A stretch of 64,000 nt of DNA from NCBI RefSeq assembly GCF_000422545.1, contig NZ_KE383873.1, positions 124,001-188,000 on the forward strand. Reading direction: 5' to 3'. This stretch comes from Desulfocurvibacter africanus subsp. africanus DSM 2603 (GTDB lineage: Bacteria > Desulfobacterota > Desulfovibrionia > Desulfovibrionales > Desulfovibrionaceae). Below, one piece after another: positions 1 through 64,000 of this stretch. The first letter of the stretch is position 1. Each line of letters opens with the position of its first letter. The position numbers were made by a program, and so were the translations under genes. Under the pieces are notes generated by a model. The model ran no database searches. It was not told the DNA's origin and was given only the letters and a program-made list of their open reading frames with translations.

Positions 1-328
1 TTTGATAGGCTGCATGCCACCTCTAGCTCGAACTCATGTTTGCGGGAATGCCCATTGGAAGTTGCCTGTTCTGCAGGTTCTTGCCGAGTGCCGTTGGCCG
101 GGGCGACTACCTCCAGGCCTCCTCTAGCAGTCATGCCAGCCCTAAGTCCAGCACGGCTGGCAGCAGAAGCTGCGGAAGCGGCGTGCGTGCAAACCGACAT
201 GGAACAGCTTCCAAAGGCCGCTAGATTTCGTCCTGGCGAAACGATTCTTTAAATGCTAAATTCTAAAGACTTGGTCATGATAAAGCTAGTATTGATTCAT
301 TTTTCTATATCCCATTAGTCAAACATAA
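1..328. other. left-edge region without a clear gene
   Basis: The frame starting at base 1 stays open to a TAA at about 252, but its product is Ser/Ala/Cys-rich and matches nothing I recognise. An overlapping frame (36-224) is equally unconvincing. Bases 240-328 are AT-rich and probably carry the promoter of the O-antigen ligase gene; I cannot fix the -35/-10 boxes. Confidence 0.3.
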
Positions 329-1648
329 GTGAGTCTGGGCGTGGTACGCATTGGAGAAGATACGATTGCCTTGTGTTCAAAGGCCATTAACCGAACCAAT
401 ATCGCCAGGTACGCATATAACCTGCTCTGGCTTGGAGCGGGAATCTTCATCTTGTTCCTCCCTCTTGGCCGCTCTTTTCGTGAAATCGGAGCTCTGCTGG
501 CTCTGGTTGGATTGATATTGTATTACTGCAGTGACTATCCCAGTTCGAATCTGAAGCGTTTTGGTGGGATGATTTGGCCTTATGTGCTCTTGATCGGACT
601 GATCATATTCAAATGTTTCCATACGATTGACTTAGAGGGAGGACTGGACACACTATGGTCAGTCTCATACAGGAGTTTCCCCTTCTTTTTTGTAGGAATA
701 GAGTTGGCGCGTGGCAAGCAGAAGTTGAAAATGTTAGCATTCCTTTTCGCTGTAATGAGCTGCTATGAGGGATTAGATGGTGTATATCAGTATGTAACAG
801 GAGTGGATTTATTTCGGGGAGAGCCCATCAGGAAACTTTACGCGGATAGTTTTCGGCTGACTGGATCTTTCGCGCGGGTGGGCAACGTCCTATCTATATC
901 GCTGGTAATTGGGATGGGTCTTTTCTACGTTCTGCCCCGGGACTGGCCACGTTGGCGTTCTTGGCTGGTTACAGCCCTAGTCTTAGCTCCAGGGATGTAC
1001 CTTCTGATTTTTACAAGAACAAGAAGCTCTTACGTCGGATTTGCCGTAGCGTTGCTGCTCCTGTGGGTTTTGCACAGGGGATTCGACTGGAAGAAGATCC
1101 TTTTGCCCCTTGCTGTTGGATTCGGATTGGCCTTCTTTGGGCCACAACGAGTTACTTTTTCGCAGGTGCTCAAGGACGGCCGCATTACCGACCTATGGCC
1201 GTTCGCCATCGAGGTGTTCAAGAACTGGCCGATTCTTGGCTCTGGGGTCGACACGTACAACCCAGCGTTTAGGTCCCTGGGATTGGTACCTAGCCAAGAT
1301 AGCATCACCATCCCCCATCCGCATAACATATACCTGCAGTTCCTAGCCGAAACGGGAGTTATCGGCTTCGCCACGCTCATGCTCTTCCTGATGGTCTATA
1401 GTCTGTGGTTTCTCAAAAGAATCGCAGGGGGCCTCAGGCAAGGACAGGACAAGGAATACTGGGGATTGCTCTCATTTTTCGGTTGCGCCTACATGGGCTA
1501 CATGGCCACGGCCATTAGTGCACACAGCTTTTTCCGTGTTTGGTGGCTCGGTCTGTCCATGCTCGTCTTGGGCGTGACACTCGGCGGCTGTGTCTGGGCA
1601 GAAAGAGAGAAGGACGAGGTGCGTTTCGTTAGGAGTGGCGACTCCTAG
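329..1648 (+). CDS. O-antigen ligase family membrane protein (Wzy_C/WaaL)
   Basis: This 439-residue polytopic membrane protein has about ten to twelve hydrophobic segments and a large periplasmic loop near residues 310-340. That loop carries the PHPHNIYLQFLAETG signature typical of the O-antigen ligase/polymerase (Wzy_C) superfamily. Members join undecaprenyl-linked glycans to lipid A core, or polymerise them, on the outer face of the inner membrane. Basic residues next to membrane segments (RTRSSYVGF near residue 230) also fit. Two glycosyltransferases lie downstream on the opposite strand, which supports a surface-glycan role. The start is a GTG with no obvious ribosome binding site; a second in-frame GTG lies four codons on. 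Ligase and polymerase cannot be told apart from sequence. Confidence 0.85.
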   Translation: MSLGVVRIGEDTIALCSKAINRTNIARYAYNLLWLGAGIFILFLPLGRSFREIGALLALVGLILYYCSDYPSSNLKRFGGMIWPYVLLIGLIIFKCFHTIDLEGGLDTLWSVSYRSFPFFFVGIELARGKQKLKMLAFLFAVMSCYEGLDGVYQYVTGVDLFRGEPIRKLYADSFRLTGSFARVGNVLSISLVIGMGLFYVLPRDWPRWRSWLVTALVLAPGMYLLIFTRTRSSYVGFAVALLLLWVLHRGFDWKKILLPLAVGFGLAFFGPQRVTFSQVLKDGRITDLWPFAIEVFKNWPILGSGVDTYNPAFRSLGLVPSQDSITIPHPHNIYLQFLAETGVIGFATLMLFLMVYSLWFLKRIAGGLRQGQDKEYWGLLSFFGCAYMGYMATAISAHSFFRVWWLGLSMLVLGVTLGGCVWAEREKDEVRFVRSGDS

Positions 1649-2718
1649 GTTTTGTGTTGTCTAGCGATAAGCCCCTGCAGCAAATCTTCAAAGCGCCTGC
1701 CCTGGGTATCGATATTAAAGGCAGCCTTGCACTGCTCCCAAGCTGCCTGCTTCCAGGTCATGACCTGCGCATCGTCCGCGCGGAGCAGGCATTCCAATGG
1801 CGCTAGCAGGTCGTCGGCTTCCATGCCGGCCAGCAGGCCGTGCAGGTTAGCGGCGGGCCATATCTCGCGCACTCCGCCTACGTCTCGAGCTACAGGGCAC
1901 AGGCCTTGGGCCATGGCTTCCAGCAGTGTATTGGGCAACCCCTCGGCGTAGGAAGGCAGCACGAAGGCGTCGCAATGGCGCAAATGTGAAGTTACATCGG
2001 CCTGAAATCCCAGCCACCTGACGCGATTTTGTAAGCCGAGCGAGATCGCCAAGGCCTTGAGTTCATCTTCGGTTGCACCCGTGCCGAGTACGTCAAGTGT
2101 GAACTCTAGACCCTGACCTTGCAGTGTGGCAAGAGTCTGTAAAAGGTCCGCGTGACCTTTTTCGGAGCTGAGGCGGCTGCTGACGATGAGCCGCAAGGGT
2201 CGGCGCACCGGCTCGGGCGGCTCCTTGGCCACAGGTTTACCTGTGTGAATGACCGCAATTTCTTCAGGCTTGAGATGAGGCAGACAGGCGAGCAGGCCGT
2301 CTTTTGTGTCTTGGCTGGGCACGAGGATGTGCGGCTTGATGAAACGGTGCATGAGACGCACCTTGAGTGTGTTGCGCATGTCGCCGGGCAGGCCTACCCG
2401 GTGCAGCACGGGCACTCCCGAAAGCCTAGCGGCCAAACCGGCGGTTCGCAGGTCCTTGCCTACATTGACCACGAGCACGTCCGTGCGCCGGGTGCGGAAG
2501 AAACGCGCGAAGCGCAGGATGAGCGCAGGGCTGAAGTCCACGCCGAATTCCAGGGCAAAGGTCTCGATGTCCAGACTGCGGGATTTGTCGGTGAACGGCC
2601 CTGGCCGGCCGAAGATTGTCACCTCGTGGCCGTGCTTGGCGAGCCAGGCCGCGGTATCAAGAGTCCAGGTTTTGACCCCGGCCCACTTATGCGTCGAATT
2701 CACATAGACGATACGCAA
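1645..2718 (-). CDS. glycosyltransferase family 4 (GT-B fold)
   Basis: This 357-residue protein has an N-terminal GT-B acceptor half beginning MRIVYVNSTHKWAGVKTW. Its C-terminal Glycos_transf_1 half carries SRLSSEKGH (about 192-200) and PSYAEGLPNTLLEAMAQG (about 265-282), the nucleotide-sugar-binding E-x7-E region of GT4 retaining enzymes. It probably adds a sugar to a lipid-linked glycan at the cytoplasmic face of the membrane. The start is a TTG preceded by AAGGA at 7 bases. Its stop codon overlaps the stop of the convergent O-antigen ligase gene. The GT2 gene lies 19 bases upstream on the same strand, so the two are probably one transcript. Donor and acceptor are unknown. Confidence 0.88.
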   Translation of the reverse strand: MRIVYVNSTHKWAGVKTWTLDTAAWLAKHGHEVTIFGRPGPFTDKSRSLDIETFALEFGVDFSPALILRFARFFRTRRTDVLVVNVGKDLRTAGLAARLSGVPVLHRVGLPGDMRNTLKVRLMHRFIKPHILVPSQDTKDGLLACLPHLKPEEIAVIHTGKPVAKEPPEPVRRPLRLIVSSRLSSEKGHADLLQTLATLQGQGLEFTLDVLGTGATEDELKALAISLGLQNRVRWLGFQADVTSHLRHCDAFVLPSYAEGLPNTLLEAMAQGLCPVARDVGGVREIWPAANLHGLLAGMEADDLLAPLECLLRADDAQVMTWKQAAWEQCKAAFNIDTQGRRFEDLLQGLIARQHKT

Positions 2719-2737
2719 GATATTTTCCTTATGATAT

Positions 2738-3592
2738 TCAGCTCGTTCGCAGCAGCTTCACTAGTCTGCCTTTGATCCAGCGGCGGAGTTCGTTAGCCAG
2801 TTCTCGGCGCGGCGCCATGTGCAGCACGCGATGAAGGGACGGATAGGGATGCAATACCTTACGGATAGAATAGAGGCGTTCAGTTCGCAGCGTGCGATCA
2901 AAGAAGCGCTTGTTCTTGCGATAGACCCGGAATTTGCCTGAAAAGACCTTGCGTCGATCCACAGAAATCCGCCCGGTACGGTCCGAGGCATCCACAATCA
3001 TGAGTGGTTCGTCCACTCCCTTGGCCAAGGGTCTTTGCTCCAGCAGGCGCAACCACATGTCATAGTCTTGAGATGCGCGCAGGGATGGATCGAAGCCGCC
3101 TGCCTCCAAGAGGTAAGAGCGTCGGGTGAGCACCTGCGTGCCTGCGAGGTTGATGCCGCGCACCATCAGCGCGTGGGTCAGTTCCGACGGCGTGCTGGTT
3201 AGACTCAGTTTGTCCTGCTTGCGGCGGTAATAGTCTGAATAGACGAAGGCCAGGCTATCCTCGAAGACTGCCAGCATCATCTCCACCCGCTGGGGTAGCC
3301 ATTCGTCGTCGTCATCCAAACCCGCGACGTACTCGCCCTTTGCGGCTTGGATTCCTGAGTTGCGCGCCGCGCATGCTCCCATGCGACGTTCGTGGCGTAA
3401 GTACTGGATGTCCTTATGGCTTTCCATGAAGCCTTGCATAATCGCAGGCGTTTCATCCGTGGAGGCATCGTCGACCACGACGATCTCTAGGGGGCTGTAT
3501 GTCTGGGCAAGGGCCGAGTCGATGGCTCTGGCCAATAGGCGGGCCCTATTGCAGGTGGTGATGATGCACGAGACAAGAGGCTTTGCAGTCAC
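2738..3592 (-). CDS. glycosyltransferase family 2 (GT-A fold)
   Basis: This 284-residue protein has a canonical GT-A domain. CIITTCNRARLLARAIDSAL opens the fold and VVVDDASTDETPAI binds the nucleotide. The metal-binding motif is GLDDDDEWLP (about 92-101), and SQDYDMWLRLL supplies the likely catalytic-base region (about 178-188). It transfers a sugar from a nucleotide donor, probably during surface polysaccharide assembly with the adjacent GT4. The start is GTG with GAGGA seven bases upstream. The C-terminal 70 residues are basic and may lie against the membrane. The specific sugar cannot be predicted. Confidence 0.88.
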   Translation of the reverse strand: MTAKPLVSCIITTCNRARLLARAIDSALAQTYSPLEIVVVDDASTDETPAIMQGFMESHKDIQYLRHERRMGACAARNSGIQAAKGEYVAGLDDDDEWLPQRVEMMLAVFEDSLAFVYSDYYRRKQDKLSLTSTPSELTHALMVRGINLAGTQVLTRRSYLLEAGGFDPSLRASQDYDMWLRLLEQRPLAKGVDEPLMIVDASDRTGRISVDRRKVFSGKFRVYRKNKRFFDRTLRTERLYSIRKVLHPYPSLHRVLHMAPRRELANELRRWIKGRLVKLLRTS

Positions 3593-3778
3593 GAGCCGTC
3601 CTCTGGCTGGGTTGGATTGGAAGCAGGGCTTGTCCTAAGTTCGAGCAGGAGAGGAAGTCAAGGCCGCGCTGCGAGCCGGAACTTGTTAGGTTTATCGCGG
3701 GAAGCAGGCGTTTGGCGAAAGGCGATCGCTCCTTACACTTACGCGCGACTTTAAGTGACTTGCTAGAGATTTTTCCAC

Positions 3779-4546
3779 TTATCCTAGCAATTTTGCCGCC
3801 ATGGCCGCCGCACCGTAGCCGTTGTCGATATTGACCACGGCAATGCCGGGCGCGCAGGCGTTGAGCATGGACAGGAGGGCGGCGATGCCGCCGAGGCCGG
3901 TGCCGTAACCCACAGAAGTCGGCACGCCGATGACCGGCTTGCCGTACAGCCCCGCCACCACGCTCGGCAGGGCACCCTCCATGCCCGCAACCACGATGTG
4001 CAGCCGGGCCTTGGCCAGGGACTCGCCGCGCTGAAGCAGCCTGTGCAGGCCGGCTACGCCCACATCCGATGCCAGGCCGCAGTCGAGTCCGAAGAACATC
4101 GCACAGCCAAGAGCCTCCAAGGCCACGGGTAGATCCGAAGCTCCGGCCGCGATAACCATTGCCTGACCTGCGGATGGCCATGGTTCTGACAGGTCCACGG
4201 GCCGGCCGACGGTGAAAAGCCCGGCTGTGGGCCAGTAAACGCCTTCCGGAACATGTTTTGCAAGGTACTTGCCGCGAGCGGAGTCCAGCCGTGTGACCAG
4301 CGCGGGCTGACCGGCCTCGATCAGGCCGCCAACGGCGAGGATGAGCTGCTCCGGGCTCTTGCCTTGGCCAAAGACCACCTCGGATTGGCCTGTTCGCGGG
4401 GCTCGGTCGAGATCCAGGTGCAGGCCGCAAGCCAGCCTGCGGCCCAGCGCAAGCTGGGCCGGGGCGATGCGTTCCAGCGCCTGTTCAGGAGCAAGGGCTC
4501 CAGAGGCTACATCGTTTAAGAGTTGGCGTAAGGTCTTGTGATCCAT
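3779..4546 (-). CDS. larB: LarB, nickel-pincer cofactor biosynthesis carboxylase/hydrolase
   Basis: This 255-residue protein begins MDHKTLRQLLNDVASG, the usual LarB N-terminal helix. A PurE/AIR-carboxylase-like domain follows, with GMEGALPSVVAGL, IGVPTSVGYG and a C-terminal NIDNGYGAAAMAAKLLG. In the known pathway LarB carboxylates the pyridinium ring of nicotinic acid adenine dinucleotide and releases AMP. LarC and LarE then build the Ni-pincer cofactor of lactate racemase and related enzymes. The frame is open for 65 more codons upstream, but that extension is unlike LarB, so the ATG at 4546 is preferred. No larA, larC or larE lies nearby. The gene is divergent from the sigma-54 regulator at 4725. 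Confidence 0.88.
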   Translation of the reverse strand: MDHKTLRQLLNDVASGALAPEQALERIAPAQLALGRRLACGLHLDLDRAPRTGQSEVVFGQGKSPEQLILAVGGLIEAGQPALVTRLDSARGKYLAKHVPEGVYWPTAGLFTVGRPVDLSEPWPSAGQAMVIAAGASDLPVALEALGCAMFFGLDCGLASDVGVAGLHRLLQRGESLAKARLHIVVAGMEGALPSVVAGLYGKPVIGVPTSVGYGTGLGGIAALLSMLNACAPGIAVVNIDNGYGAAAMAAKLLG

Positions 4547-4724
4547 GGCCGCAGAGCCTACACCAAGCGTTCCCAGACGGGCAAGGTTTGAAGCGTGGCG
4601 AAAAGCCACGGCGGGCGTAACCGCCCATGGGTGCGTCACGGCACGCGGCAGGGCCGCCCAGGTGCTGCTCCAGCCGGAGCGTGATGCCGGGCCCGCATAA
4701 AGGGTCAAACCCCTAGGAGTGGGG

Positions 4725-6182
4725 ATGTCGTCTCGCAGCATACTTTTCGTGGCTCAGGCCCAATTCGTGATGGCGCTTTTTCCGCGCTGCAAGGAAGCGG
4801 GCTTCGAGGTGGGACTGGCCGATACCCTGAGCGGAGCATTGAACTTCATCAAGAAGTCCAAGCCCGAAGTGGTATTCTCCAGGGTCAGGTTTCCTGGCTA
4901 TCGCATCGAGAACCTGCTTGCCGAGGCCGCAGGCGCAATGGGCGATTTTCCACCGGTCTATGCCTTTACCGATGCGGGTTCGGCCGAGGAGGCCAACAGG
5001 CTTATGGAGTTGGGCGCTCAGGACTATTGGCTTGAGCCCTTGGCCTGGGACAAGGTCGAGGCCGTCACGGCCTGCGCTCCTCGGTCGGTTCAGACCGAGG
5101 TCCAACCACAGCCTGCGCGGCCCACTACAAGTGTCAAGAAAAGCATCGATATCATCGGTCGCCACCCGGTCATCCTGCGCGTGCTGGCCTTGGCCCGGCA
5201 GGTGGCCCGCTCAAAAGCCACGGTGCTTATCGCGGGCGAATCCGGTACCGGTAAGGAGAAGTTCGCCCGTTTCCTGCACAATAACAGCGATCGCAGCAGC
5301 GGTCCGTTCGTTGCCATCAACTGTGCGGCCCTTCCCGAGCATCTGCTGGAGAGCGAACTTTTCGGGCATGAGAAGGGCGCTTTTACCGGGGCCATAGGCC
5401 GCAAACTCGGCAAGTTCGAATTGGCCACGGGTGGCTCCATTCTGTTGGACGAAATTTCGGAAATGGATATGGGGCTGCAAGCCAAACTCCTGCGCGTGCT
5501 CCAGGAGCAGGAAATCGATCGCGTGGGCGGCACAGAGACCGTAAAAGTCGATACGCGCGTACTGGCCACCACCAACCGCAGGCTGGATGAGTACGTCAAG
5601 GATGGCAAGTTCCGCCAGGATCTCTACTACCGGCTGAATGTCATCCCCCTGAAGCTCCCGGCCCTGCGCGAGCGCGGCGATGACGTGCTCCTGCTGGCCG
5701 ACTTTTTCGTGAACAGCTATTGTCGCGATTACGGGCTGCCCAAGCTGGGCTTCTCCGCCGATGCCCGGCGCTGGCTTCTGGAGTATGATTGGCCGGGCAA
5801 TGTGCGCGAGTTGCAGAACCTCATGGAGCGCGCCGTGCTTCTGGCCGGCACGGGACCCATCGAAACGGCCCATTTCCTCCTGGATGAGGATGCCTGGCCC
5901 TTGGGCGAGGACATGGCTGCGGTCTGCCAGACCGCGGCTGCCGGATTTGTGGCTGACATGGCGTCTGTTTCCGGGGGCTCCCTGGCTGCCGGCGGGTCGC
6001 TCACTGATGCGGACACTGGCAGCATTCTTCCCTTGGCGGAGATGGAACGCCATCTCATTCTGCGCAGCCTGGACCAGACCCAGGGCAACCGCACGCAAGC
6101 AGCCAACCTGCTAGGCATTTCAGTGCGCACCCTGCGCAATAAGTTGAACGAATACCGCCAATTGGGGATGGAAATCCCCTAA
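4725..6182 (+). CDS. NtrC-family sigma-54 activator with a degenerate receiver domain
   Basis: This protein has three parts: a receiver-like domain (about 1-115), a sigma-54 AAA+ domain (about 145-385) and a C-terminal Fis-type helix-turn-helix (ISVRTLRNKLNEYR). The AAA+ core is intact, with Walker A GESGTGKE, the sigma-54 contact loop GAFTGA, Walker B ILLDEISEM and RLNVIPLKLPALRERGDD. It should remodel sigma-54 polymerase. The receiver has lost its active site: the acidic pair is replaced in LFVAQAQFV, the phospho-Asp position reads VVFSRVRFPG, and the conserved Lys is replaced in YWLEPLAW. Phosphorylation control is therefore unlikely. The ATG at 4725 is five bases after AGGAG and is preferred to the GTG at 4719. 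Its targets are unknown. Confidence 0.9.
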   Translation: MSSRSILFVAQAQFVMALFPRCKEAGFEVGLADTLSGALNFIKKSKPEVVFSRVRFPGYRIENLLAEAAGAMGDFPPVYAFTDAGSAEEANRLMELGAQDYWLEPLAWDKVEAVTACAPRSVQTEVQPQPARPTTSVKKSIDIIGRHPVILRVLALARQVARSKATVLIAGESGTGKEKFARFLHNNSDRSSGPFVAINCAALPEHLLESELFGHEKGAFTGAIGRKLGKFELATGGSILLDEISEMDMGLQAKLLRVLQEQEIDRVGGTETVKVDTRVLATTNRRLDEYVKDGKFRQDLYYRLNVIPLKLPALRERGDDVLLLADFFVNSYCRDYGLPKLGFSADARRWLLEYDWPGNVRELQNLMERAVLLAGTGPIETAHFLLDEDAWPLGEDMAAVCQTAAAGFVADMASVSGGSLAAGGSLTDADTGSILPLAEMERHLILRSLDQTQGNRTQAANLLGISVRTLRNKLNEYRQLGMEIP

Positions 6183-6299
6183 GGCGTATGATCGTGAAAC
6201 CATGCCCCGCTCGGGCGCACAATGAGCGGGGCGCATCAGGCAGGCCGCCTTCGGGGGAAGGTGCGACTGTCTGCATGTTCGTTCAGCGCAGGGGACGCC

Positions 6300-6593
6300 A
6301 TGTTCACGCTCGACAGATCCGATCTCAAGCATTCCTATTCCGCAACCGGCGATCTTTTGGTCACCGCCACGCCGCAGGGCGAGTTCCGCCGGGACGATGA
6401 GTCCGATGTGATCGCCATGATTACCCGGGTCATCAAACACTTCGCCATCAAGTTTCCCACACCGGCCGATATCCACTATCTGGAGGATGCAATCCAGGCC
6501 ATGCCGGAGGAACTTGCGTGTCAAGGCGATGTGTTTCGCCACCTTGTCACGAAATTGACGGGCGAGCGGTTGCGCAGCCTCAAGAAACGGTAG
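6300..6593 (+). CDS. small hypothetical protein, 97 aa
   Basis: I do not recognise this protein. It begins MFTLDRSDLKHSYSATGD and is soluble, with mixed alpha/beta character and no Cys motif. It ends with a basic tail (GERLRSLKKR). The ATG at 6300 has AGGGG six bases upstream and is preferred to the in-frame start at 6222. It lies 117 bases downstream of the sigma-54 activator on the same strand and could be cotranscribed with it. Codon use resembles its neighbours. Confidence 0.6.
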   Translation: MFTLDRSDLKHSYSATGDLLVTATPQGEFRRDDESDVIAMITRVIKHFAIKFPTPADIHYLEDAIQAMPEELACQGDVFRHLVTKLTGERLRSLKKR

Positions 6594-6791
6594 AGGGCTG
6601 CGTCGGCAGGCGCATGTAGTCTTTTCTACATGCGCGAGGGGAATAGATTTAAATAGTACGATACGTAAACTTTTCATGCTGTTGATTATCTGGCCGCTTT
6701 GTGGCAAAAGTCCGTTGCTTAACACGCCTTTATGCATCTGCTCAGCATCATGGCGTCAGGGGAGACGCCCGGAACCCGACGGAGGCAATTG

Positions 6792-6854
6792 ATGACCCGT
6801 TTATGCATGCTAATGGCCTTTTTCCTGCTGGCAGCGCCAAGCGCTTTGCTGTAA
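6792..6854 (+). CDS. possible 20-residue hydrophobic leader peptide
   Basis: The peptide MTRLCMLMAFFLLAAPSALL starts at an ATG that follows GGAGG by six bases, one of the better ribosome binding sites in the region. It stops 58 bases before the ATG of the flavoprotein gene, and a strong hairpin follows its stop. The hydrophobic, signal-like composition could mean a small membrane peptide or a regulatory upstream ORF. There is no independent evidence that it is expressed. Confidence 0.4.
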   Translation: MTRLCMLMAFFLLAAPSALL

Positions 6855-6863
6855 GCACCGTTT

Positions 6864-6905
6864 CCAGCGGCCGGCGGACCAGCATATCCAACCGGCGGCC
6901 GCTGG
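6864..6905 (+). promoter_or_regulatory. hairpin covering the ribosome binding site of the 6913 gene
   Basis: Bases 6864-6873 are perfectly complementary to 6896-6905, and a flanking T-A pair extends the stem to 11 bp around a loop of about 22 bases. The 3' arm contains the first part of the likely Shine-Dalgarno (TGGAG at 6903-6907), seven bases before the ATG at 6913. No T-run follows, so it is not a terminator. Folding would hide the ribosome binding site, which fits translational control. Confidence 0.45.
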
Positions 6906-6912
6906 AGCGCCC

Positions 6913-8523
6913 ATGATCCGCATCGATCAGATCAAGCTTTCACCCGACCACACCGACGAGGACCTGGCCCAGGCAGCCTGCGTCCGCCTGAACATCCGAC
7001 GCCAAGAACTCCTGACCCTGCGCGTGCGCAAGCGCTCCGTGGACTCGCGCAAGCGCGGACAGGTATTGTTCATCTATTCCGTTGACTGCGAGGTGCGCGG
7101 CGAGGAGGACGTACTGGCGCGGGCTGAGCCGCGCGACGTGTCCCGCGCCGAGTTCCCGCGCTACGAGTTCCCGGCCCATGCGCCCCAGGGCAACTTCTCG
7201 CGGCCGGTCATCGTGGGCGCGGGACCGTGCGGCTTGTTCGCCGGGCTCATGCTGGCCCGCGCCGGCTTTCGGCCATTGCTGCTGGAGCGCGGCAAGCCCG
7301 CTCGCGAGCGTGCCCGAGATGTGTACGACTTTTGGCGGGGCGGCGCCTTCGATCCAGGCTCAAACGTGCAGTTCGGAGAAGGCGGGGCAGGGACCTTTTC
7401 CGACGGCAAGCTGACCACGCAGATCAAGGACCGCGAGGGCCGCATCGCCACCGTCCTGCGGGAGTTGACCCTGGCCGGAGCGCCCGAGGAGATCCTCTGG
7501 CAGGCCAAGCCTCACGTGGGCACGGACAAATTGGTTGGAGTCGTGGAAAACCTGCGCAAGACCATTATCGACCTGGGCGGCGAAGTGCGCTTTCAGACGC
7601 AGGTCGCCGGCTTGATCCATGAAAGTGGCAGGGTGCGCGGGGTCAGGCTCGCATCGGGCGAGGAACTCGACGCCGGGGTAGTGGTTCTGGCCATCGGCCA
7701 CAGTGCCCGCGACACCTTTGCCATGCTGCACGGCCTGGGCTTGGCCATGTCCCAGAAGCCTTTTTCCATCGGCTGCCGCATGGAGCACCCCCAGACTTTG
7801 GTTGATGCTGCGCAGTACGGCCGCCTGGCCGGCCATCCGCGTCTGCCGCCAGCCGAATACAAGCTCGTGCACCACGGCCGGGATGGCCGATCGGCCTACA
7901 CCTTCTGCATGTGCCCTGGCGGCGAGGTCATCGCAGCGGCCTCGGAGGCCAGCGGCGTGGTCACCAACGGCATGAGCCGCCACGCCCGCGCCGGCGGCAA
8001 CGCCAACTCCGCGCTGCTGGTGGGCGTGGAGCCGGCGGACCTCGGTTCGCCGCATCCCCTGGCCGGCGTGGAGTTCCAGCGGCGCTGGGAGTGTCGGGCC
8101 TTCGAACTGGCTGGCGGCGATTACCGCGCTCCTGTCCAAATGGTCGAGGACTTCCTGGCTGGCCGACCCACTAAGCGCCTGGGCGACGTGCAGCCCACCT
8201 ACAGGCCGGGCGTCACGCCCACGGACCTGGCTGATTGCCTGCCTGCCTATGTGGCTTCAACCATGCGCGAGGCCATCGTGGGATTGGATCGCAAGCTGCG
8301 CGGCTTCGCCCGGCCCGACGCCGTCCTTACTGGCGTGGAGACGCGCAGTTCTTCGCCCGTGCGTTTGGTACGCGGCGAGGACCTGCAGAGCGTAACATTC
8401 CGAGGCGTGTATCCGGCGGGTGAGGGCGCAGGTTACGCCGGCGGCATCGTTTCCGCGGCCGTGGACGGCATGCGCGCCGCCGAGGCCGTGGCTCTGGAGC
8501 TGGCGGGCCTGGCGCGGCCATAG
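6913..8523 (+). CDS. FAD-dependent dehydrogenase, COG2509 family
   Basis: This 536-residue protein has an N-terminal domain (about 1-90) typical of COG2509 'uncharacterized FAD-dependent dehydrogenases', with RIDQIKLSPDHTDEDL and LRVRKRSVDSRKRG. A Rossmann FAD-binding motif follows (VIVGAGPCGLFAGLMLARAG, about 97-116), then GSNVQFGEGGAGTFSDGKL. Near the C-terminus GVYPAGEGAGYAGGIVSAAVDG closes the FAD site. The family probably uses a flavin for an unknown two-electron redox step; no substrate is established. Its length and domain order are typical. It may be controlled by the upstream mini-ORF and hairpin. I am confident of the family but not of the function. Confidence 0.88.
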   Translation: MIRIDQIKLSPDHTDEDLAQAACVRLNIRRQELLTLRVRKRSVDSRKRGQVLFIYSVDCEVRGEEDVLARAEPRDVSRAEFPRYEFPAHAPQGNFSRPVIVGAGPCGLFAGLMLARAGFRPLLLERGKPARERARDVYDFWRGGAFDPGSNVQFGEGGAGTFSDGKLTTQIKDREGRIATVLRELTLAGAPEEILWQAKPHVGTDKLVGVVENLRKTIIDLGGEVRFQTQVAGLIHESGRVRGVRLASGEELDAGVVVLAIGHSARDTFAMLHGLGLAMSQKPFSIGCRMEHPQTLVDAAQYGRLAGHPRLPPAEYKLVHHGRDGRSAYTFCMCPGGEVIAAASEASGVVTNGMSRHARAGGNANSALLVGVEPADLGSPHPLAGVEFQRRWECRAFELAGGDYRAPVQMVEDFLAGRPTKRLGDVQPTYRPGVTPTDLADCLPAYVASTMREAIVGLDRKLRGFARPDAVLTGVETRSSSPVRLVRGEDLQSVTFRGVYPAGEGAGYAGGIVSAAVDGMRAAEAVALELAGLARP

Positions 8524-8614
8524 GCTCTATTCTCAAAGGCATCTTCCACGCGGTTTTGCCCTGACCATGCACCTGCATGCCTGGATGTTCCTTTTTCGTT
8601 TATCTACCCGATGT

Positions 8615-8635
8615 CTGTAGGATATTATCCTACAG
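8615..8635. promoter_or_regulatory. perfect 21-bp palindrome, candidate operator
   Basis: CTGTAGGATA and TATCCTACAG flank a single central T, giving a perfect palindrome. It lies 107 bases upstream of the small Cys-rich gene at 8742. The compact ten-base half-sites look like a dimeric repressor site rather than a terminator, as there is no T-run. I cannot name the regulator. Confidence 0.45.
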
Positions 8636-8741
8636 GACAATAGGAATCACACCGATGGCGAATCGCCCGGTATGTTCTAATGGACTCTATGAACAAACCG
8701 GGAAGGTTCCGGCTAAGTGAAGCGAAACAAGGAGCAAGGGC

Positions 8742-8966
8742 ATGAGCCATGGCTGCGCATATGCCAATCAGTGCATGCTGTACAAGAACTTCCAGGGTGT
8801 GTCGCCCACTCTCCGGAAGGCCTTCAAAGAGCGGCTGTGCTCGGACAAGGATAACGCCCAGCGTTGCCGTCGGGCCCAATACCACGCCGTCTACGGTGAC
8901 GACCCGCCGTTGTCCATGCTGCCTTTGCCCGTCAATCCGGAGGGCGGTATATGGCTCCGGGGATAG
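8742..8966 (+). CDS. small Cys-rich protein, 74 aa
   Basis: This short soluble protein has four cysteines at about residues 5, 11, 33 and 42, in a C-x5-C-x21-C-x8-C pattern. The segment KAFKERLCSDKDNAQRCRRA resembles small Cys motifs (YC..C-R type) found alone or fused to signalling and hemerythrin proteins in anaerobes. Metal or Fe-S binding is plausible but unproven. The ATG is preceded by a loose purine stretch (GGAGCAAGGGC). The thioredoxin-like gene overlaps its last 16 bases, so the two are very likely translationally coupled. A palindromic operator candidate lies upstream. Confidence 0.65.
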   Translation: MSHGCAYANQCMLYKNFQGVSPTLRKAFKERLCSDKDNAQRCRRAQYHAVYGDDPPLSMLPLPVNPEGGIWLRG

Positions 8967-9577
8967 AATCCGGCAGAGAGCCGAAGACAAGGCCGAGTGG
9001 CGTCGTGGCTGGCAAGGGCATCACCTGGGAGCGCGACCTGGATTACGCCTTGCGCCTGGCCAAAGCGGGCGGCAAACCGGTGTTGCTCTATTTCCATGAT
9101 CCCGACTGCGTTGCCTGCCAGGCGCAGGAAAACGAAGCCTTCGTCGATGGCTCTGTTGTGAGCGCAGTCAAGGAGCATGTCGTGCCCGCCTGGCTGCCTC
9201 ACGACCATATTCCGCTCTCGTCGGAGTATGGCGTGACTTGGTCGCCAAGTCTGCTCTTGCTTGATCCCGAAGGCCGTGCTCACCGCTGCGAGATCGGCTT
9301 CCTGCCTGCCGAGGAACTCGTTCCCTTCCTCCTCTTGGGCTGCGCCGGCGTATACTTCGACGGGGACAAGTTCGACTACGCCGTGCCCCTGCTGGAGCAG
9401 CTTCTGAATCGGCATGGCCGCAGCGCCTATGCGCCCGAAGCCCGCTTCCTGCTGGGGGCCGCGGCATGGAAAGCCAGCAACGACCCGAGCCGACTGCGCC
9501 TGACCTACGAGGACCTGCAGCGCACTTGGCCTGACAGCCTGTGGGCCAAGAAAGCCCAGCCGTATACGCGGCTTTAA
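8951..9577 (+). CDS. thioredoxin-fold protein (DUF255/thioredoxin_7-like) with C-terminal helical repeats
   Basis: This 208-residue protein has a thioredoxin-like domain at about 25-125. KPVLLYFHDPDCVACQAQEN carries a CVAC active-site pair, and WSPSLLLLDPEG gives the strand before a cis-Pro-like position. The C-terminal 70 residues (FDYAVPLLEQLLNRHGRSAY, then PEARFLLGAAAW) look like a TPR/Sel1-like helical pair. There is no signal peptide, so it probably acts in the cytoplasm as a thiol-disulfide or chaperone-like protein. GGAGG lies seven bases before the ATG. The start overlaps the end of the Cys-rich gene, which suggests that the two cooperate. Confidence 0.78.
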   Translation: MAPGIESGREPKTRPSGVVAGKGITWERDLDYALRLAKAGGKPVLLYFHDPDCVACQAQENEAFVDGSVVSAVKEHVVPAWLPHDHIPLSSEYGVTWSPSLLLLDPEGRAHRCEIGFLPAEELVPFLLLGCAGVYFDGDKFDYAVPLLEQLLNRHGRSAYAPEARFLLGAAAWKASNDPSRLRLTYEDLQRTWPDSLWAKKAQPYTRL

Positions 9578-9727
9578 GGCGGCGCACGAGAATAGGAAAG
9601 GCGCAGGTCTCCCTGAATCCCATCAGGAAGGGCACGCCTTAGCGGTATGGTTCAATGTGAATTGCCTTTGGCACGCAGCGGCGAGCCCAAGACATGGTTG
9701 GCTTTCCTACTGCGGAATGAATCAATC

Positions 9728-9763
9728 AAGATCCCCGTCAGAGTGCCATCTGACGGGGATCTT
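9728..9763 (+). terminator. rho-independent terminator
   Basis: A perfect 15-bp stem (9728-9742 with 9749-9763) and a six-base loop are followed by TTATT. It ends the plus-strand unit at 8742-9577. The remainder of the 9578-9950 gap holds no convincing gene and presumably the nitroreductase promoter. Confidence 0.85.
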
Positions 9764-9950
9764 TTATTGCGGGGAGAGACGATGCTCGTTTTGGAATGCA
9801 TCGTGAGAGGATCCGGCAGCCTTTCTTCCGGCTTTCGTGTGGCAAAACAGTTCCTACTCTCATGGAGGTGCTGGCCACAACCCTTACGTGACATGACGTT
9901 TGATGATATAAGTGAACAAGACAGCCACTTTAGACCATGGAGAAATACAA

Positions 9951-10529
9951 ATGCACATGACGGAGCTTGTGGCGCGGTGCCGGAGCTATCGGCGCTTTCG
10001 GCAGGGAGAGCGTATCGGCATGGAAGTCTTGGAGCATCTGGCAAGCTTGGCCCGGCTTACGGCCTCGGCGGCGAACATGCAGCCGCTCCGGTACGTGCTG
10101 GTGGCGGATTCGGTCAAGGCAACCGAAATCTATCCGACCCTTGGCTGGGCTGCCTACCTCAAGGACTGGCCTGGTCCTGTCGAGGGAGAGCGGCCCGCGG
10201 CGTATGTCATTATTCTGGGCGAGGAGAAGCACCGGAAGTTCACGGCCTGGGACATGGGCATCGCGGCTCAGACGATATTGCTTGGTGCGGTGGAGCGCGG
10301 CCTTGGAGGCTGCATGATCGGCAATATCGACAAGCCGCGCTTGGCCGGGATGATCTTGGTGCCCGACGGGTTCGAGATTCTGCTGGTTCTGGCCCTTGGA
10401 GTTCCGGCCGAGACCGTGGCGGTGGAGTCCATGGGCCCCGAAGGTGATGTCCGTTACTGGCGCGACGAGGCGAACGTGCACCATGTGCCAAAGCGGAGTC
10501 TGGAAGAGCTTGTGGTCGGACGGTATTAG
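9951..10529 (+). CDS. nitroreductase-family FMN protein
   Basis: This 192-residue protein has the short nitroreductase fold. CRSYRRFRQGERIGMEVLEH opens it with the basic FMN-phosphate-binding R-S-x-R segment, followed by TASAANMQPLRYVLV. Later come WDMGIAAQTILLGAVERGLGG and CMIGNIDKP, the dimer/FMN-binding helix. Such enzymes use NAD(P)H to reduce nitro, quinone or other small substrates; the true substrate is unknown. The ATG at 9951 follows GGAGA at a workable distance and removes a 13-residue extension from a GTG at 9912. The stop codon (10527-10529) is also the first three bases of a dispersed repeat, so the original C-terminus may have been altered by insertion. Confidence 0.85.
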   Translation: MHMTELVARCRSYRRFRQGERIGMEVLEHLASLARLTASAANMQPLRYVLVADSVKATEIYPTLGWAAYLKDWPGPVEGERPAAYVIILGEEKHRKFTAWDMGIAAQTILLGAVERGLGGCMIGNIDKPRLAGMILVPDGFEILLVLALGVPAETVAVESMGPEGDVRYWRDEANVHHVPKRSLEELVVGRY

Positions 10530-10656
10530 AGCATTTTGCTTTTGAAAATGCTCTATAAGCCACGCGTCGGCATGGCTTGCCGCCGCGCATAGGCGTAGGC
10601 GCAATTCACTTGCGCCGCGGGCGCCGGAGCGGGCGTCTTAAAAGCAATCTGCTCTA
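10527..10656 (+). repeat. MITE-like dispersed repeat, copy 1 (130 bp)
   Basis: This copy is near-identical to 20261-20388 and to the reverse complement of 47222-47348. Its ends are imperfect inverted repeats: TAGAGCATTTTGCTTTT at the left and a right end whose complement is TAGAGCAGATTGCTTTT (14 of 17 matching). Inside are four hairpins: a 10-bp stem from AGAGCATTTT, a GCC-rich stem weakened in this copy by an A-to-G-type change, a GGCGCAA/TTGCGCC stem, and a short one near the right end. It carries no transposase gene. Confidence 0.88.
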
Positions 10657-10663
10657 AAAAAGA

Positions 10664-10695
10664 AAATCGAGGAGGGCCGAAGCCCTCCTCGATTT
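10664..10695. terminator. bidirectional rho-independent terminator
   Basis: A perfect 14-bp stem (10664-10677 with 10682-10695) closes a CGAA tetraloop. The plus strand continues GTTTTT, and the minus strand reads out through a TTTTCTTTTTT tract. It can serve both the nitroreductase (plus) and the SNF2 helicase (minus), which converge here. Confidence 0.9.
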
Positions 10696-10712
10696 GTTTT
10701 TGAACGCAGGCG

Positions 10713-13700
10713 CTAGATCTCGAAGAGCATCTCCAGATCGTCGCGAGTGAGGGATTTCCAGGCCTCCTGGCCGGGGATGATGGCGTCGGCAATGCCTTTC
10801 TTCTGCTCCTGGAGCTTGAGAATCTTCTCTTCCACCGTGTTCTGACAGATCATCTTGTAGGAAAAGACCTGCTGGGTCTGGCCGATGCGGTGTGCGCGGT
10901 CAGTGGCCTGGTTCTCCACGGCCGGGTTCCACCACGGGTCGTAGTGAACCACATAGTCGGCGCTGGTCAGGTTGAGGCCCGTGCCTCCGGCCTTTAGCGA
11001 AATGAGGAAGATGGGGATATTCGGGTCGGAGTTGAAACGCTCCACCTGATCGAAGCGGTCCTTGCTCGCGCCGTCCAGATAGGCAAAGGGCGTTTTGTTG
11101 ATCTGCAGCCAGTTGCGAATGATATGCAGCATTTGCACGAACTGGGAGAACACGAGCACCTTGTGGCCTTCCTCGATGACATCGGTGATCAGGTCCTGGA
11201 AGGCGTCGAACTTGCCGGAGGGCAGGTTCGTGTTCAGGCCGGGCATGTCGAGCTTGAGCAGGCGCGGATGGCAGCATATCTGGCGCAACTTGAGCAGGGC
11301 GTCGAGGATGGACATCTGGCTCTTGGCGATGCCCTTCTCGTCCACGGTCTGCATGACCTGCTCCTTGAGCTTCTTGGCCAGGGCCGCATAAAGCTCGAGC
11401 TGTTCATCGGCGAGATTGCAGTACTGGATGGTCTCAATCTTGGGCGGCAGGTCCTTGGCCACCTCGGACTTGGTGCGGCGCAGGATGAACGGCCGCACAC
11501 GCCCGCGCAGATAGCTGAGCGTCTCCTCGTCGCCGTCCTTGATTGGCTTGACGATGCCGCGCTGGAACGAGTGCTGCGAGCCCAGGAAACCGGGCATGAG
11601 GAATTCGAACAGGCTCCACAACTCGAAGAGGTTGTTCTCGATCGGCGTGCCGGACAGACACAGGCGCATGTTCGTGTCCAGCTTGCGCACGCTGCGGGCC
11701 GTGATGGTGTTCGGGTTTTTGATGTTCTGGGCCTCGTCGAGAATGACCGAGTTGAACTCGAACTTGAGCAGCTCGTCCAGGTCGCGCCGCAGCAGGGCGT
11801 AGGTGGTGAGCACGATGTGCGAGTCCTTGATCTGCTTGAGCATGCCTTCTCGCCGTGCGCCGTAGACAGTCAGGATCTTCAGGTTGGGCACGAACTTCTG
11901 ACACTCGCGCTCCCAGTTGGGCAGCACCGAGGTGGGCACGATGATGAGATTCGGCCCCGTGAGGCCCTTTTCGTTCATGTGCTGGATGAAGGACAACGTT
12001 TGCACGGTCTTGCCCAGACCCATCTCGTCGGCCAGGATGCCGCCGAATTCGTACTCGCGCAGGAAGTTCAGATAGGACAGGCCTTCCTGTTGATAGGGCC
12101 GCAGTGTAGCATTGAGGCCCTGGGGTATGGCAATGGGCGTGATTTCCTGAAAGCTGTGTATCTTCTGGCGCAGCTTCTTGTAGAACTCATCGGTGTGCAC
12201 CTCAGGCAAGTCCTCGATGAGCTTGTCCAGTGCCGGCATCTCATACTGGCTGAACTGCTTCTTGGGCGGCTTATCAGGATCGTAGCCCAGGGCACGCAGC
12301 TTGTGGGCCAGCTTGTTGAGCCATGATTCAGGCAGGCTCGTGTATGATCCGTCCTTGAGCTGCACATAGCGCTTGCCCTGGGTCCAAGCCTTCCAGATGG
12401 CCTCGATGGGCACGCGCTGGCCGTCATATTCGACGCTGACCTCCAGGTTGAACCACTTGTCCTCTTCGCTCGTCTCCACCTCGGCCACGACAACGGGCTG
12501 AGAGAGCCTGACTTTGTAACGGGTCAAGTTCTTCTCGCCGTAGACGCGGTAAGTCTCAACGAGCTTCGGATAGTAATCCAGCAGGAAGGTGATGGCTTCT
12601 TCAGGCTCCAGGAACCAGTTGGCGTTGTTGCGCGCCTGGAAATTCATGTCGTGGAGCTTGCTCTGCAGGTCGGCTTCGGCCTGCTGATCACGGCGCAGGA
12701 GATAGGATTTGCCGTCGTGCGTGTAGCTGCCGGTCTGCAGGTCGGGATTGGGGCCGGGCAACATGACCTCCATGTGCTCGGTCTCGTAGACGTTGGAAAT
12801 CTGCAGGGTCAGCAGACTGCCTTCTTCGTCCAGGAACAGCTTGGGGCTGTACTTGGCGGGGACGAAGATGGGGGCCATGCGCGCCAGGAATTCCTCCTGG
12901 CCGTGCAGGTCGCTGGAGGGCAGCTTGGTCCACACGCGGTCGAGGAATTCGGATATCTCTTCCGAGGGAATGGCCGGAGGCGCGTGCACGAGGTTCTGGA
13001 TGAGGGATGAGCTCAGGCCCGTCTGCACCGGGTAGAACGTGCCGCGCCAGAGAACCCACAGAGGCATCTGGCCGTAGAAGAAGGCGTCCTCGCCCGTGAT
13101 GGAGAAAGGCTGCTTGCCCTCGCGCGAAAGCATGATGTCGAAAGCCAAGCCATTTTCGGATAGGGCCGGCGAGAGCTGCAAGCGCATGGTCTTGCGCTCG
13201 ACGCGCACCGGCTGGTCCGTGTCCCCCTGGAAAAGGTAGTACTCGTCCTTGACGGCCCAGAAGAACCAGGTCAGCAGACCGGGCGGCAGCTCCACCCGAT
13301 GGCCCATGTAATCCTGGTAGATGCCCAGCAGTCTGGCCACCTTGGGCAGCAGCGGCGTGGTCTCGGTCCAGTCCGGATTTTGCAGGATCTGGTCCAGGGT
13401 GACCTCGTTGTGCACCTGGGACAGACCGGACTTGTTTTGCCGCGCGCGGAAGAAGGCCACCTGCAGACGTTCCGGTTCGGGATAGAAGCGGTAGATCAGA
13501 TAGTGCTTGCCGGCTTCAGGCTCATGCTCGGAAGAGAAGTAGGAGCGGAAGGTTTGCCGCCACTCGGAACGTCTCGGCACCGCCTCGACGATGGCCTGCT
13601 CGGCCTTCTTCTCGTTCAGGGAAGCCAGGACCTTGAGAGCCACGGCGCCTACATGGCGGCATGAGCCGGAAAAGCCCTCGTCGCAATTGCAGTAGTAGTT

Positions 13701-13931
13701 GACCGCTTCCTTATCGAGATTAATGCTTATTTCAGTGGAGTAAACCTGGAAGTCCTCGCCCTGGATTTGGGCTTCGGCATCCCATAGTCCATCGCGCCGG
13801 TTAAGGCTCAGCTTCTGGACTCCGCCTTTGGAGACGATCCCCTGGGATCCCTCAAGGATGTACTCCGGGATGGAGTCCTTAAGGAAGTCGGAGAGGATTT
13901 TTTTGACCTTGTTTTCCTCGGCCGCAGACAT
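10713..13931 (-). CDS. SWIM zinc-finger SNF2-family DNA-dependent ATPase
   Basis: This 1072-residue SWI2/SNF2 protein has a SWIM zinc finger at about 75-110 (YYCNCDEGFSGSCRHVGAVA, the CxCxnCxH pattern). A long middle region follows, and then the two RecA-like lobes from about residue 620. Lobe 1 has GGILADEMGLGKTVQTLSF (motif I) and VILDEAQNIKNP (DEAQ motif II). Lobe 2 has LVFSQFVQML, then LKAGGTGLNLTSADYVVHYD and QATDRAHRIGQTQ (motif VI). Bacterial members translocate on DNA to remodel protein-DNA complexes, and their biological roles are mostly unknown. The ATG at 13931 has a weak GGGAG upstream. Its 5' leader contains an interrupted palindrome (13939-13954). It stands alone as a transcription unit. 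Confidence 0.93.
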   Translation of the reverse strand: MSAAEENKVKKILSDFLKDSIPEYILEGSQGIVSKGGVQKLSLNRRDGLWDAEAQIQGEDFQVYSTEISINLDKEAVNYYCNCDEGFSGSCRHVGAVALKVLASLNEKKAEQAIVEAVPRRSEWRQTFRSYFSSEHEPEAGKHYLIYRFYPEPERLQVAFFRARQNKSGLSQVHNEVTLDQILQNPDWTETTPLLPKVARLLGIYQDYMGHRVELPPGLLTWFFWAVKDEYYLFQGDTDQPVRVERKTMRLQLSPALSENGLAFDIMLSREGKQPFSITGEDAFFYGQMPLWVLWRGTFYPVQTGLSSSLIQNLVHAPPAIPSEEISEFLDRVWTKLPSSDLHGQEEFLARMAPIFVPAKYSPKLFLDEEGSLLTLQISNVYETEHMEVMLPGPNPDLQTGSYTHDGKSYLLRRDQQAEADLQSKLHDMNFQARNNANWFLEPEEAITFLLDYYPKLVETYRVYGEKNLTRYKVRLSQPVVVAEVETSEEDKWFNLEVSVEYDGQRVPIEAIWKAWTQGKRYVQLKDGSYTSLPESWLNKLAHKLRALGYDPDKPPKKQFSQYEMPALDKLIEDLPEVHTDEFYKKLRQKIHSFQEITPIAIPQGLNATLRPYQQEGLSYLNFLREYEFGGILADEMGLGKTVQTLSFIQHMNEKGLTGPNLIIVPTSVLPNWERECQKFVPNLKILTVYGARREGMLKQIKDSHIVLTTYALLRRDLDELLKFEFNSVILDEAQNIKNPNTITARSVRKLDTNMRLCLSGTPIENNLFELWSLFEFLMPGFLGSQHSFQRGIVKPIKDGDEETLSYLRGRVRPFILRRTKSEVAKDLPPKIETIQYCNLADEQLELYAALAKKLKEQVMQTVDEKGIAKSQMSILDALLKLRQICCHPRLLKLDMPGLNTNLPSGKFDAFQDLITDVIEEGHKVLVFSQFVQMLHIIRNWLQINKTPFAYLDGASKDRFDQVERFNSDPNIPIFLISLKAGGTGLNLTSADYVVHYDPWWNPAVENQATDRAHRIGQTQQVFSYKMICQNTVEEKILKLQEQKKGIADAIIPGQEAWKSLTRDDLEMLFEI

Positions 13932-14067
13932 GTATGCGTAGTACTCCCGTACTAACCGTATTACTCGGTTTTCGGTTTACTCTAAAGGAGTTATAGGGAC
14001 GATACCCAACAGCGGTGGAACTTAATAGGTTTGGTTAATCAAAAAACAAAAGCTAATCAAGCGCGAC

Positions 14068-14096
14068 TTGGCTTTTGGCCTGCTTTGCTTCATAAT
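14068..14096 (+). promoter_or_regulatory. candidate sigma-70-type promoter for the 14161 gene
   Basis: TTGGCT and CATAAT are separated by exactly 17 bases in an AT-rich stretch, with the -10 ending 64 bases before the ATG at 14161. The match to consensus is 4/6 and 5/6. Confidence 0.45.
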
Positions 14097-14160
14097 TTTT
14101 TCCTCGCGGAAAACTTGGTCCAGCCAATCGGACTACCAACCCGAGACAAGGAAGTAAGAA

Positions 14161-15810
14161 ATGCATCCAAGGCGTACCATTTTGGCCGTGCTGGCGGTCT
14201 TTTCAATACTGTCCCTTGCCTGTGGGCCTTCCGATACGGACGAGCAGGGCAAGCCGGCCGCCGGCGGTGTGAGGCCTGTCCCAGGAGTGGCCGAGACTCC
14301 GGTGCGCGGCGGCCGCATCGTTGAGCCGACTCTGGGCGAGCCCTCCAACCTCATCGCAGCCCTGTCCACGGACTCGGCCTCGCATGAGGTGGCGGACCTC
14401 ATCTACGTCGCGCCGTTACGTTACAACAAGGACATCGAACTGGAGCCTTGGGCCGCCGAGTCCTTCGAGGTGCTGGAAGACGGCAAGCTCCTGCGCTTCA
14501 AGCTGCGCGAGGACATCCGCTGGTTCGACGGCACACCCTTCACGGCCGCGGACGTGAAGTTCACCGTGGACCTCATGCGCGACCCCAAGACCCCCACGGC
14601 CTACAGCGACGACTATTTGGCCATCAAGGAATTCACGGTGACGGGACCCTACTCCTTTGAGGTGCGCTACGACAAGCCTTTCGCGCGCTCGCTGGTGACT
14701 TGGGCCTTGGATGTGCTGCCCAAGCACGCGCTGGAGAAGGAGAACCTTCTTGAAACCAAATATAGCCGCATGCCCATGGGGGCAGGTCCCTACAAACTCA
14801 AGGAATGGGTGCCCGGCCGGCGTATCGTGTTGGAAGCCAACGACGACTACTTCCTGGGCCGTCCCTATCTGGACCAGGTCATTTATGAGATCATCCCTGA
14901 CCTCTCCACCCAGTTCCTTGAATTGAAGGCGGGCAATCTCGATACCATGGGCCTTACTGCGCAGCAATATCTGTTCCAGACCAAAGGTCCTGACTGGGAG
15001 CGCAACTGGAATAAGTTCGAGTATCTTTCTTTCGGCTACACGTTCCTCGGCTACAACCTGAAGCACCCGCTGTTCCAGAGCAAGAAGGTGCGCCAAGCCC
15101 TGAGCTGCGCCATCGACACGCAGGAGATCGTCAAGGGCGTGCTTTTCGGTTTGGGCCAGCCAGCCATGGGTCCGTACAAGCCGGGCACCTGGGTCTACAA
15201 CGACAAGCTCGCGCCCTATGCCTACGATCCCGAGAGGGCCAAGCGCTTGCTGGCCGAGGAGGGCTGGCGCGACAGCAATGGCGACGGCCTGCTGGACAAG
15301 AATGGGCAGGCCTTTAAGTTCACTATCCTGACGAATCAGGGCAACGAGCAGCGCATCAAGACCGCGACCATCATCCAACAGCGGCTGAAGCAGGTCGGCG
15401 TGGCCGTGGACATCCGCACCGTGGAGTGGGCCGCCTTCGCCAACGAGTTCCTCAACAAGGGCAATTTCGAGGCCACCCTCCTGGGCTGGAACATCCTGCA
15501 AGATCCTGACATTTTTACTGTTTGGCATTCTTCGCAGTTCCCCCCCGCGGGGCTGAACCTGACCTACTACAAGAACGAGGAGCTGGACCGCCTGCTGGAA
15601 GAGGGCCGCATGACTCTGGACCAGGAGGAGCGCAAACGTATATACGACCGTGTGCAGGAGATCCTGCACGAGGACCAGCCGTACACGTTCCTGTACGTGC
15701 CCATGGCCCTGCCCATCGTGCATGCGCGTTTCCGCAACGTGGAGGTCGCGCCGGCCGGGATTACGCACAACTTCACCGAATGGTGGGTCCCCACGCACCT
15801 ACAGCGCTGA
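14161..15810 (+). CDS. extracellular solute-binding lipoprotein, family 5 (oligopeptide type)
   Basis: This 549-residue protein has a lipoprotein signal: MHPRRTILAVLAVFSILSLAC, with the lipobox LSLAC and Cys at 21. The mature part is a family-5 (DppA/OppA-like) binding protein. It has PFTAADVKFTVDLMRDPKT, the hallmark segment RQALSCAIDTQEIVKGVLFG and a C-terminal YVPMALPIVH. Such proteins capture peptides or nickel chelates at the outer face of the inner membrane for an ABC importer. No permease or ATPase genes are adjacent, so its partners are elsewhere or it acts alone. The start has AAGGAAG just upstream. rel follows after 31 bases and may share the transcript. Confidence 0.92.
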   Translation: MHPRRTILAVLAVFSILSLACGPSDTDEQGKPAAGGVRPVPGVAETPVRGGRIVEPTLGEPSNLIAALSTDSASHEVADLIYVAPLRYNKDIELEPWAAESFEVLEDGKLLRFKLREDIRWFDGTPFTAADVKFTVDLMRDPKTPTAYSDDYLAIKEFTVTGPYSFEVRYDKPFARSLVTWALDVLPKHALEKENLLETKYSRMPMGAGPYKLKEWVPGRRIVLEANDDYFLGRPYLDQVIYEIIPDLSTQFLELKAGNLDTMGLTAQQYLFQTKGPDWERNWNKFEYLSFGYTFLGYNLKHPLFQSKKVRQALSCAIDTQEIVKGVLFGLGQPAMGPYKPGTWVYNDKLAPYAYDPERAKRLLAEEGWRDSNGDGLLDKNGQAFKFTILTNQGNEQRIKTATIIQQRLKQVGVAVDIRTVEWAAFANEFLNKGNFEATLLGWNILQDPDIFTVWHSSQFPPAGLNLTYYKNEELDRLLEEGRMTLDQEERKRIYDRVQEILHEDQPYTFLYVPMALPIVHARFRNVEVAPAGITHNFTEWWVPTHLQR

Positions 15811-15816
15811 AAGGAG

Positions 15817-15837
15817 CCCGGCCCAAGGGAGGCCGGG
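15817..15837 (+). promoter_or_regulatory. small hairpin displaying the rel ribosome binding site
   Basis: CCCGGCC (15817-15823) pairs with GGCCGGG (15831-15837). The loop contains AAGGGA, part of the Shine-Dalgarno for the rel ATG at 15842. The stem is only 7 bp but all G-C. It might tune translation of rel relative to the upstream lipoprotein gene. Confidence 0.3.
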
Positions 15838-15841
15838 ACAT

Positions 15842-17992
15842 ATGATCCGTATACATGAAATAATAGATAAGGTTCTGTCCTACCATCCAGAACCCAACGT
15901 AGCCCTTATCCAAAAGGCCTATGTCTTTGCGGCTGCGGCCCATGCAGGGCAGACCAGGCTCTCGGGCGAGCCGTACATGTCCCATCCTCTGGAGGTGGCA
16001 AACATCCTGGCCGATATGCGCCTGGACGAGTTCGCCATCGTATCCGCGTTGCTGCACGATACCGTGGAGGACACCAAGGCCACGGTGGATGAGATCGAGA
16101 GCAAGTTCGGCAAGGAGGTCGCGCATATCGTCGACGGCGTGACCAAGATCAGCAAGATGACCTTCGAGACAAAGGCCCAGGCCCAGGCGGAGAACATCCG
16201 CAAGATGATCGTGGCCATGGCCGAGGATATCCGGGTCATCATGATAAAGCTCGCCGATCGACTGCACAACATGCGCACGCTGGATTTCCAGAAGTCCGAG
16301 AAGCAGAAGCGCATTGCCCAGGAAACCCTGGACATCTACGCGCCCTTGGCCAACCGCCTGGGCCTGCATTTCATCAAAACCGAGCTTGAAGACCTATGTT
16401 TCATGTACACGCGACCGGATGCCTACGGCCAACTCAAAAAGGGCGTGGAGCACTACCAGGACATCGGCCACGAGTACATCGCCAAGGTTATCGATCTCCT
16501 GAACGACATGCTGGGTCGCAACAAGATCAAGGGCCGGGTGTTGGGCCGCACGAAGCATCTGTACTCCATCCATAACAAGATGCTGCAACAGAGTCTGACC
16601 TTGGACCAAGTCTACGATCTGATGGCCTTCCGGGTCATCGTGTCCACAATCCGCGACTGTTATGCCGTCTTAGGCGAGGTGCACTCCATCTGGAAACCCG
16701 TGCCAGGCAGGTTCAAGGACTACATCTCCATGCCCAAGCCGAATATGTACCAGTCGCTGCACACGACGGTCATTGGGCCAGACGGCGAACGCATAGAGAT
16801 TCAGATCCGTACAGAGGAAATGCACCGCTTGGCCGAATACGGCGTAGCCGCTCACTGGCAATACAAGGAGGGCGGAGGCGGCAAACCAAGGGATGTGGAG
16901 CGTTTCTCCTGGCTACGCGAAATCCTGGATTGGCAGAAGGAGACCCGCGACCCGCGTGAGTTCATGCGCTCCTTGCGCGTGGATCTCTCGGAGGACCAGG
17001 TCTATGTGTTCACGCCTCGGGGCGACGTGAAGTCCTTGCCCGAGGGCGCCACACCCGTGGATTTCGCCTACATGGTCCACTCGGAGGTGGGCGACCATTG
17101 CGCTGGTGCCAAGGTCAACGGCCGACTCGTGCCTTTGTCCACCAAGCTCAAGAACGGCGATACGGTCGAGGTCATCACCGACGCGCAACGCCATCCCAGC
17201 CGTGACTGGCTCAAGTACGTCAAGAGCGGCAAGGCCATTCAGCGTATCAAGTATTTCATTCGCACCGAAGAGCGTCAGCGTTCCATTATACTGGCCAAGG
17301 AGATCCTGGAGAAGGAGGGTCGCAAGCTGGGGGTCAATTTCTCCAAGGCGATGCAGGAGGGCAAGTTCGAGCCTTTGGCCGCGGAGTTCTCTTTCAACTC
17401 CGCCGAGGAACTGCTCGTGTCCGTGGGCTACGGCCGGATTACTCCGCGCAAGGTGCTGCACAGGCTCATGCCAGCCAGACCAGAAGATGACAAAGTCCAG
17501 GCGGCACAGGTCGAGGTTCAGGCCGAAGAGACTCCCAGGCCCAAATCCACGGACAAGGTGCGCATAAGAGGCGTGGACGATATGCTCGTGCGTTATGCCG
17601 GTTGCTGCGATCCGCTGCCGGGCGAACCCATCGTTGGTTACATCACGCGCGGCCGGGGCGTGACCGTGCACACGGCCGACTGCCCCAACGTGCAGGCGCT
17701 GGAGCCCGAAAGGTTGCTGGATATCTACTGGGAGGGCGAGGAAAACGTGCCTCATCCGGCCAAGATCAGCATCCGGGCCAGGAACGTGAAGGGCGCCCTG
17801 GCCCAGATAAGCGAAGTGCTGGCCGCGGAAGGTGTGAATATCGACTCGGGTTCATTCCTGTCCAGCGAGGACGGGGTCTCGGAATTGGTTTTTAAAGTCG
17901 AGGTCAAGAACTCGGCCCACCTCTACGCCACCCTGGATAAGCTCAACAAGTTGCCCATGGTCATCGACGCCGGGCGCATCGCCCTGGCTTAG
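15842..17992 (+). CDS. bifunctional (p)ppGpp synthetase/hydrolase (Rel/SpoT)
   Basis: This 716-residue protein has the full Rel/SpoT layout. The N-terminal HD hydrolase domain carries HDTVED at 72-77. The synthetase domain contains VFRVIVST-type core strands and MPKPNMYQSLHTTVIGP. The TGS domain begins near VYVFTPRGDVKSLPEGATPVDF. A zinc/helical region with YAGCCDPLPGEPIVG follows, and a C-terminal ACT domain ends the protein. The RFKD motif (in GRFKDYIS) is the signature of bifunctional enzymes rather than RelA-only ones. It makes and breaks the stringent-response alarmone. The frame stays open upstream, but the ATG at 15842 starts the family-typical MIRIHEIIDKVLSYHP. The next gene begins 8 bases downstream. 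Confidence 0.96.
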   Translation: MIRIHEIIDKVLSYHPEPNVALIQKAYVFAAAAHAGQTRLSGEPYMSHPLEVANILADMRLDEFAIVSALLHDTVEDTKATVDEIESKFGKEVAHIVDGVTKISKMTFETKAQAQAENIRKMIVAMAEDIRVIMIKLADRLHNMRTLDFQKSEKQKRIAQETLDIYAPLANRLGLHFIKTELEDLCFMYTRPDAYGQLKKGVEHYQDIGHEYIAKVIDLLNDMLGRNKIKGRVLGRTKHLYSIHNKMLQQSLTLDQVYDLMAFRVIVSTIRDCYAVLGEVHSIWKPVPGRFKDYISMPKPNMYQSLHTTVIGPDGERIEIQIRTEEMHRLAEYGVAAHWQYKEGGGGKPRDVERFSWLREILDWQKETRDPREFMRSLRVDLSEDQVYVFTPRGDVKSLPEGATPVDFAYMVHSEVGDHCAGAKVNGRLVPLSTKLKNGDTVEVITDAQRHPSRDWLKYVKSGKAIQRIKYFIRTEERQRSIILAKEILEKEGRKLGVNFSKAMQEGKFEPLAAEFSFNSAEELLVSVGYGRITPRKVLHRLMPARPEDDKVQAAQVEVQAEETPRPKSTDKVRIRGVDDMLVRYAGCCDPLPGEPIVGYITRGRGVTVHTADCPNVQALEPERLLDIYWEGEENVPHPAKISIRARNVKGALAQISEVLAAEGVNIDSGSFLSSEDGVSELVFKVEVKNSAHLYATLDKLNKLPMVIDAGRIALA

Positions 17993-17999
17993 GAGCCGC

Positions 18000-19142
18000 A
18001 TGCTCGCGCACAGAAGCATTCCGCCCACGGATACCCGCGACAAGGTCGTACGCCAGTTCCTGGTGGCCGTGCTTTTCCTGAGTCTAGGCCTGGCCCTGTA
18101 CGTCATCTGGCCTTTCATCGATCCGATCATCATGGGCGCGGTAATGGCCACGCTTTTCCATCCGCTTCAGGGCTGGATCCTGCGCAGGCTACCGGGCAAG
18201 CGCAACCTAGCCGCCCTGATCACCGTCAGCCTCATCACACTGGTCATCGTCATCCCGGCGCTGCTCTTCCTGACCGCTCTCATCAGCCAGGGCATCGAGA
18301 TGGCAGCGCAGGCCAGTCAGTGGCTCGGCGACGTGGACTTGGCGCGCCTGCAGGAGAACCCGCGCGTGGCCCAACTGCTGGCCTGGGCACGGGCGCACCT
18401 GCCTTTTGTGCATTTTGAGGGCGAGGCGTTGCGCAATCAGCTCGTGGGCGCGAGCACGGGCCTGGGCCAGGCCTTGCTCAAGGGCGGCACGAGCATCTTG
18501 GGCAATGCCGTGAACTTTGTGGTAAGTTTCGCCATCATGCTTTTCCTGACCTTCTATTTCTTGCGTGACGGCAAGGCCATGGTCAGCACGGCCAAGCATC
18601 TTTCGCCATTGCGCTCGGGGCAAGAGGAACGCATCCTGGCGCGCATAAAGGCCGTGACGCGTTCGGTATTCGTGGGCAGTTTTCTGACTGCCCTGTGCCA
18701 GGGCCTCGCTGGAGGCATCGCCATGGCCATCGTGGGCATCCCGCCTCTGTTTTGGGGCACCGTGCTCGGGTTGGCCTCACTGGTGCCGGTCGTGGGCACC
18801 GCCCTGGTCTGGGTTCCGGCCACGGCCTATCTGGTCCTCATCGGCAGCTACAAGTCCGCGGTGTTCTTCGCTCTTTGGAGCGCGATCATCGTGGGCTCCA
18901 TAGACAACTTTCTGCGTCCGTTCCTCATGCAGGGCCAAGCCCAGATGTCGCCCTTCTACATCTTCCTGGCCATCATCGGCGGCCTGCAGGTCTTCGGCTT
19001 GGCCGGTGTTCTGTACGGCCCGCTTATCATCGCCTTCGCCACGGTCATGTTGTACATCTATCGGAGTGAGTATCACGAGGTGCTGGACGAGGTGCACGAG
19101 GACGGCACGCTCCCGCCGCCGGAGGACGCCGGAGGCGAATAA
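18000..19142 (+). CDS. AI-2E family (PerM/TqsA-like) transporter
   Basis: This 380-residue protein has about eight membrane segments, starting with LVAVLFLSLGLALYVIWPFI. The family features are an amphipathic middle region (about 95-165) and the later GGIAMAIVGIPPLFWGTVLG, then IVGSIDNFLRPFLMQGQAQM. Members of this superfamily export small molecules such as autoinducer-2 or act as Na+/H+ antiporters. Which applies here is not predictable. AGGAG sits four bases before the ATG. It is probably cotranscribed with rel and with the YihY-like gene 14 bases downstream. Confidence 0.87.
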   Translation: MLAHRSIPPTDTRDKVVRQFLVAVLFLSLGLALYVIWPFIDPIIMGAVMATLFHPLQGWILRRLPGKRNLAALITVSLITLVIVIPALLFLTALISQGIEMAAQASQWLGDVDLARLQENPRVAQLLAWARAHLPFVHFEGEALRNQLVGASTGLGQALLKGGTSILGNAVNFVVSFAIMLFLTFYFLRDGKAMVSTAKHLSPLRSGQEERILARIKAVTRSVFVGSFLTALCQGLAGGIAMAIVGIPPLFWGTVLGLASLVPVVGTALVWVPATAYLVLIGSYKSAVFFALWSAIIVGSIDNFLRPFLMQGQAQMSPFYIFLAIIGGLQVFGLAGVLYGPLIIAFATVMLYIYRSEYHEVLDEVHEDGTLPPPEDAGGE

Positions 19143-19156
19143 GCAAGGGGGAAGGC

Positions 19157-20158
19157 ATGCGCAAGCTGGCGCGGGAGCTACAGGCCCTGCTGCTAAAGAC
19201 GGTCTACGGCTTCTCGGACGACAACTGCTTTACCCTCGCCGCTGCGTTGTCCTACTACGCCCTGTTCTCCCTGGCCCCGTTGCTGGTCATCCTCATCTCG
19301 GCCCTGAGCCTAGTGGCGGGCAGCCAAGATGTCGTGAACCTCGTCTACGAGTACGTCTCCGAGTACCTGGGCTCCCAGGCAGCGACGACCATCCGCCGCC
19401 TTATGGAGCAGGCCTACCAGCCTTCCAGCAGCATAATCGCCAGCCTTATCGGCTTGGGCACCCTGGTCGTAACCGCCACGACATTGCTTGCCAATCTGCA
19501 GAACTCCCTGAACATCGTATGGGGCGTGGCCCAGGCCAAAAAGTACGGCGTACTGCGCATGCTCCTCGATAGGCTCAATTCGCTCGTACTTATTCTGCTC
19601 ATGGGCCTGCTCCTGCTCCTGCTCACCGTGGTTCAGGCGGTCATGACCGGCGCCTACGGCTACCTGATCCAGTGGCTGCCCGTGGACACGCTCGCGCTCC
19701 TGGACATACTGCAGCAGGTCTTGTCTTTCCTCGGCTTGGCCCTGCTCATCGGACTGGTCTTCAAGGTGCTCCCCGATGCGCGCATCGCCTGGCGCGACGT
19801 GGCCGTGGGTTCGCTGGTCACGGCGCTGCTCCTGTTCCTGGGCAAGACGGCCATCGGCTACTACCTGGGCCGCAGCGCCACGGCCTCCATGTACGGCCCG
19901 GCCAGTGCGATTATCCTCATGCTCCTGTGGATAAACTATTCCTCGCTTATCCTTTTTCTGGGAGCCGAGTTCACCCAAGCCTGGTCCGAACTCTACGGCA
20001 CCGCCATTCGTTCGCCCTGGGAGCGCCAGGCCAAGGTGGATCAGACTCTTGAGGAGGGCAAGCGGCGCAAGGAGGAGAAGGAAAAGGCTAAGGAAGGAGA
20101 CACGCTGGATGCAGAGAGGGAGAAAGCGGACCAGCCGCCGAAGGCTGGAGGAGAGTGA
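19157..20158 (+). CDS. YihY/BrkB family inner-membrane protein
   Basis: This 333-residue protein has six predicted membrane helices. The family opening is FTLAAALSYYALFSLAPLLV. Mid-protein motifs include ATTLLANLQNSLNIVWGV, and a later one is SMYGPASAIILMLLWINYSS. The last 45 residues form a highly charged Lys/Glu tail (EEGKRRKEEKEKAKEGD). The family was once called ribonuclease BN by mistake; its function is unsettled. GGGGGAAGG precedes the ATG. It is the last gene of the rel-containing run. A small hairpin (20171-20193) and repeat copy 2 follow. Confidence 0.87.
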   Translation: MRKLARELQALLLKTVYGFSDDNCFTLAAALSYYALFSLAPLLVILISALSLVAGSQDVVNLVYEYVSEYLGSQAATTIRRLMEQAYQPSSSIIASLIGLGTLVVTATTLLANLQNSLNIVWGVAQAKKYGVLRMLLDRLNSLVLILLMGLLLLLLTVVQAVMTGAYGYLIQWLPVDTLALLDILQQVLSFLGLALLIGLVFKVLPDARIAWRDVAVGSLVTALLLFLGKTAIGYYLGRSATASMYGPASAIILMLLWINYSSLILFLGAEFTQAWSELYGTAIRSPWERQAKVDQTLEEGKRRKEEKEKAKEGDTLDAEREKADQPPKAGGE

Positions 20159-20260
20159 AGATGCTTCCCCGCCAGAGGTTACGCCTCTCTGGCCCGCGAT
20201 CTGTGCGTGGTCAGGGTAACTGCGTCATCGTGTTCAGCAACACGCTTTTTGATGTGGAGA

Positions 20261-20388
20261 TAGAGCATTTTGCTTTTGAAAATGCTCTGCAAGCCATGCG
20301 TCGGCATGGCTTGCCGCCGCGTAGGCGTAGGCGCAATTCACTTGCGCCGTCAACGCCGGAGCGGGCGTCTTAAAAGCAATCTGCTTTA
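20261..20388 (+). repeat. MITE-like dispersed repeat, copy 2 (128 bp)
   Basis: This copy has the same organisation as 10527-10656, in the same orientation. It keeps the perfect AAGCCATGC/GCATGGCTT hairpin that is damaged in copy 1. Its right end reads CTGCTTTA instead of CTGCTCTA. It fills most of the 306-base gap between the YihY-like gene and the convergent anchored-protein gene. A short hairpin (20171-20177 with 20187-20193) sits between the YihY stop and the repeat. Confidence 0.88.
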
Positions 20389-20464
20389 AGGGACATGGAG
20401 CCAGGGGATCGCATCCTTTGGCGGGTAAGGACTCGCGCGAGCGATCTGAATGACGAGGCGGCCG

Positions 20465-21304
20465 TTATTCCGGGGGCGCTTCCTGCTCTTCCGCCGCTTG
20501 GCGGGCCAGCGGCTTGTAGGAGATGCTCACCACACCTCTGGCCTGGGTCGGCATGAATACCGCGGCCATGCCTACATCGGGCCAATCCCAAGTCAGGGCT
20601 TCGCCTGGCCGCGGCGGCCCGTAGCGTCCCACCAGCCTGGTCACGACTCTGTCGTAGGCTTCCTGCGAGCCCAGCCACAGCGAAACTCCGGCCAGCTTGT
20701 CATCATAGAGCGTGAGCAGCACGTCCTGCAGAGGTTCGCCCTCAAAGCTTGTTTCGCCGGTCGGGCGGCGTTGTTCGAAGGGACCGACGCTCGGCTGAAG
20801 CTCCATGCCGCTCAGACTTGCAAGGGGCCGGCCCCAGGGCGTTCCGCCGAAACCGTCGGGCGGCACGAACAATTCCACAGGCATTGCGTCACTGGAGGAT
20901 TGTCCGACCCAGACGGGCTGCGCGGACTCGCTAGGTTCCGGCGCCGCAATCTGCTCCCGCTCCGGTGAGGGCTCGGCCCTTGCTGTGGGCTCCGGATCGG
21001 GTGCGGGCTCGGGCCTTGGAGACGGTGCAACGCTGACAGTGGGCCTAGCCGAGCGTGTCCTGGTTGCAGGGGATGCAGGCTCATCCGGGCCGCTCAGAGG
21101 GAATGCGAAGAACGCCAGGAGCATGGCGCTGAAAGCGCCGAGCAACACCATGCCGATGGCGGTGAGCCCCAGCGTGCGCCAGCCGTCGGCCTTGGGTTTG
21201 CGCGTTTTTGATTTTTTGGGGCCTTTGGGGGAAGCCTTGCCTCCCGAGGACTTGGTTTCCCGCTCTGACTTGGCCCGCGGGCGCGGGGTTTTCAGGGCGC
21301 CCAC
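20465..21304 (-). CDS. membrane-anchored protein of unknown function
   Basis: This 279-residue protein has a very basic N-terminus (Lys/Arg/Ser-rich, 1-45) and a single membrane helix (LGLTAIGMVLLGAFSAMLLAF). A Pro/Glu/Ser-rich linker of about 70 residues follows. The C-terminal domain of about 125 residues begins FGGTPWGRPLASLSGMEL. That GTPWG-type domain recurs, by my recollection, in other Desulfovibrio proteins, but its role is unknown. Topology suggests the domain is periplasmic. A GTG start at 21304, eight bases after AAGGA, directly abuts the stop of the ferredoxin-like gene. The longer open frame upstream is rejected. It is the third gene of the flavoprotein/FeS unit. Confidence 0.7.
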   Translation of the reverse strand: MGALKTPRPRAKSERETKSSGGKASPKGPKKSKTRKPKADGWRTLGLTAIGMVLLGAFSAMLLAFFAFPLSGPDEPASPATRTRSARPTVSVAPSPRPEPAPDPEPTARAEPSPEREQIAAPEPSESAQPVWVGQSSSDAMPVELFVPPDGFGGTPWGRPLASLSGMELQPSVGPFEQRRPTGETSFEGEPLQDVLLTLYDDKLAGVSLWLGSQEAYDRVVTRLVGRYGPPRPGEALTWDWPDVGMAAVFMPTQARGVVSISYKPLARQAAEEQEAPPE

Positions 21305-21305
21305 G

Positions 21306-21869
21306 CTATTCGTCCTTGGAAGGTTTGCCGCGCAGGGGCGGCCGCACATGGGCCAGCACGCGCGCCTCGGCCTCGGCGGCCTCGGGCGTGATGATCTCGG
21401 CCAACCGGCCGCGCTCCACATACAGGATGGCCCCGGCCGGGCAGGTCTCGGCGCAGGCTGGGCCAAGGCCCACGGCCCGGCGAGTGATGCACATGTCGCA
21501 CTTGGTCACGGCCACGCCCGTTCCGGTCAGCAGCATGGCCGAGTAAGGGCAGGCGACGACGCAGTTGCGCGTCTCGCAGCCCCGGCAGAGCATCTGCTGC
21601 AGGATGACCGCGCCTTGAGCGTCCTTGGTCAGGGCCCCGCGCGGGCAGGCGTTGGCGCACTTGGGGTTGTCGCAGTGACGGCAGTAGAGCGGAGCGGCAA
21701 TGCCTTCGATAGTGCAGGTCATCTGGATGCGCGGCCGCTCATAGACGAAACGGCAGACCGCCTCGCAGGTTTCGCAGCCGATGCATACGGAATAGTCGAT
21801 GTACAGCGTCCTGCATTCGTCGGCCATGGCCGCGGAGAGTCCGCAGGGCGCGGCGTGGGTCTTGCTCAT
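21306..21869 (-). CDS. 4Fe-4S polyferredoxin (HydN/CooF-like electron carrier)
   Basis: This 187-residue protein is Cys-rich with four ferredoxin-type clusters' worth of motifs. They include CIGCETCEAVC, CRHCDNPKCANACPRGAL, CRGCETRNCVVACPYSAM and KCDMCITRRAVGLGPACAETC. The pattern matches the electron-transfer subunits of hydrogenase, formate dehydrogenase and aldehyde oxidoreductase systems. There is no Tat or Sec signal, so it is cytoplasmic. Its ATG overlaps the stop of the upstream flavoprotein (ATGA), which indicates tight coupling. It probably passes electrons between the flavoprotein and an unidentified partner oxidoreductase. Confidence 0.9.
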   Translation of the reverse strand: MSKTHAAPCGLSAAMADECRTLYIDYSVCIGCETCEAVCRFVYERPRIQMTCTIEGIAAPLYCRHCDNPKCANACPRGALTKDAQGAVILQQMLCRGCETRNCVVACPYSAMLLTGTGVAVTKCDMCITRRAVGLGPACAETCPAGAILYVERGRLAEIITPEAAEAEARVLAHVRPPLRGKPSKDE

Positions 21870-23008
21870 GGCTGCCTCTCGCCATTGTCGGCTTGGTCGT
21901 TGGCTTGGCCGTTCCTGTGCATCAGGTCCGCGCTGAACTCCGCCTCGCGGCCGCCGGCCTTGAGGTCAAGCCAGTTGGCCAAGGCGCGCGCGGCGCGCAG
22001 TCCGCTGTACACGGCCTTGCCGATCTTGCTTGGGCCGGTCAGGGCGTCTCCGGCCACGAACACGTTGGGGATGCGCGTCATGTGCAGCCAGCGCACGTCG
22101 CCCTTTTTCACGTCTTCCAGACCAAGTTCCTTGGGGAAGGGCGGAGTGGGCACCTCGCCGATGGCCGCCACGACCATGTCGCAAGGAATGACTTCTGTCG
22201 TGCCCTTTTCGGGCACGGGACAGCGTCGGCCGTGCTCGTCAGGGTCTCCCAGGCGGCACTGCAGGATTTCCAGGCCTTCCGCGCGCTGTGCGCCGAGCAC
22301 GCGCACGGGCGTGGCCAGTTGGCGCCACTCGGCTCCCAGCGAACGCGCCTTGTCGATCTCGAAAGCCCCGCAGGGCGCTTCGCGCACCGTCCGGCGGTAG
22401 AGCAGGGTGACCTTGGACGCACCGAGCTTGAGGGCGCTCTGCACCACGTCGATGGCCGAGTGGCCCGCGCCGACCACGGCCAGGGTCTTGCCGGCCACGT
22501 CCGGGATCTTGACACCCGGCGCGCCGAAACGCGCAGCGCGAATGGGGAAAAGGAATTCCAGCCCCGATAGCACGCCGGGCAGGTTCTCGCCCGGAATATT
22601 CATACGCCGCGAGCGCCAGGAGCCCGTGCAGACCATGACCGCATCGTGCTTGTCCACCAGTTCGCCCAGGCTGCGCATGTCGGCCGAGAAGTGGTCGCCG
22701 GCCTCCTCGTGCAGGGGCGCGCTACAGCAGACTTTGGTGCGCAGGTTGAAATTCACGCCGAACTGGCGCTCAAGCCTGCGCACGCCGGCCTCGATGCGCT
22801 CGGCGGGCAGACGGAAGCTGGGGATGCCGAAGACCATGAGCCCGCCGGCCCTGGGCAGCTTGTCATAGACGTCCACCTGGTAGCCCAGGCAGGCCAGATA
22901 GCCTGCGGCGAACAGGCCGGACGGCCCGGCGCCGAGGATAGCCACGCTCCGGCCGTTGGGCGGCGCTGGTTCGGATCTGAGAAAGGCGAAATTGAGTGGA
23001 GTAGTCAT
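21866..23008 (-). CDS. GltD-like NAD(P)/FAD-dependent oxidoreductase
   Basis: This 380-residue flavoprotein is related to the glutamate synthase small subunit. The FAD Rossmann motif is VAILGAGPSGLFAAGYLA, followed by PRAGGLMVFGIPSFRLP and the NAD(P) motif VVGAGHSAIDVVQSALKLGA. The C-terminal FAD segment is VFVAGDALTGPSKIGKAVYSG. There are no N-terminal ferredoxin Cys motifs, as in stand-alone partners that work with a separate FeS protein. The ATG at 23008 follows GAGGGA and is preferred to the longer frame. With the overlapping polyferredoxin it likely moves electrons between NAD(P)H and a ferredoxin-linked enzyme. No gltB or aldehyde oxidoreductase is adjacent. Confidence 0.88.
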   Translation of the reverse strand: MTTPLNFAFLRSEPAPPNGRSVAILGAGPSGLFAAGYLACLGYQVDVYDKLPRAGGLMVFGIPSFRLPAERIEAGVRRLERQFGVNFNLRTKVCCSAPLHEEAGDHFSADMRSLGELVDKHDAVMVCTGSWRSRRMNIPGENLPGVLSGLEFLFPIRAARFGAPGVKIPDVAGKTLAVVGAGHSAIDVVQSALKLGASKVTLLYRRTVREAPCGAFEIDKARSLGAEWRQLATPVRVLGAQRAEGLEILQCRLGDPDEHGRRCPVPEKGTTEVIPCDMVVAAIGEVPTPPFPKELGLEDVKKGDVRWLHMTRIPNVFVAGDALTGPSKIGKAVYSGLRAARALANWLDLKAGGREAEFSADLMHRNGQANDQADNGERQP

Positions 23009-23078
23009 GCTCCCTCGTCCGCGTCGCGGGGACGCTCCGGGAAGCCGTCGGGCGTTCCGGGCTGAAGTGATGGTCAAG

Positions 23079-23111
23079 CCCTGGCTGTCGTCGGCATGAC
23101 GACAGCCAGGG
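23079..23111. terminator. strong hairpin after transketolase (possible terminator)
   Basis: A perfect 14-bp stem (23079-23092 with 23098-23111) encloses a 5-base loop in the gap between transketolase and the flavoprotein gene. It lacks a T-run on either strand, so termination efficiency is uncertain. Confidence 0.45.
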
Positions 23112-23135
23112 TCTGAAATCCTACACTAGTTGGCC

Positions 23136-25142
23136 CTAGGCGGACAAGGCCTTGGTTACTGCGGACAGCACGGCTTCGACCGTGAAGCCGAAGTGCGGGA
23201 AGAGCACGCCTCCGGGAGCGGACTCGCCGAAGCGATCCATGCCCACGACCACGGGCGCGTAGGCATGCCAGGACGCGCTTACGCCCGCCTCCAGGGCCAC
23301 GCGTGCGCGCACCTTGGTCGGCAGCACCAACTCGCGATACTCGGCGGGTTGGCGCTCGAACAGATCCACGCAGGGCATGGACACCACGCGCGCCTTGCGT
23401 CCTTGATCTGCCAGGGCCTTGGCCGTGTCCACTGCCAGTCCTACCTCGGAGCCCGTGGCCACCAGGATGACCTCGGGCGTGCCCTGGCAGTCCTGGAGGA
23501 TGTAGCCGCCGCGAGCAATGGCGCTTACGGTCAGGCCATCGCGACCCTGGTGCGGCAGGTCCTGGCGCGAGAGAATCATGGCGCTGGGGCCGTCGCGGCG
23601 CTCCAGGGCCAGTTTCCAGGCCACCGTCGCCTCCACGGCGTCGCAGGGCCTCCACACGTCCAGGTCCGGGATGAGCCGCAGGGAGGCCGTGTGCTCCACG
23701 GGCTGGTGCGTGGGGCCGTCCTCGCCCACGCCTATGGAGTCGTGGGTCAGTACGAAGATGGTGCGCGTTTTCATGAGCGCGGCCAAGCGGATGGCGTTGC
23801 GCATGTAGTCCGAGAAGACCAGGAACGTGCCGCCGTAGGGGATGAAGCCGCCGTGCAGGGACATGCCGTTCTGCAGCGCGGCCATGGCGAACTCGCGCAC
23901 GCCGCAGTGCAGGTAGTTGCCCGTGAAGTCGAAATCCTGGCCGCCCTTGGCGTTTATTGCCCTGGAGCTGGCATGGAAGGTGCCGTTGGAGGGCGTGAGG
24001 TCGGCCGATGCGCCGAACAGCTCGGGCAGCAGCGCACCGAAGCCGTCCAGGGCCTTCTTGGAGGACACGCGCGTGGCCAGCTTCTCGGCCTTGGCCACTG
24101 TGCCCGCAACGAGTTCCTCGGCCTTGAGGTCGAAGTTCACGGGCAGGTCGCCGTCCATGCGCCGCACGAACTCGGAGGCCAGTTCAGGGTACTTGGCCTC
24201 GTAGGCCTTGAACATGGCCGCCCAGGCGGACTCCAACTGCGAACCTTTCTTCTTTGCGTCCCAGCCGGCGTAGATGTCCTGAGGAACCTCGAAGGGTGGG
24301 TGCTTCCAGCCCAGGAATTCGCGGGACGCGGCGATTTCCTTCTCGCCCAGCGGCGAGCCGTGGCAGCCCGACGTGCCGCAGACAGTGGGCGCGCCGAAGC
24401 CGATGATCGTCTTGCAGCACACCAGCGAGGGCTTGTCGGTCACGGCGCGGGCCTGATCCAGGGCCTTGCGCACGGCCTCGGCGTCGTGCCCGTCCACGCC
24501 GCGCACCACATGCCAGCCGTAAGCCTCGAAGCGCGCGGGCGTGTCGTCGGCGAACCAGCCACCCAGGCGGCCGTCGATGGAGATCCCGTTGTCATCGTAG
24601 ACCGCGATGAGCTTGCCGAGCCCCAGCGTGCCGGCCAGGGAGCAGGTCTCGTGCGACAAGCCTTCCATCATGCAGCCGTCGCCCATGAATACGTAGGTGT
24701 AGTGGTCCACGACAGGGAAGCCGTCGCGGTTGAAGGTCGCGGCGAGCATGCGCTCTGCCATGGCCATGCCCACGGCCATGGCGATGCCCTGGCCCAAGGG
24801 GCCGGAGGTGGACTCCACGCCGGGCGTCACGCCCCGCTCCGGGTGGCCGGGCGTGCGGGAGCCGAGTTGGCGGAAGCGCTTGAGGTCTTCCATGGTCAAA
24901 TCGTAGCCCGACAGGTGCAGCAGGGCGTACAGGAGCATGGACCCGTGGCCGTTGGAGAAGACGAAACGGTCGCGGTCGTGCCAGCTCGGATTGGCCGGGT
25001 TGTGGCGCAGAAAATCGTTCCACAGAACTTCGGCAATATCGGCCATGCCCAGCGGCGCGCCGGGATGGCCGGATTTGGCTTTCTGTATGGCGTCCATGGA
25101 CAAGGCGCGGATGGCGTTGGCCAGTTCTCTACGGGTCGGCAT
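23136..25142 (-). CDS. tkt: transketolase
   Basis: This 668-residue full-length enzyme of the non-oxidative pentose phosphate pathway transfers two-carbon units using thiamine diphosphate. It has [18 protein letters not shown] near the N-terminus, then [18 protein letters not shown] and the ThDP/metal segment [15 protein letters not shown]. The pyrimidine domain has [18 protein letters not shown], and the C-terminal domain ends with [10 protein letters not shown]. The ATG at 25142 follows GGAGGA at eight bases and begins [17 protein letters not shown], typical of the family. A 15-residue extension upstream is rejected. It is followed by a strong hairpin and seems to be its own unit. Confidence 0.96.
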
Positions 25143-25409
25143 GCGGGGAATCCTCCAATCGTGTCGTGCCGTGGTTGCCGCAGGCATGGCGGCCAGGCCG
25201 TGTCGTTTACGGTCGGATACGGCGTGCGGCGAATTCGGCGGGGGTCAGGCCGGGCCTTTGTAGCCGGGGAGACGGAGTTTGTCGAGAATTTGCAAGGAAG
25301 AGACTTGGTCCAAATTCAGAGCAAGCTCGGAGGGATTGCGCAGCTCAAGGCGAGGGCTTATTAAAGTCAGATAGTCAATCGCGCGGCTCTGCCGTGACTT
25401 GGAGAACCC

Positions 25410-25883
25410 ATGAAGCTCCGCCGGGTCCTGACCCTGGCTATCATACTCCTTCTCGGCCTCGCCTCGTCCGCCTTGGGCAAGGATGGCGAACGGCTCACGC
25501 ACGATGGCCTGCAAGATCTGCTGGCCCAGGCCAAGGGGAATATCGTGGTCGTGAACTATTGGGCCAGTTGGTGTGGTCCCTGCCTGACCGAAATGCCCAT
25601 GCTCAAGGCCATGCGTGCGGCCTATCCATCCCATGAGCTGACCCTGTTCGGCGTGTCCTTCGACTACGATTCCAAGGCTCACGACCGGGCCAGGGAACGC
25701 CTGTCTCTAACCTTCCCAAGTTATTTGGCGCAAGAAGACCTCATGCACACCCTGGGCATCACCTCGGTGCCGCGCACGGATTTCTATGACAGCCGACGCA
25801 GGCTGGTGCGCAGCCACGAAGGTCTAATTTCTCCCGCGGAGTTTCGCACCATCGTCGCGGAGATAACCAGCGGAGAGCAGTAG
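25410..25883 (+). CDS. periplasmic TlpA/ResA-like thioredoxin
   Basis: This 157-residue protein has a Sec signal peptide (MKLRRVLTLAIILLLGLASSALG). The thioredoxin fold carries the WCGPC active site in NYWASWCGPCLTEMPML, and ITSVPRTDFYD carries the cis-Pro loop. Family members reduce disulfides or act in cytochrome c maturation outside the membrane. GGAG sits six bases before the ATG. It stands alone and is divergent from transketolase. Which substrate it reduces is not evident. Confidence 0.9.
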   Translation: MKLRRVLTLAIILLLGLASSALGKDGERLTHDGLQDLLAQAKGNIVVVNYWASWCGPCLTEMPMLKAMRAAYPSHELTLFGVSFDYDSKAHDRARERLSLTFPSYLAQEDLMHTLGITSVPRTDFYDSRRRLVRSHEGLISPAEFRTIVAEITSGEQ

Positions 25884-25929
25884 GCGGGATCGCCCCAAGT
25901 TGTCACAAAGACCGCCATCCAGCGTAATT

Positions 25930-25963
25930 CGTCACATTTCCTCCACGCGTTCTAAACATTTCC
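25930..25963 (+). promoter_or_regulatory. possible PHO-box-like direct repeats upstream of pstB
   Basis: ACATTTCC occurs at 25934-25941 and again at 25956-25963, exactly 22 bases (two 11-bp PhoB units) apart. The first copy lies inside CGTCACATTTC, and a further TGTCAC is at 25901. The match to TGTCA-type PHO boxes is loose. The position, ahead of pstB-phoU, is the main support. Confidence 0.3.
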
Positions 25964-26030
25964 GGATTCAAATCTGCTATGCTTGCTTCACAGCACGCCG
26001 GCTCCGGCAGTCGGTAGCGAGGGGTATGGC

Positions 26031-26852
26031 ATGAACGACCATGGCCAGGCCGAACGCCTGCCGAAGGAAACCATTTACCATCACCAAGTCAGCCCTGCGG
26101 GCGCGGCTTTGGAGGTGGACCGCTTCAGCCTCTGGTACGGAAACAAGCAGGCGCTTTTCGACAACAGCCTGGATATCCAGCAAGGACTGGTCACGGCGCT
26201 CATCGGTCCCTCGGGCTGCGGCAAGTCCACGCTCATTCGGGCCATGAACCGCATGAACGATCTCGTCAAAGGCGTGCGCGTGCGCGGGGAGATCCGCCTG
26301 GCGGGTCGGAAAGTGTACGACCCGGGCGTGGACGTGACCGATCTGCGCAGGCGCATGGGCATGGTTTTCCAGAAGCCCAATCCTTTTCCGCGTTCCATCC
26401 TGTCCAACGTGACCTACCCCCTGGAGCTCACGGAGCATCCTGGGAAACCGGCGCTGCTTGAGGCGGCAGAGCATGCGCTGCGGGACGCCGGCTTGTGGAA
26501 TGAGGTCAAGGACCGGCTCGGCGCCGACGCCCTGAGTCTGTCAGGCGGTCAACAGCAGCGTCTGTGCATCGCCAGGGCCATCGTGACCAAGCCCGAGATC
26601 CTGCTCATGGACGAGCCCTGTTCGGCCCTGGACCCCAGGGCCACAGCCGCGGTAGAAGACCTCATAGGTGCCCTGCGCGGCAGGTATACGGTGATCATCG
26701 TGACCCACAACATGCAGCAGGCCGCGCGCGTTTCGGACAATGCGGCCTTCATGTACCTGGGCAGGATCGTTGAGCACGGACGCACTGACGTCGTGTTCGT
26801 CCGACCCAAGGCAAGCCTGACCCAGGATTACATTACCGGCAGGTTCGGATAG
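26031..26852 (+). CDS. pstB: phosphate ABC transporter ATP-binding protein
   Basis: This 273-residue ABC ATPase has all the PstB features. SLWYGNKQALFDNSLDI is followed by Walker A GPSGCGKSTLIRAMNRMNDL. Mid-protein it has RMGMVFQKPNPFPRSIL, then the signature LSGGQQQRLCIARAI and Walker B ILLMDEPCSALDP. It drives phosphate uptake with PstC and PstA, which are not in this window. The ATG at 26031 follows GAGGGG; the longer frame from 25983 is rejected. phoU follows 11 bases downstream. Confidence 0.95.
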   Translation: MNDHGQAERLPKETIYHHQVSPAGAALEVDRFSLWYGNKQALFDNSLDIQQGLVTALIGPSGCGKSTLIRAMNRMNDLVKGVRVRGEIRLAGRKVYDPGVDVTDLRRRMGMVFQKPNPFPRSILSNVTYPLELTEHPGKPALLEAAEHALRDAGLWNEVKDRLGADALSLSGGQQQRLCIARAIVTKPEILLMDEPCSALDPRATAAVEDLIGALRGRYTVIIVTHNMQQAARVSDNAAFMYLGRIVEHGRTDVVFVRPKASLTQDYITGRFG

Positions 26853-26863
26853 GAGATTCTGTC

Positions 26864-27556
26864 ATGCCAGATAAGATGAGCAGTGGAGAGCGCAAGGGGC
26901 ACACGGTCAAGGAGTTCGATCGGGAACTGGAAAAGCTTTCGAACACGGTCCTGGCCATGGGCCGCAAGGTCGGCGAGCAGCTTGGCCTGGCGGTCAAGGC
27001 CGTCAAGGAACGGGACGCTGCCGCCGCTGCCGCCGCGCGGGCCATGGATGACGAGGTTGACGACCTGGAAGACCGCATCGACGAGGACATGCTCCGGCTG
27101 CTGGCTCTGCGCAACCCCATGGCTCTGGATCTGCGCACGGTCATCGTCGCAGGCAAGATCGCCACTGACTTGGAGCGAATCGGTGATTACTGCGCCAATC
27201 TGGCCAGGATGACCCAGCGTCTCGCCAGCAGGGATCTGGACATCTTCCGCTCGCATCTAACGCTAATGGCCGACGAGGTCGGGGGCATGCTGGCTCAGAT
27301 CATGGAAGCCGTCGCGCGGGAAGATGTCGAACTGGCCCTGGGCGTCTGGCATCGCGATAAGGCCGTGAATACTTTGTACAAGGAATTTATTGCCCTGCTT
27401 ACCCAGCACATATGCGAGGACCATAAACTGAACGATTCCCTGTCGCGGCTGCTGAACGCGGCGCGCGGCTTGGAGCGCATGGGCGACCACATCACCAACA
27501 TCGCCGAGCACGTCTATTTTCAGGTCCACGGCGCCAAGTACCGGGAAAAGTCATAG
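26864..27556 (+). CDS. phoU: phosphate signalling protein PhoU
   Basis: This 230-residue all-helical protein has two PhoU three-helix repeats. The first contains MGRKVGEQLGLAVKAV and DDEVDDLEDRIDEDMLRLLA. The linker ARNP-type motif reads LRNPMALDLRTVIVAGKIA, followed by DLERIGDYCANLA. The second repeat ends LERMGDHITNIAEHVYF. PhoU couples the Pst transporter to the phosphate two-component system and limits phosphate uptake. It forms an operon with pstB. Length and motif spacing are typical. Confidence 0.95.
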   Translation: MPDKMSSGERKGHTVKEFDRELEKLSNTVLAMGRKVGEQLGLAVKAVKERDAAAAAAARAMDDEVDDLEDRIDEDMLRLLALRNPMALDLRTVIVAGKIATDLERIGDYCANLARMTQRLASRDLDIFRSHLTLMADEVGGMLAQIMEAVAREDVELALGVWHRDKAVNTLYKEFIALLTQHICEDHKLNDSLSRLLNAARGLERMGDHITNIAEHVYFQVHGAKYREKS

Positions 27557-27661
27557 CCGGGGTTTGCCAGCAGGGCCGCCTGCGGCTACAAGAATTGCGG
27601 TAGGCTCGCTGAGTCTTTTCGCGGACCGGCCGCTGTGGCCAGGGGCGGCGGATAAGACCCG

Positions 27662-28630
27662 ATGCCGCAGGATGGCCGACGCGTGGAAGCCAGGATCAAT
27701 CTTCAGATCGAAGCCCAGCCCGACGACTCCACCTGTGGCCCCACCAGCCTGCAGGCCGTGTATGATTACTATGGTGACGACATCGGCCTGGAACGGGTCA
27801 TCCGGGAGGTCCCCCGCTTGGAAAACGGCGGCACCCTGGCGGTCCTGCTCGGTTGCCACGCCCTGGAGCGCGGCTACCGGGCTGTGTCATACACCTATGA
27901 TCTGCGCGTTTTTGATCCGACCTGGTTCATGCTGGGCAAGGACCTGCTCCTGGAGAAGCTGGCCATGCAGCTCACCTACAAGCAGAGCCCGCGCATGGCC
28001 GAGGCCACCGATGCCTACCAGCGCTATCTGCGACTGGGCGGCCAGATACGCTACCAGGATCTGCACGGCGGCCTGCTGCGCAAATACCTCAAGCGCGGAA
28101 TACCGGTGCTGGCCGGTCTGTCCTCCACCTATCTGTACGGCTCGGCCCGCGAACTCGATTTCGGCGACCGTCTGGTGCACGACGATGTGCGCGGCGAACC
28201 CTCGGGCCACTTCGTGGTCCTGTCCGGCTACGACATCAAGGGACGCAGCGTGACCGTGGCCGACCCGCTCAGCCCCAATCCCATGGGCCAGAGCCAATTC
28301 TACGAGGTGGGCATAAGCCACCTCATCAACGCCATCATGCTCGGCATAGTCACCTATGACGCCAACCTGCTGGTCATTCTCCCTCGCGAGGACAGCAAGC
28401 TCCGGGAGCCCGACGGCCGCTCGCGAACTCCGTTACGGCGCAAGACGGATATTGCGCCGGTGAGTGACAGGACGCCGCAGGAGCAGTCTTCGCCTCGCAT
28501 TCGCCGGGAGCAGGCGCTCATCCAGGCGAGTCAGGCAGACCGGGTGAACCAAGCCGGTGGAAAAAAGAAGAAACGCACCTCCGGCAAAGTCCGGTCGCGA
28601 GGCAGCGGCGGAGGGGGCGGCAAGACCTAG
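27662..28630 (+). CDS. C39-like papain-fold cysteine peptidase
   Basis: This 322-residue protein has a peptidase C39-like fold. The likely catalytic Cys is C25 in DDSTCGPTSLQAVYDYYG, the His is H183 in SGHFVVLSGYD, and the third residue is D201 in VADPLSPNP. The last 90 residues are basic and low-complexity (GGKKKKRTSGKVRS, then a Gly run) and may bind nucleic acid or a polyanion. It has no signal peptide. It is the first gene of a four-gene run with two carboxylate-amine ligases and an amidohydrolase, so it may cleave or cyclise the peptide product. The ribosome binding site is weak; a GTG at 27683 is an alternative start. Confidence 0.75.
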   Translation: MPQDGRRVEARINLQIEAQPDDSTCGPTSLQAVYDYYGDDIGLERVIREVPRLENGGTLAVLLGCHALERGYRAVSYTYDLRVFDPTWFMLGKDLLLEKLAMQLTYKQSPRMAEATDAYQRYLRLGGQIRYQDLHGGLLRKYLKRGIPVLAGLSSTYLYGSARELDFGDRLVHDDVRGEPSGHFVVLSGYDIKGRSVTVADPLSPNPMGQSQFYEVGISHLINAIMLGIVTYDANLLVILPREDSKLREPDGRSRTPLRRKTDIAPVSDRTPQEQSSPRIRREQALIQASQADRVNQAGGKKKKRTSGKVRSRGSGGGGGKT

Positions 28631-28745
28631 AGTCGCCTGCGCGAGAGCGGGAAGGCTTTCCTGCCCAGACCCTGCCCACGGGTCGTTTCCGGACGCGGGC
28701 CCCGGATTCGCGCAGCTCCTGCAGGTGCCATAAAGAGGAGGGAAT

Positions 28746-30218
28746 TTGTCGAATCTTGTGGTCATCGAGAATCCCGAGGAGTGCCCGCTACACTTCGATG
28801 GAGTGGATACGGTCTCCGCCAGGACTTACCTGACCGGCAAGGAGTGTAGTCGGCGCGGGGCTTTCAAGGTCTTTAATCTCTGCCGTTCCTACCGCTACCA
28901 GTCCATGGGCTATTATGTCTCCCTGTTGGCCGAGGCCCGCGGGCACAAGGCCTTCCCTTCCATCCTGACCATCCAGGACATGAAGTCCTCGGGGCTCATC
29001 CGCCTGACCTCCGACGAACTGGAGGAGAGCATCAACAAGGCCCTGAGCGGGCTGGACCAGCAATGCAAGCCCTGCTTCAACATCTACTTCGGCAAGTCGC
29101 CCGGCGGCCTGCACGCGTCCATGGCCATGGACCTATACCGGCGTTATCCCACGCCGTTCCTGCAGGCGGTCTTCTCCTGGGACAAGGGCTGGCGGTTGCA
29201 GAACATCTCGCCCCTGGCCGTGCGTGAGATACCCGAAGGCGAGCGGGCTTTCGCCGAGGAAACAGCCAACACCTTTTTCGCGGCCAAGCGCCATGTTCTG
29301 CCCAAGAAGCATGTCTCGCGCTTCGACTTGGCCATTCTGCACAATCCCGAGGAAAAGATACCGCCCTCCAACGAACGGGCCCTGCAACGCTTCATCAAGG
29401 CCGCCGCCGGACTGGGCATCGCGGCCGAGCTCATCACGCGCGACGACGCCGACCGCATCTTCGAGTTCGACGCCCTGTTCATCCGCGAGACCACGAGCGT
29501 GGACCACCACACCTACCGCATCGCTCGCAAGGCCGCCTCGGAGGGACTGGTGGTCATCGACGATCCCGTGTCCATCCTGCGCTGCACCAACAAGGTCTAC
29601 CTGGCCGAGGTGCTGCGCCAGAACAGCGTACCCGCGCCAAAGACGCTCATCGTGCACAGCCGCAACATCGATGAGGCCCTGCATGAGTTCGCTTTCCCGG
29701 TCATCCTTAAGCAGCCCGACAGCTCCTTCTCCCAAGGCGTGAGCATGGCCCGCGACGAGAAGGAGTTCCTGGCCATGCTCAAGCGGCTGCTGGACAAGTC
29801 CGACCTGGTCATCGCGCAGGAGTTCCTGCCTTCGGAATTCGACTGGCGCATTGGCGTGCTGGACCGCCAGCCGCTCTACGCCTGCAAGTATTTCATGGCC
29901 GGAAGCCACTGGCAGATCATCCAGCGCGACGGCGCGGGCCAGATCAAGGAAGGCAGAGTGGAGACCGTGCCCGTGGAGTTCGTGCCCCAGCAGGTGCTTA
30001 AAACCGCCCTGCGCGCGGCCAATCTCATGGGCGACGGCCTGTACGGCGTGGACCTCAAGCAGAAGGGCAAGCAAGCCTACGTCATCGAGGTCAACGACAA
30101 TCCGAGCATCGAACAAGGCTTCGAGGACAACGTGCTTAAGGAGGAGTTGTACGACCGTATCATGCGCGTGTTCCTCGCGCGCATCCAGGCCGGCAAAAAG
30201 GGGAATTGGCTGCTATGA
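28746..30218 (+). CDS. RimK-like ATP-grasp ligase with N-terminal RLAN domain
   Basis: This 490-residue protein has an N-terminal domain of about 180 residues seen in a RimK subfamily (RLAN), containing ARTYLTGKECSRRGAFKVFN. A RimK-type ATP-grasp module follows. It has DDPVSILRCTNKVYLAEVL, VPAPKTLIVHSRNID, then FPVILKQPDSSFSQGVS and IAQEFLPSEFDWRIGVLD. The metal site is YVIEVNDNPSIEQGFED. It should form an amide bond by acyl-phosphate activation of a carboxylate. The start is TTG just after AGGAGG. Its stop overlaps the next start (ATGA). The neighbours suggest a peptide-like product rather than ribosomal S6. Confidence 0.86.
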   Translation: MSNLVVIENPEECPLHFDGVDTVSARTYLTGKECSRRGAFKVFNLCRSYRYQSMGYYVSLLAEARGHKAFPSILTIQDMKSSGLIRLTSDELEESINKALSGLDQQCKPCFNIYFGKSPGGLHASMAMDLYRRYPTPFLQAVFSWDKGWRLQNISPLAVREIPEGERAFAEETANTFFAAKRHVLPKKHVSRFDLAILHNPEEKIPPSNERALQRFIKAAAGLGIAAELITRDDADRIFEFDALFIRETTSVDHHTYRIARKAASEGLVVIDDPVSILRCTNKVYLAEVLRQNSVPAPKTLIVHSRNIDEALHEFAFPVILKQPDSSFSQGVSMARDEKEFLAMLKRLLDKSDLVIAQEFLPSEFDWRIGVLDRQPLYACKYFMAGSHWQIIQRDGAGQIKEGRVETVPVEFVPQQVLKTALRAANLMGDGLYGVDLKQKGKQAYVIEVNDNPSIEQGFEDNVLKEELYDRIMRVFLARIQAGKKGNWLL

Positions 30219-31450
30219 GCACGCTGCGACTGTTCGAGGCCTACGGCATCGAGATCGAGCACATGATCGTGGACAGGCAAAGCCTGGATCTGCGGCCCGT
30301 GGCCGATCGGCTGCTGGAGGCCGAGGCCGGTGTGCGGACGGCCGATGTGGAGCGCGAGGACATGGCCTGGTCCAACGAACTGGTGCTGCACGTCATCGAA
30401 TTCAAGACCAATGGCCCGGCTTCCAGCCTGCATGGCTTGGCCCGCAAGTTCCACGCCGAGACACTGCGCGCGGGCGAACTGCTTGCGCCCCTGGGCTGCC
30501 GTCTCATGCCCACGGGCGCGCACCCCTGGATGGACCCGCAGACCGAGACGCGCCTGTGGCCCCACGAGTGCGGCGTCATCTACCAGACCTATGACCGCAT
30601 CTTTTCCTGCAAGGGCCATGGCTGGTCCAACCTGCAGAGCATGCACATCAATTTGCCTTTTGCCGACGACGAGGAGTTCGCCCGGCTGCACGCGGCCATC
30701 CGTCTGCTGATGCCGCTCATGCCGGCCCTCACGGCCAGCACGCCCGTGCTGGACGGCCGGGCCACGGGCTTCCTGGATACGCGCATGGACTACTACGCGC
30801 GCAACTCGGCCCGCGTGCCCAGTGTGACCGGCCTCGTGGTTCCCGAGCAGGTCGCCAGCCGCGAGGAGTACGATCGGATCATCATGCAGCCCATGTTCGC
30901 GGACATGGCGCCCTTGGACCCGGAAGGCGTGTTGCGCGAGGAGTTCCTGAACGCGCGCGGATCCATCGCCCGCTTCGGCCGGGGCTCCATCGAGATCCGG
31001 GTGCTCGACGCCCAGGAGTGCCCACAGGCCGACCTGGCTGCGGCAGGGCTTATCTGCGCCGCGCTGGAGGCCTTGTGCGACGGCCGGCGGGGTGACCTGG
31101 ACGCACAGGCCAGGCTGTCCACCGAGTCCTTGGCCGCAATCCTGGCCCGCGTCACGCGCGAAGCCGATACGGCAAGCGTGGAGGATGCAAACTATTTGCA
31201 GGTCCTCGGCTTTCCAGGCGAGCCTGGCGCGCGGGCCGGCGAGGTTTGGTCCTGGCTGGCGGAAACCTGCCTGCCGGCGGCCTTGCGCGACCAGGACTGG
31301 GAAGAGCCGCTGGCGGTCATGCTCGGCCAGGGATGCCTGGCCCGGCGCATCCTCGACGCCTTGGGGCCGGATTTCGGACGCGGCCGCTTGTTGGAAGTCT
31401 ATGCCGAATTGTGCGACTGTCTGGAAGGTGGCAGACCCTTTAGGCCCTAA
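30215..31450 (+). CDS. glutamate-cysteine-ligase-like carboxylate-amine ligase (GCS2 superfamily)
   Basis: This 411-residue protein begins STLRLFEAYGIEIEHMIVD, the conserved E-x-E metal/ATP-binding strand of the GCS2/glutamine synthetase fold. NELVLHVIEFKTNGP carries further acidic ligands, and WSNLQSMHINLPF and ARFGRGSIEIRVLDAQECP are later core strands. The fold forms amide bonds between an amino acid carboxylate and an amine using ATP. It overlaps the RimK-like gene by four bases and is surely coexpressed with it. Presence of two distinct ligases implies at least two condensation steps. It is not a standard gshA or ybdK. Confidence 0.8.
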   Translation: MSTLRLFEAYGIEIEHMIVDRQSLDLRPVADRLLEAEAGVRTADVEREDMAWSNELVLHVIEFKTNGPASSLHGLARKFHAETLRAGELLAPLGCRLMPTGAHPWMDPQTETRLWPHECGVIYQTYDRIFSCKGHGWSNLQSMHINLPFADDEEFARLHAAIRLLMPLMPALTASTPVLDGRATGFLDTRMDYYARNSARVPSVTGLVVPEQVASREEYDRIIMQPMFADMAPLDPEGVLREEFLNARGSIARFGRGSIEIRVLDAQECPQADLAAAGLICAALEALCDGRRGDLDAQARLSTESLAAILARVTREADTASVEDANYLQVLGFPGEPGARAGEVWSWLAETCLPAALRDQDWEEPLAVMLGQGCLARRILDALGPDFGRGRLLEVYAELCDCLEGGRPFRP

Positions 31451-31586
31451 AGCTGCTTGCGCGAGAGATGGAAAGGGTGTTGCCTGCTCGCGGCTCCGCG
31501 ACTGTTCATTGGCGGATGGTCAAAGCCGCAACGCGGAGGGCGGCGTCGGAGGAGGCTTGACGAAAGGAGCGACAATACGCCTGCCG

Positions 31587-32417
31587 ATGGCAGCGCGACG
31601 GACCGCCGGCCCTGGCTCGGCTCGGCAATGGCGCAGACGCTTGCGCAGCCGGGCCTTTTCCTGGCGCGCGGCTGTGGCGGCTCGGAGCGTTCGGACAGAC
31701 ATCGCCTGCGTCGTGACCTGCGAGCACGGCGGCAACCGTGTGCCACCCGAGCATGCGCATCGATTTGTGGGTCTGGGCGACGAGTTGGCCGGCCATCGGG
31801 GCTGGGATCTCGGCGCGCTGGAGGCGGCCGGAGATCTGGCCCTTGCACTGGAAGCGGAAATGGTCGCCGCCACAATCACCAGGCTGCTGGTGGACCTGAA
31901 TCGCTCATCCGGACATCCGCGCCTGTTTTCCGAGGCCACACGCGGCTTGCCGCCTCAGGAGCGCGAGGAAATTTTGTGCCGCTATTACTATCCCCATCGG
32001 AATCGGGTGCGCGGCATCGTGGCCGGAGAACTGTCTGCCGGCAGGCGCGTGCTGCACATTGCCGTGCATAGCTTCACGCCCGTGCTGTCCGGCGTGGAGC
32101 GCCGTGTCGACGTAGGGTTGCTTTATGATCCCTCGCGCGAGGCCGAGGCCCGATTTTGTCGCCTGTGGCAGGAGGCTCTGCACGAGCGCGACCCGGTCCT
32201 GAGCGTGCGGCGCAATCACCCGTACAAGGGCGTGTCCGACGGTCTGACCACGAGCCTGCGCCAGGAGTTCGGCCTGCGCTACATGGGCGTGGAGCTGGAG
32301 ATCAATCAGAAGTTCGTGGCCATGGACACCACTTCCGGCAGCGGGGCATGGAAGCGCCTGTGCGGGACGCTGACCCGCTCGGCCCAGATGGCCCTGGAGC
32401 GGCTGGCGCAAGGCTGA
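31587..32417 (+). CDS. N-formylglutamate amidohydrolase family protein
   Basis: The conserved part of this 276-residue protein starts VVTCEHGGNRVPPEHAHRF, with the Glu/His metal-binding pair typical of N-formylglutamate amidohydrolase. HRGWDLGALEAAGDLA, LLVDLNRSSGHPRLFSE and HIAVHSFTPVLSG follow. The family are Zn-dependent hydrolases related to carboxypeptidases, cleaving formyl or amino-acyl amides. The first 45 residues are Arg-rich and atypical. The ATG at 31587 lacks a well-spaced ribosome binding site (AGGAG is 17 bases away), so the true start is unsure. In this setting it may hydrolyse the product of the two upstream ligases rather than act in His degradation. Confidence 0.8.
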   Translation: MAARRTAGPGSARQWRRRLRSRAFSWRAAVAARSVRTDIACVVTCEHGGNRVPPEHAHRFVGLGDELAGHRGWDLGALEAAGDLALALEAEMVAATITRLLVDLNRSSGHPRLFSEATRGLPPQEREEILCRYYYPHRNRVRGIVAGELSAGRRVLHIAVHSFTPVLSGVERRVDVGLLYDPSREAEARFCRLWQEALHERDPVLSVRRNHPYKGVSDGLTTSLRQEFGLRYMGVELEINQKFVAMDTTSGSGAWKRLCGTLTRSAQMALERLAQG

Positions 32418-32483
32418 TTTGGTGTGCAGGGAAATGATTCCCCTGGACCCCCCATTTCAAAAGCAAAAGGCTCTAGGCCCAAA

Positions 32484-33587
32484 TCAGGGGCGGGCGGAGC
32501 GGAAGGGGATATGCACGCGGAAAATCGCTCCCTTGCCCGCTTCGCTTTCGACCTCGACACGTCCGCCATGTCCCGTGACAATGGTTTGGCAGATAGCCAA
32601 CCCGAGCCCCATGCCCTCGCCGGGGGCCTTGGTCGAGAAGAACGGGTCGAATATCCTGGGCAGGATGTCGGCCGGGATGCCGTGGCCGGTGTCGGCCACG
32701 GCGATTTCCAGGCTGTTATCCAGAATGCGGGCGGAAATATCGAGTCTGCCTTCCCCGGTTGCCGTGGCGTTCATGGCATCCAGGGCGTTTTCCACGAGGA
32801 CGTACAGGACGTCCTCCAGGTCGGCGGGCGGCCAGAGCAGCGGGGGGATGCCAGCCGGTATTTCCACCGCCGCCTGCACTCCCAGTGCCCCGATCCTTTC
32901 GGCAAAGCCGTCGAGAACCTTGCCGAGCGTCGCCGCGAGGTCGTTCTCGCGAATCCTTGCGTCGCGCTGCCCGCAATACTTCAGGAGCTTCAGGGTCAGC
33001 TCCTTGCAACGCTGTCCATGCACGATGATGCGTTCGGCCGAGTCCTTCAACTCCCCATATTCGGGGCAAGTTCCGGATACCTCGGCAAGAAGGTCGAGCA
33101 TCCACCCGGCCGAAGTGACCATGACGTTCACCGGGTTGTTCAGCTCATGGGCCACCCCGCGGGCGAGCCCGCCCAGCGTGGCGAGCCTGGCCGTCTCGCG
33201 CAGGCGGCGGCTTTCGATGGTTTGCTCTCGCCGCCGACCGGCCAGGCGGATGGCTTCCGCAAGGGTTTCGATATCCACGGGCTTCAGCAGGTAGTCGGCC
33301 GCCCCCCGTTTCATACCCTCCACGGCCGTGCGCACATCCGCCTGGCCCGTAAGCATCAGCACCTCCGCCAGGGAGGAGCGCTCCTTAATGGCGTCCAGAA
33401 CATCCAGCCCGCTTTGTCCGGGCAGGTTCACGTCCAGGACGACCACCCGCACATCATCCGAAAGCCGCGCCAGAGCCGTCTCCCCGTCGTAGGCCGTATC
33501 GGCCTCGATGCCGCGCGCTTCCAGTCTGACGGCCAGCGCGTCCACAAAGGCCGCTTCGTCATCGACGAGCAACACAGACCTGCTCAT
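32484..33587 (-). CDS. response regulator-histidine kinase hybrid (REC-HisKA-HATPase)
   Basis: This 367-residue cytoplasmic protein has an intact N-terminal receiver: LLVDDEAAF, phospho-Asp in VVVLDVNLPG, and LKPVD for the Lys. A HisKA dimerisation helix follows with the phospho-His in GVAHELNNPVNVM. The ATPase domain has N-box ENALDAM, G1 DTGHGIP, FFSTKAPGEGMGLGL and a final GGRVEVESEAG. Receiver-first kinases take signal by phosphorylation of their own receiver. It is the last gene of the nine-gene TauE operon and 20 bases from the preceding response regulator. The input receiver is similar to the two single-domain regulators upstream. Confidence 0.9.
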   Translation of the reverse strand: MSRSVLLVDDEAAFVDALAVRLEARGIEADTAYDGETALARLSDDVRVVVLDVNLPGQSGLDVLDAIKERSSLAEVLMLTGQADVRTAVEGMKRGAADYLLKPVDIETLAEAIRLAGRRREQTIESRRLRETARLATLGGLARGVAHELNNPVNVMVTSAGWMLDLLAEVSGTCPEYGELKDSAERIIVHGQRCKELTLKLLKYCGQRDARIRENDLAATLGKVLDGFAERIGALGVQAAVEIPAGIPPLLWPPADLEDVLYVLVENALDAMNATATGEGRLDISARILDNSLEIAVADTGHGIPADILPRIFDPFFSTKAPGEGMGLGLAICQTIVTGHGGRVEVESEAGKGAIFRVHIPFRSARP

Positions 33588-33607
33588 GACGGACGGCCTC
33601 CCTAGCG

Positions 33608-34069
33608 CTACTTCTGCTTGTTTTCCTTGAGGATATCATCAGCGCCTTCGAAATCGCCGGCCTGGGCGAAGGTCGCCGCGACCATGGCGTCCTCGATGCG
33701 CTCACGGTAGGCCTTCTTCACCGTGCCAAGGAGCTCGTCGATATCGATGGGCTTCTTGTGATAGTGGAAGGCTCCGAGCCGCTTGGCCTCTTCCTCGTCC
33801 AGAGTCGTGCCGTGGCCGGTGAGGATGATGATCTGGACCTGGGGATGGGTCTTGCGCACCTTGCGCAGGACTTCCATGCCGTCGATGCCGGGCATGCGCA
33901 GGTCGAGCACCATGACATCCGGGGTCTCGGTCTTCACGGCTTCCAGGGCCTGTTCGCCGTTGTAGACCACCTTGGAGGGCACGTCGCGCATCTTCATGCG
34001 CTCGGACAGGGTGTTGACGAAGTTCTCCTCGTCGTCCACCAGCAGAAGCTTGATCTTCTTCAGGGGCAT
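33608..34069 (-). CDS. single-domain response regulator
   Basis: This 153-residue CheY-like receiver has LLLVDDEENFV, phospho-Asp in VMVLDLRMPGIDGME, the switch Thr in ILTGHG and the Lys in YHKKPIDIDEL. A 25-residue C-terminal helix (FAQAGDFEGADDILKENK) extends beyond the usual receiver. There is no output domain, so it probably works as a phosphate shuttle or by binding a partner. It is cotranscribed with the flanking kinase-like genes (gap of 20 bases to the next gene, 70 from the previous). Paralogous to the 131-residue receiver at 34787. Confidence 0.9.
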   Translation of the reverse strand: MPLKKIKLLLVDDEENFVNTLSERMKMRDVPSKVVYNGEQALEAVKTETPDVMVLDLRMPGIDGMEVLRKVRKTHPQVQIIILTGHGTTLDEEEAKRLGAFHYHKKPIDIDELLGTVKKAYRERIEDAMVAATFAQAGDFEGADDILKENKQK

Positions 34070-34139
34070 GTTCGCTCTCCTTGTTTGATATCCACGTCGG
34101 GTATGCCGATCCGTTCCATTGCTCGGATAATGCCGTAAA

Positions 34140-34781
34140 TCAGGTGGAGCTTCCCTCGGGGGGGAACACCAGCGCCAAGCCGTTTCCTGTGGGCTCCAGG
34201 CGGACGACCAGCCCGCAAAGGGCCATCTCCCTGGCTGCCAGGTCGAGCCCGGCCGAATCCGTTTCGAAGCGCACCACGGGCCCCGCGGAGCCCTTTTCGA
34301 TCGTGATCTCGACTTCGGTTTCCTTGAGCGTGGCCAGGAGAGTTTCCATGGCCTCGTATATGGCCATCATGGCCCAGAGCTGACCCAGGCCAGCCAAGAT
34401 CCTCGCTTGCGGCTTGCGCAGCATGAACCGGACCCGGCGCTTGCGGGACAAACGCTCCGCAAGGCACAGGGTCGCACTGGCGGCCTCCCACAGGTCGCAT
34501 TGCGCTTGCGGGCCGTGCTCCGGGGCATGCCCGAGAGTATTCAAGGCTTCGGAGAGGGCCATGCCGCGATCCACCTGCTGGCCGATAGTGGCTATGATGG
34601 ACTTGAATTTATCATGGTGCACGAACTCCGTTTTCATGCCGAGGCCGAAAAGGCTCTTGCGGGCTCCCGCGCCCATGAGGTCGTCCATGAGGCCCGACGA
34701 CTGGTGGATCGTCGCCAGGACATTGAGCAACTCGTGGGAGACCGAGGCGATGAGCGCCCCCATGAAAACGTCTTCACGCAT
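34140..34781 (-). CDS. HisKA-like dimer with degenerate ATPase domain (Spo0B/ChpT-like phosphotransferase candidate)
   Basis: This 213-residue protein begins with a HisKA-like helix containing SVSHELLNVLATIHQSSG, so the His is in an H-box-like context. The remaining 130 residues look like an HATPase-shaped fold (VRFMLRKPQARILAGLGQLW, then ALVFPP at the end) but lack recognisable N, G1, F and G2 boxes. That layout matches the Spo0B/ChpT type of phosphotransferase, which relays phosphate between receivers without ATP. It sits between two single-domain receivers in the operon, exactly where a relay protein would be useful. The alternative is a degenerate kinase. The function is inferred. Confidence 0.65.
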   Translation of the reverse strand: MREDVFMGALIASVSHELLNVLATIHQSSGLMDDLMGAGARKSLFGLGMKTEFVHHDKFKSIIATIGQQVDRGMALSEALNTLGHAPEHGPQAQCDLWEAASATLCLAERLSRKRRVRFMLRKPQARILAGLGQLWAMMAIYEAMETLLATLKETEVEITIEKGSAGPVVRFETDSAGLDLAAREMALCGLVVRLEPTGNGLALVFPPEGSST

Positions 34782-34786
34782 GTAGC

Positions 34787-35182
34787 CTACTCCATATTGC
34801 GCGCCTGGAGCGCGACGTTATAGGCCTCTTCCATCTTTTCGACGAGAGCTTCGATGTCCAGGGGCTTGATCATGTAGTCGAAGGCCCCGAGGCGCATGCC
34901 TTCGATACCGTCGCGCGTGGCGCCCTGGCCCGTAAGCAGGATGACCTGCACCTCGGGGTGCTTGGCCTTGACGTGCCGGAGCACTTCGAGGCCCTTCATG
35001 CCTGGCATGATCACGTCGAGCACAATGATGTTCGGGGTGTCGATCTCCACGGCCTCCAAGGCCTGATCGCCATTGTAGGCCACGCGCGCCGCGATTCCTC
35101 GCAGTTCCAGCCGCTCGGCCAAGGTCGAGACGAACTGCTGCTCGTCATCCACCAGTAAGACCTTCCAAGGTGATCTATCCAT
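34787..35182 (-). CDS. single-domain response regulator
   Basis: This 131-residue CheY-like receiver has VLLVDDEQQFV, phospho-Asp in IIVLDVIMPGMKGLE, ILLTGQG for the switch Thr, and YMIKPLDIEAL for the Lys. It has no output domain. The start overlaps the stop of the membrane histidine kinase by one base, so it is the kinase's most likely direct partner. The phosphotransferase-like gene follows five bases after its stop. It is closely similar to the 153-residue receiver downstream, which suggests duplication within the operon. Confidence 0.9.
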   Translation of the reverse strand: MDRSPWKVLLVDDEQQFVSTLAERLELRGIAARVAYNGDQALEAVEIDTPNIIVLDVIMPGMKGLEVLRHVKAKHPEVQVILLTGQGATRDGIEGMRLGAFDYMIKPLDIEALVEKMEEAYNVALQARNME

Positions 35183-36912
35183 TAACTCCTCTCTTCCAAC
35201 TTGCCCTGCTTGGGCAAGAGCACCGTGAACGTTGTACCCTGGCCCGGAGTGCTCCTGACGTCGATATCGCCGCCCAGGCGCTTGACGATGCCATAGGTGA
35301 TCGACAGGCCCAGGCCAGTGCCTCTGCCTTTCTTCGTCGTGAAGAATGGCTCGAAAATGTGCTCCAAGGTTTCTTTAGGCATGCCGCAGCCGTTATCCTC
35401 GATGGATACCAAAACGTTTTGGCCGCTGTCTTTGCTGGAAATTTGAATTCGCCCTTTGTCGCTCACCGCTGCCAATGCATTGTTGAGGATATTCAGGAAA
35501 ACCTGCTGCAGCTGTCCGCGGTCCGAGGGTATTGTCGACAGGTTAGGATCAAGGTCGAGAATGATCTCGACGTCGCGCGACTCGGCCTCCTTGCGCAGGA
35601 AACTGAGAGTTTCGGCGAGAACCTCGTTTATGCTGAGGAATTCGATGGCGAGTTCCATGCGCCGGGCAAAGCCGAGCATATTATGGGTGATGTCCCGGCA
35701 ACGCTTCACCGCGGCGAGAATGGAATCCGCCAAGCGGGAGTAGCGCTCCTTTTCGGGTCCGTCGGCCTGCCGGTTCAGAAGGTCCTTGAGCAGGCCGGCT
35801 TGCTCGTTGATGATCGCCAGCGGGTTGTTCACTTCGTGGGCCAAGCCGGCGGCCAGCCGGCCGATGGACGAGAGGCGCTGGTTGTGCTCGACTTCACGGA
35901 AGGCGAACTCCCGGCGCTCGTCGCTTTCCTTGAGGTGCTGCACGAGACCTTTGGTAAGGCGGTTGGCCACCAAGAAGATGAGGATCGTGCCGACCACGAA
36001 GATCAGGATGAAATCGCCTCTGACCGCGGACCATGTCTGCAGTGCTCCTACGCGCGACTTGACGGCCATGAGCACTAAGTTCACGTCCGAGAAGTAGGTG
36101 TAGGCCATATAGACGTCCCGGCCCGCCGGGTCGGTGGTATCCACGAGATTGATCTCGTAGCTCTGCGGCGGCAGCGTAAACGGCGCTTGCTTCAGGACGT
36201 CTCCGTAGTAGCGCGAATTGGTCTGCAGCACGCCCTTCTTGTTGAGCAGAAAAGCGTCCGAATCGGACTCGAGGCCCATGGCGGCGATGATCTTGTCGAA
36301 CTGGCTCGTGTCGAGGGTAGTCCTGACGATCCAGAAGCGTCCGTCGTCGCCCAAGCGGCGTACGGCGATGACAATATGCGGAAAGCGCCTGAAGCCCATG
36401 AACACGTCGGAAATATAGATGCCTTTGACCTGGACCAGTTGGAACCAGGCTTCGTTGGAGTAATCGACTCCCTGGAGCGCGTAGGGCCCGGTATAGGAGA
36501 CCTGGACGCCATCATCGCCGATCAGCCCGAGATCGACGAAGCCTTCGGACGTCGATGAGAGCACCTTGAATATGCGTCGCAAGGTGGTCTCGTCAGCAAG
36601 GTCCTCGAAGCCGTAGGCCTGGGCAATGAAGCTCACCTTCGAGGCTCGCTCGGCGAGGTACAGCTCGATGGTGTTCTTGGTCTTGTAGAGCAGCGCGCGC
36701 AGCGGGCTCTGAACCTCACGGCTCAGGGCGGCCTGGAACTCCAGGTAATTGATTGCCCCCATGGCGATGAGCGGGACAATGGCCACGAGAGCCATGATGA
36801 CCACGAACTTGCGGCGCAATACCTTGTAGCGCCTGGGCGCGACGTCCCTGGGGCCATGAAGGTCCGGAGGTGGGGAGGTCTTGATGCCCAACGGGGCGGC
36901 AGCCTTATCCAT
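35182..36912 (-). CDS. membrane sensor histidine kinase with extracytoplasmic dCache-like domain
   Basis: This 576-residue protein has a first membrane helix ([20 protein letters not shown]) and a second ([19 protein letters not shown]). Between them lies an extracytoplasmic sensor of about 260 residues containing [20 protein letters not shown], a dCache-like ligand-binding fold. The cytoplasmic part has H-box [19 protein letters not shown]-box [11 protein letters not shown]1 DNGCGMP and [18 protein letters not shown]. It should phosphorylate the receiver encoded just downstream. The ATG at 36912 overlaps the stop of the NifX-like gene by eight bases and has AAGG upstream. The ligand is unknown; the operon's TauE permease suggests a sulfur oxyanion. 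Confidence 0.88.
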
Positions 36913-37261
36913 GGACATCCTTGCGGGCGAAGAGCACGTCGCCGGATTTGGCTTCTCCACGCGTGAATCGCGCGAGCACTTCCTCGAAGGGGCCGGCTAC
37001 GAAATCAAGTACATCGATGCGCTTCCAGCGCAGGTAGTGGTAATATTCCTCCTCGATGGCTCCGCAGATGACGTGAGTGATGCGCTCACGCAGAACATGA
37101 TCGCATATCTCGTCCGCCGAGGGCTGGGCCAACAGGAGAATCTTCCGCTCCAAGGGCTGCCCGTCCCCGCTGAACGCGACGACGAGAATCTCCCCGGCGC
37201 GGTCGAAGCGTGGGTGGACTTCCTCGCGGAATATGGGAATCAGGACTCGCTTTTCGCGCAT
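36905..37261 (-). CDS. NifX/NifB-C-terminal-like (dinitrogenase FeMo-cofactor domain) protein
   Basis: This 118-residue protein has the small RNase H-like fold of the NifX/NafY/DRTGG-type group. FREEVHPRFDRAGEILVVAF resembles the usual 'vs.hFg.A..f.iy' start, and SADEICDHVLRERITHVICG and RKDVHG follow. Some family members bind FeMo-cofactor precursors; many others have no nitrogenase link. There is no nif gene here. In a signalling operon it might be a metal- or ligand-binding regulator. Its stop overlaps the kinase start. It begins 18 bases after the AAA+ gene. Family assignment is moderate. Confidence 0.68.
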   Translation of the reverse strand: MREKRVLIPIFREEVHPRFDRAGEILVVAFSGDGQPLERKILLLAQPSADEICDHVLRERITHVICGAIEEEYYHYLRWKRIDVLDFVAGPFEEVLARFTRGEAKSGDVLFARKDVHG

Positions 37262-37279
37262 GCTCTCTCCCGGCCCCGG

Positions 37280-38515
37280 CTACTTGCCGCCTTTCCCGGC
37301 TGTATGGCCCCGACCGCTCTTGTGCGGGTGCGAGATATCGCCTCGCTGCTTGTGGTGATCGCGGCGTTCGGCGCGGTTGGATGAAAGCACGTGGCTTGGA
37401 AGCTCATCCGAGCCAATGCTCTCTGCGCTGGCGATCATGACCGAGAACTCTACGATATTCTTAAGCTCTCGGACGTTGCCTGGGAAGGGGTATGCGGCCA
37501 GGATGCGCCGAGCTTCGGGCGAGAAGCCCCGCACAACCTTCTTGAGGCGTGAGGCGAAGAGGTCGAGGAAATGCGCCAGGAGAAAATCCATATCCTCGCC
37601 GCGCTCGCGCAACGGCGGCAGGTGAATGCGGGCAACGCCCAGCCGATGATACAGGTCCTCGCGCAGGGCCTTGGCCCGCAGCAGCTCCTCGGGGTCGCGG
37701 TTGGTCGATATGATGAGCCGGACATCCACTTTTTGCCCGGAGGTAGAGCCTGCCGGATGAATGACGCCCTCATCGAGGAAACGCACCAGCCTGGCCTGCT
37801 GCGTTAATGGGAGATCACCGACTTCCGCGATGTAGAGCGTACCGGTGTGCGCGAGTTGGAATTTGCCCTGCAATTCGGTTTTTCCGGCCTGGCCGAACAG
37901 CTCGCTTTCCAGGACATGCTCGGGCAGGGGGCCGCAGGTGGCGGTTATGAAGGGGCCGCGGGAACGCGGCGAGGCCCGGTGAATGGCCAGGGCCACGAGG
38001 TCCTTGCCGGTGCCGGTCTCGCCTGTGACGAGCGTGGGCACGCTCGTTTCCGCCACGGCTTGGACGAGGCGTTTGATGCCTTCCATGCTCGCGCTGCGCG
38101 AGAGGATCTCGCCTCCAGCCAGCACGTTGCGGGTGCGCTCCTCAATCTCTTTGAGGGCGCTCAGGTCCTCCACCACCAACAAACGGCGCGTGTCGCCTCC
38201 CTCCGCGCCGGAAACCCGCAGGGACTTAACACGCACCGGCAGCTTGCGGCGGTAGCGGTCGATGAGGTCGGTGACCATCTCGCTGCCCTGGGGCGTGTCG
38301 CGCAGGGGTAGCCCCAGGTGGAGCACGTGACGGGCCGGCAGGCCGGCGGCCTCGTCACAGCGGTACCCCGTCAGGAGCTCAAGGCTCCTGTTAAGGAAGA
38401 GAACGATCTCTTGCCCATCAATGACCGCCAATCCCATAGGCAGCTCGTCGAACATTTCGGCGAGGTCGAGCCTGCATGGGTCGATTCCGGTCAGCCTGCG
38501 CAACGGTCCCTTCAC
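37280..38515 (-). CDS. degenerate sigma-54-type AAA+ protein with PAS domain
   Basis: This 411-residue protein has an N-terminal PAS domain (about 20-125, MFDELPMGLAVIDGQEI) and a sigma-54 AAA+ domain (about 145-370). Walker A is intact (GETGTGKDLVALAIHRAS), as are ARIHLPPLRERGEDM and YPFPGNVRELKNI. The sigma-54 contact loop GAFTGA is missing: ELFGQAGKTELQGKFQLA shows it deleted. Walker B reads LYIAEVG, so the usual Asp is Ala. There is no C-terminal Fis helix-turn-helix, only a basic tail (HHKQRGDISHPHKSGRG). It cannot act as a normal activator. It may instead be a regulator of the divergent activator or of the kinases. It is in the TauE operon. Confidence 0.83.
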   Translation of the reverse strand: MKGPLRRLTGIDPCRLDLAEMFDELPMGLAVIDGQEIVLFLNRSLELLTGYRCDEAAGLPARHVLHLGLPLRDTPQGSEMVTDLIDRYRRKLPVRVKSLRVSGAEGGDTRRLLVVEDLSALKEIEERTRNVLAGGEILSRSASMEGIKRLVQAVAETSVPTLVTGETGTGKDLVALAIHRASPRSRGPFITATCGPLPEHVLESELFGQAGKTELQGKFQLAHTGTLYIAEVGDLPLTQQARLVRFLDEGVIHPAGSTSGQKVDVRLIISTNRDPEELLRAKALREDLYHRLGVARIHLPPLRERGEDMDFLLAHFLDLFASRLKKVVRGFSPEARRILAAYPFPGNVRELKNIVEFSVMIASAESIGSDELPSHVLSSNRAERRDHHKQRGDISHPHKSGRGHTAGKGGK

Positions 38516-38541
38516 AATGCCTCCTGCACCGGCCCACTAGG

Positions 38542-39006
38542 CTAGTGCGCCCCGCCGCCTACGATACCAGAGGCAGCAAACGCCAGGATCAGGATCTCGG
38601 CAATAGCGATTCCAAAGTAGAGGAAGTCCTTCTTCTTGGCATAGGCGATCGCGAGCGGGATGAAGCAAACGAGGGTCATGCCCGCCAGGATGGCGATGCC
38701 CAGGAAGTTAATGAAATCCCCATGGGTTATCAGGGTCAGCCAGCCCCAACCGTTCGGGACGTTGCCTTCGCGCAGGTAGGTTCCCACCGACTGGGACCAT
38801 AGCTCGATTACCTTTGGGATAGGCAGGTAGAGGTCAAGCAGGCCAAAAACGTAGATGGCGTAGGTCACGGCCATGAGCGCCAGGGAGCCCCAGCATCCGT
38901 AGAAGAGCAGGTTGGCGTAGGTGATCTGTTCCGGCGATGCCTTGGTTGAGTCTGCCATGACTGTCTCTCTTCCCTTGGTATCTATGTTTTTCTTGATGGT
39001 GGTCAT
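38542..39006 (-). CDS. small membrane protein, possibly DUF1634-like
   Basis: This 154-residue protein has three predicted membrane segments: LFYGCWGSLALMAVTYAIYVF, FINFLGIAILAGMTLVCFIPL and FGIAIAEILILAFAASGIVG. The D-x-x-x-F-x pattern after the second helix recalls DUF1634 proteins, which often sit next to TauE/SafE permeases, but I cannot confirm it. The N-terminus is soluble and charged. AAGGAG lies seven bases before the ATG at 39006. It is 19 bases downstream of the TauE-like gene, so it probably forms part of the same transporter. Confidence 0.65.
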   Translation of the reverse strand: MTTIKKNIDTKGRETVMADSTKASPEQITYANLLFYGCWGSLALMAVTYAIYVFGLLDLYLPIPKVIELWSQSVGTYLREGNVPNGWGWLTLITHGDFINFLGIAILAGMTLVCFIPLAIAYAKKKDFLYFGIAIAEILILAFAASGIVGGGAH

Positions 39007-39025
39007 GTCTTCGCTCCTTGCTGTT

Positions 39026-40021
39026 CTAGATCCCGAGTCCCTTCAAAAGCGCCTTGCCGCCGGCGAAGAAGAGCACACCGATGACCAGGTAGCGGATCAT
39101 CTTCGGCTTGGCCACGGCCAGGATGCGCACTCCCGTGAAGGAGCCGAGCATGAGGCCGACAATGGACGGAATGGCCATGAGCGGGATGACGCAGCCTTGG
39201 TTCAGGTAGACCCAGGCCGCGGAGGTGTCGGTGATGGACAGCAGGAATTTGGAGGTGCCCACGGCGACCTTGAGCGGAGCGCCCATGAGTATGTTGAGCA
39301 CCGGGACGTTGGCCCAGCCGGCGCCCAGGCCGAACATGCCGGCCATGATGCCGATGATGATGAACATCAGCAGGCCCGGCAGGGTGCGGTGCGTCTTCCA
39401 ATCGATGTTCTCGCCGGTGGAAGCGTCGAAGTACACGCCGTTGAGTCCCAGGGCCGCGCCTACGGCGTCCTGCTTGGTGACCACCGGGCGGATAACGTTC
39501 TTGGAGGTCAGCAGGAGCACGGCGATGAACAGGATTGTCGTGCCCAGGGCGATTTGCACGATATTGGTGGGCAGGGCCAGACCAATCATGGCGCCGACGA
39601 TGGCGCAGCTGGAAGCGATGAGCGCCACGGGCAGGGCCAGACGCAGGCTGGCCAGGTTGCGCTTGAGCAGACCGGGGCCGGCGGCCAGGGCGCCGGCCAG
39701 GGCCACGAGCAGGCCCGCGCCGCGCACGAAGTCGAGATGGAAGGGGAAGAAGCCGCTCACCAGGGGCACGTAGAGCACGCCTCCACCCACGCCGGCGAGC
39801 ACGGCGATAACACCCAGGCCGAAACAGAAAAACAGGAGAATGGCAGGCCATTGCCACCATGGCCCGCCTTCGGGGGCGCCGGCGGCCACGGCCGCATTGG
39901 AAATGGCCTGCTGGCCTTCAGGCATCGAGGCGAAAGCCACGAAAGCCAGGACGAGGACCAGGCCGGCCGCTGCTGCCATGAAGATCATGAGCTTCTTGGC
40001 TGAGGGTGGGGATACGCGCAT
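39026..40021 (-). CDS. TauE/SafE-family sulfite/sulfonate exporter
   Basis: This 331-residue permease has about eight to nine membrane helices. It has the family glycine motif GLGVIAVLAGVGGGVLYVPL and a second repeat motif IGIMAGMFGLGAGWANVPVL. The cytoplasmic loop (STGENIDWKTHRT) is longer than usual, and TKQDAVGAALGLNGVYFDAS lies within it. Members export sulfite, sulfoacetate or other small anions, or import sulfur compounds. The ATG at 40021 has AGGAG eleven bases upstream; a longer frame from 40057 (GTG) exists. It is the first gene of the nine-gene operon, behind a candidate sigma-54 promoter. Confidence 0.88.
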   Translation of the reverse strand: MRVSPPSAKKLMIFMAAAAGLVLVLAFVAFASMPEGQQAISNAAVAAGAPEGGPWWQWPAILLFFCFGLGVIAVLAGVGGGVLYVPLVSGFFPFHLDFVRGAGLLVALAGALAAGPGLLKRNLASLRLALPVALIASSCAIVGAMIGLALPTNIVQIALGTTILFIAVLLLTSKNVIRPVVTKQDAVGAALGLNGVYFDASTGENIDWKTHRTLPGLLMFIIIGIMAGMFGLGAGWANVPVLNILMGAPLKVAVGTSKFLLSITDTSAAWVYLNQGCVIPLMAIPSIVGLMLGSFTGVRILAVAKPKMIRYLVIGVLFFAGGKALLKGLGI

Positions 40022-40172
40022 CTTGATCAATACTCCTTGCCGTTGAATTTCGTTCACGCGCCTTGAGCGTCAGAACGGCAAAACCCTGCCGCTCATGCGC
40101 TCACCAAGTCCGTCTCCGCCGATCGCAAGCGGTCGGAAACACCAAGCGCTTGCGCCATTTTGTCTCGTAAGG

Positions 40173-40188
40173 AACAAGATGCGTGCCA
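40173..40188 (-). promoter_or_regulatory. candidate sigma-54 promoter for the TauE operon
   Basis: On the minus strand the sequence TGGCAC-GCATC-TTGTT has the -24 TGGCAC and the correct spacing to the -12 TTG; only the usual GC is replaced by GT. It lies about 150 bases upstream of the TauE ATG (40021), with activator-site candidates behind it. Confidence 0.65.
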
Positions 40189-40253
40189 TCGTGAAAATCC
40201 GCACATACCGGGTGTTGACGTAAATATCCGGCGAGGCTATAGGCAAATGTATG

Positions 40254-40285
40254 CCGCCTTGCGGCAAGTTTTTGCCGCAAGGCGG
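40254..40285. promoter_or_regulatory. perfect 14-bp inverted repeat, candidate activator site (UAS)
   Basis: Arms at 40254-40267 and 40272-40285 are perfectly complementary with a 4-base spacer. Each arm contains a near-palindrome (TTGCGGCAA and TTGCCGCAA), like paired regulator half-sites. It lies about 66-97 bases behind the -24 element of the TauE promoter, where enhancer-binding proteins normally bind, and about 104 bases before the divergent activator gene. There is no T-run, so it is not a terminator. Confidence 0.6.
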
Positions 40286-40388
40286 AAAAGGCTAGGCGCG
40301 TGCTGATTAACTACGACTTTGCCCGGTTCAAATTGCAACGCTAAAACGCACCTGCTGCCAAGGCTCTTTTAGCTCGATTTGGAAAAAT

Positions 40389-41465
40389 ATGCTGATAAGA
40401 AAGATACTTGAAGATTCTTCAGGCGATCAGTCGGATCTCTCCGATAGCGGCAATTTTTTGCCAAGCGATGAGATGGAAGATGTCATGGATCTGTCCGGCG
40501 GGCGTATCGCCTTTCTGTTTCGCTCGCCGTCCATGCGCGCTCTGCGGAGCATCGCCGCCCAGGTCGCCGGTTCCGACGCGCCCGTGCTCATTTATGGTGA
40601 ATCAGGAACGGGCAAGGAACTGTTCGCTCGCTTCATTCACGAGTTGTCCGGTCGCAAGGAGCGGCCTTTCGTCCCGGTGAACTGTGGCGTGCTCAAGGGC
40701 GAGCTTTTTGCCGACAAGTTTTTCGGTCACGAAGCCGGGGCCTATACCGGCGCCAACCGGCCGAAAAAGGGAAGCTTCGAACTTGCCGAGGACGGCACGC
40801 TCTTCCTGGACGAAGTCGGTGAGATTCCAGCCACCAATCAGGTGGACTTCCTGCGCGTGCTGGAGGAGAAGCGCTTCAAACGCCTGGGCGGGGAGCGGGA
40901 CATACCTTTCGGCGCGCGCATCGTGGCGGCAACCAACCGCTTCCTTCCGGATATGCTCCGCGAGGGGCACTTTCGGGCTGACCTTTACTATCGGCTCAAC
41001 GTAGTGCCCATTGAGCTGCCGCCATTGCGCGAGCGGCGCGAGGATGTCGGCCTGTTGGCCGAGCATTTCCTGGAATTTTTTGGCCACCGCTACCACAAGA
41101 AAGATCTCGCGCTGGCCCCGGACACGCGCAAGGTTCTCGAACACTACTCCTGGCCGGGCAATGTCCGCGAACTCAAGAACCTTATCGAGCGGCTCGTGCT
41201 CCTGACCCAGGGCGGTACAATCCATCCACGGAACCTGCCCCTGCATATGGAGATGGAAGTCGCCTGCGTTCCGGAGCCGAATGCGCCGGCCTGTCTAACC
41301 CTCGACGCCGCGGTCAAGGAGGCCGAAATCCGCGCCATTCACCGCGCCTACCGCGCGGCCAACGGCAATAAAGCCCGGACCGCCGAAATCCTCCAAATCA
41401 GCCCGCGAACCTTGCGCTATAAGCTGGCCCTTTACGGCTTGCGCTTATATTCTCACCTGGGCTGA
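40389..41465 (+). CDS. sigma-54-dependent activator without receiver (orphan)
   Basis: This 358-residue protein has only a short N-terminal segment (about 45 residues, acidic) before the AAA+ domain. Walker A is IYGESGTGKELFARFIHELS, the sigma-54 loop reads GAYTGA (a common variant of GAFTGA), and Walker B is LFLDEVGEI. The C-terminal Fis-type HTH reads NKARTAEILQISPRTLRYKL. Without a receiver it resembles PspF and should be controlled by a partner protein. It is divergent from the TauE operon, with the sigma-54 promoter and UAS between them, so it is the prime candidate regulator. The degenerate AAA+ protein in that operon may be its partner. Confidence 0.92.
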   Translation: MLIRKILEDSSGDQSDLSDSGNFLPSDEMEDVMDLSGGRIAFLFRSPSMRALRSIAAQVAGSDAPVLIYGESGTGKELFARFIHELSGRKERPFVPVNCGVLKGELFADKFFGHEAGAYTGANRPKKGSFELAEDGTLFLDEVGEIPATNQVDFLRVLEEKRFKRLGGERDIPFGARIVAATNRFLPDMLREGHFRADLYYRLNVVPIELPPLRERREDVGLLAEHFLEFFGHRYHKKDLALAPDTRKVLEHYSWPGNVRELKNLIERLVLLTQGGTIHPRNLPLHMEMEVACVPEPNAPACLTLDAAVKEAEIRAIHRAYRAANGNKARTAEILQISPRTLRYKLALYGLRLYSHLG

Positions 41466-41888
41466 TGCAACTAGGCAGCCGGGGCTTTGTTACTGCAACC
41501 TCTTCCTCCTGACTCTCGGGCCACAATCTTTCTCAACCGCAAGTGAGCGAGCCCGCCAGGGACAGCTTCCCGGGATTACGCGCCTAGGAACGCGCAATCC
41601 CGGGGTAGCTCTGGTTTAAAGTTCGGCGCATGCGTTAAGCTATTCGAGTCCTGCACTAGCGCGGTCATGAACGCGAGTAACCTCGATCAAAGGAGGATAT
41701 GAGCACCACTGTCTATTTAATGTTGGATAGATCCTCTCGTTTGGCTGTGCTAGTTGGCAAAAAATATAAGCGGGTACTTCCCTAGCAGAGTGTTTTGTGT
41801 TATGTGCTAGGGCATAGAACTGAACGAGTAGATGCCTGTCTTGGCATAAAGCCTATCGTATCGTGGATTATTACCCGCAGGAGCCATC
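41466..41888. other. intergenic gap with hairpin and possible mini-ORF
   Basis: No convincing gene of normal size is present. An imperfect 14-bp hairpin lies at 41569-41604 (arms with one mismatch); it has no T-run and may act as a weak terminator. A 28-codon ORF (41699-41785, MSTTVYLMLDRSSRLAVLVG...) has a strong AGGAGG, but only two bases from the ATG, so I doubt it. The rest is promoter-like and moderately AT-rich. Confidence 0.5.
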
Positions 41889-42086
41889 GTGCACTCTGTC
41901 AAGCCTTGCCCTGTCTGCAGTTCCACGAATATTGACGCTTGCTCGAATCAGATCATCTGTAGGGCCTGCCTGTTCGTCACTTCGCCGGAATATTGGGATC
42001 GCTTGCCCCGGTGGATCGATATTCTGAAATCTTCGCTGCCCGTGCGCAAGAGGAAGGGGCGAGAGAAGGAATTATTACCGCTGTGA
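41889..42086 (+). CDS. small zinc-ribbon protein, 65 aa
   Basis: This short protein has the sequence CPVCSSTNIDACSNQIICRACLF, giving two CxxC pairs with a further Cys between them, a zinc-ribbon or Lar/YacG-like knuckle. The C-terminal half is basic (LPVRKRKGREKELL) and might contact nucleic acid or protein. The GTG start is seven bases after AGGAG. It is isolated, between the orphan sigma-54 activator and the convergent polyamine transporter operon. The function is unknown, and existence as a real gene rests on the motif and the ribosome binding site. Confidence 0.55.
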   Translation: MHSVKPCPVCSSTNIDACSNQIICRACLFVTSPEYWDRLPRWIDILKSSLPVRKRKGREKELLPL

Positions 42087-42206
42087 CTTGTACCGGGTTC
42101 TGTCATTGTGCCGGCTGCAAGTTGCAACTTTCAACCCGCCCAGTACGGCTTCGATGTTGTTTCAACGCGTGTTGTACTGATTCGAAGCCGCAATTTCTTT
42201 CCTAGT

Positions 42207-43061
42207 TTATTTCCCTTTCCTCCCGAAATACAGATTGGCCAGGGCCAGGCAGGACGTGCCCACGATAAGCAGGAGCGAGACGGCATTGATCATGGGCGTG
42301 CTGCCGTCGCGCACCTGGAGATAGAGGGTCACGGGCAGGGTGGGCTCTGAGCCCACCAGGAAAATTGTCGTGTTGAAATTCTCGAAGCTCATAAGGAAGG
42401 CTACTGCCGCCGCTCCGATGATGGACGGGCGCAGGTAGCGCAAGGTGATGTGCCGGATGACCTGGAAGCGGTTGGCTCCCAGGTTCAGGGCCGCTTCTTC
42501 CAGGGAACGGTCGAACTTGCGCAGCCGAGCGGAGACCACCAGGGTCACGAAGGTGGTGATGAACGAGAATTGGCCCATGACCACCAGCCAAAAGCTGGGG
42601 CGGAACAGGGCGAAATCCCACTCCATGGACTCCTCCAGAAAAACACCGGCGGTGTTGGCGGTCAACAGAAGGGATATGCCCAGGATGACGCCGGGGATGA
42701 CCAGTGGCGCGAGCATGAGGAAGTACAGCAGCTCCTTGAAGCGAAACTGTTCCTCTTCGAATAGCAGGCTGGCGCAGGTGCCCACGGCCACGCTGAAGAT
42801 GGAAACGAAGAAGGCGGTCTTGAAGCTGGTCCACAAGGCGCGCAGGGTTTGAGAATCGTGGAAAATTCCCACGCGCGCGGGTCCGGCGGACAGAAACCAG
42901 TCCAGGCTGAAGCCGTTCCACGGCAGGGACGGGAAGTTCGAGTCGTTGAAAGCCAGTACGCAGGTGACCACCAGCGGCGCGAACAGGAAGATGAAATAGA
43001 GGATGATGAAGGCCTGGAAGGCCCAATCGTAGCCTCTGGAAGTGGGCAGCGAGCGGATCAC
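42207..43061 (-). CDS. potC: polyamine ABC transporter permease PotC-type
   Basis: This 284-residue permease has six membrane helices. The second half carries the EAA loop LEEAALNLGANRFQVIRHIT of ABC importers of the MalG/PotC group. It begins with an amphipathic N-terminus and AFQAFIILYFIFLFAPLVVT. With PotB it forms the membrane channel for spermidine or putrescine. A GTG start at 43061 overlaps the potB stop (GTGA), in place of the longer open frame. It is the last gene of the operon (order D-A-B-C on the minus strand). Polyamine specificity is inferred from the family and the PotD-like binding protein. Confidence 0.9.
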   Translation of the reverse strand: MIRSLPTSRGYDWAFQAFIILYFIFLFAPLVVTCVLAFNDSNFPSLPWNGFSLDWFLSAGPARVGIFHDSQTLRALWTSFKTAFFVSIFSVAVGTCASLLFEEEQFRFKELLYFLMLAPLVIPGVILGISLLLTANTAGVFLEESMEWDFALFRPSFWLVVMGQFSFITTFVTLVVSARLRKFDRSLEEAALNLGANRFQVIRHITLRYLRPSIIGAAAVAFLMSFENFNTTIFLVGSEPTLPVTLYLQVRDGSTPMINAVSLLLIVGTSCLALANLYFGRKGK

Positions 43062-43909
43062 GAGGCCACCTCCCCAAGCTTTTGGCGCGTGAGCTTGAGC
43101 CCCAGCCAGATCATGAGCGAGCTGAGCAGCAGGAGCAGGAAGCCGAAGGCCGCGCCCTGGTTCCAGTTGAAGCTGGCGATGAATTGGTTGTAAATCTGCT
43201 CCGTGAACCACAGGGAGTTCTTGCCGCCCATGAGGTTGGGCGTCAGGTAGTTGCCCAAGGTGAGCATGAAGACAATGATGGAGCCCGAGACCAGGCCCGG
43301 CTTGCAATGTGGGATGATGATGGTTCGCCAGATGGCCCGCTTGTGCGCGCCCAGGTCGTGGGCCGCCTCGATCAGGCTGTCGTCAAGGCTGTCCATGACC
43401 GACACGAGCGGCACGACCATGAACAGCATGGACGTGTAAACCAGGCCCATGATCATGCTGGCGTCGTTGTAGAGCATTTCCACGGGCTTGTGCACAAGGC
43501 CGAGTGCGAGCATGAAATGGTTGAGCACGCCTGATTCGCGCAACAGTATCATCCAGCCGTACACGCGCACCAACTCGCTGACCCAGAAGGGCAGGAGCAG
43601 CAGGACCAGCAGCGCGCCCCTGGCCCGCTGCCTGGCCAGCTTTGTGATGTAGAAGGCCACGGGCATTGCCAGCATTGCGGTGATGGCCGTGGTAATGACG
43701 GCGTAGAGCGCCGTGCGCGCGAAGGTCAGCCAGTAGACGGGCTCGCTGAAGAAGTTGGCGTAATTGGCCAAGGTCCAGGCCGGTTCGCCCAAGTCGTTCT
43801 CGCCCCGGAAGCTCATGAGCAGCAGGTCGATATGCGGCAGCACGATGAGCAGCACGAGCCACAGCAGCACGGGCGTCAGCAGCAGCCACAGGCCCAGGCG
43901 GGAGCGCAT
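43058..43909 (-). CDS. potB: polyamine ABC transporter permease PotB-type
   Basis: This 283-residue permease opens MRSRLGLWLLLTPVLLWLVL. It has six helices and the EAA loop SLIEAAHDLGAHKRAIWRTI. Motifs NYLTPNLMGGKNSLWFTEQI and NWNQGAAFGFLLLLLSSL are typical of PotB. The ATG at 43909 overlaps the potA stop (TGATG), and GGAAAGGA precedes it. The upstream open frame is rejected. It pairs with PotC in the inner membrane and is energised by PotA. Confidence 0.9.
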   Translation of the reverse strand: MRSRLGLWLLLTPVLLWLVLLIVLPHIDLLLMSFRGENDLGEPAWTLANYANFFSEPVYWLTFARTALYAVITTAITAMLAMPVAFYITKLARQRARGALLVLLLLPFWVSELVRVYGWMILLRESGVLNHFMLALGLVHKPVEMLYNDASMIMGLVYTSMLFMVVPLVSVMDSLDDSLIEAAHDLGAHKRAIWRTIIIPHCKPGLVSGSIIVFMLTLGNYLTPNLMGGKNSLWFTEQIYNQFIASFNWNQGAAFGFLLLLLSSLMIWLGLKLTRQKLGEVAS

Positions 43910-45021
43910 CAAAGCGTCCTTTCCGCCGTTTCGTCGGCGGTCTTTCCGGCCGGGAAGCACACGCCGGACTCGGGATGCCAGCCCACGGTGATCTCCTGTC
44001 CCGGCCTTATGTGATCGAACCTGCGGTTCTGCGGCAGGCACACCAGCAATTCGTGATTCCTGGGCGTGGCCGTGAGCAGGCGGCTGTTGGCCCCATCGAA
44101 GAGAACGGCTTTGACCGTGACCTTGAACAGGTTCAGGCCGCTCGTTTCGCGCGGCTCGATGAGCATGGCCTCGGGCCGCAGAAAAAGCTGCACGCGCGTG
44201 TCAGCCGGACAATCGCCCAGCAAACGGGCACGGAAGACAAGCCCTTCGTCCGTGCGCACGCTGACTCCGTCGGTCCGGCTTTCGACCACCTGGCCCGCCC
44301 ACAGGTTGTTCTCGCCCACGAACTGGGCCACGAAGGGCGTGCGAGGATCGCCGTACAGTTCCTGGGGCGTGCCCACCTGCTCGAAGTGTCCCTGGTTCAT
44401 GACCGCCACGCGGTCGGACATGACCAGAGCTTCTGACTGGTCGTGGGTGATGTAGATGAACGTCGTGCCCACCTTGGCTTGCAGCTTCTTGAGCTCCACC
44501 TTCATCTGTTCGCGCAGCTTGAGGTCCAGTGCGCCCAACGGCTCGTCAAGCAGCAGCACCAAGGGTTCCAGCACCAGGCAGCGGGCGATGGCCACGCGCT
44601 GCTTCTGGCCGCCCGAAAGCTGGTTGATCTTTTTGGTCCCGAAGCCTGGCAGGCCTACGCGCTCCAGCATGGCCTCGGTGCGGCGCCTGATGTCGGAGCC
44701 GTTCACGCCCCGGCGCTTGAGGCCGAAGGCGATGTTCTCGGCCACGTCCATCATGGGGAATAGGGCCAGATGCTGGAAGACGAGGTTCACGGGCCGCCGG
44801 TTTGGCGGCACCCCGCGCATGTCCTGGCCGCGGATGGCGATGGTTCCCTCGCTCGGCTCATCGAAGCCGGCCAGCATGCGCAGGAGTGTGGTCTTGCCGC
44901 AGCCCGAGGGGCCGAGGATAGAGAAAAAAAATCCCGTGGGCACATCGAAGCTGATGTTGTCCACGGCTGTGAACGTGCCGAACCGTTTGCTCAGGTTGAG
45001 CACGGAGAGGTCATTGCTCAT
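43909..45021 (-). CDS. potA: polyamine ABC transporter ATPase PotA-type
   Basis: This 370-residue ABC ATPase has Walker A GPSGCGKTTLLRMLAGFDEP and signature LSGGQKQRVAIARCLVLEP. Walker B is VLLLDEPLGALDLKLREQMK. A C-terminal TOBE regulatory domain (about 275-365) follows, as in PotA/MalK-like proteins, ending in EITVGWHPESGVCFPAG, a typical TOBE strand. It couples ATP hydrolysis to polyamine import. potD lies 86 bases upstream and potB overlaps its stop. Length matches PotA (about 370-380). Confidence 0.93.
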   Translation of the reverse strand: MSNDLSVLNLSKRFGTFTAVDNISFDVPTGFFFSILGPSGCGKTTLLRMLAGFDEPSEGTIAIRGQDMRGVPPNRRPVNLVFQHLALFPMMDVAENIAFGLKRRGVNGSDIRRRTEAMLERVGLPGFGTKKINQLSGGQKQRVAIARCLVLEPLVLLLDEPLGALDLKLREQMKVELKKLQAKVGTTFIYITHDQSEALVMSDRVAVMNQGHFEQVGTPQELYGDPRTPFVAQFVGENNLWAGQVVESRTDGVSVRTDEGLVFRARLLGDCPADTRVQLFLRPEAMLIEPRETSGLNLFKVTVKAVLFDGANSRLLTATPRNHELLVCLPQNRRFDHIRPGQEITVGWHPESGVCFPAGKTADETAERTL

Positions 45022-45107
45022 GGCTTCCCGTCGGATTTCTGCTTGCAGGCACGGAGCGGCGCGGACGCCGCCCCGTGCAGGGATTAATTCACGAACGCGC
45101 CGAGGCG

Positions 45108-46166
45108 CTACTTGGCGGCCTTGATCTTATCAAGAACCTTGCCTTCCATGGCCTCGAGCTTGGCCGGCACGGGCGGATACCACTTGATGTTGTCGATGGC
45201 CGCCTGCGGGAAGCAGCGATCGAAGTAGGCCTGCACCTCGGGAGCCACGAACTTGCCCGCACCCGCGGAAGCCGTGGGCGTCTTCTCCTGCGTGGTAAAG
45301 TAACCGGCGTTTTCTGGGCGCAGCATGAAGTTGATCCATTTGTAGGCGGCCGCGGCGTTCTCGGCCTTGGCCGGAATGGTGAAGGTGTCGATCCAGCCCA
45401 GCGCACCCTCGATGGGAGCCACGAAGTCGATGTCCTTGTTCTCCTCATGCAGTTTCCAGCCGCCATTGTCCCAGGCTTCGGCAACGAAAACCTCGCCCGA
45501 GCGCACGGACTCCAGCAGAGCGTCGCCGTTGGCCCAGTAGTTCTGCACATTGGGCTTGGCCGCGATGAGGGTCGCTTCGATCTTGTCCAGCATGGCCTTG
45601 TAGGCGGCCGGGTCGCCATACAGCGAGAAGGGGTCGTAGCCCAGGGCGAAGCCCATGGCGATGAGCGTGGGACGCTTGAGGCGGTAGCTCACGCGCCCCT
45701 TGTACTTGGGATCGAGCAAGGCCTTGTAGCTGTCCGCGCCGGGGGCCTTGGCCTTGTTGACCACCAGGCCCGAGGTGCCCCAGCAGAAGGGCGCGGCGTA
45801 GGACTTGCCGGCCACCTGGGTGTTCTTCTTCACGGCCGTCAGCATGGAGGGAATGACTTGGCCTGCATCGATCTTGGAGTAGTCCAGGGGCTGGTAGATC
45901 TTGAACTCCTCCTGCACCGAGGAGATGCGATCCTGACTGGGCTGAGCCAGGTCGAAGCCCGCGCCGCGGGTGGCGCGCAGCTTGGCGATCATCTCTTCGT
46001 TGTTGGAGTAGGTCACCTCGACCTTGATGCCGGTTTCCTTCTCGAACTTGGCCACCAGCTCCTCGGGGGCGTAGCCCTTCCAGGTCAGGAGCTTGAGCGT
46101 TTCGGCCTGGGCCGCCGAAGTCAAGGTCGCCAGCATGAGCGCGACCAGCACGATGACTCTCTTCAT
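45108..46166 (-). CDS. potD: periplasmic polyamine-binding protein PotD/PotF-type
   Basis: This 352-residue protein has a cleavable signal (MKRVIVLVALMLATLTSAAQA). LLTWKGYAPEELVAKFEKET and VEVTYSNNEEMIAKLRA follow, typical of PotD/PotF family-1 binding proteins. QPLDYSKIDAGQVIPSML and PFCWGTSGLVVNKAKAPG also match. It should capture putrescine or spermidine in the periplasm. The ATG at 46166 has GGAG eight bases upstream; the longer frame from 46226 is rejected. It is the first gene of the pot operon. The ligand choice between polyamines is not resolved. Confidence 0.9.
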   Translation of the reverse strand: MKRVIVLVALMLATLTSAAQAETLKLLTWKGYAPEELVAKFEKETGIKVEVTYSNNEEMIAKLRATRGAGFDLAQPSQDRISSVQEEFKIYQPLDYSKIDAGQVIPSMLTAVKKNTQVAGKSYAAPFCWGTSGLVVNKAKAPGADSYKALLDPKYKGRVSYRLKRPTLIAMGFALGYDPFSLYGDPAAYKAMLDKIEATLIAAKPNVQNYWANGDALLESVRSGEVFVAEAWDNGGWKLHEENKDIDFVAPIEGALGWIDTFTIPAKAENAAAAYKWINFMLRPENAGYFTTQEKTPTASAGAGKFVAPEVQAYFDRCFPQAAIDNIKWYPPVPAKLEAMEGKVLDKIKAAK

Positions 46167-46226
46167 TGCGAAACTCCGTGGTTGGCGTGAACAGGTGTTG
46201 CGGAAGAGCAAGCTACACGCGATCAT

Positions 46227-46574
46227 CGATGCATTTATAGAGATTCAAAGTGACGATCCTGATGCGGTCCATCCGAAGAATGGAAGATTCCGGTTTCCAC
46301 TAAGCTTGCGCGGGTGCAGGCCCAACGTCGTCACTACAGATTCTGAGACACCCTTACGGATACTTAAGCGTAATTAATGCCTTTGTCTATGCCGGGAAGC
46401 TATTTATCCGATAACTGCTGATCCTGATACCGGTGGCGACCGGTCGCGATCTGGACGGCTATTGCGCTCGAAGCTTGCGTCCCGCGCCAGGGGCGGTATG
46501 GTGTACGACTTATGAGAGTCTGGACGGGCAGGCCCCGCGCCAGAATTCACGACACCTCAAGCAAGGAGAAACCA
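46227..46574. other. intergenic gap upstream of potD and of the ZraP-like gene
   Basis: This divergent region probably holds both promoters. I see no gene, and no clear sigma-54 or palindromic operator site. It includes a short AT-rich patch near 46350-46400. Confidence 0.45.
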
Positions 46575-47129
46575 ATGCGTCTGACCCGATTAGCCCTTTC
46601 GACTATCCTCGGCGTGTTCATCCTTTCCGCCCCGCTGCACGCGGCCGCGCCGGCCCAGGACCACTCGGCCCATGGCGGAACCCGCACGGGCGCAACTGCA
46701 AAGCCCTTCGGGCTCACGCCCGAGCAGACTCAGGCCGCGCAGAAGATCTACGCCAGCCAGGGCAAGAACATCTGGATGCTGAGCCAGCAGATCAAGGCCA
46801 AGCACATGGAGCTGAAAGCCCTGAGTGTGGCCGACAGCCCGGACCAGAACAGGATCAAGACCCTGGCGCGGGATATCGCCGGACTTACCGAGCGTAAGGT
46901 GATGGCGGAGGTCGAAATGCGTCAGCAGCTCATGAAGCTCGGTGTTCCGGTTTGGGGCATGGGCGGTGGCATGGGCATGGGCATGGGAGGCGGTGGAATG
47001 GGAGGCGGCATGGGCATGGGCGGCGGAATGAGCGGCGGCTGTCCCATGATGAGCGGCGGTCATGGTGGAGCGCCCGGCGTCGGCGCTAGTCCCGGTGGAG
47101 CAGGCTCGGGGGATCTTGATAGCGAGTAG
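46575..47129 (+). CDS. ZraP/Spy-like periplasmic metal-responsive chaperone
   Basis: This 184-residue protein has a signal peptide (MRLTRLALSTILGVFILSAPLHA). A helical central region follows (KPFGLTPEQTQAAQKIYASQ, then IKTLARDIAGLTERKVMAEV), as in the Spy/CpxP/ZraP chaperones. The C-terminal third is made of Gly and Met (short GMGGG-type repeats) and includes GGCPMMSGGHGG with Cys, Met and His. Such tails can bind copper, zinc or other soft metals. AAGGAG lies just before the ATG. It is a single-gene unit, ended by a GC-rich hairpin. Confidence 0.8.
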   Translation: MRLTRLALSTILGVFILSAPLHAAAPAQDHSAHGGTRTGATAKPFGLTPEQTQAAQKIYASQGKNIWMLSQQIKAKHMELKALSVADSPDQNRIKTLARDIAGLTERKVMAEVEMRQQLMKLGVPVWGMGGGMGMGMGGGGMGGGMGMGGGMSGGCPMMSGGHGGAPGVGASPGGAGSGDLDSE

Positions 47130-47166
47130 GCCCTGACACGTTGAGCCAAAAGTTGGCCTGAAATTT

Positions 47167-47200
47167 GGGAGAGCGCGCCGCTCTGGCGGCACGCTCTCCC
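47167..47200 (+). terminator. GC-rich hairpin after the ZraP-like gene
   Basis: GGGAGAGCG (47167-47175) pairs with CGCTCTCCC (47192-47200), and further GCC/GGC pairs extend it inward. No T-run follows, so it may act as a weak or factor-assisted terminator. Confidence 0.45.
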
Positions 47201-47221
47201 CATGAGAGGAACGAGGCGATC

Positions 47222-47348
47222 TAGAGCAGATCGCATTTAAGACGCCGCTCCGGTGTTGACGGCGCAAGTGAATTGCGCCTACGCCTACGCGGCGGCAAGC
47301 CATGCCGACGCATGGCTTGCAGAGCATTTTCAAAAGCAAAATGCTCTA
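47222..47348 (-). repeat. MITE-like dispersed repeat, copy 3 (127 bp, reverse)
   Basis: This copy is the reverse complement of the consensus of copies 1 and 2. Its hairpin stems are intact: AGAGCATTTT with AAAATGCTCT, AAGCCATGC with GCATGGCTT, and GGCGCAA with TTGCGCC. The right end is slightly divergent (AAATGCGATCTGCTCTA). Its left end (47346-47348 on this strand) supplies the TAG stop of the small membrane gene at 47346-47525. Confidence 0.88.
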
Positions 47349-47525
47349 AACGAGCCTGCTGATGACGATCAGGGCGATGATGATCAGCGCAAGAACCAGG
47401 ATGATCATCATGGCCTTGGAGCGACCCTTCTTGTCCTTGGCGTCATACACGCCCACGGTTCTGCCGGGGCCAGCGGCCTTCCTTTCCACGTCTTCTCGTT
47501 CATTGCCTGTGTGCAGCTTCGCCAT
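47346..47525 (-). CDS. small single-span membrane protein, 59 aa
   Basis: The predicted sequence begins MAKLHTGNEREDVERKAAGP. It has a charged 37-residue head and then one strongly hydrophobic helix (MMIILVLALIIIALIVISRL, about 39-58). AAAGGAG lies immediately upstream of the ATG, one of the best ribosome binding sites nearby. The TAG stop belongs to repeat copy 3, so the native end may have been replaced by insertion. It lies 42 bases after the stop of the DUF2382 gene. The function is unknown; tail-anchored stress proteins of this size exist. Confidence 0.68.
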   Translation of the reverse strand: MAKLHTGNEREDVERKAAGPGRTVGVYDAKDKKGRSKAMMIILVLALIIIALIVISRLV

Positions 47526-47567
47526 GGTATCTCCTTTGCGCAGCTTGCGGCTTTGAGCCTGGTTTGC

Positions 47568-48389
47568 TTACGCTCCGGGCCGCCGACCACGGCCGCGCGT
47601 GCCTTGCTCCACCTCGACTTTCGTCTTGCGGGCTTTCTCGCGCACCGTCTCGGTGCGCTCCGTGGCTTCCTTGCCTATGTGCACCTCTTCCGTTACGCGG
47701 GCTTCCTTCGAGACCACGGGCTCTTCCGATGTCTCGCGCACTTCGATGGTCTGCTCGCGGAAGGCGCTCTCCCGATCGGCATCGGTCAGGGGACGATCCA
47801 CAGGGCGCCGTTCGACCGTGGCATGCTCCTCGCGCAAGGTGACCCGTTCCTCGACCGGCTGCTCGACCACCCTGGTGTAAGCGCGCACAGTGCCCCTCTC
47901 CACTTCGCGCTTGCCGACGTGTATTTCCTCCTCTGTCACCGGGAGGATCGTCTCGCGCTCCCTGGCGATCTCCTCTGTCGTGTAGGGCGCGGCTCGTTCG
48001 TCGAAGCGCTTCCAGCCCGTCGCCTTCCATTGTTCGGACCGCCTGTCGATGTCGATGGCACCCTTGCGGTGCATGATGTCCGCGGCACGGTCGGCCGAAT
48101 CGTCATCGGTGCTCACGGTAATGAGCACTCCACCGCGCCGTACGCCTTCCAGGTAATAGTGGGCATGGTCTTCAGGTATGCCCATGCTCGTCAGGTCATC
48201 ACGGGCATTTCTGGCGTCTCCTCCTCTGGATTTATCGGCAGTCTTCCAGGAGTACCCCCCGTGGCCGGCTGTCTTGTCGATCATCAGCAGGCTGATGTCA
48301 TCGCGGCTGAATCCGCTGGTCACCAAGTCCTGCACGACATCCTGAGCCGACATGGGAGTGTCCATGAATCCGGCAACTGTCTTTGCCAT
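47568..48389 (-). CDS. DUF2382 stress-type protein with N-terminal YflT/GsiB-like domain
   Basis: This 273-residue protein starts MAKTVAGFMDTPMSAQDVVQ and has a small alpha/beta domain (1-110) resembling the general-stress YflT type, including GGVLITVSTDDDSADRAADI. Its C-terminal half is the DUF2382/YsnF repeat: ILPVTEEEIHVGKREVERGT, then RVVEQPVEERVTLREEHATV. It is very charged, rich in Glu, Arg and Val, and suggests desiccation- or stress-related coating proteins. It lacks signal sequences. It is on the same strand as a second DUF2382 gene and a small membrane gene, which together form a stress cluster. No biochemical role is known. Confidence 0.8.
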   Translation of the reverse strand: MAKTVAGFMDTPMSAQDVVQDLVTSGFSRDDISLLMIDKTAGHGGYSWKTADKSRGGDARNARDDLTSMGIPEDHAHYYLEGVRRGGVLITVSTDDDSADRAADIMHRKGAIDIDRRSEQWKATGWKRFDERAAPYTTEEIARERETILPVTEEEIHVGKREVERGTVRAYTRVVEQPVEERVTLREEHATVERRPVDRPLTDADRESAFREQTIEVRETSEEPVVSKEARVTEEVHIGKEATERTETVREKARKTKVEVEQGTRGRGRRPGA

Positions 48390-48466
48390 AATGTGCCTCC
48401 TTGAGTCCTACTTATTGATGAAGCGGTACGGAGCGCAGGCTGACCTGTGCCGCACGCCTCCCGCAT

Positions 48467-48901
48467 TCAACGCTTCTTCGGCTCACGTGGAGCCTGCGCA
48501 TCCACATGCTCCACAACGGCCTCCTCGCTACGCAACACGACGCGTTGCGGCTCCCTGACGGTCTTGGATTTGCGTGTGATGTGAAGCTCTTCCTTGAGCA
48601 ATAGGCGCTTTTCCACCACCAGGACCTCCTCCACGACAGGCATGATGAGCGTATCTTTTTCCTGCCGCATGGCAGGGGCCTGATCCACGTAACGGTTGAT
48701 CGGCACCCTGGATATCTGCGCCTCCTGGCGAAGGAGCGGCTCGCTGATGACTTCTTCCCGCTCATGTACGATCTTCTTGACTCGAGTTGTGCCGGTATCC
48801 AGCGTATGTTTTTCCACGTGGAGTTTCTCTTCGACAACTGGAATGATCTGATTATCCGTAGATGTAGCTTTGCTTGGGGTGTTTTCTTTAATGTTTATCA
48901 T
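48467..48901 (-). CDS. DUF2382 domain protein, 144 aa
   Basis: This short protein is a single DUF2382 unit: IIPVVEEKLHVEKHTLDTGT followed by VKKIVHEREEVISEPLLRQE, then a second similar beta repeat (MPVVEEVLVVEKRLLLKEEL). It is rich in Glu and Val, as in the 273-residue neighbour. The ATG at 48901 follows GGAG at nine bases; a longer frame from 48922 is rejected. It lies 77 bases upstream of the larger DUF2382 gene, so the pair is probably one operon. Its upstream region is unusually AT-rich and has a tandem repeat. Confidence 0.8.
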   Translation of the reverse strand: MINIKENTPSKATSTDNQIIPVVEEKLHVEKHTLDTGTTRVKKIVHEREEVISEPLLRQEAQISRVPINRYVDQAPAMRQEKDTLIMPVVEEVLVVEKRLLLKEELHITRKSKTVREPQRVVLRSEEAVVEHVDAQAPREPKKR

Positions 48902-48941
48902 TGTCTGTTTCTCCAGTAGCAATCCAAAGTTTAATTCTTTA

Positions 48942-48973
48942 AGTGCTTACAAAATTAAGTACTTGCAAAATGA
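48942..48973. repeat. imperfect tandem 16-bp repeat in a promoter region
   Basis: AGTGCTTACAAAATTA is followed directly by AGTACTTGCAAAATGA, 13 of 16 matching. It lies 40 bases upstream of the DUF2382 gene (48901) in AT-rich DNA and could be a regulator site. Confidence 0.4.
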
Positions 48974-49636
48974 ATAAATTTAGAGCCAAGTAAGGCTTGT
49001 AATAATTAATATTATACTCATTTTGTAGAATTTTTTCGCGTAGCTCCGTAGTAATTAGTCTGACATGTGCGCTTATTAGTCATGATACAATACAGAAATA
49101 ATATGGCTCTATTGTCAACATGTATTCGAGATGAGGACGGATAAAAAGCTTCTGGTTAGCCTAAGAGCCGGATTTATCCTGAGAATTGATTAATAGCTTC
49201 AAATTGGTAGTGGCTAGAGCCATTTGCATAAAAAATGGGAAGATCCTTGCCTGATCATAGCTCCATCAGGTGTGGCATCGCACTGAAAAGACTGAGTTCC
49301 TTCTTGAATTGCTATAAGGTCGGCAGGCCGGACAAGGATGGCGAACCTGTTTCAAGAGCAAGTCGCCAATGGAGTATGCGGGTCCAGGTCGTCCCACCAA
49401 TCCGGAAAGGCCCTGGTGAGTGGGGTCTTGGAAGGCAACGCTCTGCTCAATTTTTATGCAACGGCTCCGGAAAGCTGATGCCAGCCCCAGGGGGTGTCAT
49501 CCGCAAGATGCGCGCGGCGAAGCTGAAGCGAGTGGCTTCAAGGTCGGGTCGATTTGCATGAAGGGAAGACCGCCAGATCGGAAGCGCCGAGGGAGCGAGA
49601 TCAAGTCATGAGATCAGGTCGTGATGACCTGCGGAG
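48974..49636. other. long intergenic gap, AT-rich then gene-free
   Basis: From about 48930 to 49230 the DNA is strikingly AT-rich against the GC-rich neighbourhood, with runs such as TAATAATTAATATTATA. The remainder (49235-49636) is of normal composition. One frame (49235-49561, 108 codons, Arg/Ser-rich) is open but lacks a ribosome binding site or a family I recognise, so I do not call it. I see no RNA gene. Confidence 0.5.
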
Positions 49637-49679
49637 AAAAAAACAGCCGCGAGCAGGAGAGTGTTCCTGTTCGCGGCTG
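49637..49679 (-). terminator. rho-independent terminator of cysS
   Basis: Arms 49644-49658 and 49665-49679 form a 15-bp stem with a single G-T pair and a 6-base loop. On the minus strand it is followed by a run of seven T. It lies 120 bases after the cysS stop. Confidence 0.88.
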
Positions 49680-49797
49680 CATGCGGATCAAATAATCATT
49701 CGCTAAACAGCCCGCGCGGCTCGTTTGCCGATCGGGCGCAAGCAGGCTGCTGCAACCCGCTGCTACCAGGGACCAGGCTGCGACGAAGCCGCCGGAA

Positions 49798-51255
49798 TCA
49801 GCTTACATCCCAGGTCTGGCCTTGGGGCGTGTCCTTGACCTCCGCGCCCATGGCCGCAAGCTCGTCGCGAATGGCGTCGGAGCGGGCAAAGTCCTTGCCT
49901 GCACGGGCTTCCTGGCGCTGGGTCAGCAGGGCCACGACCTTGGCCGTATCGATGCCCTTGCGCCGGGCGCGGCAGGCGCGCAGCTCGTCCACGAATTCCT
50001 GCGGCTGGCTGTAGAAGACGCCGAAGACTTGCGACCAGCGCGCCAGATCGTCCAGCACGCGCTGCCAGAAGTCGCGCGCGCCTTCGCTCTTGCGCATGGC
50101 TTTGTCGTCCATGACCCGGCCGGCCAGGCGCACGGCTGTGAACACATGGCCCAAGGCCGCGGCCGTGTTCAGGTCGTCGGTCATGGCTTCGTCCCAGGCC
50201 TTCTCCGCGGTCGACAGCTCGTCGATGATTTCAGTGGGCAAGGCGGCCTTGCTCCACTTGTCCTTTTGCAGAGCCTCGCGCATTTGGCCCATGGCCGCAT
50301 AGATGCGCCGCAGCCCCTTTTCGGCCTCTTCCAGGCTCTCGAAGGAGAAGTCCAGCGGGCTGCGATAGTGCTGGCCCAGCAGGAAGAAGCGCAGCACCTC
50401 GGGCATGAACTTGTCCAGGATGTCGCTGATGGTGAAGAAGTTGCCCAAGGACTTGGACATCTTCTCCTGGTTTATTTGCACGAAGCCGTTGTGCACCCAG
50501 AAGCGGGCCAGCTCGCCGTCAGTGGCGGCCTCGGTCTGGGCGATTTCGTTCTCGTGGTGCGGGAAAATCAGGTCCTGGCCGCCGCCGTGGATGTCCAGGG
50601 GCAGATCGACGTACTTGGCGGCCATGGCCGAGCATTCCAGGTGCCAGCCGGGCCGGCCCTTACCCCAGGGGCTTTCCCAGAAGGGCTCGTTGGGCTTGGC
50701 GGATTTCCACAGGGCGAAGTCCAGGGGGTCTTCCTTGGCCTCGCCGGGCGTGATGCGCGCGCCGGCACGCAGGTCGTCGATGTCCCGGCCCGAGAGCTTG
50801 CCGTAGGGCTCGAAGGCCCGCACGCGGAAGTACACGTCGCCGGAGAGGGTCTTGTAGGCCCTGTCCTTGGCGATGAGTTCCCCGGTCAACGTGAGCATCT
50901 CGGGGATATGCTCGGTGCACTTGGGCTCGATGTCGGCCCGCAGCACGTTCAGCTTGTCCATGTCCTCGTGGAAGGTCTTGATATACTTCTCGGCGATCTC
51001 CTGGGACGACACGCCGCGCTCATTGGCCCGGTTGATGATCTTGTCGTCAACGTCCGTGAAGTTGCGGATGAAGGTCACCTCAAGGCCGGTGCTGCGCAGG
51101 TAGCGCACCAGGATGTCGAAGACCACCGCCGAGCGGGCATGGCCGATGTGGCACAAGTCGTAGGCCGTGATGCCACATACGTACATGCTGACCTTGCCCG
51201 GGACGCGGGGCTCGAAGGGTTCCTTTTTTCTGCGCAGGGTATTGTAGAGCTGCAT
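49798..51255 (-). CDS. cysS: cysteinyl-tRNA synthetase
   Basis: This 485-residue class I synthetase has the zinc-binding and HIGH region in SMYVCGITAYDLCHIGHARS. The KMSKS loop is in NQEKMSKSLGNFF. GWHLECSAMAAKYVDLPLDI and GGGQDLIFPHHENEIAQTEA contribute the other zinc ligands (Cys/His). It charges tRNA-Cys in the cytoplasm. The ATG at 51255 follows GGAG at six bases and begins MQLYNTLRRKKEPFEP, typical of the family; a 13-residue extension is rejected. It ends at a strong terminator and is the last gene of this minus-strand run. Confidence 0.96.
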   Translation of the reverse strand: MQLYNTLRRKKEPFEPRVPGKVSMYVCGITAYDLCHIGHARSAVVFDILVRYLRSTGLEVTFIRNFTDVDDKIINRANERGVSSQEIAEKYIKTFHEDMDKLNVLRADIEPKCTEHIPEMLTLTGELIAKDRAYKTLSGDVYFRVRAFEPYGKLSGRDIDDLRAGARITPGEAKEDPLDFALWKSAKPNEPFWESPWGKGRPGWHLECSAMAAKYVDLPLDIHGGGQDLIFPHHENEIAQTEAATDGELARFWVHNGFVQINQEKMSKSLGNFFTISDILDKFMPEVLRFFLLGQHYRSPLDFSFESLEEAEKGLRRIYAAMGQMREALQKDKWSKAALPTEIIDELSTAEKAWDEAMTDDLNTAAALGHVFTAVRLAGRVMDDKAMRKSEGARDFWQRVLDDLARWSQVFGVFYSQPQEFVDELRACRARRKGIDTAKVVALLTQRQEARAGKDFARSDAIRDELAAMGAEVKDTPQGQTWDVS

Positions 51256-51472
51256 GCATTCTCCGCTTGCGTGGTCTGCTTGGGCCGCCGCCATGATCGT
51301 GTTGCCGGTCCGCTCGGGACGTGGGCGGCGAGCCTGCGGCGTGGGGGTGTTGTGCGGCCGAAACTCCCCATAAACCCCAAATTCCCGGCGAGGTCAATGC
51401 GCTCAAGGACGCTGGCCGCCGGGCCGTGCGTGGCGGAGGTCTGGGTGAGACGACAACCGGGTCTGGCGGCGG

Positions 51473-54190
51473 TCAGGGCATGCGGCTTGGCCGGCGTCCG
51501 AATCGACGCATGGCCAGCTTGTCCACCTCGCTAACCACCAGCACCGAGGAAGCCACGGCCAGGCACATGAGCAGATCAAAGCCCGATAACGGCACGGTGC
51601 GCACCAGCCATTCGAGCTGCGGCACGTAGAGCACCATGAGCTGGGCCAGCACGGCCAGGCCGATGGCCGCGAAGAGCAGGGGATTGTGCAGATGGTTCAT
51701 ACGAAACACGGAGCGGCGCAGGGAGCGGCAGTTGAAAACCTGGAAGATTTCGCAGCAGACCAGCGTGGTCAGGGCCAGGGTGCGGGCCTCCTGCAGACTG
51801 CGTCCGGCAGCCATGGCCGTGTTGAAGACGTACAACACGCCCAGGGCCTCGACCGCGCCTATCAGCAGGATGCGCCGCAGGAGCGTGCCCGAGAGGATGC
51901 CAGCCTTGGGATTACGCGGCGGCTGGTCCAGGATGCCCGGCTCGCCTTCCTCGAAGGCCAGGGCCACGTCCTGCAGGGCGCCGGTTACGAAGTTGAGCCA
52001 GATAATCTGCGTGGGGTTGAGGGGCAGGGGAAAGCCGAGCAGCAGCGTGCTCAGGATGGCCAGCAGAATGCCCGCGCCGCCGGCCAGCAGGTATAGGGTG
52101 ACCTTGCGGATGTTCTCGAAGACGATGCGGCCTTCCTCCACGGCGTGGAAGATGGAGGCGAAGTTGTCGTCGGCCAGGACCATGTCCGCGGCCTCCTTGG
52201 CGACCTCGGTGCCGGTCCGGCCCATGCTCACGCCGATGTGCGCGGCCTTGAGCGCTGGCGCGTCGTTCACTCCGTCGCCGGTCATGGCCACTACCTCGCC
52301 GCTAGCCATGAGGGCCTGGGCGATGCGCAGCTTGTGGCGCGGGGAGACGCGGGCGAAGACAGATACATCGGCCACGCGTTCCCTGAGCTGCGCGTCATCC
52401 AGCACTTCGATCTCACGCCCGGTCAGCGTCTTGGGCTCCGGGCCGCCGATGCCGATCTGGGCCGCGATGGCCTTGGCCGTCACGACGTGGTCGCCGGTGA
52501 TCATGGCAGTGCGGATGCCGGCCCTGGCGCAGCCGGCCACGGCTTCGGCCGCTTCCTCGCGCGGAGGGTCGATGATGGCCGCAAGGCCGGCGAAGATCAC
52601 GCCCTGGGCCAACTCTTCGGTCAGCTCCTCGAAGGACATGCCATGGGGCAGCTCCTTCCAGCCCAGGGACAGCACTCGCAGACCCTCGCGGGCCAGCTCC
52701 TCGGCAGCTGCCAGAACCTCCTCGTGGCCGCATTCCACTTGCGAACGCTGCAAGGCGCAGATATCCAGGAGCTTTTCCGGCCCGCCCTTGAGGAACACGT
52801 AATAATGGCCGTTGCGCTCATGCAGCGTGGCCATGAAGCCCCGGTGCGACTCGAACGGAATGACGGCCCGCGTGGGCCAGAGCGCGCGCTCCCGCTCCGG
52901 ATCCATATTCGCCTTCATGGCCGCCACGATGAGCGCGGCTTCGGTCGGGTCGCCCTTTATGGCGGCCATGCCGTCCACCCATTCGATACTCGACTCGGTG
53001 CACAGGAGGCCGATGCGCAGGGCCATTTCCAGATCCGATCCGGACGGCAGGCGTGCCGGCTCGCCGCTTTGCCTGTCGGTGATGCTTCCGTGCAACTCGT
53101 AGCCGCTGCCTCTGACGTCGAAATAGCGGCCCATGGAGTACAAGGCGCGTACGGTCATCTCGTTGCGCGTGAGCGTGCCGGTCTTGTCCGTGCAGATGAC
53201 CGTGGTGGAGCCAAGGGTCTCCACGGCGTGCAGCTTGCGGATGACCGCGTTGCGCTTGGCCATGCGCGAGACGCCGATGGCCATGGTGATGGTCACCACC
53301 ACGGGCAGGCCTTCGGGGATGATGGCCACGGCCATGGCCACAGCGGTCATGAACAGGTCCATGCCCGTCACGCCCGGTGCAAGGCCCAGCAGGCCTAAGG
53401 CGAACACGAGCAGACTCATGCCCAGCACGGCCAGGCCCAACCGCTTGGCGAAACGATCGAACTTGTCCTGCAGCGGCGTTTTGACCAGGGAGACCGTGCG
53501 CACGTCCTCGGCGATCTGGCCCACCAGCGTGGCCCGGCCGGTGGCCGTGACCACGCCTCGTCCCCGGCCCGCGACCACCACCGTGGACATGAAGGCCAAG
53601 TTGGCGCGGTCGCCGGCCGGCAGGTCGATTGCGTCGAGCGTCGCCGTGGCCTTGTCCGCGGGCACGGATTCGCCCGTGAGCGCGGCCTCCTCGATCTTCA
53701 GCTCCTTGGCCGAGAGCAGACGCAGGTCCGCCGGCACGCGGTCGCCCGAGACGAGCAGCACGATGTCGCCGGGAACCAGCAACGCATTCTCGACTTCTTG
53801 TTCCTTGCCGTCGCGCAGCACCCAGGCCCTGGCTTTGACCATGCCGCGCAGGGCGCGGATGGACTTCTCGGCGCGCAGCTCCTGCCAGTAGCCCAAAGCC
53901 GTATTGACGAGAATGACCGCCAGGATGACCAGGGCATCCTTGACGTGGTCCAGAACCGACGTGACGCCGGCCGCGGCCAGCAGGATATAGATGAGCGGGC
54001 TCTTGACCTGATCGAGCAGCAGTTTGAGGCGGTCGAGGCCTTCCTCTTCGCCAAGGTCGTTGGGGCCGAAGCGTACGAGCCGCCGCGCGGCTTCGTTCGG
54101 GGTGAGGCCCTGGGGCGAGCTTTCCAATCTTTTCAGCGCCTCGTCGGCGCTCAGCGTGTGCCAGGCAATGCCCGTGATGTTTTGTTGCAT
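51473..54190 (-). CDS. P2-type cation-transporting ATPase (probably Ca2+)
   Basis: This 905-residue P-type ATPase has the actuator motif ALTGESVPADKATAT and the phosphorylation loop TVICTDKTGTLTRNEM. The TM4 motif is MAVAIIPEGLPVVVTITMAI (PEGLP, the type II Ca2+/H+-like signature). The hinge is VAMTGDGVNDAPALKAAHIG, and four to six C-terminal helices follow. It exports a divalent cation such as Ca2+ or Mn2+ from the cytoplasm. The N-terminus (HTLSADEALKRLESSPQGLT) is the usual cation-ATPase N domain. It lies upstream of cysS and downstream of the YeeE/YedE pair on the same strand, with an inverted repeat in the gap. Confidence 0.93.
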   Translation of the reverse strand: MQQNITGIAWHTLSADEALKRLESSPQGLTPNEAARRLVRFGPNDLGEEEGLDRLKLLLDQVKSPLIYILLAAAGVTSVLDHVKDALVILAVILVNTALGYWQELRAEKSIRALRGMVKARAWVLRDGKEQEVENALLVPGDIVLLVSGDRVPADLRLLSAKELKIEEAALTGESVPADKATATLDAIDLPAGDRANLAFMSTVVVAGRGRGVVTATGRATLVGQIAEDVRTVSLVKTPLQDKFDRFAKRLGLAVLGMSLLVFALGLLGLAPGVTGMDLFMTAVAMAVAIIPEGLPVVVTITMAIGVSRMAKRNAVIRKLHAVETLGSTTVICTDKTGTLTRNEMTVRALYSMGRYFDVRGSGYELHGSITDRQSGEPARLPSGSDLEMALRIGLLCTESSIEWVDGMAAIKGDPTEAALIVAAMKANMDPERERALWPTRAVIPFESHRGFMATLHERNGHYYVFLKGGPEKLLDICALQRSQVECGHEEVLAAAEELAREGLRVLSLGWKELPHGMSFEELTEELAQGVIFAGLAAIIDPPREEAAEAVAGCARAGIRTAMITGDHVVTAKAIAAQIGIGGPEPKTLTGREIEVLDDAQLRERVADVSVFARVSPRHKLRIAQALMASGEVVAMTGDGVNDAPALKAAHIGVSMGRTGTEVAKEAADMVLADDNFASIFHAVEEGRIVFENIRKVTLYLLAGGAGILLAILSTLLLGFPLPLNPTQIIWLNFVTGALQDVALAFEEGEPGILDQPPRNPKAGILSGTLLRRILLIGAVEALGVLYVFNTAMAAGRSLQEARTLALTTLVCCEIFQVFNCRSLRRSVFRMNHLHNPLLFAAIGLAVLAQLMVLYVPQLEWLVRTVPLSGFDLLMCLAVASSVLVVSEVDKLAMRRFGRRPSRMP

Positions 54191-54221
54191 GGCGTTGGCC
54201 GTCTCCAGCCTTCGGTCATAA

Positions 54222-54308
54222 CAGTGATGGGATGGCCCCGTCGTCTTTCCTACAAAAATATGGATGAAGCGTTAGCCAACATCCTCGAAGGAGGCCATCC
54301 CGTCACTG
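54222..54308. repeat. 16-bp inverted repeat around a 55-base spacer
   Basis: Arm 54222-54237 matches the reverse complement of 54293-54308 at 15 of 16 positions. It occupies the gap between the second YeeE/YedE gene and the P-type ATPase. It has no T-run. It could be paired operator sites or an RNA structure in the transcript linking the two. Confidence 0.45.
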
Positions 54309-54318
54309 ATAACAGAAT

Positions 54319-54846
54319 TTACAGGCTTCGTCGCTCAAACCAGCGGAAGAGCAGGATTGCGCCGATCGTGAATGCGGCGATGACGAGCCAAGGGCTTACG
54401 CCGAGCACTCCGGGCAGGGTGATTTTGCCGAAGTTGCCCCAGGTCATGACCGTGGACTTGAGCGTCGGATATGTCTCGGCGAACAGGGCCGCTCCGGCGA
54501 GCATGCCGAGAATGCCGAAAGAGGCGTCGAGACGGCCTTCGCCGAGCGCGCCAAGGGACGTGCCCGGACAGTAGCCCAGGAGTCCCCAGCCGACGCCGAA
54601 CAGAAGGCCGCCGATGACGATGGAGCCGACGACCATGGGCTTGATGCTTAGAGCGACCAAGCCTAGGCCGTGCAGGAGGTATATGCCCACGGAAGCCACC
54701 AGGACGCTTGTGAGCATGAACTTGATGATTGTCATGTCGCGCAGGCGCAGGGCGCCGAGTTGCGCATCGTAGCGCACCACGCGGGCGCGCTGGAGCAGGA
54801 AGCCGAACAGGATGCCCGTAATCAGGCCGGCCAGGAGCGTGCTCAT
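54319..54846 (-). CDS. YeeE/YedE-family membrane protein, second half
   Basis: This 175-residue protein has four to five hydrophobic segments. The family Cys motif is GLLGYCPGTSLGALGEGR (Cys in GYCPGTS), and a first helix segment is LAGLITGILFGFLLQRARVV. It is half the length of single-chain YeeE/YedE thiosulfate transporters such as TsuA, and the other half is encoded by the overlapping upstream gene. The ATG at 54846 overlaps the stop of that gene (ATGA). The longer frame upstream, read in another register, is rejected. Such split pairs are known as PmpA/PmpB-type. It should move thiosulfate or a related sulfur or selenium compound across the membrane. Confidence 0.85.
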   Translation of the reverse strand: MSTLLAGLITGILFGFLLQRARVVRYDAQLGALRLRDMTIIKFMLTSVLVASVGIYLLHGLGLVALSIKPMVVGSIVIGGLLFGVGWGLLGYCPGTSLGALGEGRLDASFGILGMLAGAALFAETYPTLKSTVMTWGNFGKITLPGVLGVSPWLVIAAFTIGAILLFRWFERRSL

Positions 54847-55385
54847 CTGGACCTCCTTGGCAGACCCCAGTGGTTGGAGCCGTAGATCAGGCGGGCGGTG
54901 ATCATGCCGCCGATGAAGAAGCAGACCAGCGCGACGAGGCCGGACAGCGCAAGCTGGAGCGAACCGCTCAGCCCATGGCCGCTGGGTCAGCCGCCGGCCA
55001 GCCGTGCGCCGTACATGGCCACGACGCCGCCGAAAAAGGCTGTCAGTCCGCGCTTGCCGATCGACGGCCCAAAGCGCTCCCGCCAGGAGTCGGGCACGGC
55101 CTGCAGCCGGAACGACCCGGATGTGAGCGCTGAAATGAGCGAGCCCGCGAAGATGCCCACCACGAACATCCACTGCCATTCAATGATGGGCTTCTCCTTG
55201 GCGAAATACTCCAGGGCTTGGACATGCTCGGGATTGAAGAGCTGCTCGATCATGCCCGCGCCGCGCACGAAGGTGGTCGATGCACCCACGTATTTGCCCG
55301 CAATCCAGACGGAGGCCACGATAAGCAGACCGGCAAGCGCACCGGCTAAATAAGGGTTCCAACGACCGTGATCGTTTTTGGGCAT
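54843..55385 (-). CDS. YeeE/YedE-family membrane protein with in-frame TGA, predicted selenocysteine (Sec133)
   Basis: This 180-codon gene starts MPKNDHGRWNPYLAGALAGL and has several membrane segments. At codon 133 (54987-54989) the frame meets TGA in the motif GARLAGG-U-PSGHGLSG. YeeE/YedE proteins that I know carry Cys at the matching place (GCTSGHG). After the TGA the frame stays open and family-like (LALSGLVALVCFFIGGMITA) and ends in a TGA overlapping the next ATG. A SECIS-like hairpin begins 12 bases after the codon. A standard reading would stop at residue 132. Its partner is the downstream YeeE/YedE half. The exact substrate is unknown. A sequencing error or ordinary nonsense mutation is the alternative. 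Confidence 0.75.
54951..54974 (-). promoter_or_regulatory. SECIS-like hairpin after the in-frame TGA
   Basis: On the minus strand GAGCG and CGCTC close a 3-base GTT loop. A bulged C and five further pairs (GGGCT with AGCTT, two being G-U) extend the stem. The loop starts 22 bases after the TGA, inside the 16-37 base range reported for bacterial SECIS elements. A G lies in the first loop position, as that model requires. This was folded by eye. Confidence 0.6.
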
Positions 55386-55874
55386 AAACGCACCTCGCGA
55401 TGAGAAGGTGAAGAGAGTGAATACCTTATATGCATAGCATGGACATATTTTTATGTCACGTCGAGGCGGTGTGGCACAGGTCTGAGCATGGTGCGGCCGT
55501 GGGGGGAGATAATTTGCGCGGCGGGGGATAAAGGGCAGCCATCTATTGGCGAATGCCGGAACGAAGCACGCTGTGGCACTTCGCCAATACACTGCGCGGG
55601 TCCAGGGGCGCACTTTATCCGGGCTTTATCCGGAATAGCGGAATGGCTCTGGCGGGAGTGGGGTCGGGAGAGGGCAGCGCTTCTTCCAATTCAAATGCAG
55701 GTCGCTTTAAGGACGAATCGGCTCGGGTTCCAGGCGACTTTCCAGGCGAAGAGATTACGCCACGGCGTGAAAGCTGTGGCGCGAGGGGATGCGCGGGTCG
55801 CCCTTATTTGGCCGGAAGCCCGGACGAGTAAGAGACCGGAAAGACTGAATCTTCTCCCAAATTGCGTACGACGG
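55386..55874. other. intergenic gap, no gene called
   Basis: It should hold the YeeE/YedE promoter (AT-rich near 55410-55450) and the end of the ispDF transcript. The open frames on the plus strand here run on as antisense to ispDF and show no family, so I call nothing. No structured RNA was noticed. Confidence 0.5.
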
Positions 55875-57119
55875 CTATGGAAGCCGGCGCAGGCCCGTGA
55901 CCAGGGCCACGGCCTTGATGCCTTCCTTGCGGCCCGTGAATCCCAGGCCTTCCTCTGTGGTGGCCTTGACGTTGACCATGGCGGCCGACAGCCCCAGCAG
56001 GTTGGCCACGCTCTTGCGGATATCCTCACGATGCGGGGCCAACTTCGGAACCTGTGCGATGACCGTCAGGTCGACATGCATCAAGCGCAGCCCTTCGCGC
56101 CGGGCCAGCAGGAGCACCTCCGACAGGAGCAGGGAACTGGCCGCATTGTCCCAGGCCTTGTCCGTGTCCGGGAAGTGCGTGCCGATGTCGCCCTTGCCCA
56201 GGCAGCCGAGCACGGCGTCGGTCAGGGCGTGCAGGAGCACGTCGCCGTCCGAGTGGGCCAGCACCTCGGGCGCGCCGGGGATCGGCACCGTGCCCAGGAC
56301 CATGGGCCGGGCGGGCTGTTTGGGGTTCTCGGTCGCCTGGGCGTAGCGGTGCACGTCGTAGCCGAAGCCGGTCACGCTCACTTCGGGCATGGCCTGTTCC
56401 TCCAGGAGCCGCAGATCCTCTGGGTTGGTGATCTTCACGTTGCAGGCCTCGCCCGGCACCACGCGCACCTCGCCGCCGGCGAGCTCCATGAGCGAGGCGT
56501 CGTCCGTGACCTGCCAGTCTTCGGTTTCGGCGCGTTCGTGCGCCTGGCGCAGCAGGGCCAAATCAAAGCCCTGGGGAGTCTGCACGGCCGCCAGTTCCTC
56601 GCGGAGCAGGGTTTCGGCTACGCGGCCGCCGTCCAGCCCGCCGCTCACGCGCTTGATGGTGTCGGTCACGGCCAAGGCCGGGATGACGGACTGCGCGCCA
56701 GCTTCCAGTGCGACGCAGATGCGCTGCACGAGCGACGCGCTCATGAAGGGCCGAGCGGAGTCGTGCACGAGCACGCGGCCGCAGTCGTGGGGCAGGGCGG
56801 CCAATCCGTTGCGCACCGAATCCTGACGCCGCGCGCCCCCGGCCACGGCCAGCCAGGGCAGGCCCAGGGAGTTGGCGGCGTCCAGCGCGCGGACTTGCGC
56901 GGCGCAGGCTTCAATCTCCTCGGGCGGGAAGACGAATACCAAGCCCTTGATGGCGACCACGCGCGCGAAAGTCAGGGCCGAATGCCAGAAGAGCGGCAGC
57001 CCCTGGAATTCCAGGAACTGCTTGCGCCGACCTGCACAGGCATTAGCCAGCCGCGTGCCCGAGCCGGCGGCCAGCAGCACGGCCCAGGTGTGGCCCCACT
57101 TGTGGGAAGACAAAATCAT
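55875..57119 (-). CDS. ispDF: bifunctional IspD/IspF isoprenoid enzyme
   Basis: This 414-residue fusion covers steps 3 and 5 of the MEP isoprenoid pathway. The N-terminal IspD part has WAVLLAAGSGTRLANACAGR, VLVHDSARPF and AETLLREELAAVQTPQGFDL. The C-terminal IspF part has GFGYDVHRYAQATENPKQPA, then HSDGDVLLHALTDAVLG with metal ligands, and GDIGTHFPDTD. The order IspD then IspF is the usual fusion form. The ATG at 57119 follows GGAGG at six bases; the longer frame from 57299 is rejected. It stands alone. Confidence 0.95.
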   Translation of the reverse strand: MILSSHKWGHTWAVLLAAGSGTRLANACAGRRKQFLEFQGLPLFWHSALTFARVVAIKGLVFVFPPEEIEACAAQVRALDAANSLGLPWLAVAGGARRQDSVRNGLAALPHDCGRVLVHDSARPFMSASLVQRICVALEAGAQSVIPALAVTDTIKRVSGGLDGGRVAETLLREELAAVQTPQGFDLALLRQAHERAETEDWQVTDDASLMELAGGEVRVVPGEACNVKITNPEDLRLLEEQAMPEVSVTGFGYDVHRYAQATENPKQPARPMVLGTVPIPGAPEVLAHSDGDVLLHALTDAVLGCLGKGDIGTHFPDTDKAWDNAASSLLLSEVLLLARREGLRLMHVDLTVIAQVPKLAPHREDIRKSVANLLGLSAAMVNVKATTEEGLGFTGRKEGIKAVALVTGLRRLP

Positions 57120-57367
57120 GCGTGCCTCCACCCCTTCCAAAACTTGGTTCCGTTGCGCGGGAAGAGAGGGTTTTGATTCGGGCCAAGGGATACAGGGGTT
57201 TTTGCGGGAGGTAAAGATGGAAGCCGGAGTAGCGGTTGATGCGGTGGTGGGTATATTGTCACTGTTCACATTGATCATTGTGCATCCTGCATGCCCCATG
57301 TTCTTAGTAGTTATCCGTAAGAGGGTGTTTGGAAAGCGGGGGGTAGCTTCAGCAGGAAGGATGCGTC

Positions 57368-58834
57368 ATGGAAAGAATCTTTTTACGCGTCTTCAGGTTG
57401 GGGATCGTGGCGACCCTGCTCGCGGCATTGCTCGGAATCGCGGCAGGGCAGGCGCAGGCCTGGGTCTGGTATGTGAAGCCCGGCCAGGGCTCAGGTAGCG
57501 GCAAGGCCTGGAGCGATCCGTTCACGACCATTGCGGAAGCCGTGGCAGCGGCCACGGACGGAGACAGCATCTGGGTTATCGAGGGTGAGTATCTTATTGA
57601 TAAATCCATCAAGATAACCAAACGACTGAACATCTATGGCGGCTTTCTGGGGGTGGAACAATCCCCGGACGCACGCGTGGGAGATTTGCGTTCGACCATC
57701 GACGGCGGCGACAGCACCGCCTGCATGGCGATCTCCGCGGATACTCTTCTGGACGGCATCGATTTCTTCGAGTGCAATTCCTACGTCAACTCCGGCGGCG
57801 GTCATGATCCGAACAAGTATTTGCCCGGCGCGGGCATCACGGCTGAAAACGCCAAGTTGACCATGCGCAACTGCACCTTGCGAAGGATCACTGGAAATTC
57901 CCATGGTGCAATGAGAGCCGACAACTGCCAGTTGGATATTTGCGACATCCGCATCGAGGATAGCTTTGCAGCCGACATCCCCACAGGTACCAGCGGCGGC
58001 ATGTATCTTGGAAACTGCGCCGGAAAGATATCCAAGACAACGATCCTGAATTGTAGCGCATCGCATGACGGAGGAGGGATTTACGCCGAGGGCGGGAATC
58101 TCCTTGTGGAGCGCTGCCAATTCCTCCGAAATACCTCGGGGCGTGGTCAAGGCGGGGGGATAAGCATCCAGGGTGATCACGTCGTTCAGGATTCGCATTT
58201 TTCCGCCAATTATGCGCTCGCGGGAGCAGCGGGACAATTCGAAGGAACGACAGTCAACCGCTGCAGAATGTTCGGCAATATCGACCATGGGGCAAGCACG
58301 ATCATCGCGGACAATGCAAAGCTGTACAACTGCGTGATACATGACAACGAAAGCGAGGCCCAACCCAGCGTGGCATATCTCAACGCTTCTTCCCTGGTGA
58401 ACTGCACAATCGCGACACGGGCCCCGCGCAGTGGCTCAGGAAGCCTGCAGGCCAGTGGAAGCCGTATCGTCAACTCGATCCTCAGGAATACAGGAGATGA
58501 TCCCATTTTCGTTGGCAGCCCGGATGTGTCAGTGACCTACTCCCTGGTATCTGGCGGCTATGCCGGTGAAGGCAACATCGACGCCGACCCGCTGTTTGTC
58601 GACCTGGAGAACTACAACTTCAAGTTGCAGCCCACTTCTCCGTGCGTGGATGCTGGCACCGCGAATATCCCGGATCTGCCGGAGACGGATTACACCGGCA
58701 AGCGGCGTATGATGGGTTCGGCCCCGGACATGGGCGCCTACGAGTTGTCTCAGCTGCCCAGGGACGCCCTGTCGCGGCTGCTGCTGCCCAGCCAACTGGA
58801 TAGCGAGCAAGCAGCCGGGGTTGGGGGCTTATAG
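57368..58834 (+). CDS. secreted right-handed beta-helix repeat protein
   Basis: This 488-residue protein has a signal peptide (MERIFLRVFRLGIVATLLAALLGIAAGQAQA). The mature part starts WVWYVKPGQGSGSGKAW and contains pectate-lyase-like beta-helix coils: NCTLRRITGNSHGAMRADNC, ILNCSASHDGGGIYAEGG and many N-C-x-I steps. It ends with DMGAYELSQLP, the GAYE type terminal motif common to choice-of-anchor beta-helix proteins. It has no clear catalytic residues, so it may bind or cut polysaccharide, or act as an adhesin. AGGAAGG precedes the ATG. The gene is isolated. Secretion beyond the periplasm cannot be judged. Confidence 0.82.
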   Translation: MERIFLRVFRLGIVATLLAALLGIAAGQAQAWVWYVKPGQGSGSGKAWSDPFTTIAEAVAAATDGDSIWVIEGEYLIDKSIKITKRLNIYGGFLGVEQSPDARVGDLRSTIDGGDSTACMAISADTLLDGIDFFECNSYVNSGGGHDPNKYLPGAGITAENAKLTMRNCTLRRITGNSHGAMRADNCQLDICDIRIEDSFAADIPTGTSGGMYLGNCAGKISKTTILNCSASHDGGGIYAEGGNLLVERCQFLRNTSGRGQGGGISIQGDHVVQDSHFSANYALAGAAGQFEGTTVNRCRMFGNIDHGASTIIADNAKLYNCVIHDNESEAQPSVAYLNASSLVNCTIATRAPRSGSGSLQASGSRIVNSILRNTGDDPIFVGSPDVSVTYSLVSGGYAGEGNIDADPLFVDLENYNFKLQPTSPCVDAGTANIPDLPETDYTGKRRMMGSAPDMGAYELSQLPRDALSRLLLPSQLDSEQAAGVGGL

Positions 58835-58964
58835 CGCAAGAATATCGGAGGGTGTGCCGCATCGGCGCAATGGAGGAGGAACAGGGCCGGTGCGCAAGCT
58901 CCGGCCCTGTCAGTATTCGTCCGTAAGTCTTGACCTTCGCACAGGGGAGGGACACGTCGCATGA

Positions 58965-58998
58965 AAAAGCGGCCCAGGAGTGTCTCCGGGCCGCTTTT
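58965..58998 (-). terminator. rho-independent terminator of rnpB
   Basis: Arms 58965-58975 and 58988-58998 (11 bp, with further pairing in the loop) form a stem rich in GCC. On the minus strand it ends in a T-run, a few bases after the RNA's 3' end. Confidence 0.88.
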
Positions 58999-59002
58999 AA
59001 AG

Positions 59003-59362
<360 letters not shown>

Positions 59363-59398
59363 AGGACATGGACGGAAGTGGTCTTCCATCCATGTCCT
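59363..59398 (-). other. hairpin immediately 5' of rnpB
   Basis: AGGACATGGACGGAAG pairs with CTTCCATCCATGTCCT with a single mismatch around a TGGT loop. It adjoins the P1 stem of rnpB on its 5' side. It could be part of the precursor transcript or a processing guide. No T-run follows on the minus strand. Confidence 0.45.
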
Positions 59399-59411
59399 GA
59401 AAAGAAAATAA

Positions 59412-59444
59412 GGCCCTCCGCAGAGCTTAGCAAGGCGGAGGGCC
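59412..59444 (-). terminator. rho-independent terminator of the zinc-ribbon gene
   Basis: GGCCCTCCGC (59412-59421) pairs with GCGGAGGGCC (59435-59444). The minus strand continues TTATTTTCTTTTC. It begins ten bases after the stop at 59454. Confidence 0.88.
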
Positions 59445-59453
59445 GTGTGGCTT

Positions 59454-60197
59454 TTAGGCTTCCTCGCGCTCGGTCGCGGTGGAGGGCAGGTGCTCGCTCC
59501 AGAAGATGAGCCGCTGGCAGTTGGGGCAGCTGTGGATCTGCTTGCCCTTCTGCAGGTCGTTGAAGGTCTGGGGCGGTATGAGGATGTGACAGCCCGAGCA
59601 GACGCCTTCGCCGACGGAGACGATAACCGGGTGCCTGAGCCGGGCGCGGATGAATTCGTAGCGGCTGAGAATGGGCTTGGGGATGATCTCGCCGGCGGCC
59701 TTGCGGCGCTTCATGAGACCGTCCAGCAGCTTCTGCGCCTCGGCCATCCGCTTGTCCAGGGTCTTGCGCATTTCATCCAGCCGCGTGCCCAGCGTGGACA
59801 GCTCCTCGTCCTCGGAGGTGAGCAGCTCCTGCTGGCGCTTGAGCTCATCCATCAGGGCGGCGTTTTCTTCCTCGCGCAGGCGGTTGACCTTCTCCATGTT
59901 GTCCATCTCACGCATCATGGCATGGTACTCGCGCGTGTTGCTGGCCATCATGAGTTTGTTCTTGCTCTTCTTGATGCGCGAAGAGTCATCCTCGATATCC
60001 TGGCCCAGGTGGGACTGCTGGGATCGCAGGTTTTCGATCTTGCCCGCGGTCTGATCCCGGCGCTCCTGCACATCCTTGTATTGCTGCTCCAGGGTCTGCA
60101 GTTCCTTGGGCGCGCCCTCCAGGTCCTTTCGGATATCCGTGATCTCCGCATCGATCTGCTGGAGGATTACGAGCTGTTCGATCTGCTTCTGGTACAT
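59454..60197 (-). CDS. coiled-coil C4-type zinc-ribbon protein (COG1579)
   Basis: This 247-residue protein is mainly coiled coil (about 1-180), with heptads such as MDNMEKVNRLREEENAALMD. The C-terminal zinc ribbon has CSGCHILIPP and SCPNCQRLIFW (two CxxC pairs). COG1579 proteins resemble the CT398/FlgZ type and have a proposed link to flagellar or RNA-related factors; the role is unsettled. AGGAG lies near the ATG at 60197. The NIF3-like gene is 140 bases upstream on the same strand, a pairing often seen in related genomes, by my recollection. Confidence 0.85.
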   Translation of the reverse strand: MYQKQIEQLVILQQIDAEITDIRKDLEGAPKELQTLEQQYKDVQERRDQTAGKIENLRSQQSHLGQDIEDDSSRIKKSKNKLMMASNTREYHAMMREMDNMEKVNRLREEENAALMDELKRQQELLTSEDEELSTLGTRLDEMRKTLDKRMAEAQKLLDGLMKRRKAAGEIIPKPILSRYEFIRARLRHPVIVSVGEGVCSGCHILIPPQTFNDLQKGKQIHSCPNCQRLIFWSEHLPSTATEREEA

Positions 60198-60337
60198 ATG
60201 CTACTCCTTGCAGCCCGGCCCCAAAGGCCGCGCATGAACGTTGTCGCGGCGCGTCCCGGCGTCGGGGCGCTCACCGTCCCTGCCGTGCCCGCGGGACCTG
60301 TGGAATGCCGCGTAGAAAGGTTGCTGGCTGCGCCGGG

Positions 60338-61351
60338 TCATTCCGGGCGGCCGTGGCTCACGAGCCGCATGGGCTCACGGCCTGGAAAAAATTCCGCTTC
60401 GACTCCCTGCGTGCCGAGATCGGCCCTGAGGCGGTCGTGGAAGGCCTGCATCATCTTTTCTTCGAGGCCGAAGTGGCCCACGTCCAGGACGAGCCCGGCC
60501 GCGTCCAGAGCCTCATGATATTTTACGTCGCCGGTGATGTATACGTCGGCGCCAAGCTCGAAGGCGCGCCGGACGAGGGAGCCGCCAGAGCCGGGGCAGT
60601 AGGCGACCTTGGAAATCGTCTCCGGCTCCTGGCCTGCGGCGATCCAGAAATTCCGGCCCATGCAGCCCGCCAAGTCCCTCAAGAATTGCTTGGCCGGCAA
60701 AGGGTCCTTGAGCTCACCCAGCAGGCCAAAACCGAGGGCTCGCTTGGGCTCGTCCAGGGTCAGGGCCGAGTAGCCGATGCTGCGGCCGGTGGCCTGCGCC
60801 AGCAGATCGACGACCTTGCGCCGCGCGTCGGACTCGCAGATTACCCTCAGCTGGCCTTGCTCCTCGTGCATGGAAGCCACTTCGTTCAGCATGAGCAGCG
60901 CGGATTTCTGCTCTGCGGTCAGGGGCTCGGCCAGGTCAAAACGCATCTCGCTGGCCGTCACATCGGCCAGTGGTTGGAGGACCCGCAGGTTGACCAACCA
61001 GAGTCTGCGCGCAAGCCAGGCCGCGGGGCCCAAGGGCTGACAGTCCAGTGACGTATGCGCGGCGTAAAGCCAGGCGTCGGAGGCGAGCAGCAGGCGCAGG
61101 GTTTCGTGGTAATCGTCCAGGCGGTCGGGCAGACGAGGGGACAGACTCAAGGGGTGGTGGCAGAGGATGAAGCGGGCGCCCCGATCCAGGGCTTTAGCCA
61201 CGCTGTCGGGGCGGGGGTCGAGCATGACCGCCAGCCTGTCGGTCTCGGTGGCCCGGCCGGCCACCTGCACTCCGCTACGGTCCCAGTCGGCCTGGTATCT
61301 GGGCGGCGCCACGCCCTCTATGCGGCGTATGATCTCTTGTACGTCCAGCAT
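60338..61351 (-). CDS. NIF3/YbgI (DUF34) dinuclear metal-centre protein
   Basis: This 337-residue protein has the NIF3 fold: a metal-binding HHPLSLSPRLPDRL segment (Glu/His), YAAHTSLDC, and C-terminal PGSGGSLVRRAFELGADVYI. GDVKYHEALDAAGLVLDVGH supplies further His and Glu ligands. An inserted PII/CutA-like middle region (about 125-230) is characteristic of larger members. The family is ubiquitous and hexameric; its proposed roles are GTP cyclohydrolase-like or folate/queuosine-linked. The ATG at 61351 is preceded by AGAGGTAG on the minus strand. It is near the zinc-ribbon gene. Confidence 0.88.
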   Translation of the reverse strand: MLDVQEIIRRIEGVAPPRYQADWDRSGVQVAGRATETDRLAVMLDPRPDSVAKALDRGARFILCHHPLSLSPRLPDRLDDYHETLRLLLASDAWLYAAHTSLDCQPLGPAAWLARRLWLVNLRVLQPLADVTASEMRFDLAEPLTAEQKSALLMLNEVASMHEEQGQLRVICESDARRKVVDLLAQATGRSIGYSALTLDEPKRALGFGLLGELKDPLPAKQFLRDLAGCMGRNFWIAAGQEPETISKVAYCPGSGGSLVRRAFELGADVYITGDVKYHEALDAAGLVLDVGHFGLEEKMMQAFHDRLRADLGTQGVEAEFFPGREPMRLVSHGRPE

Positions 61352-61480
61352 GACTACCTCTCAACGTGAAAGGTGCTCCCCGGGGGTGCAGGCCCGGAGA
61401 GCACCTTGATCATAAGCTTCACAGAGAGCTTCAGAAATGCGCGTGTGCGTGTATGAGCCCAGCAATGACGTACCTTGAAT

Positions 61481-61556
61481 TGGTGGGCCAAGGAGGATTT
61501 GAACCTCCGACAATCCGGTTATGAGCCGGGGGCTCTGCCAACTGAGCTATTGGCCC
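61481..61556 (-). tRNA. tRNA with CAU anticodon, elongator tRNA-Met (or Ile2)
   Basis: On the minus strand a full cloverleaf can be drawn: acceptor GGGCCAA with TTGGCCC, D-arm GCTC/GAGC, anticodon loop CTCATAA, T-arm GGAGG/CCTCC. It includes an encoded CCA. The G1-C72 pair rules out initiator tRNA-fMet. A C-A mismatch sits at the top of the anticodon stem. tRNA-Ile(CAU) modified by TilS cannot be excluded without identity checks. Confidence 0.92.
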
Positions 61557-61623
61557 TGTTTGATGTCGAGCAGATTAATTTACAGCTCAAGTCCGGCTGT
61601 GTCAAGACAGGCGAAGCCCATCT

Positions 61624-62535
61624 TCAGTCTACTTCCTGCTTCTTGCGGCAGACCGTACGGATAAAGTTGATGGCCGCATGGCCGGCCTTGGCGCCTTCAC
61701 CCACCGCCACACTGATCTGCATGAAGCCGCCGGTGCAGTCACCAGCAGCGAACACGCCAGGGATATTGGTCTTCTGCTCGTTGTCCGTAACGATGAACTC
61801 GCCTCTGCGTTCCAGACCCAGCGTCAGGGCGAAGGTGCCGGCACCGGCTTCGCCCAGGGCCACGAAGAGGCCGTAAGCCTCCAGGGTCTTGCCGTCCTCC
61901 AAGGACAGGTGCTCCAGGCCGTTCTGGCCCTCCAGGCGGACAATCTTTTGCGTGACGATGGGTATGCCGGCCAGTTCCAGGGCTTGCTGGAGTTCAGGGC
62001 CGATGTTGGTCTGCTTGCCGTTGGTGCAGATGGTCACGTCCTGCGTGTAGTGCTTGAGGTCCAGAGCCTGATTGGCGGCGAACAGCGATTCTCCGAGCAC
62101 CACGACCTTCTTGCCCTTGAAGAAAAAGCCGTCGCAGCTCACGCAGTAGGATACGCCCTTGCCTTCGTACTCGGCCAGGTTTTTGATGCCCGGGCGCACG
62201 CGCGAGACGCCAGTGGCCAGGATCACGGCGCAGGCCTTGATCTCGCGCTGCTCGGTCTTGACCTTGAAGGTGCCGTCCTCCTCCTGGTGGATGCCGAGCA
62301 CCTGCTCGCAACTGGCCTCGGCGCCGAAGCGGGCAGCCTGCTTGATGCCTCGCTCCTGCAGTTCGCGACCCGAGATGGTTTCGGGAAAGCCGAAGTAGTT
62401 GTCGATGTCATAATCACCGGCGTACTTTGGCGCGCAACCGATGACCTGTACCTTTATGCCGGCCCTGGCCGCGTAAATGGCTGCGGACAAGCCAGCCGGA
62501 CCGGCTCCTAGAATGAGCAACTCCACCTTTTCCAT
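61624..62535 (-). CDS. thioredoxin-reductase-like FAD/NAD(P) protein
   Basis: This 303-residue protein resembles TrxB. The FAD motif is LLILGAGPAGLSAAIYAARA, and YFGFPETISGRELQERG follows. The redox site reads YCVSCDGFFFKGKKVVVLGE (CxxC as CVSC, where classical enzymes have CATC). The C-terminal FAD motif is IPGVFAAGDCTGGFMQISVA. It probably reduces thioredoxin or a related carrier with NAD(P)H or ferredoxin; the CVSC variant leaves partner choice open. The ATG at 62535 follows GGAGG. The upstream gap holds an 11-bp inverted repeat. Confidence 0.88.
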   Translation of the reverse strand: MEKVELLILGAGPAGLSAAIYAARAGIKVQVIGCAPKYAGDYDIDNYFGFPETISGRELQERGIKQAARFGAEASCEQVLGIHQEEDGTFKVKTEQREIKACAVILATGVSRVRPGIKNLAEYEGKGVSYCVSCDGFFFKGKKVVVLGESLFAANQALDLKHYTQDVTICTNGKQTNIGPELQQALELAGIPIVTQKIVRLEGQNGLEHLSLEDGKTLEAYGLFVALGEAGAGTFALTLGLERRGEFIVTDNEQKTNIPGVFAAGDCTGGFMQISVAVGEGAKAGHAAINFIRTVCRKKQEVD

Positions 62536-62559
62536 GGTGGACCTCCTGGAGAAACGGCT

Positions 62560-62598
62560 CCCGCATGCGCGACAGCCGGCAACCGTGGCGCATGCGGG
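62560..62598. terminator. 11-bp inverted repeat upstream of the TrxB-like gene
   Basis: CCCGCATGCGC (62560-62570) pairs perfectly with GCGCATGCGGG (62588-62598) around a 17-base spacer. It may be a weak terminator of the queuosine transporter gene or leader structure of the TrxB-like gene; no strong T-run is present. Confidence 0.4.
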
Positions 62599-62659
62599 GC
62601 GAATGTGTGCTTAAGATAGGTCAGCACAGGGAATTTGGCAATGGCGGCCGCAGGTTGCT

Positions 62660-63367
62660 TTAGGCCAGTTCACTCTCGGCCGGTATGTCCGCACGGCAAC
62701 CGTTTCGATGCATGCGCCGGGCGATGTACATGAACGGCGTGTCCAGGGCCGCCACCATGAGCTTCATAATGTAGGTGGTCAGTAGTATCTGCCAGAATAC
62801 GGGCCACGGAAAAACGCCGATGAAAGCGATGGCGCAGAAGATGGCCGAGTCCAGGAGCTGGCTTACCATGGTCGAAGCGTTGTTGCGCAGCCACAGATGG
62901 CGCTCGCCGGTGCGCCTGCGAATGGCGTGGAAGGCCCATACGTCGTGCATTTGCGAGATGAGGTAGGCCGTCAGGCTGGCTACGGCCACGCGCGGCATGA
63001 AGCCGAAGATGGCTTCCAGGTGCGGCTGCACGAAATCCGACGGAGCGGGCGTGTAGATCAGGCTGACCTGCATGTACAGCGTGGACAGGACCAGCACTGC
63101 GAAACCCAGAAGCACGGCCTTGTGCGCCGTGCGCTTGCCGTGGAACTCGCTCAGCAGGTCCGTGGCCAGGAATATGCTCGCGTACAGGATGTTGCCGAGC
63201 GTCGTGGTCAGCCCGAACAGCTCAACGGTTTTGAGCACCTGGATGTTGCACAGGATGATGCTCATGACAATGGCGGCGAACAGGCCGGTGCGGCCGAAGA
63301 AGCGCATGAGCACCAGAACCATGCTCATGTCCACCAGGGCGAAGAGAAAAAAGATGAGTTCGTTCAA
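62660..63367 (-). CDS. queuosine precursor transporter (YhhQ/VUT family)
   Basis: This 235-residue protein has six membrane helices. The early LRCNIQVLKTVELFGLTTTLGN-like region reads ILCNIQVLKTVELFG in this copy. The family features are YASIFLATDLLSEFHGKRTA and LRNNASTMVSQLLDSAIFCA. It imports queuine or preQ precursors across the inner membrane for tRNA modification. The start is a TTG at 63367, seven bases after AGGAGG; the frame runs on upstream to 63400 but without a good site. Known members match in length (about 220-240). The identity of the exact precursor is not predictable. Confidence 0.88.
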   Translation of the reverse strand: MNELIFFLFALVDMSMVLVLMRFFGRTGLFAAIVMSIILCNIQVLKTVELFGLTTTLGNILYASIFLATDLLSEFHGKRTAHKAVLLGFAVLVLSTLYMQVSLIYTPAPSDFVQPHLEAIFGFMPRVAVASLTAYLISQMHDVWAFHAIRRRTGERHLWLRNNASTMVSQLLDSAIFCAIAFIGVFPWPVFWQILLTTYIMKLMVAALDTPFMYIARRMHRNGCRADIPAESELA

Positions 63368-63518
63368 GGAAAGGCCTCCTTCAGGATTCCCGCGGGCCAC
63401 ATGGTCGGCGGGCGATAGACGGGGAAGAGGTCAAGGCCGTCTTGGAGGGGTCTGCTTAGCGCTTGCAGAATGGAGGGTCAAGAGGGGGAAATACAAAAGG
63501 CAGCAGGATACGGCGAGT

Positions 63519-63553
63519 TTTCGAGAGGCGGACTCATGGTCCGCCTCTCGAAA
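63519..63553. terminator. strong hairpin between GGDEF gene and transporter gene
   Basis: A perfect 14-bp stem (63519-63532 with 63540-63553) and a 7-base loop. The flanking T- and A-runs are short, so termination is possible but not certain. It lies 47 bases after the GGDEF stop. Confidence 0.5.
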
Positions 63554-63599
63554 TGGCTGCTGTCGGGAGATATGGGAGGGAACAGGCCCCCGTGCGGTG

Positions 63600-64000
63600 C
63601 TAGTTTCCGGCCGCCTGCAGACTGTCTTCGTCGGCCTGGCGGCAGACCATGTTCCGGCCGTTGCGTTTGGCCAGGTACAAGGCTTGGTCCGCCTCGCGCA
63701 CAAGGTTGGTGTCCAGGTCCACGCTTGCGGCGTCGATGGAGGAGATGCCGATGGAAACGGTGACCTGGAATGTCTGGCCGTGGAAATGAAATATCTTGCC
63801 GCAGATGGCCGCGCGCAGCCGCTGGGCCAAAGTGTGGGCATTGCTTTCGTCCGTGTGCGGCAGGATGACCACGAACTCCTCGCCGCCGTAGCGCGCTGCA
63901 ATGTCCGTCTCGCGCATGCTTTCGCTCAGGATGCGGCCAAGTTCGCGCAGGACCATGTCCCCGGCCTCGTGGCCGAAGGAATCGTTGATGCGCTTGAAGT
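63600..64000 (-). CDS. GGDEF-domain diguanylate cyclase, partial (runs off the window)
   Basis: The visible 133 codons are the C-terminal GGDEF domain. They include DSFGHEAGDMVLRELGRIL, the active-site ARYGGEEFVVILP (GGEEF) and YLAKRNGRNMV at the end. It makes cyclic di-GMP from GTP in the cytoplasm. The start lies beyond base 64000, so the sensory part is unseen. An I-site (RxxD) is not apparent five residues before GGEEF: the segment reads MRETDIAARYGGEEF, where RETD is the RxxD inhibitory motif, so feedback inhibition is plausible. Confidence 0.9.
   Translation of the reverse strand, partial: FKRINDSFGHEAGDMVLRELGRILSESMRETDIAARYGGEEFVVILPHTDESNAHTLAQRLRAAICGKIFHFHGQTFQVTVSIGISSIDAASVDLDTNLVREADQALYLAKRNGRNMVCRQADEDSLQAAGN

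Follow-up and report, generated by a model that had tools for sequence, protein, structure and literature searches.

LysX, ArgX and RimK are all glutamate-linked ligases. RimK glutamylates ribosomal protein S6 and RimB reverses this reaction, while LysX and ArgX act on the carrier protein LysW. RLAN-RimK ligases, GCS2 proteins and peptidases were reportedly described together as predicted peptide-synthesis neighbourhoods by Iyer, Abhiman, Burroughs and Aravind in 2009. The component families of the locus considered here are known, and this kind of neighbourhood may already be noted in that survey of amidoligases; a literature search for the families in combination, in a body of literature that did not include the 2009 survey, gave no lead. 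Our analysis concerns the retention of the genes when they are unlinked, the nested occurrence of one of them, and an Alr0975-like fold.

The window, by which we mean the whole stretch of 64,000 nucleotides from Desulfocurvibacter africanus subsp. africanus DSM 2603 (genome of 4.40 Mb), was first examined in a sequence-only reading that proposed four adjacent plus-strand genes at 27662-32417. All four are there, and each could be assigned to a Pfam family:

27662..28630, + strand: C39-like papain-fold cysteine peptidase, 322 aa, without an ABC-transporter domain (Pfam, alignment, predicted fold)
28385..28627, + strand: basic C-terminal tail of the peptidase, residues ~242-322, with 22 K/R (model, relatives)
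28746..30218, + strand: RLAN-RimK ATP-grasp carboxylate-amine ligase, 490 aa, TTG start
28818..29261, + strand: RLAN N-terminal domain, ligase residues 25-172 (Pfam)
29589..30116, + strand: RimK-type ATP-grasp domain, ligase residues 282-457 (Pfam)
30215..31450, + strand: GCS2-family ligase, 411 aa (Pfam, invariant residues)
31674..32417, + strand: FGase-family amidohydrolase, ~247 aa, likely GTG start at 31674 (composition, starts of relatives)

The start of the GCS2 gene and the stop of the ligase gene share the ATGA at 30215-30218, an overlap that had been correctly read from the sequence. The FGase reading frame extends a long way further upstream without a stop; composition and the start positions of relatives place its start most likely near the GTG at 31674, with the ATG at 31587 as an alternative. 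The Pfam matches all lie above the gathering scores: PF13529 (Peptidase_C39_2) for the peptidase (2.6e-11, 44.7 bits against 24), PF14401 (RLAN; 6.5e-45, 152.9 bits against 25) and PF08443 (RimK; 4.7e-12, 46.3 bits against 21) for the ligase, PF04107 for the GCS2 protein (2e-30, 106.6 bits against 21) and PF05013 (FGase) for the amidohydrolase (1.9e-25, 90.7 bits against 28.9). The equivalog models, in contrast, are widely missed. The ligase scores 18.6 bits on the S6-glutamate ligase model NF007764, whose cut-off is 331, the GCS2 protein 55 against 176.4 on TIGR02050, 43 against 249 on TIGR02048 and lower on the other NCBIfam models of YbdK and glutamate-cysteine ligases, and the FGase protein 17.7 against 278.75 on the HutG N-formylglutamate deformylase model TIGR02017. 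The HutG and S6-ligase identities are rejected, and neither the ligase, nor the GCS2 protein, nor the FGase protein is the textbook enzyme of its own family.

How, then, does each protein compare with its described relatives? The model of the ligase (pLDDT 90) matches LysX, ArgX and RimK over residues ~193-485 at Z 26-28, the LysX/ArgX structures 3vpd (Z 27.9) and 3vpb (Z 27.1) coming first and RimK at Z 26-27. K283, K322, E448 and N450 are invariant among 94 sequences, as are R247 and R368. R247, R368 and N450, the first just ahead of the ATP-grasp domain and the other two inside it, align with R64, R189 and N262 of Pseudomonas aeruginosa RimK, which touch bound poly-glutamate in the structure (PMC10092738). 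With the RimK/RimB system the locus shares the ATP-grasp fold, these Arg/Asn glutamate contacts and the pairing of a ligase with a peptidase; it differs by the added RLAN domain, an identity of ~20% or less, the extra GCS2 and FGase proteins, the missed S6-ligase cut-off, and the nature of the peptidase, which is an aspartic enzyme in RimB and a cysteine enzyme here. LysX and ArgX form an amide on glutamate, but no LysW-like carrier and no lysine or arginine pathway genes are conserved with the module.

The GCS2 protein resembles YbdK and the plant and cyanobacterial glutamate-cysteine ligases across the whole domain, including the ExE and ExRxxD motifs, and its residues E13, E15, E260, R262 and D265 are invariant in aligned relatives. 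It belongs nevertheless to a distinct subfamily, only distantly similar to the solved members (E 0.0015-0.002), so that gamma-glutamyl specificity is not established for it. The FGase protein has a full-length sequence match to Atu2144 (2odf; 3e-35); unlike the situation of HutG, no histidine-degradation genes adjoin it. Its residues E17, H18, R70, N76, R77, H132 and E207 are invariant among relatives, and by likeness to aspartoacylase we take them to bind the metal and a carboxylate.

The catalytic C25, H183 and D201 of the peptidase (codons 27734-27736, 28208-28210 and 28262-28264), which the sequence-only reading had named, show no variation in 82 aligned peptidases, nor does the oxyanion-type Q19. 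The model is confident at residues ~11-240 (pLDDT >90), and its two best structural matches are level at Z 16.2: the double-glycine peptidase 6mpz (136 residues, 2.1 A) and the phytochelatin-synthase-like Alr0975 with glutathione, 2bu3 (164 residues, 2.7 A), the latter structure being an acyl-enzyme. The next match is the isopeptidase PeiR (Z 14.8). As modelled, the peptidase thus shares its fold with enzymes whose cleavage sites are Gly-Gly, glutathione or isopeptide bonds. The papain-type fold and the Cys-His-Asp triad are common to it, Alr0975 and the C39 double-glycine peptidases PCAT1 and ComA, but the protein considered here is stand-alone, of a distinct family (14-24% identity), and not fused to a transporter. 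The predicted chemistry, the making and hydrolysis of amide or peptide bonds, appears right, all active sites being intact as judged from the sequences.

A Lys/Arg/Gly-rich tail had also been pointed out on the peptidase. Such a tail exists, is largely disordered by prediction (pLDDT <60 over most of it) and, with 81 residues, is the longest among Desulfo-clade peptidases, but it is not conserved beyond that clade. Desulfo-clade tails are mostly short and basic (median net charge +3.5 versus 0 elsewhere; Mann-Whitney p 3e-4, uncorrected for relatedness), and an [RH]SR[RG] motif is common to four distinct proteins, including that of the window. Since the tail is lineage-specific and lies outside the conserved core, we do not retain a general functional importance for it.

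Relatives of the ligase were sought with back-translated patterns in 84,980 species genomes, which gave at least 222, a lower bound; among the best 80, which were retained, proteins with 46-61% identity along the whole ligase occur in Thermodesulfobacteriota, Bacteroidota, Planctomycetota, Verrucomicrobiota, Omnitrophota, Bdellovibrionota and others. In the RLAN tree, the nearest kin of the window's protein are from Desulfovibrionaceae and other Thermodesulfobacteriota. The C39 gene lies directly upstream and the GCS2 gene directly downstream of the RLAN gene, on the same strand, at 61 of the 71 loci with enough flanking sequence, and the whole quartet, with the FGase gene next, at 43 of the 69 loci with more flank. 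This arrangement recurs in at least seven phyla, which rules out a chance neighbourhood. The genes had been expected to be found together in other genomes, and they are; the set of four does form one conserved functional unit, but its FGase member is accessory rather than core.

No fifth gene recurs across phyla around the RLAN loci, no small open reading frame lying within 800 bp of the genes is kept from one genus to another, as would be expected of a precursor peptide, and the comparison of neighbourhoods revealed neither a transporter nor a target gene conserved with the module. Two local associations were examined and discarded. The pstB-phoU genes lie 106 bp upstream in the window and a polyphosphate kinase gene lies upstream at locus L011, but at no other locus was a link with phosphate regulation seen; arginine biosynthesis genes near the module reflect genus-level synteny, in Pontibacter only. 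GNAT-nitrilase fusions near RLAN (L034, L052, L080), GNAT genes adjoining RLAN (L028, L035) and an AstE/AspA-type deacylase gene adjoining GCS2 (L013) are consistent with peptide metabolism, and are too few to count.

The presence of the genes was also compared between whole genomes. Among 59 related genomes (47 genera), the RLAN ligase and the C39 peptidase are present in the same 7; GCS2 is present in all of these and in an eighth genome (G019), and FGase in 5, all among the 7. In one of them (G001) the FGase gene lies on a separate contig, and its closest copy is in G025, as are the closest copies of the C39, ligase and GCS2 genes of G001. When a gene was absent from a locus, the remainder of that genome was searched. 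Two planctomycete genomes (L026, L037) encode GCS2 and FGase orthologues elsewhere, so that all four genes are retained without linkage, and four others (L025, L041, L049, L083) encode FGase elsewhere. Altogether, FGase is found in 53 of 65 genomes that have C39, RLAN and GCS2, versus none of 8 lacking C39 or GCS2 (Fisher p 9e-6, for genomes that are not independent and include some incomplete bins, a weak match of 2e-22 at L046 being scored as absent). A minority of genomes, several of them incomplete metagenome bins, contain RLAN without the other three (L011, L024, L028, L035), with C39 only (L070) or with GCS2 only (L056, L074, L085). From these presence patterns, the ligase forms the core, followed by C39 and GCS2, while FGase is dependent on all three. 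For the four proteins, pairwise distances show correlations of 0.77-0.86 (permutation control), values that still contain shared species history.

Two ATP-dependent ligases that differ in fold and two hydrolases that differ in fold are kept together, and their occurrence follows an ordered dependency. This points to a single metabolite or tag, first assembled and later processed. We propose, with a probability of about 0.5, a cytoplasmic pathway dedicated to the synthesis and turnover of a small peptide or isopeptide that contains glutamate. RLAN-RimK would use ATP to activate a carboxylate and couple it to an amine, one partner probably being an acidic amino acid such as glutamate; the GCS2 protein, a ligase of gamma-glutamyl type, would make a second amide link; the C39-like enzyme, through its Cys-His-Asp triad, would cleave the product or transfer a portion of it; and the FGase metalloenzyme would hydrolyse an N-acyl-amino-acid piece, probably N-acyl-glutamate-like, which would arise only when the whole pathway runs. 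Here we infer the acidic nature of the substrates, the order of the steps and a small product over a protein tag. Glutamate in the product is favoured because the glutamate contacts of the ligase are retained and GCS2 is present, and a small cytoplasmic product because no precursor peptide, transporter or conserved target gene was found. The genomes with RLAN alone, RLAN and C39, or RLAN and GCS2 imply that one fixed two-ligase product cannot fit all. We suggest more tentatively that the module stands for an undescribed family of isopeptide metabolites or carrier adducts, spread over at least seven phyla, which two unlike ligases would assemble and which a metalloamidohydrolase and a phytochelatin-synthase-like cysteine transferase would process.

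A second reading, the main rival, which we hold to be possible but rather doubtful, is that of a protein tag that can be taken off again: the two ligases would attach amino acids to a protein, from which the C39-like enzyme and FGase would strip them. The closest folds of the ligase are those of RimK, LysX and ArgX, enzymes that act on the C termini of proteins or on a carrier protein, the added RLAN domain could bind a protein, and the coupling of a ligase with an opposing peptidase follows the RimK-RimB logic (PMC12239564). However, the surroundings of the genes contain no conserved gene for a small carrier or a target, the ligase falls below the curated S6-ligase cut-off, and two unlike ligases together with an N-acyl-amino-acid hydrolase exceed the needs of a tag cycle. 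A protein target encoded elsewhere is nonetheless compatible with the missing precursor gene.

It is improbable that the product is a glutathione- or phytochelatin-like thiol or a gamma-glutamyl tripeptide, for which GCS2 would make gamma-Glu-X, the ATP-grasp enzyme add a third residue, and the C39/Alr0975-like enzyme cleave or transpeptidate. GCS2 has the fold of glutamate-cysteine ligases, Alr0975 is a level-best fold match of the peptidase, the genome has no second GCS2, and its GSH-S_ATP match is marginal (24.1 bits against a cut-off of 23). The phytochelatin synthase profile PF05023 gives a weak match in 6 of 59 relatives of the peptidase (best E 0.046), but none at E<=1 for the peptidase of the window, and PF13529 and PF03412 suit the peptidase much better. 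Moreover, GCS2 is far under all curated glutamate-cysteine ligase cut-offs, nothing points to cysteine as a substrate, and some genomes have RLAN without GCS2.

Still less likely is a RiPP cluster, in which the ATP-grasp enzyme would modify a precursor and the peptidase, of double-glycine type, would cut its leader. We know of no RiPP pathway in which GCS2 or FGase takes part. Graspetide loci do contain both ATP-grasp ligases and C39 double-glycine peptidases (PMC8939145), but here there is no ABC transporter, the genes are compact and overlapping, and the lack of a small open reading frame conserved across genera within 800 bp leads us to reject a graspetide-like cluster.

Finally, four unrelated housekeeping neighbours, for example HutG-type histidine breakdown beside a ribosome-modifying RimK, are refuted by the comparative data: although every family also includes members with other roles, the gene order kept over phyla, the matched presence patterns, the retention when unlinked and the low scores on the HutG and S6-ligase models leave this idea practically no room.

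The dependency pattern, with the ligase first and the hydrolases nested on it, renders the order of the steps testable. That the module is kept over such distances, even when scattered, suggests that its product is of use to bacteria of many lifestyles. Once known, this product would extend the chemistry common to Thermodesulfobacteriota, Bacteroidota and Planctomycetota by a peptide metabolite or a protein modification, and both the RLAN domain and a large family of C39-like peptidases would gain a function.

Directly 5' of the module in the window lie pstB and phoU (25983-27556), and phoU is separated by a 106 bp gap from the peptidase gene, which is on the same strand; within the window, no pst permease genes adjoin pstB/phoU. 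A polyphosphate kinase gene stands immediately 5' of a solitary RLAN-RimK gene in a Desulfopila locus (L011:5692-9470), the ligase being 60% identical to that of the window. As for the peptidase, short basic C termini recur in C39-like members of the Desulfo clade (loci L005, L009, L016, L020 and L092), where they bear an RSRRH/RSRGH-like motif.

Three planctomycete loci carry, close to RLAN genes, a GNAT acetyltransferase-carbon-nitrogen hydrolase fusion, the proteins sharing 64-74% identity:

L034:6321-7880, fusion gene
L052:4093-5649, fusion gene
L080:10763-12328, fusion gene, placed between GCS2 and FGase

A GNAT acetyltransferase gene also adjoins RLAN-RimK in two gammaproteobacterial loci (L028:9472-9954 and L035:7458-7910), both of which have the ligase without C39, GCS2 or FGase.

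Within the window genome's own family, genome G019 encodes a GCS2 orthologue (L088:5691-7052, 51% identical), for which a search of that genome found neither RLAN-RimK nor C39 partners. In Desulfosediminicola (L013:10738-11862), an AstE/AspA-type deacylase gene adjoins GCS2 on the opposite strand; this genome lacks the FGase of the module, and the deacylase is possibly its analogous replacement.

Finally, a divergent version of the module is present in two Desulfovibrionaceae genomes (L091 and L093). Its ligase clusters with Verrucomicrobiota, apart from the window's clade, which suggests that this version was moved between phyla by transfer.
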